Assembly (NCBI RefSeq): GCF_000313135.1
Contig: NW_004457598.1
Location: forward strand, 142,026 to 206,025
Reading direction: 5' to 3'
Length of the DNA stretch: 64,000 bases
DNA from: Acanthamoeba castellanii str. Neff
Lineage: Eukaryota; Discosea; Longamoebia; Acanthamoebidae
Shown here: piece by piece, positions 1 through 64,000 of the stretch
Numbering within the stretch: the first letter of the stretch is position 1
Layout: every line of letters starts with the position of its first letter
Position numbers and translations under genes: made by a program
Notes under the pieces: model-generated
What the model was told of the DNA's origin: nothing
The model's input: the letters and a program-made list of their open reading frames with translations, nothing else
Databases searched by the model: none

Positions 1-168
1 AGAGGGAGGTGGCGGTGGCGGCGGCGGCGGAGGGACGTGCACCCGCCCCAAGCCCCACAACAGCGGCGTGTACCCGTCGAGGGGCTGAGCAAGGCTGTAA
101 GAGGGTGCACAAGGGAGAGATGGGAGGGGCAGCGTACAGCGCGTGGACGGCTTGAGCTTGGGCAGCAT
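1..168 (-). CDS. possible 5' end of an unknown minus-strand gene (partial)
   Basis: Reading the minus strand, an ATG at 168 opens a short exon to 138 that ends at GTACGC, the donor form used by many genes here, with CAG acceptors near 95 and 85. All three joinings keep an open frame to the window edge, so the frame cannot be fixed. One frame gives a segment like a loose ankyrin turn (DGYTPLLWG) followed by a proline run; another gives a basic stretch. It may equally be an internal exon beginning after the CAG at 169-171. No function is assigned. Confidence 0.25.
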   Translation of the reverse strand, partial: MLPKLKPSTRCTLPLPSLPCAPSYSLAQPLDGYTPLLWGLGRVHVPPPPPPPPPPS

Positions 169-686
169 GCTGGCGAAGATTATATCAATCGACCAGCGGC
201 AGATTGAGAATCAATCCCAGAGTAAAGTGGTAAACAAAAAAAGGGCGTGAGTGAAATTTCACACATCATTTTTGTCCTTTATTTTCCACAACCCAACAAA
301 GGGGCAATGACAGATGGTGGGATTCTGTACAATATTAATAGCTCATTTATCTTCTCCAGAGACACATGTCTTATTGTTGGGCAGGGAGCTAACCCTCCAC
401 AAGAAAGACCAAGGGGTGCCTTTGGGATGTGTTTCAACAACAGCAGAATAATCAATTACACATGCATGTGGGGCTGTACCTTTTGAACCTGGCAACAACA
501 TAAAGGGTGGAGCACCACAAGAGGGGCACTGCAGAATGACTTTGCAAACCCTGAATGGAAGGTTGGCTCAGGCAATTATTGGAAAAGCAAGTCTGCTGTT
601 TAGGAAGAAGAACTTGGTCAGAGAAATGGCATATGCCAAGTATTTGGCTGCCCTGAGTTGGCAGTTTCAGTGTATCCTTTGTCCTA

Positions 687-960
687 CCTGCCTGCCCACC
701 CACCCATGTCCCCAGCCACCCTGCCACCTGCCAGCAGCAGGTTGCAGAGCACCCTGGTGACATCTCATTTGTGTTGTGGGCTGCACCCCTAGAACCTGCA
801 TACACAATGGTGTTGGTATCCAAAAAGCCCACCTGCCAGCCTGCACCATATCTGCCCACATGCCTGCCCACCCACTCACCACCCTGCCTGCCTGTCCACC
901 CACCTGGCGGCCTGCCCTCATGCCCACCTGCCCACCCACCTGGCAGCCTGCCCACCCAGC
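687..960. repeat. degenerate C-rich repeat (CCTGCC / CCCACC units)
   Basis: Many imperfect copies of CCTGCC, CCCACC and CCACCTG run through this interval, interrupted by unrelated sequence near 735-835. The pattern resembles a minisatellite or low-complexity tract. Both strands have ORFs across it (proline-rich on plus, glycine/tryptophan/arginine-rich on minus), but these are by-products of the repeat. Confidence 0.6.
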
Positions 961-1198
961 AGCAAAATGCCACTCTTTATGCACAGAAACAGTGAAACAA
1001 AGTGCTTTAAATATTCCCTAGAGTATGTTTTTGTGATGGAATAATGAGATTATTTGTTAGGTACACAGGAATATTAATGTGATAATGCACATGTGATGAG
1101 ATAAAATGTGGTTATCTAACTCCATTCTCATTTTCTGCTGTGTGAACTCCCAGCACAATGTGGCCTGAAAGTGTATGTGTATGTGACAGAATATTGAT

Positions 1199-1563
1199 AA
1201 CCAAGTGTTCATGAAAAAGGGTCACTAAATCAACTATCTGTACAAAAAAGGCCACCATTTGGCTGTTTTTCATGAGGTTGGTGTACAGATCAAGGAAAGC
1301 TTGGGCATCATTTTCAGAAAATGTGCGTCGGATTGCAATTTTGCAAAATATGTGCATTTATGAGGTCTTTTCTTGCATTTTCTACACATTTTCCGTTCAC
1401 ATTTCTCAGATTTTGTGCATTGAACTGGTCGAAGTGTACTGATGACACCAGTCTGTTTCTGGAGGGTGTGCAGATACTGGTGTTACAGCCCTGACAATCT
1501 GTACATGCTGCCAGATAGTTAGCAAAAAAAGAGTCACTGACCCTTTTTCATGAACACTTGGTT
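1199..1563. repeat. 26-bp perfect inverted repeat enclosing about 313 bp
   Basis: Bases 1199-1224 are the exact reverse complement of 1538-1563 (26 of 26). The arms begin AACCAAGTG and end AGGGTCA. The total span of 365 bp would fit a MITE-like element or a long hairpin. No clear flanking target-site duplication is visible. Confidence 0.75.
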
Positions 1564-1990
1564 GTTTAGGCATAAGCAATAGACTATTGATGTAACAAAG
1601 GCAATAGGAAGGGATGGGGGAGAATGAGGCTTGGGGACATTAGCAAGTTTTTCTTTATTCTCTTGTTGTGGTGATGTACACCAGAGGTCCTTTCTCCTCT
1701 TCCTTAGTGGGGTAGCCTTCACTAGCCAATTCAACTCTCTTTAACCACCAATCTTTGTTCTCTTGAGTTGGAATGGAAAAAGTTGGATAAATGCACTGTG
1801 CTTGAGAGCTCCTGTTAGCTCAACATTCCAAAGACAAAGCAAAGATCAAAGCATGATAGGCATGGCATATTAGACCACCACTACTTTAGCTAGTAGTACA
1901 CTGTGGGATTGAAGCAATTTCTCAAGAATGAGCAGTGCCACATGGCCTGCATGGTACCTTGCAATGATGGACCAACAACATTTGCTATTG

Positions 1991-2176
1991 TTATTCCTAT
2001 TTGCATGAAACCATGAGCACTTGATGGGTCCTTTTTGCGGTGAAAAACTGCCAACAAAACAAACAAAAGGGACAGGTTTGTTTGCACTAGAAGAAAAAGT
2101 GTTAGGCTGGCCTTATCAACTTTAACCACAAAAAACAACCCATCGAGTGCTCACGGTTTCATGCAAATAGGAATAA
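1991..2176. repeat. 39-bp inverted repeat (2 mismatches) enclosing 108 bp
   Basis: Bases 1991-2029 match the reverse complement of 2138-2176 at 37 of 39 positions. The loop is 108 bp. The arms are unrelated to those at 1199-1563. It could be a small palindromic element or the product of an inverted duplication. Confidence 0.75.
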
Positions 2177-2726
2177 TGCAACACTATTAGCAAAAACAAA
2201 ATAGAGCCGTTGCTTCAGACCGGTAAATTTGGCGCGAAATTTTTTTCCTGCCGTTAACCGCGCAGTACGCGGTGTGCGAATGGCCGGCCACCGATGACCG
2301 TAAGCCCGGTCCGCGCACCGCGAGAGGAAATAACACGGTAACGTTCTCCGTGCGGGGGGGGGGGTTGAACCGTCTTTCCTCAGTCTTCGGGCCGGCCCAG
2401 TCTTTTTCAGCACAGCCCACCACAGTACCCCACCACCGTACGCGTACCTCTCAATCTGGCTCCACTTACCCTCTACATCGCATCACATTCGCATCACATG
2501 TGCCGATCACAATCAATCCTCGGATCATCGGCCCAAATCCTCGGTCTTTCACGAATTTCTACAAATTTCACGCTCGGTGATCTGCTGAGTAGCAGCCATC
2601 TGCGCTCATACAGGGAGTGGGCGAGATGGCCCTACTCGAGCAAGCTAGTGATCCTCTCGCTCGGGCTTGTCGTTCCTGTGCTTATGAGAGTGATGTTTTG
2701 TCTTGTCCTCTACTGCAGACATCAAC

Positions 2727-3113
2727 ATGAGCACTCGCGGCAAGAAGGTCGGCGTCGCCAAGAAGAAGACCATCAGCAAGAAGAGCGCCAAGGGCAAGAA
2801 GGAGAAGGACCCGAATGCGCCCAAGAGGCCGAAGACCGGCTACATCTTCTTCTCGGCTGAGGAGAGGGTGAAGGTGAAGGAGGATAACCCCGATCTTGGC
2901 TTCGGCGACATCACCAAGCAGGTGTCGGCCAAGTGGAAGGACATGTCGGAGGAGGAGAAGGAGCCCTACCTCACGCTCGCCAAGAAGGACAAGGAGAGGT
3001 ACGAGAAGGAGATGTCCAAGTACAAGACCGCCTCTGCCTCCAAGAAGAAGAAGAAGGCCGATTCCGACGAAGATGACGATGAGGATGACGATGACGACGA
3101 TTCCGACGAGTAA
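2727..3113 (+). CDS. HMGB-type high-mobility-group protein, single HMG box
   Basis: Single coding exon, 128 aa. A lysine-rich N-terminus (about residues 1-28) leads into one HMG box (about 29-98) starting DPNAPKRPKTGYIFF, with the expected aromatic and proline positions and the WKDMSEEEKEPY segment. The tail is lysine-rich and then a run of Asp/Glu/Ser, as in yeast Nhp6-like and animal HMGB proteins. HMGB proteins bend DNA without sequence specificity and act in chromatin and transcription. The start is the ATG nine bases after a likely 5' UTR splice acceptor at 2718; an upstream in-frame TTG is not a credible start. The gene faces the convergent RasGEF gene. Confidence 0.93.
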   Translation: MSTRGKKVGVAKKKTISKKSAKGKKEKDPNAPKRPKTGYIFFSAEERVKVKEDNPDLGFGDITKQVSAKWKDMSEEEKEPYLTLAKKDKERYEKEMSKYKTASASKKKKKADSDEDDDEDDDDDDSDE

Positions 3114-3668
3114 GCAGGCGCACCAACACTGCCGCGACTGCGAGATTCCCCGTCGTATGCGGCATCAGCTTTTCGATCGATTCTACTTCTCTATCTATCC
3201 CTCATCCACCAACCCACTCAAGATCATCAAGAAGAGGATGCAGCACTCGGCATAACAAAACAACATCTGTTCGATGCAGCTCGGAGTTGAGCTCGTTCGT
3301 TTTGTAAAAATACAGTGAACACCCAGAACCACCTCGACCTCCATCTTCATAAGTAATACTCACGCTGATCTTGTTCTCGGAAGCGTTGCCAAGAACGTTC
3401 CTGCGCGATCGTGCAGCAATAAATAAATAAAATATAATAAATAGAGAGAGACGAATTGTAATAATATTTAGTAAATAATAATGAAACACACAGCCGCCGT
3501 CGCACGGCCGACGCGACCATCATCGCCCTCCTTCCGTCCATCGCCTCGTGTGGTGCCCGCAGGTCCGATCCGATCGATGGTGGCGCACAGTTGAAGCTTC
3601 CAACGATTGATGAAGAGGAACCGAGAGCGCTTGACTCTTTTGTAGTTGGAACCTGGCCCTCGGCACAC
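3114..3668. other. convergent intergenic region, 3' UTRs
   Basis: Lies between the stops of the HMG-box gene and the RasGEF gene. It contains an A/T-rich stretch at about 3418-3482 with several AATAAA-like words that may serve 3'-end formation. ORFs crossing it lack any recognisable domain. Confidence 0.5.
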
Positions 3669-6600
3669 CTACTGGATGTCTGACCGTCCAGCGTTACGAG
3701 GCTCGACCTGCGCCACTCGAACGTCAGCATTTGTTTGACCGCACACACCGCACACACGCACACACCGCACAGTGTGGCTCGTAGTTTGTACCTTGAGAGA
3801 AAGGCTATACAGTTGTTTTTCATCGAGCTGGACGGGCTCCTTGAGGAAGTTCTGGATCTCCTCGACGCGCTGGAGGTTGTAGCCGGTCTTCTGGAACCGC
3901 TCCAGGAGGGAGATGACCCCGTAGACCAGCTTGTGTTTGGAGAAGTTGATCAGGTTCTCCACCTTGTTTCGGTTGCCGTCCTCGATGAACGTCAGATCCT
4001 GCAGACACACGCCACTGTATGTTTTCACGCACATGCACACATGGCACACACACGACATGTGAGTAGAAAGCAAATTAATAATAATAATAATAATAAAAGC
4101 AAAAGCAAAAGCAAAAGCAAAAAATCAAAGCGCGGGGAGACAGCGTACATGTAGGGGATGGCGGGAGGGTTGCTCGAGGTGAGCCTGACTCGGTATTGCT
4201 TGAACGACGAGTTCATCGACATGAGCTCCTCCAGCTCTTGGAGCGCAGTGGCCGACGTCTACAGGTGAGCAAGCGGCAAGTGAGTAAAACCACCCGCGCG
4301 TCAGCACCACCACAAACAGTGCAAACAACATGTTAATTTCTTCGCTCTTGAAAACGCGAAACGGACCTTGGGCAGGCGGGCCTTGGTCCACTGCAACCGG
4401 GCGACGGCCGAGTTGCTGAAGCCGGCGATGAACGCCTGGAGGAGGTGGTAGTTGCCCAGGTCGCGCAGTTCCTCCGCCGTACGGATGAAGCGCGTGAGCA
4501 GCTTGACTCGCTCTCTGATTTTCTGTTGTGAACGACACACAAAGCACCGGGGGAGAGAATGGGGGGGGGGATTGGAAAGTGTGTGAGTGCTACTAGGCTC
4601 GGGGACAAAGGCACTGCAGTCGCCGGGCGAAACGAACCCTCTGTTGGAGGAGGGCGGTGGAAACAGCGCGCGAGATGCTGTTGAAGTATTCGATGAAGGC
4701 CATCAGGTTGGGTGCCAGGTGCTGCGTCGAGGGCTTGGACCACGGCTGCCCGAAGAACTCAAACAGCTGCAACGCCAACAAAATGGTGAGAACAGCAGCC
4801 TCGCACCACTCGGAGCGTGGGGGGTGGGGTGGGCTTACCCTTATGGCTGCGAAGAGCTCGTAGGAGCGGATGGTGAGCTGACGCGCGAGTTCCACCTCGT
4901 CAACGATGAACCAATTTGGCCTATCCAACGATCGAGGCACCTACAGCAGTCCCAGCGAAAGAAGAAGTCACATATGTCAGTCACACCACAACCCACCAGT
5001 GCAAAGAATGCCAACGAGACGGTGGCCTTACCCGAGGCAGCGGGGCAAACTCCATCGACACCTGCTTTCCCTTGGCGCCGGTGCCCATCGTCTGTTCGAG
5101 GGAAGCGTGAGCACCATGCACACAAAGACGATGTGCCCCATTGTGATTGTGGGGGGGAGCGTACGTTGGATTCGATGGACTGGAGGATGCGCTGGTGCAG
5201 GACCAACGCGGACGAGGTGCCGCCCTCCTTGACCATTGTTTGGTTGAGGAACTCAATCAACCGCTCCAGCAGCTGGTCCTCGTCGTAGAAGTCGTAGAAG
5301 TACTCGTCCACCCACACCTTGAGCAGGTACAGGATACGCCGCTGCGTCTTCTCCGCCCTGCCCTTGCCGTCTGGATTACCCAAAACCCCAAAGGGACCGT
5401 CAGCCCGTTGCGCGGAGAAGGAACCTTGTGTGTGTGTCGTGTGTAGTGTGCGCGCGTGTGTGTGGTGCGCACCGGCTTCCTCTGGCGGTGGCGGAGGAGT
5501 GGGGGCTCCTTCGCCCTCCTTCTTCTTCTTTTTGTCCTTCTTGTCCTTCTTCTCGGGGGTGGTGGAGCCCTTGGACTCCTCGGCGGGTGGCGGCAGGGAC
5601 GCCCTCTCGATCTCCTCGCTGCAGGTGAGGTAGCGCTTGAGCAGGTAGTCGAGCACCACCCGCGACGAGGTGAACGCGTGATGCGTGAGTAGGAACGCCT
5701 TCGTGTACTCGGGCTCTATCGTAGGCACAGCGCACATGCGTCAGCAGCGCAAATGAGAAAGCGGAGTGTCGTGTCGTGTCGCGTACCGTAGATGGGCGTT
5801 TCGATGAGGTGGTCGATGAGCGACGAGAGGGACCCGGCCTTGACCTCGGTCGTAGAGCCTTCCTCGAAGGCGAGCTTCTTGAAGCTCTCGTCGGGCATCT
5901 CCTCGCCGCCCTCCTCGCCGTCGCCGCCGCCGCCGCCGGGTCCCTGGGCGGCCTTGGCCTCCTCCTCCTTGTCGCCCGTGGCTCCCGCCAGCTCCTCCAC
6001 CGAGGCGAACACGCCGTTCTTAACGAAGAGCAGACGAGAGTAGGCCTCTACCTGCTGTGCGTGGAGCGACAGCTTCTCGTCCAGCAGCGCGACTGTGCGT
6101 GTGGGGCGGGGGGGGAGGGGCAGGTAAGCACCGCGCGCACGTGGCGCACAGGCGGGAAGGGGGTGGGGGGGGGGTGGCGGCTGACCTTCGTCCGGGGTCT
6201 TGCGGTAGTAGAGCTCGTACTCCTCGCCCTTGGCGTTAACCTTGGACGCGATCTGGGTCTTGACCTCGCACACGGGCACCATGAAGTCCACCGGGAAGTG
6301 TGTGTAGATGGGCATCTGGGCCTGCCCGTGTCAACACACGCACATTTGAGAGAGTGAGATTCGGGTTGAGCTTCATTGATCAGGCCACAGCCTTGGAGGG
6401 GGGAGGGGACAAGCCGACTGTACCTTGTTGAACAGCCGCGAGGCGGAGCGCGAAAAGGTGGCGTACTTCTCGTTCTTGGTCATCTGCGCCGATACCTTCT
6501 CGCTGTACACGAGCACCATGATCGGCTTCCTTCGTACCAGGTAGCACAGGCAATCCTACGGTAGCGGAGGAGACACGCTCGAACATCAATCCCGTGTGCC

Positions 6601-9600
6601 CCGCAATGATGAAACCAAGAACCCGGGTAGTGGGTTATGGGTTGTGGTGCCAAGCAAGTACCTCGGGTCCGTATTTGTAGGCGTTGAACTTCTTGTCCTC
6701 CTGCAGCCATGAGCTCTCCTGGTCGGGATTCGCTCGCTGCAGGTACAGGCCGTAGTTCATGTAGTTCCTCTTCTCACTGGCGGAGCACGCACCACAGGAC
6801 GAGTCGGCGAGCGAGTTCCCAAATTAATATGGGGGGGGGGAAGAGAGGGCGCGTACCTGTCGGGCAGGACGCGCGAAGCCATGTCGCGGAGGATGTCCTC
6901 CACCTTGTGCATGGGGTCGAACTGCATAAAGTCGACGGCCTCCTGCGAGAGAATCTTGACCTTGATACCCATGCCCTTCATCTTCAGCTCCAACAGATCC
7001 TGTGGCCAATGGTCGAGCAACCGCACACGTGTAAGCAACCGCAGACAACACATTTGGAGGGCCGAGAGCGAGGTGGCGGGGAAGCCCGTACGTCAGACAT
7101 GTAGAGTCCGGCATAGGCGGCTAGTCGCTCGGTGTCCACAAGCCACGCCCCCTCCTCCTGAACAGGGTTCTCCTTCTCCTTCTCCTGCTTCTCCTTCTCT
7201 GCGGCGATCTTGAGCTGCTGTTGCTGCTCCTCCTCCAGCTTCTTCTTTTCCTTCTTGGTAATGGTGGTCCTTCGCCGGCTCTACACTCAGTCGATACAAC
7301 GACTCGTTAGCCGTTGCGCTCATCGGTGTTGATTTAGGCGGTGGTTCGCGGTGTACCTTCTTCAGCGGAGACATGGGGGAGTCCGGCGCCATAGACGACT
7401 TCTGTGTCATGGTGCTTCCGCCACCCTTGCCCTTATTCCAATACAAACCTGAGAGAAAGAGAGAAGGAGGAGGAGGAGAAGAGGAGAAAGAGGCCAGTCA
7501 ATCAGTTCCCAACCTGGTTAGGTTGGTGGCGTGGTAGATACCCCAATCGTATTCCTCCCAGGCGGACACGTGGGGGAATCGACTCCGCACGAGCGAGACG
7601 GCGTCGGCGCACGTCCTATGCGGGTCGAACCGCATCTTCGTGAGCGTCAGAGTGTTGATGACGTCCGTAGCGTTACAGGTGATCTTGAGGATCCACGGCC
7701 TGAGCCTGAACTCGGCCAGCACCTGGCCCTTCAGCTCGTAGAACCCGCAGTGCCGGTGCTCATCGGGCCACAATCCGTCGGGGTTGGTCTCCGTCGGCAC
7801 GATGAACAGGCCCCAATCGAACCTCGTCGCCTCCATCTCCGGGTATTGGGCTGTGTTGTTGGGTGTGACGTCAGTATGGACGGATCAAAAAGGGCGCTTA
7901 CGTGTGACAGAGGCAGATCGTACACTTGACTTTCAGCGAGATGTCGGCGATAGTCTTGGACGCATCGAATGGCACGATGAGGTGGCCTTTCGCGCCGGTG
8001 ACCATCGGCATCTGGATGGACGTCCCGAGCGTCACCACCTTGATGCGCATGTAGTCCTCATAGGGCACCCTGAGTGAAGTGGGCACCAAGGTCAGCTGAC
8101 AGGGGAAAAGCGACGCGGCAAAGCTTTCTGGAGTCAGCAAGACGCACTGTTCCTCCTCCCAGTTGTCCTCCCCTTCCTCATCTGAGGCGTAGGTGTCGTC
8201 GTTTTCGGTGAACGCGGTGTCTCCCGTCGTCGGGTCCGTAGATGAGGCGTCATCATCCGAGTCCGAATGATCGTTGTCGCTATCGTCTGCTCGGATAGAT
8301 GGGGCGGGAGCGCGGCGGTTAGCGCCTTCACATAAATCTTCATGTTGCCGTTGGCGTTGGATGGTGCGCACCATGGCCCTCGTCGGTGGTCTTCGACGCG
8401 GCGGCAAGGCGGTTGAGGTTGGTGATTGAGTTGAGGCGGCGGACCTGTCGCAACTTGTCGACGGGCGACCCCACAGGCGCATCGCCCGGTCCCAGCGAGC
8501 CGGACCGCTCGGAGCGCTTGGGGTACGAGGGCGTCTTCCTTCGCGCCGGCTTCTTCCCCTTCTTGGCCTTGCGCTGCAGCATGTACTCGAGGTCCTCGTT
8601 GTCGTCCTCCATGAAGGCCTCGAAGATATCCACCTCCGATTGCCACTCAGAGTGCGACGACCCGGCCGAATTCTCAGCCCACTGTCGTGCGTAGGAGGGC
8701 TGTTAGCCACATTTCAAGAAAATGCCGTAATTAGAGAGAGGTGGACGCACCATGATCTTGTCGAGAATGCCCAAGTCGATCAGACACTTGCGGATCGCCA
8801 CGCGGACGGTGACGTTGCTCGTCACGCTAATGATGGTGTTGATCAGACGCATGGAGTGCAGACGCAGGCACTTGCGCGCGTCCTCCTCTTTGGCATCCTC
8901 AGGAGTGGCCTCCTGCGCTGCGGCAGGCTCCTCCGGAGCTTTCTCGGCCGCGGTCGCAGGCGCCGGCTGCGCAGCCAAACACAAGAGATCGGGTGAACCA
9001 CTGGGCATACGCGCACTTGAAATGGATTGCCCGCGGAGAGCAGCGCGTACGCTTTCGGCCTTGGCGTCCTCGGTGGGGCTGCCACCCTCGGCCTTGCTCT
9101 TGTCATCCGCTTTGTCGTCGGCACCGCTGTCCTTGGGCGCCGGCCTGTTTCGCTCCTCCCACACCTCGGTGCTGTCCTGCTCCTGGGCACTGCCGAGCAG
9201 GTTGATGAGGAGCCTGAAGCGCTCCCGCTTCCTGACCTGGGGCAACTCCTCCCGGTTCTTCTTCTCCACCAAGTGTCGTCTCACTTTCTCCAGAGCCAAC
9301 AACATTTTCTGAAGTTGATCAGGAAAACGAAGCGTGAGTCGATAAAACAAAATAGGACATGACGAACACCAGCGCGTTTGAGTCTTGCACCTTTCTTCCG
9401 ATCACCTTGATCCTGGCAAGGTCGGCCAGAAGCTTGGCGGCGATCTTCCGCAGCGACGGGAGCACGGTGGGCAGAAGTGCGAACGCCAGGGCGTCGACAC
9501 AGCCTGGACAGCAATTAATGAAGAGGTCACGGGTCAGGATAACGAGAGGCCTCCCCGGTGCATTCAAGGAAGAGCAGCAGACGAACCGGTGGTGCCGAGC

Positions 9601-11961
9601 ACGTCTCTCAGCTTTACGCGGATGAGGATCTTGTAGCAGTGAAGCGCCTCGTAGTGCAACATGCAGGCATCGTTATTTACATGCCGCAGCTGCTTCGCGT
9701 TCCTCTCGAGCACAGTGAGCAGGTTGATAAGGCCTGTGGGTGAACCACGAACAACAAATCGATTAGCCACTGTGGTCGTTTCAATTGGAAAGGCAGGGGG
9801 GAGAGAGAGAGGACGCTTTTGTCGTACCCTTGGCGGCGATGAACGCGTCGAGCCACGCGTGAGGCTGGTACATGAGCTTGTCTCTGAGCGCAATCATCTC
9901 GTCGGCGAGAACTTCCTTGTCGGTGCCTTCGAGCAGGCGCGCAAAATATTCTGGACTGTCGTCAGCCTGCATGAGGGATGGATGCAAGGTCAGCTATCTG
10001 GGCATGGTGCAATTTCAGCGCGCGAGTGCCCTTACCCCGACGGAAGGCACGACTCTGGCCCGGTTGATGGCGTTGTTTCTGAACTTCTGTCTCGGCGACA
10101 CGTCGCCGCCTGAAGAGCGAGAAGACGGAGGGGCCATGCCCTGTTAGGTAGAGATGATGAATGGGCCGGGTGGGTTGCACGTACCGGCTGCCTGCATAGG
10201 TGGCGGAGGGGCGAGCATGGATGCGGGCGGAGGCGCAGGTGCGGCGGGAGTGTGGTGGTGCGAGGAACTGGGGGATGGCACATGGTGCGACCTCCCTAAC
10301 GTGGAGCTTCGCCGCCGCGATGATGATGCTGTTCGCAACCCCAGAGAAAGCAAAACGGGATTAGACTGGGGTGCTGTCGCAAGGGTGCGAAGGAAGATGA
10401 TGGACATACGTTGGGAGTCTTCATCGCTGCTGATCGAGTTCGTGCGCTGCATGATTTTCCTCTGGGCGGCCTGCTCCTCCATCTTGGCCTTCAACGCGGG
10501 CCGGAGGAGCGAGAGAGAACCTAAAGAAGGAATAGGGTGAAGCATGTTAGTGGTAGCGCACCTCGCGGTGCCAACGTGGAGGAAAGGATACCGTATTTAG
10601 TGATCACTTCAACCACGTTCACGTCGAGCGGGTTGTCTTTGAGGTCGAACGTTTGGAGCTCGGTGAACTTCTCGGCCCACAATTCAAGGGGCACCTCGGG
10701 TATTTTGTTGCTGTTCAGCAGCAGAAGCTTGAGCTGGGACAGCTGTTCCATACCCACACAGCACGCACGTAACACAAGAGGCGTTAGCAATGTGTAGGCC
10801 AATGGCGCTATTGGGAGAGGGTCTTGCCTTGGTGAACTTCTGCGGCACGGTAGTAAGCCTGTTGTGATCCAAATGGAGCTCCGTCAAGGAAGTAGTCTTA
10901 AAGACGAACCTGGGCGTTTCCTGCGGAAGTGGGAGAGCGGTGAGCATTAGGCCTCCGTTAAAGGAGAGCTGCTCTACGAGGTAAAGCAGGCACGCCTGGG
11001 TACCTTGAAGTTGTTGTGGCCGAGGTTGACCGCTCGCAGCTTGAGCTCCACCTTCACTCCCCTGGGCAGGTTCTAAGAGGCGCGGGAAGAGAGCGGATGA
11101 GTGAGTGCCAGGGGAGGCTAGACGCACCACTCTAAAAGACGGCACGCAACGTAGGGCTGAGAAGCACAAAAGAGGCGGTAGTACCATCTCTGAGAGCTGG
11201 TTGTTGGACAAGTCCAATATCTCCAGGTGCGAGAGCTTGGCCAGCGCCTCGGTAGGGAACTCGGTCAAGCGATTGCCGTCAAGCTTGAGCTGAGTGAGTT
11301 TCTGTTTATAGTCGGAAAGATATGACCGAGGCAAAGTGCAGAGTGAGCGAAAGGAGCGAGTACGAAGCAAGAGAGAGGCTCGAGCGTAAGGAGGAGAAGG
11401 AAGACGCTTTGGACCGAGATGCAGAATCGAAAGGAGGTGAGGGGCTAGGGAGGGTACCCCGAGCTGTTCGAGATTGTCTGGAAGGCGTTCGATGGCGTTC
11501 TTGGCCAGGTGAAGAGAGACGAGGTTGGTCAGCATGAAGATTTGGGCAGGGACCTCGGTGAATTTGTTCTCGTCCAGGCTGAGCCGGCGGAGGAAGATCA
11601 TCTTCTCGAGGCCGACGTTGTCCTCAACGATCTTGAGGGCGTTCTTGTTGAGGTCAAGTGTGGCTAGAGTCTCGAACATGGCGTTGAACGCCTTGGGCAG
11701 CTGCTTGATGGCATTGTTGGCCAAGTTGAGCTCCTTGAGCTCGCATTTGGTGTTGGCGTTGGCCAGTTCGGGCGGTATGGCCTTTAGACTCGAAGAGGTT
11801 ATCGTAAGCCCCGTGAGGGAGGGCAGCTTGGACGTAACCGCCTTGATGTGCTGCGCCTTGACCTTTTTCTTCAGGTTCGCAACCACGAAGCACATCCCCT
11901 CCTCCTCTCCCAGTGAGGGGAAGGCATTCTGCTCAATCATTCGCGCGAGGTCGTTTCCCAT
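3669..11961 (-). CDS. LRR - GBD/FH3 - FERM-like - RasGEF multidomain protein
   Basis: Predicted guanine nucleotide exchange factor for a Ras-family GTPase, 1806 aa from 33 exons: 11961-11458, 11301-11185, 11072-11004, 10920-10828, 10742-10592, 10520-10410, 10328-10185, 10109-10036, 9966-9828, 9733-9587, 9503-9391, 9308-9051, 8966-8751, 8681-8372, 8286-8148, 8069-7924, 7850-7542, 7448-7357, 7280-7092, 6999-6857, 6776-6662, 6555-6424, 6321-6186, 6092-5787, 5715-5473, 5370-5165, 5091-5032, 4940-4839, 4766-4638, 4522-4367, 4258-4149, 4014-3792, 3707-3669. The exon sum is divisible by three with one stop. Domains: leucine-rich repeats (about 40-311), Ser/Pro linker, formin-like GBD/FH3 armadillo region (about 422-712), acidic linker, ubiquitin-like/talin-head-like FERM modules (about 862-1290), RasGEF N domain (about 1345-1480) and catalytic RasGEF (about 1570-1806, with DLTFIEDGN and a terminal SLKVEPRN). 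The intron at 10743-10827 has a GC donor. No formin FH2 domain is present. Confidence 0.85.
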
Positions 11962-12531
11962 TTTCAATTTCTACTCCTATGCGCTCCTCCTTATGTTCTA
12001 TTGCCTTTTCCTTTATCGATTGATCGAATCGCCTTGAGAAGGGATCCGGAAACGTTGGGGGTCAATCGATCCGCCGCCCCTTTCCTCCAAGTCTTCGTAA
12101 GGAAGGCCCTTCTTGTCTCCTCCTTGCGTCCCGACCAAGTTCTTTCTCTGCCCTGGATCGTGAGGCCTCCGTCGATCAATCAATCCAATAACAAGGCCTT
12201 TTCTCGTACCGGCTTCGAAGTGGCCGTTCGCGCTTCCTGCCAACCGTGCCCCGATTTTTCCGGGTTTTGATGATAGTGACCGAAAGACGCGCCAAGCGCA
12301 ACCGTCGCTGCGAGCTAGGCCGCGAAAAGGTAAGCCCCAAGTGAGTTGGTCCAGGTGCAACTGTGAGAAGTTTGATGAGTTCGTGCTTCATCACCAGCAC
12401 CTGCCCCTTTCCCTTCTTGTAGCTGGAGAATGTAGCCACATCATCCCTGAAGAAAGTTGCTTTGTTTTCTGGTTTGTTTATTGAGGTGGTGGAGATAAAA
12501 AAGGCCAGCCTTGGGTGCCAGGCTGATGTGA
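11962..12531. other. intergenic: RasGEF promoter and eIF2 gamma 3' region
   Basis: The two minus-strand genes are arranged in tandem. Minus-strand ORFs here (for example 12013-12360) have no recognisable domain and probably reflect high G+C. Nothing else is seen. Confidence 0.5.
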
Positions 12532-14317
12532 TTAGGCGGAGGAGGAGCCGGGTCCAGAGGAGGAGACCTCGATCTTGATGCCGCGGAGGATCTGGCCCCA
12601 GCCGATGAGCCGCCAGTGCTTCTCGACGCGTCTGCTGAGCGCGATCTTCTCGCCCTCCATGGTACACACGGGAGAGATGAGGACGATCTTGGCAAGATCC
12701 TTCTTGACGGCGATGACGCGGCCACCGGTGGAGGTGGAGCCAATGTTGACCATGAGGGTCTCGCCCTTGCTGAGCTTGGTGACGCGGCTCTGCTTGCCGT
12801 CGCCTTCGGCCTTGACGCCGAGCAGGCGGCGGAGGAGGAAGAAGTTGACCTCAAGCTCGGTGAAGATGTCGGGCAGCTTGCCGACCTCACCCAGCACCTG
12901 GCCGACGAGCCTGTCGCCGCGGCAGAGGGTGGGATCGATCTTGGTGCCGACGCCGATGAGACCGCCGGGCACGGCGAACTGGAGGTCGTTTCGCTCGGCG
13001 AAGAGAGAGACGATCTTGGAGAAGATGGGCACGCACTTGACGTTGCCCTCGGCGTCCCTGGCCACGATACCCGGCCGCACCTCGATCTCGTCGCCGATCT
13101 TGAGTACACCCTGGATGATGCTGCCGCCCGCCACGCCGCCCTTGAGGTCGTCCACCTCGGTACCGGGCTTATTTACATCGAACGAACGGATCACGATCAG
13201 CCGGGGCGACGACGTGAAGTCCCTCATCGGCACGGGGATGCGGTTGACGATGAACTCGCACACCACGTCGATGTTGTGCTTCAGCTGGGCCGAGATGGGC
13301 ACCACGGGGGCGCTCTCGGCGATCGTGCCTGGAGTCAGAAGTGGAGAGGTTAGCGACTGATTGGGCACCAGAGAGAGGAGCGATGGATCAAGCGAGGCAT
13401 ACCCTTGACGAAGGCGAGGATCTGCTGGTACTGGTCAAGCGCGGCCGCCTCCTTGACGAGATCGATCTTGTTCTGGAGGATGATGATGTGCTTGAGCTTC
13501 ATGATCTCGATGGCAGCCAAGTGCTCCGAGGTCTGCGGCTGAGGGCAGGACTCATTGCCGGCGATGAGGAGGAGAGCGGCGTCCATGACGGCGGCACCGT
13601 TCAACATGGTGGCCATGAGGATGTCGTGGCCGGGGCAGTCGACGAAGGAGACGTGCCTCACAAGGCGCATCATGCCCTTGCAGTTGGGGTTGTCGCTCTG
13701 GAACACGTCCTCCTTGTGGCTGCCGTGCGAGCAGTAGCCGCCGGGCTTCTCTCCGAGCCACTCGTCGGCTTTGTAGATCTTGGCGTTGGCATAGCCCAGC
13801 TTGATGGTGATGTTACGCACCAGCTCGTTCTTGAAACGCACAGTCTGGGCAAATTGATCGTAGATGATTAGACAGTGCGCCACGAAAAATTCGTTGATTA
13901 TTCGGGGGGGGGAGGTGATTGCAGCCCTTTGTGTAGCATGCAGGATTGCCACTGCGCAAACTTGGGGAGGCAGCACTCATAACCAAACGTGTGGAAATTG
14001 TGAAGTACAGTTGGGAGGATATCGTACCTGGACGCCAGAGATGGCCTTGACGACGGTCGACTTGCCGTGGGCGACGTGGCCGATGGTGCCGATGTTGATG
14101 GTGGCCTGACGCGAGATGACCTCCGGAGAGAGGGGCGTCAACTTGGCGACGTCGAGAGTGGCAAGGTCCTGCTTCGCCAGATGCGAAGTGTCGAGCTTAT
14201 CCTCGCCCTCGATCGTGAACGTTGTGATAGACTCGTCCGCCTGTTATGAAGATGGGAGGGATCTGTGAGTAATTGATGGAAAATTAAAGGTGCCAGTGGC
14301 ACCAGACGCCAATCCAT
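12532..14317 (-). CDS. EIF2S3: translation initiation factor eIF2 subunit gamma
   Basis: GTP-binding subunit of eIF2, which carries initiator Met-tRNA to the 40S ribosome. Exons 14317-14303 (tentative), 14240-14028, 13844-13403 and 13328-12532; about 488 aa, close to the 472 aa of human eIF2 gamma. GTPase motifs are present: GHVAHGKS, the switch II DCPGHD, NKID and SAQ. The conserved [11 protein letters not shown] segment, the beta-barrel domain (RSFDVNKPG) and the C-terminal [18 protein letters not shown] are all visible. The body is certain. The first exon, encoding MDWRL before ADESITTF, is chosen because an ATG and a GT donor in phase lie just upstream of the acceptor at 14241; another short first exon is possible. 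Confidence 0.95.
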
Positions 14318-15097
14318 CCAAATTTGATCACCCACGTTTATATTTTCGGCTCCTATCTCTCCGTTCGAACTCTCTATGCATCATGATGGTTGATCTTCTT
14401 CATCCACTCATTTTCGCCCCCTATGCGTTCTCATTCTCCGACTGCTTTCTTCGATGCACTCGAGATCCATGCGCTGCAGCTTCTCAATCGGAGGAGGATG
14501 CGCAAGACGTACCATTGTTGCCGTGTGGAAGCAAAGAAGATGAACCTCAGATCCCACAAGCAGCAAAAGCCGGAGCTGGGTTCCAATCCCCTAAATTTCC
14601 CGTTTTCGTGAAGAACAGCAAGGAAAAAAATATGTTTGGCCCAGAAATAAAGCAGACAATGGTTGTGACACCTGGGCTGCTTGCTGTGACAGTTGCTGGC
14701 AAACCTTCCAGCACACCATGAAGCTAATCAAGCCCATTGGATCTTGTTATGCACAAAGCACACCTAACTCTTATAGCAATGTGCAAGCTTGCTCCTGCAG
14801 ACATCAATGATATCCAGCTGAGGTAACACAAACAACACCTCACTCCTTGCAACTATTGGCCAAAGGCTGCAGTGGAGCCCTCATGTTTATGTGTCTTGTA
14901 AGTGTTATTTCGTTTCGTTTCGTTTCAATTTGGTTCTGTTTACATTCTGGGTTATGGAAACTTGCCCCTTCATTTGGAGCGCAGCTTCAGTGAACTTGGC
15001 TGGCTACAAAACAGCGCGTCCGGTTCATCTTATTGGTCTCCACAACAAGCACTCCCATTCAAAGTCATCAGAGCGAATTGCCAGTTATATTGAAAAT
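14318..15097. other. divergent intergenic region between eIF2 gamma and the E2-LRR gene
   Basis: Promoter space for two genes that face away from each other. Bases 14600-14890 are lower in G+C and resemble the other A/T-richer islands. A CGTTT repeat lies at about 14911-14925. A plus-strand ORF at 14290-14721 has no domain and ends without a plausible splice partner, so it is not called a gene. Confidence 0.5.
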
Positions 15098-18000
15098 ATG
15101 TGGCGTCCTCAGAGATCCGAAGTTAGTACGTGCCTATCGCCTTCAAATTGTTTTCGGCAATTCCGATTCTTATTTTGTAGTGGCTCAAATCCGAGATTGA
15201 GATTAACTTGGTGTTGGTGTTCGTTGCTCACAGGGGCCAAGGCGGGCAACAAGTCGCAGACATCGGCGGTGAAGCGCCTTTTGCAGGACCTCAAGCACAT
15301 GCGCGAGCATGTTGTGCCCACCGTCGGCGTGGTGGCCCTTCCTCTGGAGAAGGACCTCTTCACCTGGCACTGCAACATCAGGGGTCCCAAGGGCACGCTC
15401 TACGAAGGCGGTGGTACGTACCTCCCACCTCTCTCAACCCGACGCAAAGCGAATCCTCTCACCTTGATTCCGTACCGTGTAGTGTTCCACTTGGTGCTCC
15501 ACTTCCCCGAGAGCTACCCCTACGATCCGCCCAAGGTCACCGTGTGCACCACCCTGCAGCACCCCAACGGTTCGTGTTGTGTAGTGCTATTGGTGGCCCT
15601 CTCCAACGTTGATGTTGTTCTTCCTGAGTCCTGAGTCCCTTTACGTGGCGACTTACACCATCTTGCCCCACAGTGTTCAACGGGTCGATCTGTCTCGACA
15701 TGCTTCAGCCCGGTGACGAGCAGGAGAAGTACATCGGTTGGAGCTCGGCCTACTCCGTGCAAAGCGTGCTCATCCAGCTCCAGGCGTTCCTCTTCGAGGA
15801 GTCGCCCACCATTCGCGCCGAGGACTGCCGCAAGGCCGTCGAGGCGGTACGCCCTTGCACCAACCATGATGAGTAGATGGTGCGTTGCTCACACGACACA
15901 CACGACCACACACACGACCACACACACACGACACACGACACACAGGCGAACAACTTCACGTGCACGTCGTGCAAGCACAGGCCGCTGCGCTCGTGGCCGG
16001 TGTTCCCGTCCTACGAGACCGACGCCTTTGTGCTGAACAAGGCCGAGACCGAGATCATCAAGGATGAGCTGGTCTGCTTCCACTCCAAGCGCACCTTCCA
16101 GGAGGACTGCCTGGGCTTCGGTATCTCGTACCACAAGAACATCAAGACGGGCGACATCCAGGAGTACGACTGCCCTCCCTTCCCCCGCGCCTCTGTTCGG
16201 AAACCACGATACAAGTTCGTTGCTAACGTAACTCAACACAACAACAGCATTTCCTCGCCGCTGGACCTGCTCGGCGTGCGTGCCTTCATGCGCGAGAACA
16301 TCAGGAAGTCGTCCATCAACGAACCCTTCACCCACTGGCTCCCTGGTAACGCCTCCCCTCCAGGCATCTGCCCAAATCAGTTCAGTTTTGGCTCACAACC
16401 ACCAATACCACATCTAGTCTACCTCAACGACGAGCACGGAAAGAAGGCGTTCCATTTGGCCCAGCGGAGCATCAGCATGCTCTGCGCCAGCAACACGCGC
16501 GAGTTCAAGCCCCGCATGGCGCTCAGCGTGTTCCCCAAGCTGATGAACACGATGATCCTGCACATCATGAAGGGCCAGATCCACGCGTCGGTCAAGGCGC
16601 TCGAGGGCTACTGCGCGTTCCACCAGATGTTCCTCAAGTTCCTGGAGACCTACCCCGAGCTGCACCAGGAGTGCCGCGATCTGGTCCACGGCTTCCTCAA
16701 GTCGGAGGAGGCCCGGCACAAGACCAAGGTTGAGTCGCTGGGCGAGTTCATGTGCTACCTCACCGTCACGCCCGAGGTGCAGTGGAAGGACATCGCCTCG
16801 CTCCTCATCAACGAGCAGTCCGACCGCCAGGTCATGTGGATCATCAAGGTTCACGCACTCCCTCAACCACCCTCGCCGCACACGCACGATCGCACACGAA
16901 CAACCGCACACACGTGCCTGACATTCTTCTCTATATATCGTACAGGACTACCCGCACCTGGGTACTGACCAGGAGGACGCGGCCGTGGACAAGGTGCGCG
17001 CCAACGTGTCGTTCGACGCGTCGATCATGGGCATCCGCCACATCCTGTTCCACTACTACTTCATGGAGCACGTCGCCCGCCCGCTCGGCGGCACCATCGC
17101 CGAAATGTCGGCCAACTACGAGCGGTCGTTCGGCCGGCCCACCAACAAGATGGTGGAGAACATGCAGCAGGCCTTCCGCGAGATCAAGAAGGTCAAGACC
17201 CACAACGACTACTTCTCGCGCATCGGCCTGCCGGTGGTGAGCGAGGAGCAGCTGGTCGCCTGGCTGCGCAAGTCGGTCACCAACTCGAAGCGCCGGGACT
17301 ACCACGGCGTCGAGGGACCCAAGGTCCCCTCCGCCAAGGAGCTGGCCGAGGAGTCCATCAAGAGCGTCGTGCCGCTCGAGACCCTGTGCGTAAAGGTACG
17401 GTGTCCATGATCGACCAATCATTTCACAACGCGCCGCGTACAGTGCTGACGTCACGACACACAACACACGCGACACAATATCGATAACCAGGACGAGAAG
17501 GGCGAGCTCAAGCTGCACGACAATGAGGAGCAGTGGAAGGAACTGTGCAACTCGCGCTGGGGCTTCAACTCGCTGCCGGCTCACTACACGGCCGGCTGGC
17601 GCACCTTCTACCTGCAGAACAACCTGCAGGACCTGGTGAGCTCGCTCAACGAGTATCCCGACTTCAAGCACTTCTACCAGACGCTCGACCTGTCGAGCGA
17701 GGGCCTCACCCTGCTCGAGCTCACCCTGTTCGCGCCCAAGCAGCTCAAGTCGGGCTACTACTGGCTCACCGCGCTCCTCACCCGCCTGCCCAAGCTCCAG
17801 TCGCTCAAGATCTCGCGCGGACCCGACGGCGGCCTCGGCCTCAAGGGCGTGCGCTGCCTCGTCAAGGGCCTCAAGAACAACAAGTCCTCCATCACGTACG
17901 TCTCATTCATGACAACACGACACACGATCCACCACCAACACACGAAACACACGCACGAGCTGACGCGTCTTTTTTATGTTGACCTATAGGTCGCTGGACC

Positions 18001-18350
18001 TGTCGTACTCGGGCATCACGTCGGAGTGCTGCGAGCTGCTCGCCGAGGGCATCCTCGCCTCGACCCACCTGCAGCGCCTGTCGCTGGAGGGCAACGCCAT
18101 CCGCCAGACTGGCGCCAAGGAGCTGAGCCGCGTGCTGTGGGACCACGAGTGCCTCACGGAGCTCAACCTGTCCAACTGCGACGTCAATGACGGCGGCGCC
18201 AAGGAGCTCGCCGACGGTCTGCTGGCCAACAAGCGGCTCGTCAAGCTCGACCTCAGCCGCAACGGGCTCGGCTACTCGGGTCTCCGCGCCGTCCTCTACA
18301 ACCTGGCCTTCAGCCCCTCCATCAAGTGCGCTCCTGCTCCATTTGCAAAC

Positions 18351-18387
<37 letters not shown>

Positions 18388-21364
18388 GATGCTAACCGCA
18401 CACACTCACATAGGGAGCTGAACTTGTCGCGCGTGTCGGGTTCCGGGTCGTCGAGCGATCTCAACGAGCTGGGCGAGGCCCTCTCGAAGCTGTTCCGCAT
18501 CAACGTGACGCTCAACCGGCTCAACTTCTGGGAGACCAGCATCGCGCCGGCCTTCACCGCGAGCGTGTTCGAGTCCCTCCGCGGCAACCGCGCCCTGCGC
18601 CACCTCGACATCAGCCAGATCGGCACCATCAACAGCGACCAGCTGGGCCACCTCGGTGCGGCCCTCACCAAGAACAGGACCCTGGCTTCGCTCCTGCTCG
18701 AGAACAACAACATCTCCGGCCACGGCCTCGAGACCCTCTACAAGGCTCTCCTCGTCGAGAAGGAAGAGGTACACGACACGACCAACGACACGACCAACGA
18801 CACACGATGACAAACACAATGACACACGATGAGAGTTTAGCGCTGATTTGATGTCGATACGGTGTGCAGGAAAAGGGCAAGGCGGTCAACGACGACGAGC
18901 GCACGCGCAAGGAGAAGCGTCGCGATGAGATGCTGGACAAGGTGAAGGAGGTGGAGAAGGAGTTCCACCTGAACCTGGTCGAGTTCAACCTCAAGAACAA
19001 CGGGCTGGGCTCGGCGGCGGGCAAGATCCTGGGCAAGCTCGTGACCGTGGCCTCTTCGCTCGAGGTGCTCACGCTCGACCACTGCAGCCTCGACGCCAAG
19101 GCCGGCGAGACGCTTGGCCTCGCCCTGGAGACCAACACGCGCCTGCGCACCCTCAAGCTGCGCCACAACACGCTGGGCAAGGAGGGCGCCAAGGCCCTCG
19201 CGGCCGGCCTCCGCCACAACAAAACGCTGCAGGTGCTCGACCTCAGCGGCAACGGCATCGGCGTGTCCGGCGCCCGCGCCATCGCCGGCACCCTCGCCGA
19301 CAACGCCTCGCTCACCGAGCTCAACCTGTTCGGCAACCTGGTCGACGTCGACGGCGCGCGCGACCTGGCCAAGGCCCTCGCCACCAACAAGACGCTGGTC
19401 AAGCTCGACCTCGGCCTCAACCGCATCCGCGACAAGGGCGCCCAGGCCATCGCCCAGGCCATGGCCTCGGCCGAGCAGCTCACCGAAATCGGCCTCAAGC
19501 TCAACTTCATCAAGGACCACGGCGCCCTGGCCGTGGCCAAGGCCGTCTCCGTCTCGCCCGCCATCCGCAGCTTCAAGCTCGCCGGCAACCAGCTCGAGGA
19601 CGAGACCCTCCTCGCCATCAACGACCTCATCAAGAGCCCCCACATCTCCTTCGATCTCGCGCCCCGCGTCGCTCTCCTCGTACGCTCTCTCACACTGCTC
19701 CTTGTTACTGTCTCGACACCGCACACGCACACGCAAGTGCGCTGACTGTGTGTGTGTGTGTGTGTGTGTGTGGTGAAGGATCCCGAGCGAGTGGCGCGCA
19801 GCGTGTGGGTGACGCCCCTGCCGGCACGCGTGAAGAAGGAGAGCGTGCGCAAGCTCTTCTACGACGCCCACTGCGGCGTGGTGCTCAACGTGGCCATCCA
19901 GGACCACAGGACCAAGACCAGCCCCTCCAAGGCCCAGTACGCCTTCGGTACGCTCCTACCGCCGCCCTTCTTCTTCATCTTCTTCTTCATCATCTTCACC
20001 ACCACCACCGTCACCGTCACCTTCCTGACCTGTGTGTTGCGTGTATGCGTACAGTCGAGTTTGCCCACATCAACTCGGTGACTCTGGCGTTGGACCTGTC
20101 GGCCAGCGGAAGGGTACTTTCTTCTTCCTCTTTTATATGTACCTCTTTATATGTATATGTTTTTGTGTGAATATGTTGATATTTAATTTTTATTGATAAT
20201 TTATTTTTTTCATCATAGGCCAAGGTCGACGGACAGAAGGTGCGGATCTACCGCGTGGGCACGCAGAACAAGACGGCCCAGAGCGAGGCCGCCGGCAAGC
20301 CCACCGCAGGTCGGCGCGAGGAGCCCCAGCGCAGCAGGCCTGCCGTCCGCGGTGGCCGTGGCGGTGGACGTGGCGGCGGACGCGGAGGTCGCGGTAGGCG
20401 CTAAACTCCTTCTTCTCGCTCTTTCGCACGCACGCACGCACGCTCGCTCGCTCGCTCATGTACTGCTCAGCTCTCCACCGATACGCACAGACCAATAAAA
20501 CGGAGACTGTACAACACGCTCTCGCCATCCACCCCCCCGAGCTCATTGGCCTCTGCGTGTCGTGTGCGTGTCGTGTCGTGTCGTGCGAATACAGACTTCC
20601 AAAGGGACACACCGCGCAGGCCATTTGTGTTTCCTTCAGAGCGGGCCGGTAAGACCCCGACCTATTCCCGGCCCGCGCCCGCACCCAAGCCAGCGCCCGT
20701 GCCGTTCCGCGAAGCTCGGCCGCGACCGTTGTCGTCGTCGTCTTCTTCGTCGGCGTCGACGTCGGGCGGTGGTGGTCGCAGCAGGGAGACCCAGGGAGCG
20801 GCGACGCGCAGGCAGCTGGCGAACAACAAGGAGAGCCTGTGGTACCGCGAGGAGATGCGCCGGGCGAGCAGCATCACCGATCCGGTCGACAAGATGCTGT
20901 TCAAGTGCGTTGTCGAACGACAAAAGCGCACACGTGTGCGCACACGCAAGGGCTCACCCAACGTGTGCGTGTGCGGTGGTGCGTGCGATGATGTGCTGTG
21001 GCAGGCTGAGGCTTCAGGAAGTGGTGGAGGAGACGCCGTCAGGGGCCTTGCCCTCGTTGTCCGTCTACGAGACCTTCTTCGCTCCTCCGCCTCCTGTACG
21101 TCCCCCTCCTTTCCTCTTTTTTTTCCCACCCCAGCACCGACTGTGCGCTTTTTCTCACTGGTGGCTCGGCGTGCGTGTGCGTGTGCGTGTGCGTGTGCGT
21201 GTGCGTGTCATGTATGTCGTGTATGTCGTGTCGTGTTGGCTTGCCTGTGGTGTTGGGGACAGCTTGAAACCGAGTTCCGACCTTCGCCCCCCGCGAACTG
21301 GGACGTCAGTCCGGAGGCGCAGTGGGAAGCGGCGCCCGAAGAGTGGACCTCGTCCGAATGGTGA
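15098..21364 (+). CDS. E2 ubiquitin-conjugating enzyme fused to LRR, RRM and RGG regions
   Basis: Predicted 1491-aa protein. Exons 15098-15125, 15234-15413, 15483-15569, 15674-15846, 15946-16163, 16248-16345, 16418-16848, 16946-17395, 17492-17895, 17990-18325, 18414-18768, 18870-19679, 19779-19947, 20055-20113, 20219-20393, 20595-20904, 21005-21095, 21263-21364. Residues about 10-156 are a UBC fold with HPN and the catalytic Cys near 105 in NGSICLDML, so it should accept ubiquitin or a ubiquitin-like protein. A C-terminal E2 extension follows (a CxxC near 162-165, then SPLDLL and FTHWLP). Ribonuclease-inhibitor-like leucine-rich repeats span about 640-1190, an RRM about 1191-1275 (RNP2-like VWVTPLP, RNP1-like YAFVEF), then an RGG-rich tail. 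If the donor at 20394 is not used, translation stops at 20404 (1327 aa). The 20595-21364 segment has no start codon in its frame and joins in phase, so it is included here. Confidence 0.8.
18351..18383. repeat. (CA)n in an intron
   Basis: Uninterrupted CA dinucleotides inside intron 18326-18413 of the E2-LRR gene; polypurine-poor, sense-strand CA. Confidence 0.9.
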
Positions 21365-21584
21365 AAGCAGCCGGCTGGCCAGCAACCAACCAAACCGTGC
21401 AACACGCGACGAACGTTACATAAAACCCGATGCTTGAGTACAATGTCCCATTTTTGATGGTTTCAGTTTGTGCGCTTGGAGTGGACCTTGGGCGGCGTCT
21501 TGTCCGTGGGGTACCGCCACAGCCCTTTGAGTGGTTGGGGTTCGGTCGTGAGCACGCGACGACGAAGAAGAAAAGGGCGCGGCA

Positions 21585-22416
21585 TCACTCGAAGCGGTAC
21601 GCACCCATGTGGGCGTAGTGGTCGGACGCCAGCTCGTCGCGGCCTTGGTCGAGCTTCACAAAGACGTGACGGCCTTCGACCTTCACCTCGTGGGTCCTCT
21701 GCTTCTTCCCCTGCGGTACCGCCGCGGCACGACACGCAACACGCGCATTGAGCCAGAAGAAGACGAACACGCCACGAAGGGGGGGGGAGGCTGGCGTGCC
21801 TTGGAGCACGGGCCGTCGAGGCCTTTCTTCAAGATGCCCTCGCCCGTGTGCACGTCGATGTAGTACCTGCATACACCGTGTGGATCGCATACGTGCCATC
21901 TATCAAGGTCTGATTTCATTCGTAGCACACGACACACGACACACGACATGTGGGGAAAGCGCACTTGTGCCAGGGACACACGATGCACTGGCGACCTTGG
22001 ATATCCTATTATGCACGCACGCATGCACGCACGCACGCACGCACGGTGAGATGAAAGGACACGCACGCGCGCAGGGCCTTGTTCTGAGGTACCTCGATGT
22101 CGCCCTCCGACAGGGGTCCGCCAAAGTCTGTTGCGTTGGTGAGCGCAAGAAGCTGTGTGCGTGTCGTGTCGTGTCGTGTCGTGTCGTGTCGTGTCGTGTC
22201 GTGTGGTACGGTAGCAAACGGAGTCGAGGGCACAATAGTCATCTTTGCCGGAACCCACGTTGAGCACGAGCACGTCTCGACCCTCCACGCACACCCGCTT
22301 TCGGTGGCCCACCTCGTCCACGCTGCCCACGTCGACCCATTCGCCCCTGCCCTCCTCCTCATCTACCAAGCACACTCGTCAGCCACACACGACACACGAC
22401 ACACCGCACACGTCAG

Positions 22417-22466
<50 letters not shown>

Positions 22467-22832
22467 CACAGAGGCGAGCAGGGCGATGAGAGTACAGGGC
22501 ATGATCTGGTAGGTGTGTGTGGTCTGGAAGGGCAGCGCGAGGGGTTTGGTGCGTCCGGCCGGGGTGAAGGCCTCAGCTGGTGGTCGTAGGATGGTCTCCG
22601 TCTGCACCTCCTTCAGCACGAACCTGTCCACCGCCGCCAGCAGCCCCACCTGCGTAGTTTTTTTTTTCAGTATATATTTAACATAAATAGATTATTCAAT
22701 TTAATCATTATTTAAAAAAAAAGGCTGCACCTTGTGTACGGTGACATCGGCACGACGGAGCATGAATGACCGCTTCTCTCGCTGCCCCACCTGTGCAAAG
22801 AAGTTCAATCTGTCGCTTGCCGCCCCCTCCAT
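21585..22832 (-). CDS. soluble Rieske [2Fe-2S] protein, RFESD-like
   Basis: Predicted 225-aa small Rieske protein, like the animal RFESD family, probably a soluble electron-transfer protein of unknown partner. Exons 22832-22731, 22649-22496, 22362-22210, 22127-22093, 22005-21965, 21866-21800, 21710-21585, summing to a multiple of three. Both cluster-binding motifs appear only after splicing: C-Y-H (in CYHFGGPLSEGDIE, across 22210/22127) and C-P-W-H (in CIVCPWHK). The following segment, HTGEGI and later KGKKQRTHEVKV, aligns with the RFESD order. The 21711-21799 intron has a GC donor. The N-terminal 85 residues are not recognised, and the 22496 donor is chosen on phase; a TG-repeat intron there makes alternatives possible. 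Confidence 0.75.
22158..22204. repeat. (TGTCG)n pentamer array in an intron
   Basis: About nine GTGTC/CGTGT pentamers in the 22128-22209 intron of the Rieske gene; in the sense strand it reads ACACG. Confidence 0.9.
22413..22464. repeat. (CA)n in an intron of the Rieske gene
   Basis: About 25 CA units on the plus strand, TG in the sense of the gene, within the 22363-22495 intron. Confidence 0.9.
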
Positions 22833-23066
22833 CTCCGCAAAATAAAATAACTTTCTTCTTATCAAGCTGGAGAAATCGTGCACGATATTGTGTCAAGAAT
22901 TCCAAGAATGTCAGGCCCCTTCTCTATTGACTGTTTGAAATTCCGAAAACCGATACTGCGGGATCGCTGTCGACATTGTTCTGTTTTCCTTCTGGCTGCG
23001 TTGGTCTTGGCTTTGACTCACCCCCGCGAGAGGACCAACACCACCAAGCAGCGCCACAGGTCAAAG

Positions 23067-26000
23067 ATGAAGAGCTCTTCGATTGCGGTGCAGCACGTGG
23101 AGGAGGCCAAGCTCATCTATGAGAAGCTCCAGGTCGAAATCGAGGACTTCGAACGCGAACGGTTCGAAGATGTCGGTTTCCTCACCTCCATGATGCTCGT
23201 CATCTTGGGCAACTATGCCCAGACTGGTACCTCCTCCATTGTGTCAGCCATCACGAACGAATTGAGATGTCTACGCGCTGTAGCATCAATTTCGCGTCTA
23301 ATCGCGCCCTTCGCCGCAATGACTCGACACACGCGTTGTATAACAGGTCACTTCGGCGGCCCTCTGTCCTACACGCCTGCTAATGTCGCGCTCCATCTTG
23401 CCGGACCCAAAAACGGTGGCATCTCGTACGACATTCGTCATCCCAAGGTGCGCTACTCGCCACATTCAACGTTAGCTCCCTCGCTACTCCTTCAATCGTG
23501 CAGTCCAAACTGACAGGCTCATTTCGAACCCAAGCCTCATTTAATCTGCCGAAGGCGATGCTGATTATGGTTCATTTTCGCATCTTGGCTCATTCCCCCT
23601 CGTCTCTCGTGCATGTAGCATCCCTTGGCCGACAAGTTCATGCTTACGGGTGGCCACTGCATCCCCACCTGCTATGCTCTCTGGATGGTTCTCTACGAAG
23701 GTAAGAATGGCCGACAAGCCGATTTGAAAGAGCTTTGCCCGTGTGGCGCATTATTTATTGTTTTTTTGGTAATTATAATTGTTTGACACATAACAACTCG
23801 CTCCTTATTTGGTGAAATGTACGACACAGCCATGCAGCAGGAGTTCGAGGCCACCAAGGACGAGCGCTACCAGTGCCCTCCCGACGAGGCCATCTTCGCC
23901 ATTGACGCCCTCGGCTTCAGGCGCAGCCCCGGCGCTCTGGAGACCCTCCTCAAGGAGCACGGCCTCGAGGACCACGAGCTCTTCCAGCAGGCCAAGCTGC
24001 GCGGCATCCGCGCCCTTATGGGCCACTCGGAGACCACCGACGTCACCAACGGTATAGACTCGTTTGATGAGCTTTGGCCGAGAACCTCCTTTCTAGTCTG
24101 CTGACCTTGGTGCTTGGTGGCGACTGCGCGTGCAGATGTCAACGGCGGTCCTTCTGGCGTGGGTATGGCCACTTCGGCTGGCAAGGCCATGTTCTGGGTT
24201 CGTACACGAAGTCCAGCCACAAACGCAATGCAACACGCACGAGAGCACACGGTTGACGTGACTGCTGACACTCGCACGTGGGTGCAACAACAGGATTTCG
24301 TGGGTGCCCCCGAGAACCAGGGTCCCAAGGTGGTGGCGTTCGAGGGCGAGTTCGCCTTCACCGAGGGCCACGCCCAGGAGCTCAAGACCATTGCCCTGGC
24401 GCAGCAGGTGGGCAAGCGCCTGCGTCTCTTCTTCTCGTACAACAACGCCGGTATCGACGACGCCCTCATCGGCGGCGTGATCCCCGAGAAGTACGGCGAG
24501 CAGTACGATATCGCCAACCAGTTCCAGTCCTACGGCTGGAACGTCTTCACACTCGCCGACGGTATGTCTCCCCTTTATGCTCGCTCAGTTAATGCACGGC
24601 TTGTTCACACGACACGACACGACACGACACGACACGATACGACACACGACACGACACACACGACAGGTGCCTCGTATGAAGACCTGATCGCCGTGTTCAA
24701 GAAGATGGAGGACTGGCCCGCTGATGATCGCCGCCCGATGGTGGTGGTCGCGCACACGGTCAAGGGTTGGTGGCCCGGTGCGGCCGAGGGCCAGGTGGAG
24801 GGCACCAAGCAGGTCATCGGCTACCCCTCGCACCCCTACGCCTTTGGCATGAACTCGGAGTACTTCAGGGCGCTCGCGGGCTCGTTCGAGCGTCGCTATG
24901 GCGTCAAGTTCCAGGGCATCCACGACGGTGCGCCCAAGAGCGAGCGCGACCGTCTGATCCAGTTCAAGACCAACGTCGACATCGCCATGTCCGTCCTTAA
25001 GCAGTACGTCCGCCGCCGCCGCACGCCGCACACGCACCACCGCACACTGTTGTCGCGGAGGTACTTAAGACCGTGTCTGCAGGAAGGGTCTGGGCAAGTG
25101 GATCGCCGACAGGCTGCTCAACATCGCCGCCACCCTGCCTCAGAACCTCAAGCTGACCATTCCCGACGACATCGATCCCTTCACCGATGAGCGCCTCAGG
25201 TATCCAATTCCACAAATTTCGTCTCGTCTCGTTTCGTTTTCGCTAATTTTTCGGGTGCGTGCGCACAGGGTCGAGAACCTGCCCAAGGACACCGTCAACC
25301 TGACCGTCAAGCACCCCTTCACGGGCAAGGACTCGAACATCTCCGTTTCGCTTTTCTCCAAGCCCGGCCAGAAGAAGGGAACCAGGTACCGTTACACACC
25401 ATGATCTCCCCCCCTGGCGTGAGGTCCGTGGCGCTCACACAGGACTCTCGCACACGCACACACACAGGCGTGCCATCTCGGAGGTGGGCAAGTGGATCAA
25501 CTACGTGACCAACAACCGTTTCCTCACCATCTCGGCCGATCTCTCCAACTCCATCAACGTACGCACATCGCTTTGAAACAATTCTTTGGCGTTGAGGTCA
25601 CTTAAGTTTCCCTCTTCTTGTGGCTGTGCACAGGTCGAGGCGTGCAGCTTGACGGGCCACTACGACCCCATCACCAACCCGTGCGGCACCAGGCTCAAGG
25701 CCGGCATCCAGGAATGCGCCAACGCCGCCACCATGTGCGGTCTCGTCTCGCAGACCGTGTCCAAGGTAAACACCGCCACCAGGTGTCCTGCTGCGATCGC
25801 TCGGGGCTCGTTCATTGAACGAACTTGTCTAAGAGGCGCGTTTCTTGCCCACAACAGGACAAGAACGTGCACGCCGGAGTGTGGGGCCTGAGCGGTACCT
25901 ATGGTGCCTTCACGCCTTTCTTCTACCTGCCCGTGCGCATCTTCTCGCAGCAGAACCAGGACTCGCCCTTCAAGCTCGGCGTGCTCACCATCGTCGCCGG

Positions 26001-27039
26001 CCACTCGGGTAACACACACAACACACAAACACGACACACACGACACACAAACACGACACACACACGACGAACGAAAAATCTAATCTGCGTGGGGTCGATC
26101 ACAGGTCCCGAGACTGCCGCCGATGCGCGCAGCCACTTTGGCATCTTCGCGCCGCAGGTGTGGACGCTGTTCCCCGAGGGTCAGATCGTGAACCTCTACC
26201 TGTGGGACTACAACGACGTCGCGCCGGCCTATTTCGCCGCCGCGCAGCTGGCCATCGCCAAGAAGGAGTGCTCGGTGATCGTCGTCCACGTCGCCCGGCC
26301 CGACATCCCCGTCGCGGACCGCTCGACCTTTGCCGACACCGACCTGACCGCCGCGGCCAAGGGCGCCTACCTCATCCGCGACTACGACGACAAGAACCCG
26401 CCGTCGGGCACCGTGGTGGTCCAGGGCGCGAGCTCGACCGTCAACCTGCTCTCGATCGTGCCCCGCCTCGAGGCCGAGGGCATCAACATCCGCATCGTCG
26501 CCGTCATCTCCGAGGAGCTCTTCCGCGCCCAGCCCGTCGACTACCAGGAGAAGGTGCGTGTTGCATCGTGCGTGTGCGTGTGCGTGTGTGCGTGCGTGTG
26601 CGTGTGCGGTCGTGTGGCTGACACAGTCTTCGTGTGCGTAGGTGATGCCGCTGTCGGCGAGGATGGACTGCATGGTGCTGACCACCATGACCAAGCGCAT
26701 CTTCCCGCTTTCCGGCCTCGGCCCGCTGACCAAGGAGTACACCCTCAGCTCCGACTACGACGACCGCTGGCGCACCGGTGGCCTCGAGGTACCTCCCTTG
26801 CCCTACACTCCACTCTTTTCTCATCTTCATCGTCATCTTCATCACCACCACCTCCACCATGTCTTATATCATTTGTGATGCTCACCTTCACCCTTCCTCT
26901 TCATCAAATTTGCGTGTAGGACGATGTGATCGAGGAGGCCCACATGGACGGCGAGCACATCTTCGAGGCCGTCAAGCGCTTCGCCACCGACAGGAAGTCG
27001 CGCTTGGCCCGCCTCCGCGACGCCCTCGGCGCCCTCTAA
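23067..27039 (+). CDS. transketolase-like thiamine diphosphate enzyme
   Basis: 851 aa from 15 exons: 23067-23226, 23347-23447, 23619-23700, 23830-24051, 24136-24197, 24294-24561, 24667-25003, 25083-25199, 25269-25385, 25468-25558, 25634-25765, 25858-26008, 26105-26553, 26642-26788, 26920-27039. The N-terminal half has the transketolase order: LADKFMLTGGHCIPTCYALW (compare DxxVLSKGHxxPALYA), then GGPSGVGMATSAGKA, and EGEFAFTEGHAQE followed by YNN where the TPP-binding GDG...N motif lies. The canonical GDGE is EGEF here. The C-terminal half resembles the pyrimidine-binding and C-terminal transketolase domains. It is longer than typical transketolase (about 660 aa); extra sequence lies around residues 410-560. 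Family is clear, exact substrate is not; a phosphoketolase- or DXS-like role is not supported. A 5' UTR intron acceptor may lie at 23059. Confidence 0.82.
24609..24640. repeat. (CGACA)n pentamer array in an intron
   Basis: Six ACACG units within the 24562-24666 intron of the transketolase-like gene. Confidence 0.85.
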
Positions 27040-27249
27040 GCTCCTCCCCCCCCCATCATCACTTCATTCCTTTCGCGTCACCATCGTCGCACGCAGCAGC
27101 GAAAATGCCACGTGTCATATCCAAAAAAGGAATTGCTTTCCTAAATCGGGGCCGCCTTGGCAACAAAAACGTGAAGTGACGAAGGAGGCGAGGGAGGCGC
27201 ATCACAAGCTCATAATATTGATATAAATAATATTTGTAGATATAGTAAG

Positions 27250-29037
27250 ATGGAGGAAGGTGCTGCGGTAGCGGTGCCCGAACCTTCCGCGGGGCGCTCG
27301 ATAATGATGACCGCCACAGTTGAAGATGATGGCGGAGGTGGTGGAGGAGAGGCGGAGATGTGGGAGGTGCTGGGCGAGGGGGGTCCGCGGTTCGGGTTCC
27401 CGGAGGTGGCGGGCTTCCCGCGGGCGCCCAAGTTCGTGGGCGGCCGGCGCGAGTTCCCGTCGGGCGAGGAGGCGCGCATCAACGAGATCCAGGCCAACAC
27501 CTTCAGGGCCTTCGTCAACATCTGCCCCGACTTCAACACCATCGCGCCCATCATCACCGAGGAGGACAAGCGCAACAAGGCCCAGCTCAACGACCAGATC
27601 AAGCGACGAGGCGGCAGCTCGGCTCTGTCCTCCTCCGCCCCAATGTCGCCCTCCAGTCACGCCAGCGGCCAGCAGCCCGCCACAGACGAACTACAAAAGT
27701 CTAAGTACGCACGCGGCGCAACTGAAAACGACACACTAACCCACTGCCCTCCTGATGACGTGTGACGTGTGCCGTGTGCCGTGTGCCGTGTGTCATGTGC
27801 CATGTGTCGTGTGCCCTGTCGGGTGGGATGCAGGCGATCCCTGTTTGGGGGGAGGCGGAAGAGCACGAACGTGGAACAGCTGGCGGCGGTGGACCCGGGC
27901 GAAGCTGGGCGTACCACGGACAGAAAGACCTCGAAGAAGGAGAGGAACAACACCGAGCGCCGACGGCCGGGCGAGGGGCCGGGCTCCACCGCCAAGGGAC
28001 CACTCAGCGTCCAGCTCTCCCCCGAGGTTCATCATTTGTCACTTCTTACTCTGCTCTTCATTGACTATTCTTCACTGACACCTAATGATGACCACGACGA
28101 TCGCGATCAGGAGGTGGCCCAGTACAAGGAGCAGATGATCAAGAAGTACGAACAGCAGCAGGAGGTGGTGGCCAAGTCGTCCCAGGGACTCGCGGCCGTT
28201 CCCGTGTTGGCGTCCCCGTCGAACTCTCCCGGCCTGCCGCCACCACCCCTCACCGCACCCACTATGCCCCCACCACCAAGTAAGCTCCCTCTTCATCGCC
28301 ATCCCCAACTTCACCATCATCATCTTCTTCTTTTTTGGCAGTGGACCAGACGCCGGCCGAGGTGTTGAGCCCGCCGCCAACCCCTCCGCAGATGTACGCT
28401 CTCAGCCCACACCGCACCAGCGCTACTCTAACGTTGCACCCCTTGTGACTCACTGCCTCTCTCTGGGTCGTGTGGCAGCCAAAGGGCGGTGGTCCCACCG
28501 CCGCCACTCTACTCGCCCCTAATCACCCCTCCTCCTGGGTCGGTGCCTGGGCCTGGACCTGGGCTGGGGCCGGTGCCGGCGCCAGCAGCGCCGCCGCAGA
28601 TGGTGGTGGCCCCTTCGCCTGCGATCGCCCCACCACCAGCTGCGCCAGTGCGCGCGGCCCAGCATGCGCTCGCACTCGATGAGTTGCAACCCTCGCCCGA
28701 GTTGCTGTCCGTACGTGTGTTGCGTGTTGCGTGTTGCGAGGAATCCCCCTAACGTTGGGAGCACGGGTGCGCAGGTTGAAGGAGAGCAGCCGTCATCAAG
28801 ACGGTGGAGCCTCAAGAGCGCCTTGCGATTGAGCTCCACCCGAGCAAAGAAGGTTCGTCCCTCCTCACCATCGCCATCACCATCATCTTCTTCTCCGTGG
28901 GCGGCCTCACACGTCTGATCGTACACGCCCGCATGTGTACCACACGCCACCAGGAGGATGACCCGGACAATGCGCTGGAGAACAAGTACGGCAAGCACAT
29001 GGTGGCCAACCCGCTCAACGAGCTCCTGGACTACTGA
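27250..29037 (+). CDS. proline-rich protein of unknown function
   Basis: 420 aa from seven exons: 27250-27704, 27834-28026, 28111-28279, 28342-28393, 28479-28710, 28775-28852, 28954-29037, in phase throughout. Residues 1-33 are Ala/Gly-rich. About 36-115 look folded (MWEVLGEGG, INEIQANTFRAFVNICPDF) but match no family I recognise. A basic segment, a glutamine-rich helix (EVAQYKEQMIKKYEQQQE) and long proline runs (about 245-345) follow; the latter could bind SH3, WW or EVH1 domains or profilin. The C-terminus is short and acidic/polar (NKYGKHMVANPLNELLDY). Convergent with SKP1, 146 bp apart. Confidence 0.7.
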
Positions 29038-29183
29038 GAGCTCTCTGGTCTTCTCTTTCTCCCTCTTGCTCGCTCGCTTGCTCGCCTTCCTCCTCGTCCG
29101 CTGTACATGTGCATTCAATCGACCTCTTGACCTTGTTGTGTGTTGCGTAGCGGCAAGAAGATGGAGGCGGTAAGATTACTTTA

Positions 29184-29849
29184 CTACTCCTCCTTCTTGA
29201 GGTTGTCGAGGCTCCAGCCGTAGTCCTGTCGCATCTTCTCCTCGTCCTCGGGGGTGAGATCGTTCTTGATGTTGAAGAGGGCGCGAATCTCGTCGGGCGC
29301 CTTGCCGTTGATCATGTTGGCGACGGTCTTGCAGGTGAGCTCGAGGAGGGCCTTGATGTCGAGGTAATTGGCGGCCATCATGAGCTGGAACAGGGTTGCT
29401 TGATCGACGTCGCAGAACTCCTTGTCCCACGGCAGTATCTTTCGCCTCTCCTCCTTCGCCTTCTCCTCTTCTTCCTTGGTCAGCTTCTTCTTCGGCTCAC
29501 TCTCATTCGCGACTGGTGGTGGGTTGGCATGATGGTAGGTGGCCCATTCCACAACCTTTTGTAGAGCTTGAATGATTAAAATCAATACAAGAAAATCTTT
29601 GTGTAGAATGCAAATCTTGCAGAGCCCGAGAATGGCGGACGATCGCAGACTGGTGGCGCGCCAGGGCACATGCAGAGGTGGTGCATGCAGTACCTTGGCG
29701 AGGATGTTGCCCGTGATGCTGAGCGGGATGGAGTCTGTGCTGGGCGAGTCGATGTCCGCCAGCATGTTCTTGATCGTGAGGCTCATCTCGGCCACCTCCC
29801 TGGGCACCTCGAACACCTGCTCATCCGAGCTCTCGAGCTTGATCGACAT
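29184..29849 (-). CDS. SKP1: SKP1, adaptor subunit of SCF ubiquitin ligases
   Basis: 175 aa from two exons, 29849-29694 and 29555-29184. SKP1 links F-box proteins to cullin-1 in SCF E3 ligases. The N-terminal BTB/POZ-like fold ([21 protein letters not shown]) and the C-terminal F-box-binding region ([61 protein letters not shown]) are both present. The splice ILAK/VVEW restores the family order; an alternative acceptor 11 bases earlier breaks the frame. A charged insert (about residues 64-87, [18 protein letters not shown]) makes it slightly longer than the usual 160-165 aa. Confidence 0.96.
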
Positions 29850-29968
29850 CTTCTTCTTTCCCTGTTGAACCCGTTTGTTGCCCGTTGGGCCCAATTTTAT
29901 GGTTTTATCCAAAATAAGTGAATTGCAAAAAAAAATGAATTCCAGGAAACATATAAGCATGCCACGCA

Positions 29969-30661
29969 TCACCAGATCTGCATGGATTGCTGGAAGAGCT
30001 TGGCCAACTCCTCCTGGCCTGTCGGTACTGGCGCCAGCTTCAGCACCCTGTCGCCATCGATGTGAGCGTAGGTGAAGGTGTGCAGTCGTGCGTGTGTGCG
30101 TGTGCGGTGGTGCGTGTGCGAGTCGTGCCTATGCTGCGGGAGGGCGCCCTCGACAAGTGCGTCGATGTCGTTGGAGGAGAAGCCCAGAGCCTGCAGGCCG
30201 TTGGGGATGTCGAGCCTCTTCATGAGCTCGATGATCCGGTCCGCGAGCACCGGGCCCGCGTCGCTATCGCGCACGTTCTCGATGTCCTTGGCGCCCAAGA
30301 GCGCAGCGACTTGCCTGCGTTTCATTAACGTGTGTGCGGTGGTTGTGTGTGTGTGTCATGAGTGCGTGCGACGCGTTTGTTTAGCCAAAGAGGGGAAGAT
30401 GGTACTTGTGGCGATCGGGATTAGCCGACGCGGTGAAGCGGAAGACGGCCGGGGCGTGCAACACGACCGACACTGGGTAAATCGGGCCAAGTTAGCCCGC
30501 GAGCAGGCTCCAACGCACGCACGCATAGGCGAAGTGGCGTACTGCCGTGCGGGATCATGGGCGAGTCGACGTTGTAGTCCTTAGGCTTGTAGGTCATGTG
30601 ATGCGCCAGCGAGGAGACCGGATAGCTCATCCCGTGCTGTGATGTGCCATGCGCGTTTTAG

Positions 30662-30707
<46 letters not shown>

Positions 30708-30943
30708 GTGTGTGTGCGTGTGTGTGTGTGCCGGTGACGCGCAGTCAAAGGCACGAAGAGGAGATTGGTACGCAAAGGTGGACGCCAGCGCTGCCAAAGC
30801 CGATGCCGGCGTAGGTGGCCGCCAGGGCCATCTGGGCGCGGGCCTCGGTGTCGTCCCGGTTCTCCACCGACCGGACAAAGTACTTGGCCAGCATCTCCAG
30901 CGACTTCAGCGACCACACGTCTTCACACACACACGACACACAC

Positions 30944-31014
<71 letters not shown>

Positions 31015-32796
31015 GCCCGCACACGGCAATGTCAGTGGCTCGGAATGAGGTAATGGGGCGAGGGGGCGCACCAGCGATGGGGTTGGAGCCCTGGTAGGCC
31101 GGGCGCAGGAGGGGAGTGGCCGGACGCGGGGTCCGTTGGTCGTAGGGGATCGCCGTGTACGACTCCAGCGCGTGGCACAACACATCGAACCCAGACGCCG
31201 CCGCCACCTGCGGACTGTAGGAAACACACGCGCGTGCCGCGCGTGTCGTGTCATGTGCCGTGCGTGTCGTGTGCATGTCATGTGTCGTGCGTGTCGTGTG
31301 GTGTGCGTACGGCATAGACTTGGTGTTCTCGGGGTCGACGATGCCGAGGGTGGGCTTGAGCCGTCGGTGGGCGATGCCCGTCTTGGAGTTGCGTTCGACG
31401 TGGTCGAAGATCGCCACGCCCGTGGCCTCGCTGCCGGTGCCCGCCGTCGTGGGGATGGCGATGAGCGGCTTCAACGCGCCCGGCGGCGGCTGGACCAAAA
31501 CCACAACACAAACACACAGTCAACGTGTGCGGTGATCACGTGCGCTCGTGTATGTGTGTGTGTATGTGTGGCATGGTGTACGTACCTTGCCCTTGCCTAC
31601 TGGCGGGTTGACATAGTCGAAGAAGTCCTCCGGCGGGTAGGTGGCGTAGAGGTTGGCCGCCTTGCACGTGTCGATCACACTCCCGCCGCCCACCTACGAC
31701 ACGCGCGCGTTGGCCGAGGTCAGCGCGACGCCATCAAAGAACGTGCGTGTGCGCCGTGTGTCGTGCGCCGTGTGTGTCGTGTGTGTCGTGTGCACGCTCG
31801 GAGAGGGGAGGAGTACCGCCACGAATGCGTCGAAATGGCCGGTGGGCGTCACCTTACGGGCCGTCTGCGTCACAAACTCGATGGCGTGCTTGAACGATGC
31901 GTCCGTCGGCTCGACCTTGACCTTGTCATACAACACAAAGTTCACCTGCGCACGACACACACCGCACACACCGCACACACATGCACACGCGTGTGAGCAG
32001 TGAGCACAGAGCAAAGCGGGGAGAGGAGGCCCACCTTGGCGTCCTGAAGGGATTGGAGGACGGTGATGACGGGCGCGAGGTCCTTGAGCGTTGAGTCGGT
32101 GAACACGCACACGTGCCGGGCGCCCATGTCGACGAGGTCGAGGCCCACCTCGCGCGTGGCGCCGACGCCGAACCTGATGTTGGACCCGGCCATCTCGAAC
32201 GCATAGTCGGCTTCGCTCTCCTTCGGGCCGCTGCGGCTCAGGCCACCTGCGTGGCAGAAGACGATCGTCACGACACACGCACACGACACGACACACGTGC
32301 GCATACACACGGCACGGCACGGCACGGCACGGCACGACACGACACGACACGACCAACGACACGCACCGGTGGCGGCGGAGGAGGAGAGGCGAGCATGGGT
32401 GGTGGGTGTGGACTGGGTGCGTCTGGCGAAGCGCACACCCGGGCGAGTCAGGGAAGCGCGGGCCTCGGCCCCCTCTGCGCCCAGCAGCCTGCGAGTGCAA
32501 GAGCGTAAAAAATAAAATACAATATTGTTATCACGAATTATTATTGCATCACATCTTCTGTGATTGCATCAGACAAGTTCAATGAGCAGTAGTGAGTACC
32601 CTCGATAAAAGTACTGGGGGTTGTGTGCGGCCGAGCAGGGGCAAGTGGGTCCGTGCACGTGGTGCGGGGGGATAGCGCGGTGGCCGCTTTGCGTGGGCTG
32701 GGCGCTGTGCAGGCTGCGCGTGCTGGAACCCTGCGCTACCGCCGCTGTGGAACGGCAGACCACAGCAGCACGTCTTGCGCTGCAGGTGCGTTTCAT
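29969..32796 (-). CDS. ADHFE1: hydroxyacid-oxoacid transhydrogenase, mitochondrial (iron-type ADH)
   Basis: Predicted to oxidise 4-hydroxybutyrate to succinate semialdehyde while reducing 2-oxoglutarate to D-2-hydroxyglutarate. 554 aa from 12 exons: 32796-32600, 32488-32367, 32246-32035, 31945-31817, 31693-31586, 31489-31311, 31214-31072, 30920-30772, 30636-30543, 30472-30406, 30314-30129, 30047-29969. It follows human ADHFE1 along its length: [34 protein letters not shown] (nucleotide binding), [50 protein letters not shown] (metal-binding histidines) and LPQHRVLKLAP. The first about 100 residues are Arg/Ser-rich with few acids, consistent with a mitochondrial targeting peptide. The intron 30048-30128 has a GC donor, needed to join LPQH to RVLKLAP. 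Confidence 0.95.
30663..30731. repeat. (TG)n microsatellite in an intron
   Basis: Long TG run with a few TGCG interruptions on the plus strand, inside the 30637-30771 intron of the transhydrogenase gene. It reads CA in the gene's sense. Confidence 0.95.
30933..31014. repeat. (CA)n microsatellite in the adjacent intron
   Basis: About 40 CA units on the plus strand in intron 30921-31071, so TG in the sense of the gene. It is the complement of the TG run on the other side of exon 30772-30920. Confidence 0.95.
32305..32353. repeat. pentamer array CGGCA grading into CGACA
   Basis: About five GCACG(G) units followed by four CGACA units in intron 32247-32366 of the transhydrogenase gene; the switch from one pentamer to the other is abrupt. 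Confidence 0.85.
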
Positions 32797-32998
32797 CCTC
32801 GCTACTAATCGTTAATTTTATTTTATAAAAAATACAATAAAACCAGTTTCGTGAATGAACAAGATATGCTTGCTCGTGGCGATCGCCTGGACGATGTGCA
32901 CGTCATTCTTCACCTCAAGAAGCAAATGCAACAGCCGACAGATGTTTGAAATTTTGTTTACTGGTGGAAGAGCGAGAGCCAAAGGATGGAGAGCGCTT

Positions 32999-34131
32999 TT
33001 ACACATCCCAGGTGGCGGGGGCACCCTCGGTGGCGGCGGGGGCAGTGGCGGCCTCGGCATCAGCGCCCCACTCCTCGGTGGCGGGCTGGGTGAAGCCGGA
33101 GCTCTCCTCAGTACCCTCAAGAGTCCACTGCTCACCGGCGGTGGCATCATAACCGGGCTTGTAGGCCTCGTCGAAGGCGGAGGGAGCCTCGACGGTCTCC
33201 TCGGCCTTCTCAGTCTCCTCAGCATCGCTGCAGATCGGGGAGGAACAGGATGAGCGATTGTCGCGACAGAGGAAATGGGGCTGGAATAGATGGAAATGGG
33301 AGTATTGCGTACCGGTAGAAGAAGAGATCGGGCATGACGTCCCAACCCTCCTGGCGGGAGAGGGTACCCTTCAGGTAGGCCACCTCGCGGGCAAGAAGCC
33401 AGAACATGAGGCCGATGGCGTGCTTGGAGTTGTTGTTGCACGGAATGGCAATGTCGACGTGCCTGAGGGGCGAGTCGGTGTTGGCGAACGCGATGGTGGG
33501 GATGTTCACATACGAGGCCTCAGTGAGCGACTGTTGGTGTGGAAGATGGCGTTAGTAAAGAAAGCGATGGAAAGAAGAGGAAATGATCAACTGAGAGATG
33601 ACATGATATTCAGTCCGAAATAGGTTGTCAACGTTGTAGTTCAGTAGTCTAACACGTTATTTGTAACATCATTATAAAAGACACACAATGAAACAAAGGA
33701 TGGAAGCAAAATGGGGGCGTGAGGTGACGAACCTGGTGGTCGACGCGGGGGTCAGCCACGATGAGGAGACGGGGCTCCTTGAAGTCCCTCTGCTGGATCT
33801 GGTTGGTGAAGGTACCGGGGGTGAACCTACCGGCGATGGCGGTCGCACCGGTGAAGTTGGCAAACTTGTGCACGGCCCTCTGACCATAGGTGCGGCCCGA
33901 GATGACGCAAATGTCGGACGCGTGCTCAATGCCGGCGATGACGCGGGCAGCGAGGACGAGCTTGTCCCAGGTCTTGCCGAGGTCAAGGATGTGCACGCCG
34001 TCCTGGCGGCGCCTCCAGACGTAACGCTCCATCTTGGGGTCGAGGTTGTTCGAGCCGACGTGGACCTCAGCGGCCAGCATCTTCTGGACATCCTCCTCCT
34101 GGACGTGCAAGGAACGCGGAACCTGACTCAT
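32999..34131 (-). CDS. RPSA: 40S ribosomal protein SA (uS2)
   Basis: Small-subunit ribosomal protein uS2 (RPSA/p40). 281 aa from three exons, 34131-33733, 33530-33313 and 33227-32999. Conserved segments: [93 protein letters not shown]. The C-terminus is the usual acidic, Trp-containing tail (repeated EEW/EQW-like elements and a final TWDV). Translation starts at the ATG of MSQVPRSL. Confidence 0.97.
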
Positions 34132-34434
34132 CTTCTATTGAGTGACGTTTAACTGCACATCACACCACACCTCGATCAGATTTAAAGTTCTATCCCAAGG
34201 CCATTCACACACAGAAGTCACGGGGTCAAGGGGGACGCACGATGCGGTGCGGTTCACGCGGACGATCGGAGCGGGAGAGAAAGAGAGAAAGGCCAGAAGA
34301 CCCAAAACGCCCAAAGTGGAGATTTTTGGCTCATTTTCGCCATCCAACCAAAAATCAAACACGCCTTCGTAAAATTTGGCAAATTTTAGGTTTGCTAAAA
34401 TCTATTTCGAATAGAAACAAACACGCAAGCTCCT
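34132..34434. other. intergenic: RPSA promoter, ArfGAP gene 3' region
   Basis: 303 bp between two minus-strand genes. A/T-richer near 34360-34425. No gene seen. Confidence 0.5.
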
Positions 34435-37400
34435 TCACTGATGTCGTTCATCTCCTTCTCCTTCTTCATCGCGCGAGTTGCTCCTCCTGCCTCGCACGCT
34501 ATACCTTCTCCAAGCCGTCGACGACGCATTCGTGTCTTCGGCCGCGGTCGTCACCGGAGGCCTGCCCTCACCGCCGCTGCGTGGCGACGTCGGCCTTGGC
34601 GGCGCGGGTAAGGGCGTGGTGGGCTTGGACATGGGCACCCGCTTCTTCTTGGCCGGTCTCAGCGTGGCGCCCGACGCCGCCTCGACCGACGTCGACAGCA
34701 CCGGCGCCGTCGATGCCATCGTCGTCTTCGTCATCGTCGGCACCTCCATCGACGCCACAGGCGACACCTTAGTGGGCGGGAACGGCACCCGACGGAACGG
34801 CACGCCGTCGGTGGTGGTGGCGGTGGCGGTGTGGTCCGAGCCGGCCGTTGAAGGCGAGACGGTGGTGGAGGTGCGCTGGCGGGAGGCGCCGGAAGACGAG
34901 TCGGATGAGGACGAGCCGAGCCGGGAGAGTGGGCGGGCGACGGGCGAGGAGGGCGCGGGGATGGCCAGCGAGGGCTCGGATGTCGAGGTGGTGAGTGCGG
35001 GTTTAGAGGGAGAGGCGCCCCCGACACTCATTGTCCGCTGGTCCTTGCCCTTTTTCACTGTGTGTCGTGTCGTGTGTGTCGTGCGTGTCGTGTCGTGTGT
35101 GTCGTGTGGCGTAAGATGGAGTGAGCTCAGGGTTGCAACGCGTGACGGAAGGAGAGGTGGAGAGAGGGCGTACGCCGTAGATCTTCTGAGAAGTGCTGGA
35201 AGGCCTGTGCGAAGGTGGCCTCGAAGTCGCCCCTCTGTTCTTCGGCAGAGAGCAGCGCCAGCCGCAGGAGGGTCACAGAGTCTGTCACCCGACATGGCCA
35301 CACCACGTTCAATGGGGCCAGCCCGCACTCACATACGCACGCAGAATAGAGACGTACCCGCTTTCTGGTGTTGCAAAGCGAGGTCGACAGGGGTGAGGCC
35401 AGCGTGATCCTTTGTGTCGAGCGGCGCGCCGCGTCTGTAGAGAAGCAAGAGGCACTGGGTGTAGCCCTGTTCGGCTGCGATGTGGACCACCGTGCGGCCG
35501 TGCGAATCGACCGCCTTCGTATCGGCGCCACTCTGTTGTGTGTGTGTGTGGTCTGGGTCAGATCACCGCCACTGCGATTGGGCAAATGAAAGGAGTAAGG
35601 GGAGCAGACCTGAATAAGGAACTCGAGGAGTGTGGCGTCGTTGAGGCGGGCGGCTGCCAATAGCGCCGAGGGATTTCCGCAGTTCGGGCTGGCGCCTTGG
35701 GCCAGAAGGAGCAGCAGCTTGTGCAGGTCGCCGCTTTCCACCGCCTCCATAAAGTCCTGCTCGTAATCGCGTGACCACCAATGGTGTGGGCGGCCGATAA
35801 GCGGAGAGGCTCGCGAGAGGAGATGCTGAGAGAAAGGTGGGCACCTCGACAATGGCCCCGCCGCTGTAGGGACGCACGAACTCGCGGTTGGCATACTTGC
35901 GCTTGATGTATTTTTCCCGCACAGCGCTGTACCCCATGATCGTATTCCAAGGTGAGCGACAGTAAAACACGACACGACACGACACGACACGACACGACAC
36001 GACACGACACGACACGACACGACACGACCAACGGCACGACCAACGACACGACACAACGCAAACGGCCCACACACAGGGATGAGGAGCTGACATACACGGC
36101 GCTGCCTGGACTCGGTCGTTCAGTATCGGAGGGCCGGGTGGCCTCGAAAATGGCGTTGACTTTCTCATTGCCGCCCATGCGCAGCATGGACTACAGACGT
36201 TAACGGGGCGGTGTGAGCATAGCTCGATCCGCATCTCTACCGTGGAGGCTGTGCGTTGAGTTGGTACCTGGACGAGCTCGGACGGCCACGCGTCCAGCGT
36301 CAGTGAGCGAACCTTGCTCACATGCACGCCCATACCTCTGCGGCCGTCACGAAGCGCGAACACAAAGGCGTTAGACCACCGGCTGGGTGGGTGGGTGGGG
36401 GGGAAGGAGCGGCGACGCACCTATGTACACCGGAGCATTCTATACAGAAGGTGACGCCCAGATTGACGCTGCACCACGTGGGGTCTACGGGGAGAGTACA
36501 GCAGTCCACGCAGTAGAGGCGGCGAAAGACGTCAGGAACTGGGTTAGCTTGCAGATCACAGACATCGGTACGGCCAAGAAGAAGGGGAAGGCATACCCGC
36601 AGCTTGGCAGTCGGCGCAAAAGTTGTTGGACTGGCTGACTGCCCTGATCTGGGCCAGCACGCTTGTCTGCACAAACACCCAATGGGGGGGGGGAGACCAC
36701 TGATCAGCCACACGGTCTGCTTGTGATGGGGGGGGGGGAAGGCCAACCTCTTCTGGCTCAACTTCAGCCGTGGACCCGGACCCTCCCGCCGCGTTTCTCT
36801 TGAGCTCCGGCGACGGGGCGGGCAGGCCGCTGGTGAGGCCGCTGGTAGACCTGGCCCTGGTGAGAGGAGAGGAAGTAATGGGGAGGTGAGCGTCACAGTT
36901 CACTGGGCGCACGTGGAAACGCCCGACACCAACCTGGAGAGGCGCGGCTCCGTCATCGAAGTGTCGAGCAAGTGTTTGGTCACATTTTGGACCACCTGCA
37001 CATGCGCGCGTATGTATAAGAAGGCGCATTCAACAGAGTGTGCACACGTGGAAGTGTGTACCTCCATCCATTCGAGCTTTTCTTGTTCGCTGGCAGCTTG
37101 CAAAATGAATGATCGCTTGGTACCGGTCAACTGCGATGCGCCGAGTGAGCGAGTAAGTGATTGGCTCGAACTCGCGGACAGCTGCCTCGATGATGCGAAG
37201 CGGCGCTTACCTCGAAAGCGAACCGTCGCTCAACGTCAGCGGGTGGCGGGCGCGGGGTGATAAGAAGCAGAGAATACCGCTCGGGCTCGCATTCCCTCTG
37301 TTTGGTCGAATGAAAAGTCAGAGGAGTTCCAAAGAGGCAACCAAAAGTATACCAACGAAAGGTGATGATAACTAGCGGTGACGCACTCGTTTATGTTTGT

Positions 37401-39154
37401 AGTACAGCAGTTCGCCGTCCTTGATCTCAAAGTAGCGTTTCTTCCATTCCTTCCTGCGACAGCGCGGGCATGCCATTGTAAATAAATAAGAAAAGAGAGC
37501 GAGCTGCGTACGATCTTACCTGACGTGGCCGGAGGAGCGAAGGAAGAGATATCCGTTCTTGACGAGCGAGGGACCGGTGGAAGCGGCCGGAACAGCGAGG
37601 GGCACGCTGGCGCCCTGCTCCTGCGCGAGCTTCACCCTCACCCCGGACAGCTCCTTTTTCGTTTGGCCGTAGTCCTCCTGACACTGAACACATCACGAGC
37701 CCATCGCAGCTTCAGCGCACCGGTGTGGTCCAACAACAACAACAACAACGGCAAGGTGCACCGTGGTACCTTCACGATGTGATCCGACAGCGTATGCATG
37801 AAGGGCTGCAGCTCTTTGTACACCTCAAAACCGTGCTGCAAGCCACCGCGAATTAGGATTGGAGTGAACGACGGTGTGTGTGTGTATGTGTGTGTGTGTG
37901 TGTGTGTGGGCTAAACCTCAGGCTTACCTGAAAGTACGCCATGACGGCATACAGCAAAAGCGAGAGCCGCTCCATGAACTCGAGTTTTTCTCTGGTGTGC
38001 ACACAATGCGTGAGATCTAGGCCAGCAAGACAGAGTACTCTGAGGAGTGGGTGAGGCGGTCACCTTGCTTTCGTATCGTACAACTCCGAGAGCATGTTCA
38101 AGCTACATTCTTGAAAGTCTCGCTTCACTCCTTGGAATTCGTCGGACAACTGTTGAAGACGAACGAAAGGGAAGGGAGTCAGGATTTAGCTAAGAGCAGC
38201 GTAAGCTTCGAGTGGCGGCGGCGGCGGCGGTGTGGAGGTTGTACGCCGCAGAACTTGGAGTGGTCCTTCTGCTTGACGTGGGAGAGACGAGAGAGCAGCG
38301 CGTCGTACGACATTTGGGCCTTTTCAAGCCGCTGCATACTTTTCTGTATTACGGCCGTGCCGTGAGAGAACATGAACATGTTAGAGCGGACGTGCACGCG
38401 TCAGCAGCAGCAGCAGACCACGACCAGCACTGCAGTGGCGGTGAGAGGATCACCTTCTCGGAAGCGATCTGAGTTTTGACGAAGGCTTTGAGCGGCTCGG
38501 CGAATGCCTCTTCCATTTGCAGGTGCTACGTGGAGTGTGAAAGAGTGAAAGAGTGTGAGGAAAGGCCTCCAAGACGAGATGAAGTGTAGTCGTCCCAAAG
38601 GGTCATACCAGCGTCTCCCGGAAAGCGTCGGTCTCCTTCAACACGTCCGCTAGTCGTCGCACCGAGTGCTCTGTTGTGACACAAACGAGGAGATGAAGGA
38701 CGAGTGAGCGAGCGAGCGAGCGAGCACATATCTTGGCACGGTGCGTGTGCGTATCAGCATCATATACGTACTAAGCGTTGTATCGCCAAAGGTGTCCAGC
38801 TCGAGTAGCGTCTGCGAGAATACCGACGACGCGTTCGAGTACACTGCAAATCGAGAGAGATGAGCACGCCGGCAGAGAAGACGAACAAGTCCAAGGCTCG
38901 CGTAGAACAGGAGAGTTCCGCAGAGAGAAAGATGGAGATGGAGATGGATGGATGGAAAAGGCACCTTTGGCAGCGGAGCCGAGTTTGGTGGCGGCAGAGG
39001 TGAGGCGCAGGAGGTCATCGCCCCAGTCCTCCACGCCTTTCTGGACCTCGCGAAGCCTGTTGCGTGCCATGGGGCTGTCCGCCAGCACTTCCTCGAGCCC
39101 GATTCCCAGGCCGAGATTGGGCGATTCGTCTATGCATCGCCGTTCGTCCAGCAT
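34435..39154 (-). CDS. BAR-PH-ArfGAP-ankyrin protein (ACAP/ASAP type)
   Basis: GTPase-activating protein for Arf, 900 aa from 23 exons: 39154-38965, 38843-38772, 38670-38609, 38525-38454, 38343-38245, 38149-38064, 37991-37928, 37835-37770, 37683-37520, 37453-37387, 37297-37211, 37130-37062, 36995-36934, 36856-36748, 36666-36597, 36484-36421, 36337-36268, 36190-36096, 35926-35845, 35756-35610, 35532-35358, 35281-35174, 35057-34435. Order: BAR-like helices (1 to about 265), PH domain (about 275-380, NGYLFLRSS to EKLEWME), ArfGAP zinc finger (about 424-520: C-x2-C-x16-C-x2-C in CADCQAADPTW...CIEC, with the arginine finger in SGVHR), ankyrin repeats (about 551-660) and a Ser/Thr/Pro-rich tail. 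It should act at membranes where Arf is active. The first BAR exon starts at MLDERR. Confidence 0.93.
35969..36027. repeat. (CGACA)n pentamer array in an intron
   Basis: Eleven to twelve perfect CGACA units inside intron 35927-36095 of the ArfGAP gene. Confidence 0.95.
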
Positions 39155-39888
39155 GTTCGTTGTCTGCTGAAATGAGCAAATTGGCCCCTGGGTGTCGCGT
39201 GACTTGAGCAAACCGCCTCCCTGCACCAATTCTTTTGGAAATATATTTTTTTATTTTCTCGGCCTACGCAAATCCACAAAAGAAAAAGTTTGGTAAAAAT
39301 GTTTGAGGGCCAAGTGTGCTTCCTGAAAAATGGAAGGGAAGTTGTGCCACATCACTCTTGCACTTGCTGGGCTGGTGAACCTCTTCCTTTTTCATAGGTG
39401 TGGATGTGGTTACCTTCAACAGCTCCTGGTCTGAGCCCAACAAGCCTTCATTATTGATGAGCCAGCCTCTACAAGCCAGGACTCCTGCAATGAGGGGGTG
39501 ACACTGACCAATTCTCCATATCACTATTTCCTGTACCAAAATATATTTCCAAAAGAGGGAGTGATGTGAAGGGGTTCTTGTAGGGAAGTGTAGAGTCAAT
39601 CAATTACAGCCAGGGGTGTGGACATTTGCATGGCTCAGCTCATTCTCCTTATTCAATAAATTTTCAGCGCGATTTTGAGGCAAATTTTCGCTCCTTTTCC
39701 CGTTTCCTGCCTTGAAGAACAAACAAAACGCGCAACAGCAACATTTGAACAAATCGAAAATCTCCTCGCGTTCGATGAAGCGCTGCCGTGTGTCTGACGT
39801 TCAGCACGCCTTTGTTATCACTCCATTTGTGGCTACACAGTCCCGCCGTACGTGCCAACCATTTAATATTCAATTCCATATCATCAAG
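39155..39888. other. divergent intergenic island with an inverted repeat
   Basis: Lower-G+C stretch between the ArfGAP and PPR-DYW genes, containing the inverted repeat at 39232-39555. A minus-strand ORF (39264-39599) has an LLKVTTSTPMKKEE-like stretch that loosely resembles the minus-strand ORF at 1534-1734, hinting at related decayed elements; this is weak. Confidence 0.45.
39232..39555. repeat. 18-bp perfect inverted repeat spanning 324 bp
   Basis: Bases 39232-39249 are the exact reverse complement of 39538-39555, beginning CTTTTGGAAATATA. Size and setting resemble the 1199-1563 structure, but the arm sequence differs. Confidence 0.7.
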
Positions 39889-41823
39889 ATGACAATCAGT
39901 AATGCGAAAATCTTCTGCAAGTGCAATCCAGAAGATTGCTTTGGTCGGCCTCGGGAGGCACCTCGGCTTTAAACCTCACCACCAACGCGGCGAGGTACGC
40001 GACCTACATTATGATCCCGACTCAGAAGAGTACTCACTCCATCCTCTTCTGTGTGCAGCCGTGCGCGCAGCGCTCGACAATCGCCGGCCGCCCTTGCACC
40101 GGTGGCAAGCCAAGGCACCAACGCTGGCAGCCGGCGCGTCGTGGCATTGTGCAAGCAGAACAGGATCAGGGAAGCTGCTAGCCTCTTCGATCAGCATCCG
40201 ACTCCCTTCAGCGCGTCGGCACTCATCTCCGCATGCGGGAGGCGCCGCGACCTCAAGCAGGCGCTTGGCGTCTACGCAAAGTTCATCGCGAGCGGCCACC
40301 AACCGAATGCCGTGCTCATCGGCTCGCTTGTCAGCGCGTGCCGACGCTGCGGTGAGCCGGGCAGGGCGCTTCGCCTCCTCGACGACCTGGACCGATTCGA
40401 CATCGCGATCGATGAGTCCAGCTTCCACATGCTGGCGGCGGCGTCCGCTGAAGCTGGCGACGCGGCAGCAGCCAAGAGGCTGCTGGTCCGGCTTCAAGAA
40501 GGTCGCCTGCCCTTCAAGGCCAACAGTGTCGACTGCGGGCAGCTCATTAAGGGTCTGGTCACCGGCGTAGACCCCGATTCCGCCGGGGCCAGTTCGAGGA
40601 TCGCTGACGCGCTGGCCCTGTTGGAGCTGATGGAGGAGCAGGCCATCGCGCAAAACAGCTGCCATTTCACCCCTGTCCTCGCAGCGTGCGCTGCCACTGG
40701 CGAAGCAGCGATCGGGCGACAGCTTCACACACGTATCGTCGGCAGTCAAAGCCAAGCCGTCGTGAACGACTACACCACGGCCGCCCTGATCAGCATGTAC
40801 GCCAAGTGCGGGTTTGTCGACGAAGCCGCCGGCGTGTTCGCCGACATGCGGCGCTTGCAGCAGGACGGGCGATGCGAGCTGCGGGTGGGCTCCTGGTCGG
40901 CCATGATCCAGGCGCTGGGTCAGCACGGCCGAGGCAAGGAGGCACTCGCGCTCTTCGACGAGATGGTCACCGACCGACACGCAACGCCCGATGGTGTGGC
41001 CGTGAACACCGTGCTCAGCGCCTGCAGTCACGCCGGACTGGTGGAGGAGGCGCTCCGGGTCTACAGCGGCCTCGTTGCGGGGCGCTACGGGGCCATCGCA
41101 CCCGACATCCAGCACCAGACTTGCGTCGTGGATGCCCTGGGCCGAGCGGGTCGGCTCGACGAGGCCGAGCAGTTCATCGACACCATCTCGCGACCGAGCG
41201 AGGTGACCTGGCGAACACTACTGGGGGCCTGTCGCATCCACGGCGACGTTGCCCGGGCCGAACGCGCCGTCGCGCGCCTTCGCAAACTCGCACCGAGGGA
41301 CGCGCCCACGCGCGTGCTGATGGCCAACGTCTACGCTGCCGCCGGCCACTGGGAGGAACGGGACCTCGAGCGAAAGAATATGGACAAGGCTGGCGTGCGA
41401 AAGCGGCCGGGCAAGAGCTGGCTGGTCGTGGACGGGACACGGCATGTCTTCACGGTCGAGGACAAGCGGCACCCACGAATCGAGGAGATCCGCGCCGAGC
41501 TCGCCGTGCTCTGGCAGAGGATGAAGAATGCTGGATTCGTCCCCAACACGTCGGTTGTGCTGCGGTCGATGGCAGACGAGGAGGCCAAGGAGTGCCATCT
41601 GTGCCACCACAGTGAAAAACTTGCGATCACCTTCGGGCTGATGAGCACGCCGCCGGGTACGACCATCCGCGTGTTTAAGAACTTGCGCGTGTGCCCCGAT
41701 TGCCACGAGGCCACCAAGTTCATCGCCCACCTGACCGGGCGGGACATCGTTGTGCGTGACGCCAACCGGTTCCACCACTTCCATGGCAGCGGCCAGCACT
41801 GTTCGTGCGGCGACTACTGGTAA
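39889..41823 (+). CDS. PLS-type pentatricopeptide repeat protein with DYW domain
   Basis: Predicted organellar C-to-U RNA editing factor. About 598 aa: a long intronless exon, 40059-41823, and a proposed first exon 39889-39920. Tandem PPR motifs run to about residue 440 (for example TFSALISAC-like PFSASALISACGRR, AALISMYAKCGFVDEA, AVNTVLSACSHAGLVEEALR). Then E/E+ motifs (TWRTLLGACRIHGDV) and a full DYW domain with the deaminase signature HSEKLA, zinc ligands CPDCH and the terminal CSCGDYW. All catalytic residues known for DYW domains are present. The text is strikingly plant-like, and a near-intronless gene is unusual here; both fit the view that amoebal DYW proteins arrived by horizontal transfer. 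The first exon rests on phase and a basic, targeting-like N-terminus; no ATG exists in the main frame upstream. Confidence 0.9.
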
Positions 41824-42079
41824 AATATAAATAAACAACTCGATAGAAACTCCTGAAGTGTCCTTGTGGTGTCGTTAGAGGAGCAAGTGGTGGGCTGTCC
41901 ACAAAGCCATTTTTGGACCAAAAATAAGGGCACCAGTGTGCAGGTGGTGCGGTAGTAGTGTTTGAAATCATCATTATTCATTACATGGAGTGAATCCACA
42001 AGTGTGTACACTGCGATCATTGTTCTTTGGGGAACCGCCCTATGTATCTCCCGCATTAATCTGTTCTAAATGCACGCTT

Positions 42080-42994
42080 TTACTTGGCAAGGCCAGAAAG
42101 CATGTCAACGAGCTGCTCGTAGGAAAGGTTGCCCTCAGCATCAACGCTCACGGCCCGGAGGAGCGACTCGACCTGCAGGTACGAATGACCAGAGTCGTAT
42201 AAGTGAATCGAGATTATCTTGTAGCGTCGCACAGCAACGTTGTGCCGAGGTGATGGAGGGGCGTACATCCTCAGATTCGAGGGGCTCGCCAAGGCTGCCA
42301 AGAAGCATGCGGAGGTCGGCCGAGGAGATGATGCCGTTACTGCGAGGAAGAAGAGAATGAGATCAGATTCCTGACTTGTTGACGATCCTCCTGGAGGCGC
42401 AATTCGCATGCGAAGTAGCAAGAATGGAAGAAAGCGGTACCCAGTGGCATCGAGGGCACGGAAGGCCTCCCTCATCTCCTTCTCGAGGTCCTGGGGCCTC
42501 CTGAACTTGCGGCGGTAGAAGTTCATGAACTGGGCGAAGTCGACCACACCATCACCGCCGGCCTCAGCCTCGATGGCCTCGATCTCCTTCTGGAGAGGGG
42601 CCTTGCCTGTTCGCCACATCATGATGCAGAGAGAGACCACCAGTAAGCGACTACTTTCTCAACTTTCGCCAGGGCTCCATCCACCCGGGTGACAGAAAGA
42701 GACAGTAACGAGAAGAGATGGAGGGTCCGGAAGGTAGAAGATGAAGCCGGGAGACCCGCCAAATGAACTCAAGAAATCAAAAGAAGAAAGACAGAAGCTT
42801 GAAGATGAAGGAAGAGAGGTGGGGAGCCAACAAAACAAAAAGAATGAAGCGCGAGAGCCGAAAGAGAGAACGAAGAATGAAGACGTACCGAGGGCGCGGA
42901 TGACGAGGCCAATCTCGCTGATGGCGATCTTGGAATCGTTGTCAGTGTCGAACACCTTGAAGCACTCCTTGACTTCTTCCTCGCTGGTGGCCAT
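42080..42994 (-). CDS. EF-hand protein, calmodulin / myosin light-chain type
   Basis: 145 aa from four exons, 42994-42889, 42606-42441, 42339-42267, 42172-42080. Four EF-hand units in the calmodulin spacing: loop 1 DTDNDSKIAISE is near-canonical; loop 2 (AGGDGVVDF) is degenerate; loop 3 DATGNGIISSAD and loop 4 DAEGNLSYEQ retain some ligands. The central KFRRPQDLEKEMREAFRALD linker is typical. Loss of full calcium ligands in two loops fits a myosin essential/regulatory light chain better than calmodulin, but this is inference. Convergent with the PPR-DYW gene. Confidence 0.88.
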
Positions 42995-43365
42995 GTCGTA
43001 TAAAGGGGAGTAGGTGTTCTTGGGAAGTGTTGTTTGTGTTGTGTGCTCTCGCGAGAAAATGAAGACCAACCGACGACGCCGAGGCCAACAGGGTTGAGGA
43101 AGCCAAGGTCGCGCGTGTGCGGCTTGAGACCACCGCGCCCCAACCACCGATGATAGGTTTCCTGTCGACATCGAATATGTGATTTCATTTGTAAAAGACT
43201 TGGAATGTGCATTCCACAACCTCGTGGCCACGGCATTTCAATTTTTGCATTCTTTCAACCAAATTTCCATGTTCTTCTGTGTATCCTCCAATTGGCGCAA
43301 AGCGAAACGAAAGAAAGGTGTTAATATTGCAATATTAACTAAAAATAAAATTAAAGAAATAGAAG
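42995..43365. other. divergent promoter region
   Basis: Between the EF-hand gene (minus) and the SH3 gene (plus). G+C falls toward 43200-43360. No ORF with a domain. Confidence 0.5.
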
Positions 43366-46300
43366 ATGGAGGGGGTAGATGGAGGTGGAGAGGGTGGCCC
43401 GAACCGAATGAAGAAGGCCGAGGGGCAGCACAAGGACATCATGGATACCATCCGGCAGATCGAACTCATGGAAAAGCGATGGCGCGAGGCCGAGGCCAAC
43501 CGGCACATGGAGCGTGCTCTCGAACTCGAAAAGCGGAAACTGCGGGGCGGCCCCACGACTCCTTCTGCCGAACTTCCCAAGGGTACCACCTTAGCTCTTT
43601 AAAAAATAATAGATAAACAAATAAATCCCGATATAATCAATATAAGATTTAATTATTCTATTCAGTAATGCGAGTAGAAGCTCAGCTTCTGCAATGAAAA
43701 TAAACATTAAATACGTAAAATAAAACAATATAAACTGTGATACTCGGTGACATTGCTTATTACGAATTACTTATTGGTAAATTTATTTATTTATTTATTT
43801 GTAATGCAGTGGTGGCTGGAGGACTGCGCAGGAGCGCGATGCCGCCGTCGCAGCTGCTGCGGCCGGGGAGCACTGCGACGGCGAGCCACGCGGCCGATTC
43901 CTCCCCTCGGCCCGTTTCCATGCTCGCGCCCATGCCCCACCACCACCAACACCACCTGCAACCGCACCACTCGCACAGCCAGCCCAGCTTCCCCGCCGTC
44001 GCCCTCACCAGTGGCCAGGTTCGTGCGTGTGCGGCCGTGCGTGTGCGGTGTGTGTGTGTGTGTGTGTGTGCGCCCGCGGTGTGTGTGTGCGGTGTGTGCT
44101 GAGTGCTCGGGCGTTTATTTTTCGCAGAGCGCGGCGGCGGTGGTGCAGACGGGTCCGCACCACGGGTCGACCATCGGCGGAGCTGCTGCCGGCGCCGGCG
44201 CCCAGTGCGCAGACGACGTGACGCTCGAGAATTTGGCGCTCAGGCGACAGCTGCAGTCGGTCACGCAGGAGAACCTCCAGCTCAAGAAGGACATCAGCAG
44301 CGCCAGTGTACGCCTAGCGTGGCCATGCCACACTTCTCACCGCGACGATCTTCGAGTCTCATTCGCCCCGTGCCTCGTGTCGTGTGTCGTTGGGACATGT
44401 CGTAGGAGGAGATAGCGCGGCTCATGGCCAAGGTCGACGAACTGTCGCGCCAGTGGGCCAAGAGCAGCCCGCGCGTGATCAGGGTACAATACCACCGCAC
44501 ACGACCGCACACGACCGCACACGCACACGGTCCTTGCTCACGCGGGCGCGTGTTGGCTCATTGCAGCGTCCGACTACGGTGATGCTCACGCCGCGGGCCA
44601 TGGCCACCAGCGGCGACGGCCCGGCCAACGGCGGGCAAGCGGCACCTCCGCCATCGCGTCTCTCCCGCAAAGTCCTGCTCGTCGACCAAAAACTAGTACG
44701 GCCCGTGTGTCGTGTCGTGCGTGTGCGATGTGTGTCGTGTCGTGCTGTCTGACCTGTGTCGCACGACACGACACGACACACAGCGCTTTTCGGAGCAGCA
44801 GATACCCGTGTCGGTCATCAGTGCGCCGCAGGACGAGTGGCGGCAAACGCTCAAGGCCCGCCGCCGCATCTCCATCGTCCCCAAGCGCTTCATTCATGGG
44901 ACCGGCCGCAAATGGGTTCGTACCTGCGCACACGCGCACACACCGCACACGCTCGTGTGACTGACGCGTTTCTTCTTCGTTCTTCTTCGTTCTTTCTTCT
45001 TCGGTGGTGAAGAAACCGCCGTCGCTGCTGGAGGACGAGATCGACTCGCTCGACGACAACTGGAAGCTCCTCTTCGGCCACGAAGTGAGCCACGCCAAAC
45101 TACAGGCACGTGTGTCGTGTCGTTGGTCGTGTCGTGTCGTGTCGTGTCGTGCGCTGACGATGTGCGTGTGTGTGTACGTGCGTGCGCGCAGGAATTGGAG
45201 AGTGTGTCGACGAAGCTGCAGATGCGGCTGCGCGATGAGAATCTGATGTTCGCCGGCCTCGAGCGGCTGCTGAAGAGCTACGAGAAGATCGAGGACCAGG
45301 CCGGTGTCGACAAGACGCGGCGCGAGCTGACCGACCGCCGGGCCAAGATCGACCTCAAGACCCGGGTCTTCGAGGAGATGCTCGAGAAGAAGCAGGAGAT
45401 GCTCCACGCCCTCGACTCGGTCCCACCGACCGACTCGGAAACTGTCGACACCCACACGCTCTCGTCGTCATCGTCAGGTGTCGACAACAGCCACAACAAC
45501 AACGAAAACGACGACGACGACGAAGAGAAGAACGACGAAGCACGAGGAGGTCGAGTGGGTCGAGTGGGACGAAGAGGAAGTCGAGTGGGTCGAGCAGCAG
45601 CCGCAACTGCAACAGCCGACGCCCACGTCATCATCGTCGCCGACTTCGGGAGGAGTGACGGCGTTGAGCCCTCAGCGCACCGCGGGCGCGCTGCGGCCGA
45701 CGTCACCCCCGGCCTCGCCCGCATCAACTGTGGTCGCAGGGTCATCGATTCCCCGCACGGCGTCCGGCACGCCTGTGTCGCCCGGGCGCGCATCGCCGCA
45801 GAAGGGCGCAGCCGCCCGCCCGGTCTCTTCCTTCGCCCACTTCGGGTCGTCGCCCAGCCTCCCGATCCGCCAGCGCGTCGCCGCCTCGCCGTCGCCGTCG
45901 CCCACCCAGTCGCCCGCCAAGCCCGCGTCGGCCGCCGCCGCGCAGCAGACCTATGCCGCAGCGGCGGCCGCGTCGTCGCCTTCAACGTCGACATCGTCAA
46001 ACTATAGTTCGCCGTCGAGGCCGGCGCTGTCGACGCGGGCGAGCTCGCGCCCGGCCGGCGTCACTCCGCCGTCGACGCCGCTGCCGCCCGTGCCCTCCGG
46101 AGCCGCCGCCGGAATCGGAGCTAAAACCGCAGGAGTCGGAGTTAGACCGCAGCCGGCGCCGCGCCCGGCCTCGAGCTTCACGCCCTCCTCCTCGTCGTCG
46201 GCGGCCATCACGGCCCGGTCGGCGCTCAAGCCCGCGCTGCCCGTCAAGCCCGCGTCGCTCACCTCGTCGCCCTCCTCGTCGCCCTATTCGTCGCCCTCCT

Positions 46301-46818
46301 CCTCCCACACGTCGGTCCCCACGCACCACCGGCCCGCGCTGGGCTCGGCCTCGTCGTCTTCCTCTTCGCTGGGCGGACGGCTGGCGCCGGGCGGCGGGTC
46401 GTCGCCTTCATCGTCGTCGTCGCCGCCCAGTTCAGGTGGCGGCGTCGGCGGCGCGCGAGCTCCGACAACGGCGACGGCGACAGCGACGAATGTGCGGCCG
46501 ACGCCGCCCATCCGCGCACCGGCGGCGCAGCCCACCTACGGATCGGCCGTGGTGACGCACGACTTTGTACCCGAATCGCACGACGAACTCGCACTCACTC
46601 GCGGTACACGCACCATCACTACCGCACACGCACACGCACACGCACACGCACGCACACACGCGTACTGACGGGGCGCGCGGACAGGCGAGAAGGTGATACT
46701 TCGGGAGCGGATCGACGACAATTGGTGGGAGGGCGAGGTGCGCGGGCAGGTGGGCATCTTCCCGCACGCCTTCATCCAAGTCCTCTCCCTCCCCGCCGCC
46801 TCCTCCTCTTCCTCCTGA
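43366..46818 (+). CDS. coiled-coil, Ser/Pro-rich protein with C-terminal SH3 domain
   Basis: Probable cytoskeletal or signalling scaffold, 840 aa. Exons 43366-43582, 43810-44018, 44128-44307, 44406-44483, 44567-44695, 44784-44915, 45013-45105, 45192-45479, 45541-46603, 46685-46818. Helical, charged segments lie at about 15-60, 160-235 and 345-440. A long Ser/Pro/Ala-rich region follows (about 460-770), and the end is an SH3 domain split by an intron: ALDYD-like VVTHDFVPESHDEL, then WWEGEVRGQVGIFPHAFIQ. The first exon looks like an independent 78-aa ORF, but its GGGTACC donor joins in phase to the acceptor at 43809. The 45106 donor is GC. The frame change at 45480-45540 is modelled as a 61-nt intron and is the weakest join. 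Confidence 0.78.
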
Positions 46819-47338
46819 TCAGGCCTTCCCCCACAATTTCCCTTTTCGTTTTCTTCTCTCTTCATCTTCATCTTCGCTTTCGTTCTTTTCGGACCACTAC
46901 CGCCGCGGGAAGACACACGACACACGACACGACACGCGCGATGCGTTTCCCAAAAGCGAGGATCGCCGTATTTTACAGGCCCCACTGCCGATCCCGCGTA
47001 CACGCCACACGCTCCACGCCACCCTCCCCTCACACACGCCGCCAAAAAATCAAGCCGCGCCCTCGGCCTCGTCACCCTCTTCATCCTCCTCCTTCCTCCT
47101 CCTCGTCGTCGTCGCGTCGTTTGGTTCTTCCACCCCGTCATGTAACATCATCATCATCATCATCATTCGCCCTTCCTTCTTCTTCTTCATTGCGCCCCCC
47201 ATACACTGTGTTGTTGATGGGGCTTAGCTCAACGCTCGGGAAGAAATCATGGGAGACGGGCGTCGACGCACCTGTTGTGGCCTTGGGCACCGGTGGGCAC
47301 AGAAGAAGAAGAAGAAGGCAGGCAGACAGGCAGAGTCC
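46819..47338. other. convergent intergenic region with simple repeats
   Basis: Pyrimidine-rich, with a (CAT)n run at about 47141-47167 and TTCTTC/TCCTCC tracts. Holds the 3' ends of two converging genes. No gene seen. Confidence 0.5.
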
Positions 47339-50300
47339 TCAGCTGTGCCCGAACTCGATGTGTTCGAAGGAGGTGGGCGCGTAGCTTTCGTTTCGTCGAC
47401 CGCCGCTGCCGCCGCCCTGGGAGTAGGTCTCGTCCCGCTCCTCCTTTATCCGCTTCCGCTCCTTCCTCTGCTGCGCCGCCGCAGCCGCCGCCGACGCGCT
47501 GCTGCCGCTGACGCCGGGCGTGCCGGCATTGCCGGGCGAAGCGTAGCCGCCGGACGGAGTCGATGACGACGACGCCGACGACGAATGGTGGTGATGGTGG
47601 TGGCGCTTCCGCTTCTTGTCGCCGCCGCCGGCGTCGCTCCCGGAACCGCTGCCGCGGTCGGCCTTGTCCTTCCGCCTCTCGCGCCCTTTCTCTCGTCGCT
47701 GCTGCCTCGCGACCCCGTTCTCGTTCTTGGGGTCGAGCCCTCCTCCCAGCTCCTCCGGCGTCGCATCAAAGTCTGCGCCACGAGAGCGAAAGTTAAACAA
47801 CGAAGAAGAACGAAGAACGAGAGAAGAACGAGAGAAGAAGATTGTGAGCGCCAAGGGGAGTTGAGGGAGAACGAACCAAACTCGCTTCGCTGTCTCTTTC
47901 GTGGCGCAGAGACGGTCTGAAAGGAAAGAAAAAGAAGAAGACGACGACGACGAATGGCGATGATTAGTGAGTGGATGCTGAACAGGTGATGTGACACACG
48001 CGCGACCTCGGGGAAGGGTCTCGCCGCTTACCTTGAGCGCTGTCGCGGGAGCCGCGGCGACCGGTTCGTCCTCTTCCTCGAGGGTCATCTCCTCGTGTTC
48101 CTCGTCTCCCGGGTCTGTGGTCGACACGTCGACCGCACGGGGCCGGAAAGGGTGAGCTCAAGTGCGATGCCGTGGCTGCTGGTGGTGGGTGGTGCGTGGT
48201 GCGTGGTGCGTGGAGCGTGGAGCGTGGGTGTACCGTTGCCGTTGCCGGCGAGGCAGCTGTCGACGTAGGCCTGGATGCGCACCAGCGCGTCGGGCGGCAG
48301 CTCGTTCAGGTCGATCTCGATATCGCCGTTGCTGTCCCCCTCCTCGCCCTGGTGGTCGCCGACGGAGTCAGCGCAGGCAGCGCACACCTTGGGGGCTGGG
48401 GGGGGGGGCGGACACGTACGGTGGGCATGGAGGAGGCCTGCTGGATCATGGTGAGGACCTCCATGAGCTGGTGCGGCGATAACCGGTTCACGTTCTGGCT
48501 CAGCCGCGCGCGCGCCACCTCCAGCTCCTCCGGACTGATCACCGTCGCCGGCGCGGCCTTGGCCGCTGTCGCCGCACTGTGTGTCGTGCGCGTGCGTGCG
48601 GCGGGTTGTAAGTGCGACCGCACGCACTCACGCACTCACGCACGACACACACGACACGCACACGCAGGGGGGAGGGGCGTACGCGACGGGTCGGGAGGGT
48701 TTCTTCTTGGCGCCGGTGAGGGATGCGCCCGAAGACGAAGATGAAGAGGAGGACGATGAAGAGGAGGTGGTGGAGGTCGAGGTGGACGCGGCGGGCTCCT
48801 TTTGGGCGGCGGGCGGGCCAGCGGCGGCGGCCGGCTGCTGCGGGGCGGCAGCAACAGCCGAGGCGTAGCGCTCCTTCTCCTCCTTCAGCATGTTGTGCAC
48901 TCGCACCAGTCGCCTCTCAAACAGGCCTCGCAGCTTCTTGGCCCTGTTTTAAAAAACAAAAAATAACATTAAAAAAGTACAAACAAACACAAACGTAAAT
49001 ATAAGTGAAGAGAGTAAATGTACAAAATAAATAAATGCTGATTATGATTATTATGAGATATAATAATAACGTACCAGTAGCCGATGTCCGAGTCGGGTTC
49101 GTTGAAGAGGAGGGCGTTGGCAAAGACCAGATGCACGTCGCGCTCGAACTGGGCCAGCACTTCGTACTTGCCGTTCTTGAGCTTTTGCTGTACACGTGCG
49201 TTGCGTAAGAAAAAGAAAAGAAAAACGAAGCCGCGCAAGAAGGAGACCCGGGTCAGCGTACGTTGATGGTGCCAAAGTCCATGGGCTCCTTGATGATGTC
49301 GAAGTAGGTGGGGATGCCCAGCGCCACAGGGTCCACGGGCTGGTTGAACGGCCAGGCGTCCTACAAGAGCGAGCCAGGACAGGGGAAGAAAGAAAGTGAG
49401 CACCTGGTGCTGCACGACAGACGGCAGACGGTGGTGTGGTGGGCTGGTGGTGTTGGCGTACGGTGTCGGAGATGAGGCTGGTCATGATCTTCTTGCACTC
49501 GAGCAGGATGTTCCCCTTCATCGCGTCCACCTTTTCCACCTTCTTCTTCGGCACGCGCCGCACGTATTCGGCGGGCTTGTGCTTCTGCGCAGTCACCACC
49601 ACCCCACCATTATTGTAAATTATTAATCGGCACGAACCGCACAACGCGGTGTGTGTGTGGTGTGTGTGGTGTGTGTGCGGTGTGTGGAGCGTGCCTGTTC
49701 GACCGAGAGCTCAGGCAGGAGGTCGACGATCATTTCCTTCTTGATCTTTCGGAAGCCCTTACTCTCCGCCGCTTCGTTGAAGTGCGCTGCGTGGTGGTGG
49801 TGGTGGTAGTGGTGGTGGGTAAAAGATGAGCCAAGAGGCCTTGCACGCGGCGCACAGCAGCAGCAAGGGCTGGAGCGCACCGATGAGGTATTCGCCAAAG
49901 GTCTTGCGGACCCGGGCGAGGCACTGGCGACTGACGTCGTCGTTGTTCATTCCGGGCAGGGTTCCCCATTCACGCAGCCTTCAAGCAATGAGTGAGAACA
50001 CGACACGACACGACACACGGCACACGTCAGTCAGGCACGCGCACACGGCGGCGTGTGGTGTTGTAAAACAAACGAGCGCGTGAGCTTACCCAGTCGCTCC
50101 TTTCTTCCTGTAGTCGGTCGCGCTCAGGAACTCGATCGCGCTCTCCACGTTCAAATTGGCTGAAAGAATCTGTAGTGGTGGTTGGGGGGGAGCGAAAGAG
50201 GTTAACGAGAGAGCCACTCCTCCGATGGGGGGGGGGGTGGCGCACCTCTTCACAGTAATCGGCGAGGTGCGAATATTGGTAAATCTCTGCGGCACGCAAC

Positions 50301-51436
50301 AGCTCCACCAGCTGCGCCAGCTCTCTCACTTTGTCCGTCTCGCTCGATCTAATTGAACGCGTGCGTGCGGGGTCGTGTGTGCGTGTGCGTGTGGATATGG
50401 CGTGATGAGCGTGACGCTCACTCATTCACAACTCGGAGCTCTGAGGGGTGAAGTGAACGACGTACGCTGAGCTCAGGAAAGCGGCGAGGGAGACCAGTGC
50501 GGGCACCTCGCCCGTACACACGAAGTGGAGCAGATTTTCGAACACGGAGGCACTCATTCCTGGGGCGAAAGAGTGAGTCGCGTGTGGCGTGGGTCCAGAC
50601 GCGTACGTAACAGCGATTACGGGGCCGGGCGGGTACCTTGCACGTGTACGATGGTGAGGTTGCCGATCTGCTCCGGCTCTGATGTGCTTCCGTTGCTGCC
50701 CTTGTGCCGCTCGTGCTGTTGGATGATCTCCTTCAGCCGCGGACAGCGCAGGCAAATGATGTTCTTGTGCCCGTAGAGCGTTCGCCTGTGTGTGTGTGTG
50801 TGTTTGTGTGTGGGGTGGTGAGTACACGTCACACGTGTGTGTTGTGTGTGTGTGTGTGTGTGTAGACTGACCTGTCTTCGCCCTCGATGATGAAGGCCAC
50901 ATCGGCGTAGGTTTTGTCATTTACAAGTCCGCGCAGATCCTCGCTCAGGCGCTGCAGGCTGTTTTTCTCCTTATCTACAGCAGCCTTGGCTGTGTAGGTT
51001 TTGCGGCCAACGTCCGAACGGTCAACATCGAAAACCGAAACGCCGCCGGTGTAGTGCGCGCGCGCGCGGAGGCAGGGAAGAAAGGGGGTACCTTTGATGG
51101 TCAACAGAGAGAGCGGAGTGTTGCCCTCCTTGTTCTTGGCGTTCAGCTTGGCCCCGTGCTTTACCAGCAGCAGCACGCAATCGAGCACGCCCGCGGAGGC
51201 GGCCAAGTGCAGCGGCGAGTTGTGGTCCGACGTCAGAGCGTTCGCATCGGCTCCTGCTCCCCCGCGTTCACGCGCGTGTGCGTGCGTGCGTGAGTGATCA
51301 ATCGCATGCGCCCTCAGCCACTTTCGTGTGCGCGGGTACCTTTCTCTATGAGCAGGGCAGCGCATTTGGTCTGGGCGTTGATGGCGGCATAGTGCAGCGG
51401 CGTCCAGTGCGCGTTGTCCTTGCGCGCTACGTTCGC

Positions 51437-51488
<52 letters not shown>

Positions 51489-52119
51489 GCGGTGGAGGTG
51501 GAGGTGACGATGTGAGACGAGCCACAATGCATGACGCCGCCCAGCAGCTTTGCCCATTGTCGGGGCGGGGCGGGGCGGGGCGGGGGGAACGCACCCATTG
51601 CGAAGGAGCAAGGTCACGCACGCCTGACGACCGTAGCGTGCGGCGTAGTGCAGCGGTGTCGTCCCGTTCGAGTTCTGGCAGTCCACCTACGTTCCCAAAC
51701 GAAACACACGTCGCACACGCACAGAGAGAAGAAGAACACATAGGGCACACGGCAACGATGTCAGCAAGTTGCTGTCATGGAAGAAAACTAGCACTGAGCT
51801 CGACAAGATCAAGATCAACGGGTAAACTGATGAACTCAGCGTTGAAAAAGGGAAACGCTGGAGGTCGAAGTCGAGCTGGATTGAACAAAGTGTGGAGGTT
51901 GCTGGCCGAAGAGAAAGAGAAGGGGGGTAGAAGGGTAAAACGTACCTGAGCGCCGTTGTGCAGCAAAAGCTTGACGCAGTTGGGATGGCCGGCCATGCAG
52001 GCCAGATGAAGTGGTGTCTCCCCGTACTCATCCTCTTCATTCACAGCCTGGATGTTGCGCTGAATGAGCTTCTGCAGCTCCTCCTCCCTGCCATCTTCGG
52101 CAGCTTCGTGAATCGACAT
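47339..52119 (-). CDS. ankyrin - BTB - BACK - bromodomain - NET protein
   Basis: 891 aa from 20 exons: 52119-51946, 51686-51595, 51437-51340, 51253-51092, 50989-50872, 50785-50637, 50559-50466, 50348-50246, 50169-50090, 49978-49881, 49786-49704, 49584-49462, 49360-49262, 49187-49075, 48943-48683, 48576-48420, 48348-48234, 48114-48032, 47916-47877, 47772-47339. Ankyrin repeats (about 1-175, e.g. [13 protein letters not shown]), BTB (about 195-335, [12 protein letters not shown]), BACK-like helices to about 417, bromodomain (about 430-545: [20 protein letters not shown], with the acetyl-lysine-binding Asn in LLFNEPDS), NET domain (about 645-710, [36 protein letters not shown]), then a basic, His- and Ser-rich tail. 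It likely binds acetylated histones and may recruit a cullin-3-type ligase. Dictyostelium has an ankyrin/bromo/BTB protein (DDB_G0293800). An alternative acceptor at 48388 would add 13 residues. Confidence 0.88.
51438..51484. repeat. (TG)n in an intron
   Basis: About 23 TG units in intron 51438-51594 of the ankyrin-BTB-bromodomain gene. Confidence 0.9.
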
Positions 52120-52825
52120 GTCTTGCACCGGATTAATCGGCCGCAATTCGATGTGGGTGTTGCAGCCTGTGAAGTTTGTCGCCGGGTGGGATCAAGCGTC
52201 TCTTCAATGATCGACCTCGATGGCGAAAATTAACGATCAAATTCGTATCTCTACTTCGCCTCGTCTCGTTCTTTCTCGAACAATCTAATCGCTCAATGGC
52301 ACCGCCTTGAATCTCTTTATCAAAGTGAGCCTCTACTCGATGCCAGTCGCAATCCAATGGGCACGCCCCCCAAGCCTCTCTGCCTGAATCCTTCTCGTTT
52401 TGGGTCCCTTCTTCTCCAGGCGCCAAACCGTTTCTGCATACCAACCATTCCGACCGTTAGTTCTGATCAAAAATAAATGCAAGAGAAATTACATTTATTT
52501 GTTGCTCTATTTCGTCCCGGGCCTTTGTCTGTTGGCGAGGCAAGCACGGATGGGGAGAAGACGAAGATGCATGAGCAAATAAGCTCCGGAGTGCATTCAA
52601 CCCCCACTTTAGGATAAACTTATAGACCTTAAAAGCAGAAGTTGCTACGTGTTGTTTTAAAGTAAGTGGAGTGTGTTGGCACCGGTACAAAACCTCTTCG
52701 CTGAGCTGTCTTTTGGGTTTCTTTTCTGACCTTCGCGCTGCCCCCAGTTCGAGTGGTGCTGTTGATCTCTCCATCTCCTCGCTCCTCTTCCGGCCAGCTT
52801 GCGCTTGAACGTCGAAGCGACAAAG
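52120..52825. other. divergent intergenic region
   Basis: Promoters and 5' UTRs of the ankyrin-BTB-bromodomain gene and the RCC1 gene. Bases about 52450-52680 are A/T-richer. Small ORFs only; nothing recognised. Confidence 0.5.
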
Positions 52826-54906
52826 ATGGAACGCGCAAGAACTGAGACGACGACCAAGAACGTATGGAGAAATCAAAAGCGAACTCAAGGCAAGTTGACA
52901 CACCTTCAATCGGATCAGATGATGTTCAGCAGATGTTGTTTATCTCTTCGCCCCTACCGGCGTCCTTAGCCTTGTTCATAGTGATCGCAACATTATCTGC
53001 GGTTGAGTACTGATCCCCTTCCCCATTCCCTTCCTTAGGCGATGTCTATGTCTGGGGCTGGAACTACTGGTCCCAGCTAGGCATTGAAGAAGACAAAACA
53101 GACAAAGAGGAACCATTCCTGCTCTCCAAGGTGAGCACACGATTGCTCCCATCTCTCAAAGCATCATCGCTAAGCCCCCCCCCCGTTTATCAAAACACAG
53201 CTGTCAGCTCGAAAAGTGGTGTTCGTGGCTGCGGGCCAGAACTTTTCAACAGCAGTAACAGGTGCGCATTGACACATCTACTTCGATTGTTGGTTGCACA
53301 CCACCTTTTTCTGTGTGCAAATCCATATTTATTTGGCCTTCATCTTCTTCTTCTTCTTTGCACACACCAGAAAAAGGCATGGTGTTCAGCTGGGGCCTAG
53401 GGAACGGCGGGCAGTTGGGTCACCACGACGAAGAGAACGGGTCCTTTCCACGTGAGGTACCACCACCATCTACTACCTACCATCAACCTTATCTTTCACT
53501 CACCACCTCTGCAGGTGTCGGCCCTGCGAAAGAAACCATCTGTAATCATAGCGTGCGGGGAGACGCACGCTCTCGTTTTAAAGAGTACTCGACACCACCC
53601 TCTTCCTCCTCTGCTGGGCCATGGGAAGGTGAGGCTCACCTTGATTTGCGAGCAGAGTCGGGAGGGTTGTATAGCGTGGGCAACGGGGAGTCGGGTCGAT
53701 TGGGCTTGGGCAACGAAAACTGCTGCAACATTCCCAAGAGGATCAACATCAAGAAGAAGGTGGTGGGGGTATCCTGTGGAGATGAACACTCGGCCGTCTT
53801 CACAGGTACGCACCTGGAACTCCAATCATCGGTTCCGTGTGAGCTCACTCACCTCATCCCCACTGCAGAGGCGAACACGGTGCTGACGTGGGGCAACGGC
53901 ACCGGGGGACGATTAGGAACGGGGGACGAGATTTCTCGAACACAGCCCGTACTGGTACATACAAATACGACCTCCATGGTCCCATTGCTCCGACCCACCA
54001 TTGACTGTCTTGTACTCTCCAACCCAAAGGTGGAATTTCAGCCAGAGCACAAGGTCGCACAGATCAGCTGTGGTTCCGATTGGACGGCAGTGCTCACACG
54101 TATATGCCCAATCAACTCTTCGCAACTGCGTGGTGGACCACTTTCACTTACGGTGTCGTGATCTCCAGTGGCGGGCAAGGTGTTCACGTTCGGCGTGGGG
54201 TCCTACGGCAAGCTGGGGCATGGCAACGACAGCAACCAGTTGGTGCCCAAGCTCGTGGAGGAGCTGGATACGGAGCGGGTGGTCTCGCTGTCCTGCGGCG
54301 CCGACCACATGGCTGCACTCAACAGTGCGGCCGCTGCCCCCCCCCCCACACCAAGCCAAGCGCGTGAAAGATTGGTGCTCACCTGCGCTTGTGTGTGTCG
54401 ACAGTTGAGGGCGACGTGTTCACGTGGGGGTGCGGAGGCAATGGGCGATTGGGCCACGGGTCGGAGCGGGACAGCAAGAAGCCGGTGCTGGTGAAGGGCA
54501 TGAACGGCCTGGTTGCCCTCACGGTTGAGTGTGGCGGCTACCACATGGGCGTCACCACCCGTACGCTTCCCTCTCCCCTCCTCCTACTCGTGGTTACGTT
54601 GCGTGTGCCTAACATACCATACTTTGGGGGGGGGACGTAGTGGATGGGGAGCTCTACATGTGGGGGTGGAATGTGTACGGCCAGTGTGGACTGGGCCTCC
54701 ACGTGGAAAATCAGCTCACGCCCGTCCTAGTCGAACAACTACGAGGTAATCAAGTCACTTCCCCCCCTCCCCTCTCTAGTATGAATTCGCCAATAGCATC
54801 CCCTACTGACTTTGGGATGATATGAATGTGCATAGGCAAGAGGGTGCTGATGGTGGCTTGCGGAGAGAGCCACACGATGGCCCTCGTCTCGAACAACAGC
54901 AGCTGA
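52826..54906 (+). CDS. RCC1-repeat (beta-propeller) protein
   Basis: 388 aa from 12 exons: 52826-52889, 53039-53130, 53201-53261, 53371-53456, 53515-53584, 53656-53805, 53869-53954, 54030-54099, 54169-54324, 54405-54560, 54641-54745, 54836-54906. Seven RCC1-type units recur as (V/L)(Y/F)xWGxxxxGQLG...V..xxCGxxHxxALT, e.g. VFSWGLGNGGQLGHH, VFTFGVGSYGKLGHG, VFTWGCGGNGRLGHG, LYMWGWNVYGQCGLG. This is about the size of one seven-bladed propeller with no added domains. It could be a Ran-GEF-like or other RCC1-fold scaffold; catalytic identity is not shown. The first intron (52890-53038) has a GC donor, GCAAGT. Confidence 0.92.
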
Positions 54907-55545
54907 GCCCCGCCTGCCCAACCCCAATCCCCGCAGAACGCCCAGCGGACCCGCACATGAGCGCACCACCTGCCGGGCGGCCACACGGACTCAGTTTGGG
55001 AGGCTCGAGTGGCGCGGGTTGTATCGCTAGACTCCAGGCAGGAGTCCCCCAAGTTGAGCTTCAGCTTGCTGGGGAGATGCGCTGCCGTTGAAAACACAGA
55101 TTTGGTTCTCTTTCGGGATTGTGCCCTGCTGAGGTCACGGGGGAGCTGACCTCGCCTTCCTATTGGCCCTAGTGGATGGTGCTTGATCATCGATTTGAAC
55201 TGCGCCCAACCAATTGCAATCTGCTTTCGGTGGATGGTGTAATTCGAGTCAGATTTCACTCGAATTTCCCCATCGTTCACTGTTAGCCTGGGGCGATGAG
55301 TGGGTCGCCTGTGGACCATTGCTGCGAATTCCACACCAGCAACAAGCCACCATCCGCCGCCCTTTTGCCCTGGCCCACGCCCTCCCCTCATTATAAGACC
55401 CGTCCCACCGAGTTCATTTTCTCACTTTCATCATCCAAGCACCATCAACACAACCGCCTCTAGCCCAAGCCTTTCACTTTTGACTGCAACTTCGACTTCA
55501 CCACAACCAACTCTTCCTCCTCCTTCTTCTTCTTCACGCAACACC
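54907..55545. other. intergenic: RCC1 3' region and promoter of the membrane-protein gene
   Basis: Tandem plus-strand genes. A CAACA/pyrimidine-rich leader precedes the ATG at 55546. The minus-strand ORF at 54750-55391 has no domain. Confidence 0.5.
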
Positions 55546-56015
55546 ATGAATGACCTCGTCGAGATGATCCTCCTCTACATCGCCAAGTACGTTTTCTTCT
55601 TTAGTTGTAGTGCTGTGGAGAACAAAACTGACCAAAAACTATCAACGTTCTACAGGGCGCCGTTCGCGTTGTTTGGCGGTGGCGTGATCTTCTTCGCCCT
55701 CCTGTTCTTCTTGTGCGCGTGCTACTGGCTTATCGCCGGCCGCGTGGTGTGGGTCATCCGCGACATCAAGAAGAAGAGGGAGCCCGTGCCCGTCGGCTAT
55801 TACTCGGTCGCCCGCAACGGTAAGCACAGGCTTTCTCTTTCGTTCTTCATTCTTCATTCTTCATTCTTTTGGGTCCGGAGCTAAAACTGTGGTTCGCAGA
55901 TTGGGTGCCCGTGCCTCTGCCCGAGGTCGCTCCCACCAAGGAGCAGCGAGTCTACGAGTCGGCGGTCTACGAGACTCAGTCGAACATGTCCCCCGTCTAC
56001 GAGATGCCGGTCTAA
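55546..56015 (+). CDS. small single-pass membrane protein, unknown
   Basis: 106 aa from three exons, 55546-55586, 55656-55819, 55900-56015. A short N-terminus (MNDLVEMILLYIAK) is followed by a strong hydrophobic segment at about residues 19-43 (FGGGVIFFALLFFLCACYWL), a basic juxtamembrane IRDIKKKREP, and a Tyr- and Pro-containing tail (GYYSVARN, VYESAVYET, VYEMPV). The C-terminal tyrosines could be phosphorylation or trafficking motifs. No family is recognised. The joins are in phase and codon usage matches the neighbours. Confidence 0.75.
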
Positions 56016-56979
56016 GCTGCCCACGATGATGCGGTTCCCCTGACCCCTCAACCACAACAAACAACACAACCACCCTACACCCAACACCACCACCGCCACC
56101 CTGGAGAGAGTCATCACCATCGACACCCAACACTTGACCCCGACCGCACGCAGTGGAAGAGAGCTTCTACTGGCGCGTCGCGCCCGCAACACCCTCCAGC
56201 CACGCCTTCTCCTCCCTCACAGCCGCCCCACTTCACCGCCTTCGCCACTTCAACGCCATCGCCATCGCCATCTCCACACTCCACTCCACTTCACCTCACA
56301 CCACACCACACACCACCTACACCACAACGCACAAACCACCACCAATACCACACTACACCGCACCTCACGCCACACTCCACACTTCTTCTTCTTCTTCCAC
56401 GCATCAACATCTTCATCACGCCTCCGCCGACACACAACACACACCACACCACACCTTACACCACACGCCACTCCTCCCCACGCACCGCATCTTCCTCACC
56501 ACGACGCCCATCGACACCCCACAAACCACCGCCAACACCACCGACACGACACGTCACGCCAACACCACACACCACCGACAAGTGAAGTTGCAGATGGCCT
56601 TCACCTCCACCCTTCCTTTTCCTTCCCCAGCCCCCGGCCCTGCCGTCAAGAAGGCGCCGGCCCTCGCCCGATGACCGACCACCGGCTTCGACCGACCGAT
56701 CGACCGCTCGTCCGCGACTTCGTCCCTCCCGCCGGCCCCGATCTCTCACTCTCTCTTTCTGCCCACCATCACCGACCTCGACGACGTTCTCCACTTCTTT
56801 CTCTCTCTTTCTCCCTGGACATATTGTCTCCCTCTGGCTGCTTAGATAAGCACCAGCCTTCTGCATATTCTGAAACATACTACATATACTACATACACAT
56901 GTTAATAACCGCAGCCAGCATTTGGCGTGTCCCTTAGCAATTTATGATGGTGCCCGCCACGAGAGAGCGATGATATAAA
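56016..56979. other. convergent intergenic region, C/A-rich low complexity
   Basis: Strong excess of CAC, ACC and CCA words from about 56040 to 56600, with no clean unit. It includes 3' UTRs of the membrane-protein and antiporter genes. Plus-strand ORFs here (for example 56134-56937) are His/Thr/Pro strings produced by the composition and are not called. Confidence 0.6.
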
Positions 56980-59900
56980 CTACACGACGGGAACGGAGAA
57001 GCGTCGGCTCCTGCGCTTGTGCTTGTGCTTCTCCTGGTACTTGGCCGACGGCGGCGGGTAGACCACCAGCAGCGGCGCCGCGACCGCGTCCGCGAACTCC
57101 TCGAACGTGGTCGGCGCGTTACGCTGATGGTGCTGATGCTGATGCTGATGGTGGTCGTGGTGGTCGAGGAAGAGCTTGCGGCTCTGGCCCACGAGCAGCA
57201 GGCGGTGCTCGTCCTTGGCCTCCTCCTTGAGCGCGGCGGTCCACAGGTCGTCGGGGTCCGCCTGTACGAGGCGCACGTTGGGCAGGCCCTGGACCAGCCG
57301 CACGAGCGACTCGAGGCTCGCCCCGCCGGCCGCCACGTCGAGCGCCTCGATGTCCACCGCGGCCGGCGTGATGACGTCACCAGGGCCGATGCTCAGGTCG
57401 AGCCGCTGGTGGGCGTCGGGCTTAAGGTGGCCGCTGACGTTGGTATGCTCGACCGTGTCCCAGGTCTCCTCCTTCTCGTCGTCCATGTCGAACACGAGCG
57501 ACGACAGCACCACCACGTCGAGGTACTCGTACCACCTTCGCCGCGACGCGGTCGTTGTGTCGACATTGTCGTCGTACCCGTCGTTCGAGCTGTCGACACT
57601 ATCGCCACTGGGAGTCTCGCCCACGTTCGATCCACCGAAGCCGTTGTCGACACCGTCCAGGGTCGCACCCTCGAGGGGCTCGTCGCCCGGCTGGCGCGCG
57701 ACCAGTATCTCCACGCGGGCCTCCGGGTCGGCCGCCATCGAGAGGGCCAGCTTGAGGGCCTCGCGCTCGTGCTTCTTGAAGCCGTAGACGAGCAGCACGT
57801 GCCGCGCGTTGAGCCGCGCCTGCGGGCCGCCCTTGGTGAGGGCTACGGCCACGGGCGGGTGGACGTGGCGCAGGAGGTAGGTCGCCGTCGTCTGCAGCCC
57901 TTCGGCCGTGAGCGCCGCAAAGGGCCGTGCCCAGCCCACCACCACTAAATTCGCCGCCTGCTCCAACCAAGAGTCAACAAATGATGCGTGTGTGCGGTGT
58001 GTGCGGTGGTGGAGCGTACGCTCGAGTTGGCAAAGGCCGCGAGGTCCTTGGACACGTTGGTGGTGGCGCGGGTGGTGAGATTGATCTCGACATCGAGCAT
58101 GGCCGCCATGTGCCGCGCCCTCGTCGCCGCGTCGTCCAACTAAGCAACCAACCAACCACACGTGAGCTAATGCCACCTTAACATCATTGTTGGGGGGGGG
58201 CAGGGCGTACGTCGACGCTCTGCTCCACGTGGCGGGTCTCCTTCTCGGTGAGGTCGGGGAAGGTCGAGTAGAGCTGGCCCCCGTTCGAGGCCTTGTCGAA
58301 CCCGGCGCCCGCGCGCAGCGGCGCCTTCTCCTTGTCATCGGTCTGGCCGACTCTGCGATAGGCGCCGCCGCCGGTGCTGCTACCGCTGCTGCCACTCCCG
58401 AGGACAATGCCGCTGTGGCGGCTTCCGAGGCCGCTGCGGGGGCTGAGTGGCCCGCCGACATCGCCGAGGCCGTCGCCGCTCATGGGGCTGCTCAGCTGCG
58501 CGTTTTCCTGCGGTGGTGTGTTAACCTCGAGCTGCTCCGCTGTTGCACCCAACGCATGCAACGAACTGACCCAACGGTTCTATTCGTGTTATGGTAATTG
58601 CGCGTGTCGCGTGTGTCGTGTCGTGTCGTGTCGTGTCGTTGGTCGTGTCGTGTGTGTTCGAGTTGCGTGCGTACAAAAGGAAACTATTACTCCAGACAAC
58701 AGAGTATAGAAGAAAGATTTGGGTCTGTAAAAGCGTGAAGCGAACATGTGTACATATATATTATAATATAGATATTTAGATCTATAACAATATAAAAATA
58801 TAAATGTAGAAGCGGGTGGAAAAGGTGTGGGCGTACGGTGAAGAAATAGGTCGACGGCCGATCCGACACCTCCTGGAAGGAGACGCCGCTCAACTGGGGC
58901 TTGACGCCCGTGGCCATCTGCTGCGCGCGAGCGAAGGCCGCGGCCGCGTGCAGAATGACCACGTCCGCCCGCGACCCAGAAATGCACGCCAGAATCGACG
59001 GATACTCCCTGTGCGTGTGCGGTTGTGCGGTTGTGCGTGTGTCGTGTGCGGTGAGAGGCGTGAATCGAGACGTCGAGGGGAGGGGCTGCGTGAACGCACT
59101 TCTTGCCCACGATGGGCGCGGCGTTGGTCATGTGGCGCGTCCACACGAACCAGCACAGCGGGGTGGTGATGAAGGTGTTGAAGAGGGCCATGAGCACGAA
59201 GCCGGTGAAGATTTCGTTGGTGAGGATGCCCACGTCCAGGCCGATGTTGAGCACGATAAGCTCCACCAGACCCTTCGTGTTCAGCAGAATGCCGATCGTC
59301 AACGATTCCCTGATTTTTTTTGCCTTTTCGTCAGCCACATCCATCAATCGAACGTGTGCGGTGTGTGCGGTGTTGCGTGTGCGGTGTCGTGGGTCGTACC
59401 GCCACGAGTTATTCAGGATGCGCGCCGAGATTGTGGCACCGCCGACTTTGCCCACGATCGACGCGAGGATGACCAGCACCGTCATCACACCGCCTGCCCA
59501 CGCACACACATCAGTCAGCCATGCCAGTATATTTTTCTTTGATATTTAAATAAATAACCAAAAATATATTTATCGTGTACCCTGCCACGAGTCGAGGCTC
59601 TCCAGGTTGGTCCGCAGTCCCGAGTAGGTGAAATAGAGCGGCAGCAGAATGATGATCACCACGTCCTGGACGATGATCGTCAGTGTGTGCTGTGAGTGTC
59701 GTGTCATGTGTCGTGTCGTGTCGTGTGTCGTGTCGTGTCGTGTCGTGACGTGTACCTCGATTCGTTCGGTGAGACGAATGGCGAAGCCGTTCACGCGTGG
59801 CGTGACGACGCCCAGGAGGAAGGCCCCGAAAATGGCGTGCACGCCGATAACCTCCGTGATCCACGCCGACACGAAGACCATCACCAAAATGATCACGATC

Positions 59901-61113
59901 ACCTCGTGCTTCATCGCGTCCCGGCTTTGCGCCCTCCTGAAGCCAAATGTGAGCACAACTTTAGCACGACACACTACACACGCACGACGCACGACACGGC
60001 ACGACGACACGGCACGACGACACGACACACGGCACGACACACGACACGACACACGACACGACACGCACGACACACGGGGATGGGGCGGAGACCTGGCGAT
60101 GAGGGCGAGAATCGGGCGAATGAAGATGGCGATGAAAAAGAGGTAGGCCACCAGCGCGCCGAAGGTGTAGAGCGCTGTGAGCGGCCCCTCGGCTCGTGCG
60201 ATCGACACCACCACGGCCAGCATGATCCACGCCCTGTGTGTGCACCAAGCGCAGCAACACGTCAATCGCACGACACACGACACGACACGACACGACACGC
60301 ACGGAGGGCGAGGGGGCGTACACGACGTCGTCGACGGCGGCGGAGGAGAGGGCGATGAGGCCCACGCGGGTTTGCATGAGGTTCTGGTCGGTCAGGATGC
60401 GGGCCAGCACCGGGAACGCAGTAATCGACACCGCCACGCCCACGAACATGAGGAACGAAAAGAACGTCGCACTCTCCGCCTGGCGCGTCGTACCACCGCC
60501 CAACGCCGACCATCAGTGTGTGCGGTGCGTGCGTGCGTGCGGTGTGTGCGGTGCGTGTGCGGTGTGTGCGCGTGCGTGCGATGTTACCATCCGGACTTCT
60601 TCGTAGATGTAGGTGGAGACGGCGAGGCCGAGGAAGAAGGGCGCGAGCATGGCGCTGATGCTGATGACGAAGGAGCTGCGCAGGTTGGAGGTGAGCAGCT
60701 GCGGATCGACCTCCATGCCGATGAGGAACATGAAGAAGATGAGGCCCAGGTTGGACACCACGCCGAACACCTGCAGGGAGGACTCGGGGAAGATGGTGTC
60801 CGTGAAGCCTGGCACGCGGCCCATGATGGACGGCCCCAGCACGATGCCCGTCACCACCTCAGCGATCACGCTCGGCTCTGCATTTAATTATAATTAAAAC
60901 TCAATCGGGAGATTTAATTTAAAGTAAAAAATGAAAATAAATTGAATGGGGCCATTTACGTTTGATGTAGGCGAAGAGCTTGGTGAGGACGCGGGCGAGG
61001 GTGCATATGATGACCAGCTGGGCGATGAAGAGAGTGAGCGGCGTTCCGAGCGGGCTGTTGCCATCGTAGATGCTGCCTCCGGCGGCTCCCGCCAGTACCA
61101 CTATCGCCGCCAT
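56980..61113 (-). CDS. CPA2-family monovalent cation/proton antiporter
   Basis: 959 aa from 12 exons: 61113-60960, 60877-60588, 60479-60322, 60233-60093, 59936-59756, 59665-59581, 59493-59400, 59309-59100, 59008-58837, 58507-58211, 58139-58020, 57957-56980. Residues about 1-440 form the Na+/H+ exchanger transmembrane core: [53 protein letters not shown] (ion-binding Asp), [39 protein letters not shown]. This matches plant CHX/KEA- and yeast Kha1-type CPA2 proteins. A soluble C-terminal half of about 500 residues contains a USP-like region ([32 protein letters not shown]). It probably sits in an endomembrane or plasma membrane, exchanging K+ or Na+ for H+. Confidence 0.93.
60000..60073. repeat. 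CGACA/CGGCA pentamer-rich intron sequence
   Basis: ACACGAC and GGCACGAC words repeat through intron 59937-60092 of the antiporter gene. Confidence 0.7.
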
Positions 61114-61452
61114 CTTCTACTGTCCCAAGCTTCTCGCTCTCCCTTCACTCCCGCGATGGCTTCGCTCTTTGCTGGGTGGCTTGGCGTTGTGTGTTGCGGT
61201 TGCCTTCGGGCGGGATTATGTGCAGCCAGGAGATATACTAACATATATTACTTTGAGGAATTGAAAGAATTGATGGAGCAATCTACTATGAATATTTCAC
61301 ATTCCGCGACGATTAAAACAAAGAAAAAGCGGTTTCGTTTCTTCGTGGGCGGTTGGGATTCGCTCTCTTCATCACGCCGAACTAGATGAACGAAGGTCGT
61401 CGATGAAGATGATGATGACGCTGATGAAGGTTGTGGCGATGAAGTTCTCCCC
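61114..61452. other. intergenic: antiporter promoter and kinase 3' region
   Basis: 339 bp between tandem minus-strand genes. A/T-rich at about 61220-61330. No gene seen. Confidence 0.5.
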
Positions 61453-62000
61453 TTACTCGTAGTTCTTGGACTTCCTCCAGGAGAGCCGCTTCTTCTTCTT
61501 CCTGATCTTCTCCTCCTCCACCACCACCTGCGGCTCCGACCCGTAGATGGGCGAGTGCGAGACGAGGTTGCTGTTGCTCGCCGAGTGGCTGCTGATCGTT
61601 GGCGCATGCCCGCCGCCGTCGTGATGATGATGATGATGATGGTTGTCGCTGTTGCCATTGTTGTTGTTGGTGCTGCTGCCGTAGATGTTGGACGAGGATG
61701 AGACCTTGGCGTTTCGCAGGCCCTCGCGGATGTAGTCGAGGCCGACGTAGCTCACCTCGCGCTCCTCGGCGCCCTTCTTGTGGATCTGCGCAAACTTGGA
61801 GTCGGTGAAGCACGGGCACTTGAGGTAGAGGCCGTCCTTCTTCGACCGGGCCTGCGGGGAGTTGAGGAAGGCCAGCAGCGACGGGAACAGGTGGCACTTG
61901 GTGCCGATCTGGATGTTGAACCCCTTCTCGTTCCGGAACGCTCTCTGATGGTTGAACCCGTGCTTGTGCCTGTCGTGGTCGCCGCGGACGGGAATCTTAG

Positions 62001-62050
<50 letters not shown>

Positions 62051-64000
62051 GAGCGGTGGAACGTGTGTCGTGTGTGTCGTACCGCTTGGTGATTGCGATG
62101 CAGTTGTCTTTGGAAGAGAGTCGCACGAGATAGCAACCACTTCGCTGTCCGGTCAATCGTCGCTCGGCCTCCTTGGCGTCAATCGAGCCGTGGAAGCAAC
62201 CCGTTCTGCACAGCTCGTCAAACTGTCGCACACGCGCACGCCGTCACCAAACCAGTTTGAATGTTAGCACGAGTCGCTCCCACACCCACATGAGTATTGG
62301 GGTGTCGAGTAAGTACTGCGTTACGTACATTAGATAATATATCACTTCTGAGCGGGCCGAACACATCTACAAATCGGCCAAAGCTTTCGCAGCTGACCAG
62401 GAACTTCTTCGCGGCGTCACTCGAGGTCAGGTCCCGTTCTTCCTCGGCTAATGGTGAACAGAGCCTTTAGACACGAACACACGCAACACTCCGCACACAA
62501 CACAACACACGCTGGCGATGGAAGCGGTACCCAGTATGGCCTTGGCACACTGGTAGATGGTGCTCTCAGGTGGTATCGTATCCAGCGGCAGCCCGAGAGC
62601 GCCGCAGAGCACCTCGATGAAGTTGTCCCACTCGGCGTAGAACGGGTAGTGCGAAGCCGTTTCCGTTTCCTTGAGGATCTTCCACAGATTCCGGGCCACC
62701 TTGTCCTTGATCGAGTTCGTGACCACCAGCTCGTCGATCTTCTCCAATATCTGCTCGAAGCTTGGCCTGGGCGTGACAGAATTCAACGAACATGCAGGCT
62801 ATAGATCAGTGATGATCGCTCAAACACCAGCCAGGTACTGTCGAGGTGGTGGCAAGGTTTAAGGCGTGTAAAGGTGTACCGCTTGTCCATGTCGCCATGC
62901 CAGCAGGCCTTGATAAGCCGTCGGATGTGCTTGGGCACCTCGTCGGGCAGGGTGGGTCGCACATTTCGATCGATCACGTCGTCGCAGAATTCGGAGAACG
63001 ACGTCACATGCGCAAATGGCCGCTCTTTCCTCGTAAACAATTCCTGGTGTCACAGCACACGGCAGCGATATAATGAATATAATATTAATATTTATGTACC
63101 AATAATAACATTCTGAAATAAATTAAATTAAAATAATATAAAAGTTAATAATAGTTTGGTTGGCGTACCCAGAGAACGAGTCCAAAGGCGTACACGTCGG
63201 ACTTCTCGCTGGCGGGGAGGCCGCAGAGGATCTCGGGACTCATCCACACGGGCGTGCCCACGGCCTTGTCCTTGGGCGGGGCCTTGGGGTCGAACTTCTC
63301 CTTGACGCACGACAGACCAAAGTCGCACACCCGCACCTCAAAGTCCTTCGTCACCAACACGTTTGGTGGCTTGAGGTCGCGGTGAATGATGGGCTCCGGC
63401 TTCAGGCAGTGCAACCAATTCATTCCTGCGCATTTACGCCGCAGCGCACGGCTGTGAGAATCGCTGTGGCGGCCCTGTGTTGTGTGTTGTGTGTGTGTGT
63501 GTGGTGTTGGGAAAGCACCTTGGGCAATTCCTTTGGCGATCAAGAGCTGCTGTGCAGTGGTCATGACCACGTCCTTGTCGTGTACAATGCTCTCCAGGTC
63601 GCGGCCGTCCACGTACTCCATGACGACTGCCAGGTTGTCCTTCTCCGTGCATACGCCCATGAACAGCAGAATGCACGGATGCCGCAGTGAACTGAAACAT
63701 CAGTTACCACACAGCAATGTGAGCACATGGTGCCTCTGGGCGGGAATAACACAAACACAGAAACCGGGGGCTTTGAAGCAAAGCAAAAGAAGGCCAAAAG
63801 AAATGAATGATAAAAAAAGGAGGCATGAAGTGCACCTCATAATCTCTACTTCGCGCTTCAATTCCTCGATTTTGGGCTCGATGAGGTGCTGGTTGTGGAG
63901 CAGCTTGATGGCGACGGGAAAGCCGCGGCATCTGCCCTTGTACACCGTACCGTAGTTGCCGCGTGCGATTTCTCTGTCATAGGAGAGCTCTGATGCCTTG
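61453..64000 (-). CDS. kinase-SH2 protein, Dictyostelium SHK type (5' end outside window)
   Basis: At least 589 aa, N-terminus beyond 64000. Exons 64000-63836, 63691-63519, 63425-63169, 63043-62880, 62766-62531, 62447-62329, 62222-62083, 61969-61453. The kinase domain has the glycine loop (IARGNYGTVYKG), VAIK lysine, catalytic loop HRDLKPPN, DFG and GTPVWMSPE: the tyrosine-kinase-like layout found in SHK proteins, where activity is usually on Ser/Thr and Tyr. An SH2 domain follows (about residues 380-490), with the phosphotyrosine-binding Arg in GCYLVRLSS. The tail is Ser/Asn/His-rich and ends with a basic cluster (KIRKKKKRLSWRKSKNYE). The domain order kinase then SH2 is the amoebozoan SHK arrangement, not the animal one. 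Confidence 0.93.
62004..62049. repeat. (TG)n in an intron
   Basis: About 22 TG units in intron 61970-62082 of the kinase-SH2 gene. Confidence 0.9.

Follow-up and report, generated by a model that had tools for sequence, protein, structure and literature searches.

An Acanthamoeba castellanii gene predicted to join an E2 ubiquitin-conjugating domain and a UBR4-like fold to leucine-rich repeats, an RRM-like domain and an RGG tail

Gene structure and conservation of the chain

We analysed a stretch of 64,000 nucleotides, referred to here as the window, from the genome of Acanthamoeba castellanii str. Neff (38.4 Mb, 250 contigs). Its plus strand carries a coding region of 15 exons (Table 1). All 14 introns are of the GT..AG type, the frame is open from the ATG at 15098, and GC3 amounts to 84–97% across exons 2–14. 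As the first-pass annotation of this DNA had proposed, splicing yields an open reading frame that unites a UBC domain, an extension, leucine-rich repeats (LRRs), an RRM-like domain and an RGG tail. A scan of the window against Rfam at gathering scores gave no matches.

Table 1. Positions of the coding region and of the predicted protein parts within the window
Feature	Position	Strand	Remarks
Whole coding region, 15 exons	15098..20404	+	TAA 20402-20404; 1327 aa
Exons 1-5	15098-15125, 15234-15413, 15483-15569, 15674-15846, 15946-16163	+	
Exons 6-10	16248-16345, 16418-16848, 16946-17395, 17492-17895, 17990-18325	+	
Exons 11-15	18414-18768, 18870-19679, 19779-19947, 20055-20113, 20219-20404	+	
UBC (E2) domain, residues ~20-156	15234..15846	+	Pfam UQ_con
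Catalytic Cys105 codon	15691-15693	+	HPN = residues 96-98
Extension, residues 197-529	16066..17317	+	predicted UBR4-like RING-UZI fold without UBR4 zinc site; ELVCFHSK start, end near YHG
LRRs, ribonuclease-inhibitor/RanGAP/NLR type, residues ~641-1190	17747..19679	+	limits approximate
RRM-like domain, residues ~1197-1277	19797..20251	+	RNP2-like VWVTPL, RNP1-like YAFVEF
RGG tail, residues 1310-1327	20348..20401	+	4 RGG, RGRR at stop
Exons 16-18 of the earlier chain	20640-20904, 21005-21095, 21263-21364	+	probably outside this protein

A search with residues 1–1327 retrieved 67 proteins at E ≤ 0.001 among 7994 candidates scored. P0001–P0010 are 36–76% identical to the window protein and cover 92–99% of the query (nine of them 95–99%, the tenth 92%). 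P0012 is 28% identical over 98% of the query, and P0011 lines up colinearly with it in the multiple alignment, although its best local match spans 45%. Organism names are available for two of these 12 homologues, Willaertia magna (38% identical over 98%) and Naegleria fowleri (37% over 96%); the entries are termed “hypothetical” or “UBC core domain-containing”. The same part order, for which a homologue search had been suggested, was therefore found in proteins from separate contigs, from Heterolobosea and from metagenomes. Since Willaertia belongs to the Heterolobosea within Discoba and Acanthamoeba to the Amoebozoa, this order is common to distant lineages, either by descent or by transfer.

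These homologues bear directly on the idea that wrong splicing in our gene model unites separate E2 and LRR/RRM genes. In its favor speaks the general risk that attaches to any model built without transcripts. Against it, nine homologues aligned over 95–99% and a tenth over 92% keep the same order on separate contigs, two of them in named Heterolobosea, and the frame is open across 14/14 junctions. We regard a gene-model artefact as extremely improbable and reject it on the basis of homologues colinear over their full length. At the level of sequence, the locus is thereby shown to be one gene with the part order UBC, extension, LRR, RRM-like domain and RGG and with intact E2 catalytic residues. 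The single chain that had been read here thus stands, and the full-length homologues contradict separate genes. The 5′ part of the model also agrees with its relatives: the N-terminal sequence MWRPQ is common to the window protein, P0002, P0003 and P0068, and the exon 5/6 junction (16163|16248, GDIQ|DISS) matches the homologues. Retention of the exon 5–6 intron as coding sequence was rejected, as the additional 28 residues are present in 0/12 homologues.

At the 3′ end, an 18-exon chain reaching to 21364 had been proposed. This chain is indeed open, a multiple of three and 1476 aa long, but exons 16–18 have a counterpart in none of the 12 homologues (P0001–P0012) and gave no Pfam match at E ≤ 1. 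Their GC3 is 0.74–0.84 versus 0.84–0.97 in exons 2–14. Eleven of the 12 homologues terminate in a short Arg-rich stretch, with RR or RRR at or beside the end, level with the TAA of the 15-exon model, while P0010 terminates earlier than the others. The only plus-strand AATAAA within 15000–21500 is located at 20494, 90 bases past this stop codon. The homologue ends, the lack of a counterpart of exons 16–18 and this AATAAA make 20404 the most likely end of the protein. A C-terminal extension by exons 16–18 was rejected for want of a counterpart and of a Pfam match; these exons could represent an alternative 3′ end or belong to another gene. The gene itself is genuine, with a probable end before that of the 18-exon chain.

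The three-exon chain at 20640–21364 (plus strand) is rich in Pro, Ser and Arg and has a Trp/Glu-rich end (EWTSSEW); between 20405 and 20640, no ATG occurs in its frame. CA/GT-type simple repeats are found in the introns at 18326–18413 and 19680–19778 and also at 21160–21240. Upstream of the gene, a minus-strand reading frame at 13977–14243 contains GHVAHGKST, and we take it to be the start of an eIF2 gamma-like translation-factor GTPase.

UBC domain, leucine-rich repeats and C-terminal region

In the Pfam scan, residues 25–143 matched UQ_con with an E value of 1.4e-27, and both the profile and the fold of a UBC domain are present. Because H96, P97, N98 and C105 are kept in 13/13 aligned proteins (the window protein and 12 homologues), the UBC part is, by sequence, a catalytic E2, which bears out the earlier reading of an intact domain with HPN and a Cys near residue 105. 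Placement of this domain in the RAD6 subfamily was considered but not adopted. RAD6-type rows come out on top by fold, yet inside ties, and phmmer scores are close across E2s (Naegleria E2 83.7 bits, UBE2B 83.2, UBE2A 81.2, UBE2D3 about 79). Furthermore, the Arg trio R7, R8 and R11 of RAD6/UBE2A is replaced by K23, R24 and Q27 in the window protein. Among the 11 rows covering the R11 position, R is found in seven, Q in two and K in two, while the equivalents of R95 and S97 are G and S, respectively, in 13/13.

The ribonuclease-inhibitor-like nature of the repeats was confirmed by a match to LRR_6 with an E value of 1.3e-32, and both this profile and an RI-like horseshoe are present. A charged insert interrupts the repeats at about residues 916–952.

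For the region behind the repeats, the first-pass annotation had claimed an RRM and had named the absence of an RRM hit at residues 1191–1275 as evidence against its reading. The window protein matches RRM_1 with an E value of 0.0084, but its 16.4 bits lie below the cut-off of 20.7, and no RRM_1 match at E ≤ 0.01 is listed for the 1476-residue version. In relatives, by contrast, the matches are clear: RRM_1 was detected at E ≤ 0.01 in nine of 13 members, the best at 1.5e-8. P0013 has no RRM_1 match at E ≤ 0.01 itself, yet residues 998–1079 of its structural model follow the beta-alpha-beta-beta-alpha-beta order of an RRM, with ten-residue pLDDT means of 73–83 in seven of nine blocks and of 65 and 47 in the other two. 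The VIA-align list for this model is dominated by LRR proteins and barely tests its UZI half and RRM. We take VWVTPL to be the RNP2-like and YAFVEF the RNP1-like motif. At the RNP aromatics, the position of W1200 is W or Y in 13/13 and that of F1246 is F in 13/13, whereas that of Y1244 is Y, F (P0003) or H (P0011, P0012). An RRM in the window protein is therefore weakly indicated but plausible.

The RGG repeats described before are plainly there at the C-terminus, in four copies. Within the last 60 residues of the 12 homologues, RGG occurs in eight and at least three RG in nine; RG is absent from the tails of P0010 and P0012.

The extension and its relatives

Within residues 197–529, the Pfam scan at E ≤ 1 gave nothing but the margin of a match to Trm112p at the level of chance (E 0.18, residues 161–207). 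In the structural model of P0072, a relative from Arcella intermedia, the fold of the extension is that of the UBR4 E3 module (PDB 8b5w, 8btl) along the length of the module. By this model, a RING-like part and a helical UZI part are present in the extension. The first-pass annotation had correctly noted an E2 extension but missed this fold. The model has a pTM of 0.54 and does not give the placement of the UBC on the extension, which counts against a joint E2–E3 function.

In PMC10873205, the UBR4 module is described as a hemiRING with one zinc, bound by C4838, C4841, H4887 and C4890, followed by an 11-helix UZI part; its cognate E2s are UBE2A and UBE2B, and the acid E4843 contacts R7 and R11 of UBE2A. 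The UBR4 complex is also treated in PMC7618180. UBR4 relatives retain the zinc ligands, with counts of 84/84, 84/84, 101/101 and 101/102 when each position is scored over the rows that span it. In the extension, by contrast, the only invariant Cys is C200 (31/31 rows), which pairs with C4841 judging from its distance to a conserved Leu. Pairing by order and spacing places E197, V239 and F242 opposite C4838, H4887 and C4890, and other Cys or His residues found in at least half of the rows between residues 197 and 290 are H202 (22/31), H258 (18/31), H268 (28/30) and C284 (C or H in 17/29). In this alignment of sequences, the C2HC zinc site of UBR4 is gone from the extension; some members, the window protein included, may possess a different metal site. 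The same pairing sets E4843 against H202, so that the UBE2A-binding acid appears to be lost as well, a second point against joint E2–E3 function. What the two modules share under this pairing is the order of their anchors, C4841, L4853, R4896 and P4921 in UBR4 versus C200, L212, R248 and P261 here. A partner E2 resembling the UBE2A/UBE2B type is a further likeness, but in the case of the extension this E2 is in the same chain.

Sequence comparison supplied no independent proof of a relationship between the two. hhalign of the extension with UBR4 gave a probability of 1.4% and a score of 23.1, compared with 20.3 for reversed UBR4 and a mean of 15.4 for shuffled profiles (maximum 24.5, 3/200 as high as 23.1). 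Any homology to UBR4 therefore rests on the fold. No UBR4 chain was found among the PDB sequence matches of the extension profiles at E ≤ 10: alignment A3, which contains UBC pieces, retrieved nine E2 chains, and alignment A5 one chance match, PsbQ' at 0.39. Searching the UBR4 module against the Acanthamoeba genome gave a best E value of 0.64. The Pfam family E3_UbLigase_R4 had no match in this genome and none in 14 control genomes either, so that its absence is not informative. On present evidence, the extension is predicted to fold like the UBR4 module, and membership in the UBR4 family is not established.

A search with residues 157–540 only retrieved 13 proteins among 1643 candidates, several of them with an F-box, including P0072 (Amoebozoa; 39% identical over 88% of the searched region). 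The alignment of the extension comprises 30 homologues and the window protein, with P0009, P0013, P0016–P0017 and P0022–P0067 omitted, and conservation reaches at least 95% of its 31 rows at 16 positions. UBC is present in 25 of the 30 homologues. Of the five without it, P0070 and P0073 start without Met and P0071, P0074 and P0080 with Met. In P0074 and P0080, the extension is preceded by an F-box-like stretch; the pair of UBC and extension is therefore not obligatory, which again counts against joint function. Where both are present, an F-box lies between them in P0069, P0072 and P0027 (above the Pfam cut-off) and in P0014 and P0018 (below it). Other partners are S1 (P0014, P0019), VWA (P0014, P0027) and CCCH with RGG and N-terminal LRRs (P0015).

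P0014, P0015, P0018 and P0027 are thus modular E2 proteins joined through the extension to VWA, S1, CCCH, LRRs or a Gly/Arg-rich tail. Neither for these nor for the UBC–F-box–extension proteins did we find a name or description in the listed titles and abstract starts of open-licence PMC papers. P0021, a green-algal protein from Chlamydomonas sp. UWO 241, was excluded from the alignment by the length rule. Both elements are doubled in it, with two UBC-like stretches and two extensions that score 140.8 and 180.5 bits.

The Acanthamoeba genome contains two further extension loci, on contigs C232 and C131, each with UBC matches and with a weak match resembling an F-box that stays below the cut-off of 24.3 bits (19.8 and 20.6, respectively). 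At C232:142874-145200 (L021 about 2375-4707), a UBC match is followed by a Cys-containing stretch, the F-box-like stretch, the extension and an RS/SR-rich stretch. This last stretch, DSRDRSRSRSRGRDRY, lies in one reading frame with the end of the extension and forms a tail like that of RNA proteins behind an E2. The locus at C131:258100-262200 (L022) consists of a UBC match, a middle region, the F-box-like stretch and the extension.

Foldseek comparison of the P0072 model with viral models gave long matches at 18–22% identity to proteins of Terrestrivirus (1.9e-37), Hyperionvirus (8.0e-26) and Tetraselmis virus 1 (3.0e-25), all annotated as E2 (A0A3G4ZRM4, A0A3G5A9Q2, A0A2P0VP69). TM-scores over the query were 0.46–0.54 versus 0.13–0.15 for plain E2s, and more than the UBC is therefore matched; the rmsd of 11–24 Å is what would be expected of modeled chains whose domains are differently placed. 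Scans of viral contigs by sequence with alignments A3, A1 and A2 yielded 43, 116 and 76 pattern matches, none of them confirmed as a relative. By fold, the pair of UBC and extension seems to be present in giant viruses as well.

Proposed mode of action, alternatives and known systems

The UBR4-like fold of the extension would place an E3-like module in the same chain as the E2. We slightly favor the interpretation that an E2 and a UBR4-like E3 module are fused in one chain that is tethered to RNA and uses its LRRs for substrates. E1 would charge Cys105 with ubiquitin, and the adjoining RING-like/UZI module, which lacks the zinc site of UBR4, would hold the charged E2 in cis and favor transfer. 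The LRR arm would select the protein substrate, and the RRM and RGG tail would bring the enzyme to RNA or an RNP, e.g., ribosomes or RNA granules, where substrates would be tagged. That the fusion protein is active, and that its E2 chooses targets via the LRRs and acts at RNA, is what we infer from these parts. Among the residues of the E2, the equivalents of the UBE2A-contact Arg residues (K23, R24 and Q27) do not favor cooperation with the module. More tentatively, and somewhat short of even chances in our estimate, a whole family of protist ligases may be built on a self-sufficient core in which an E2 is combined with a UBR4-like E3 module lacking the zinc site of UBR4. This core would be equipped with varied targeting parts (LRR, RRM and RGG here; F-box, S1 or CCCH elsewhere) and also be shared with giant viruses. 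To tag LRR-selected proteins at sites of RNA, the version in the window would then need no more than E1 and ubiquitin from elsewhere.

If this interpretation is correct, the giant UBR4 ligase and its E2 would have a compact relative or look-alike with both in one chain, and the window protein may be a nearly self-contained, RNA-tethered machine for protein tagging. It would offer a small natural model for E2 activation by a RING-UZI module, test whether such a RING-like fold works without the UBR4 zinc site, and provide a direct physical link from RNA to ubiquitin tagging. A domain that matched no Pfam family here would acquire a function that can be tested by experiment, and a UBC–extension pair in giant viruses, as suggested by fold, may bear on virus–host interplay.

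Three alternatives have to be weighed. The protein could be an E3-independent E2 of the UBE2O kind, in which the LRRs bind substrates directly while the extension, with a degenerate RING-like part, serves as a scaffold only and not as a ligase. The loss of the UBR4 zinc site and of the E2-contact acid would fit, and UBE2O is described with E2–E3 hybrid activity in PMC10393103. A mere scaffold is harder to reconcile with the joint occurrence of UBC and extension in very different proteins (25/30), with a conservation of the extension that equals or exceeds that of the LRR part in 11 of 12 homologues, and with its 16 positions kept in at least 95% of rows, and we judge this alternative unlikely. 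Less probable still is that the extension or its neighbor docks the E2 on a separate E3 or a cullin-type complex, the LRRs having replaced an SCF-linked F-box in this protein. The F-box between UBC and extension in P0069, P0072 and P0027, its sub-cut-off counterparts in P0014, P0018 and both paralogues, and the F-box-like stretch with the extension but without UBC in P0074 and P0080 all point this way. However, the window protein and the 12 homologues match nine families at E ≤ 0.01, none of which is an F-box family, and the fold matched by the extension is that of a module that binds the E2 itself.

The third alternative contests the RNA step only and is compatible with a fused E2 and E3-like module: RNA may not be the ligand at all, the RRM-like fold binding protein instead and the RGG tail serving as a condensate or methylation signal. 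The sub-threshold RRM_1 score and the tails of P0010 and P0012 without RG are consistent with this, but the conservation of RNP-type aromatics at the W1200, Y1244 and F1246 positions argues for RNA, and we consider a non-RNA ligand rather doubtful.

RNA-binding ubiquitin ligases are E3s that borrow an E2. The RBULs, as presented in PMC5707401, resemble the window protein in joining a ubiquitin-transfer module to an RNA-binding domain; here, in contrast, the chain contains its own E2, and its E3-like part is no canonical RING. UBE2O and BIRC6, both reported to have E2 and E3 activity, are similar in carrying a UBC domain within a large multidomain protein. E2/E3 hybrids and RNA-binding ligases are thus kinds already known and form the nearest comparison for the window protein. 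We know of no UBR4-like module behind the activity of UBE2O or BIRC6, and of no LRR-RRM-RGG part in either. No UBC-LRR-RRM protein is described among the listed titles and abstract starts of open-licence PMC papers. The claim that no protein with this set of parts has been described consequently holds for the literature matches listed, but databases already contain unnamed proteins of this architecture, including those of Naegleria and Willaertia. Also close are the UBC–F-box–extension proteins of protists, such as P0072 of Arcella intermedia, which have a UBC and the same extension but differ from the window protein in the F-box between them and in lacking the LRR-RRM-RGG part.
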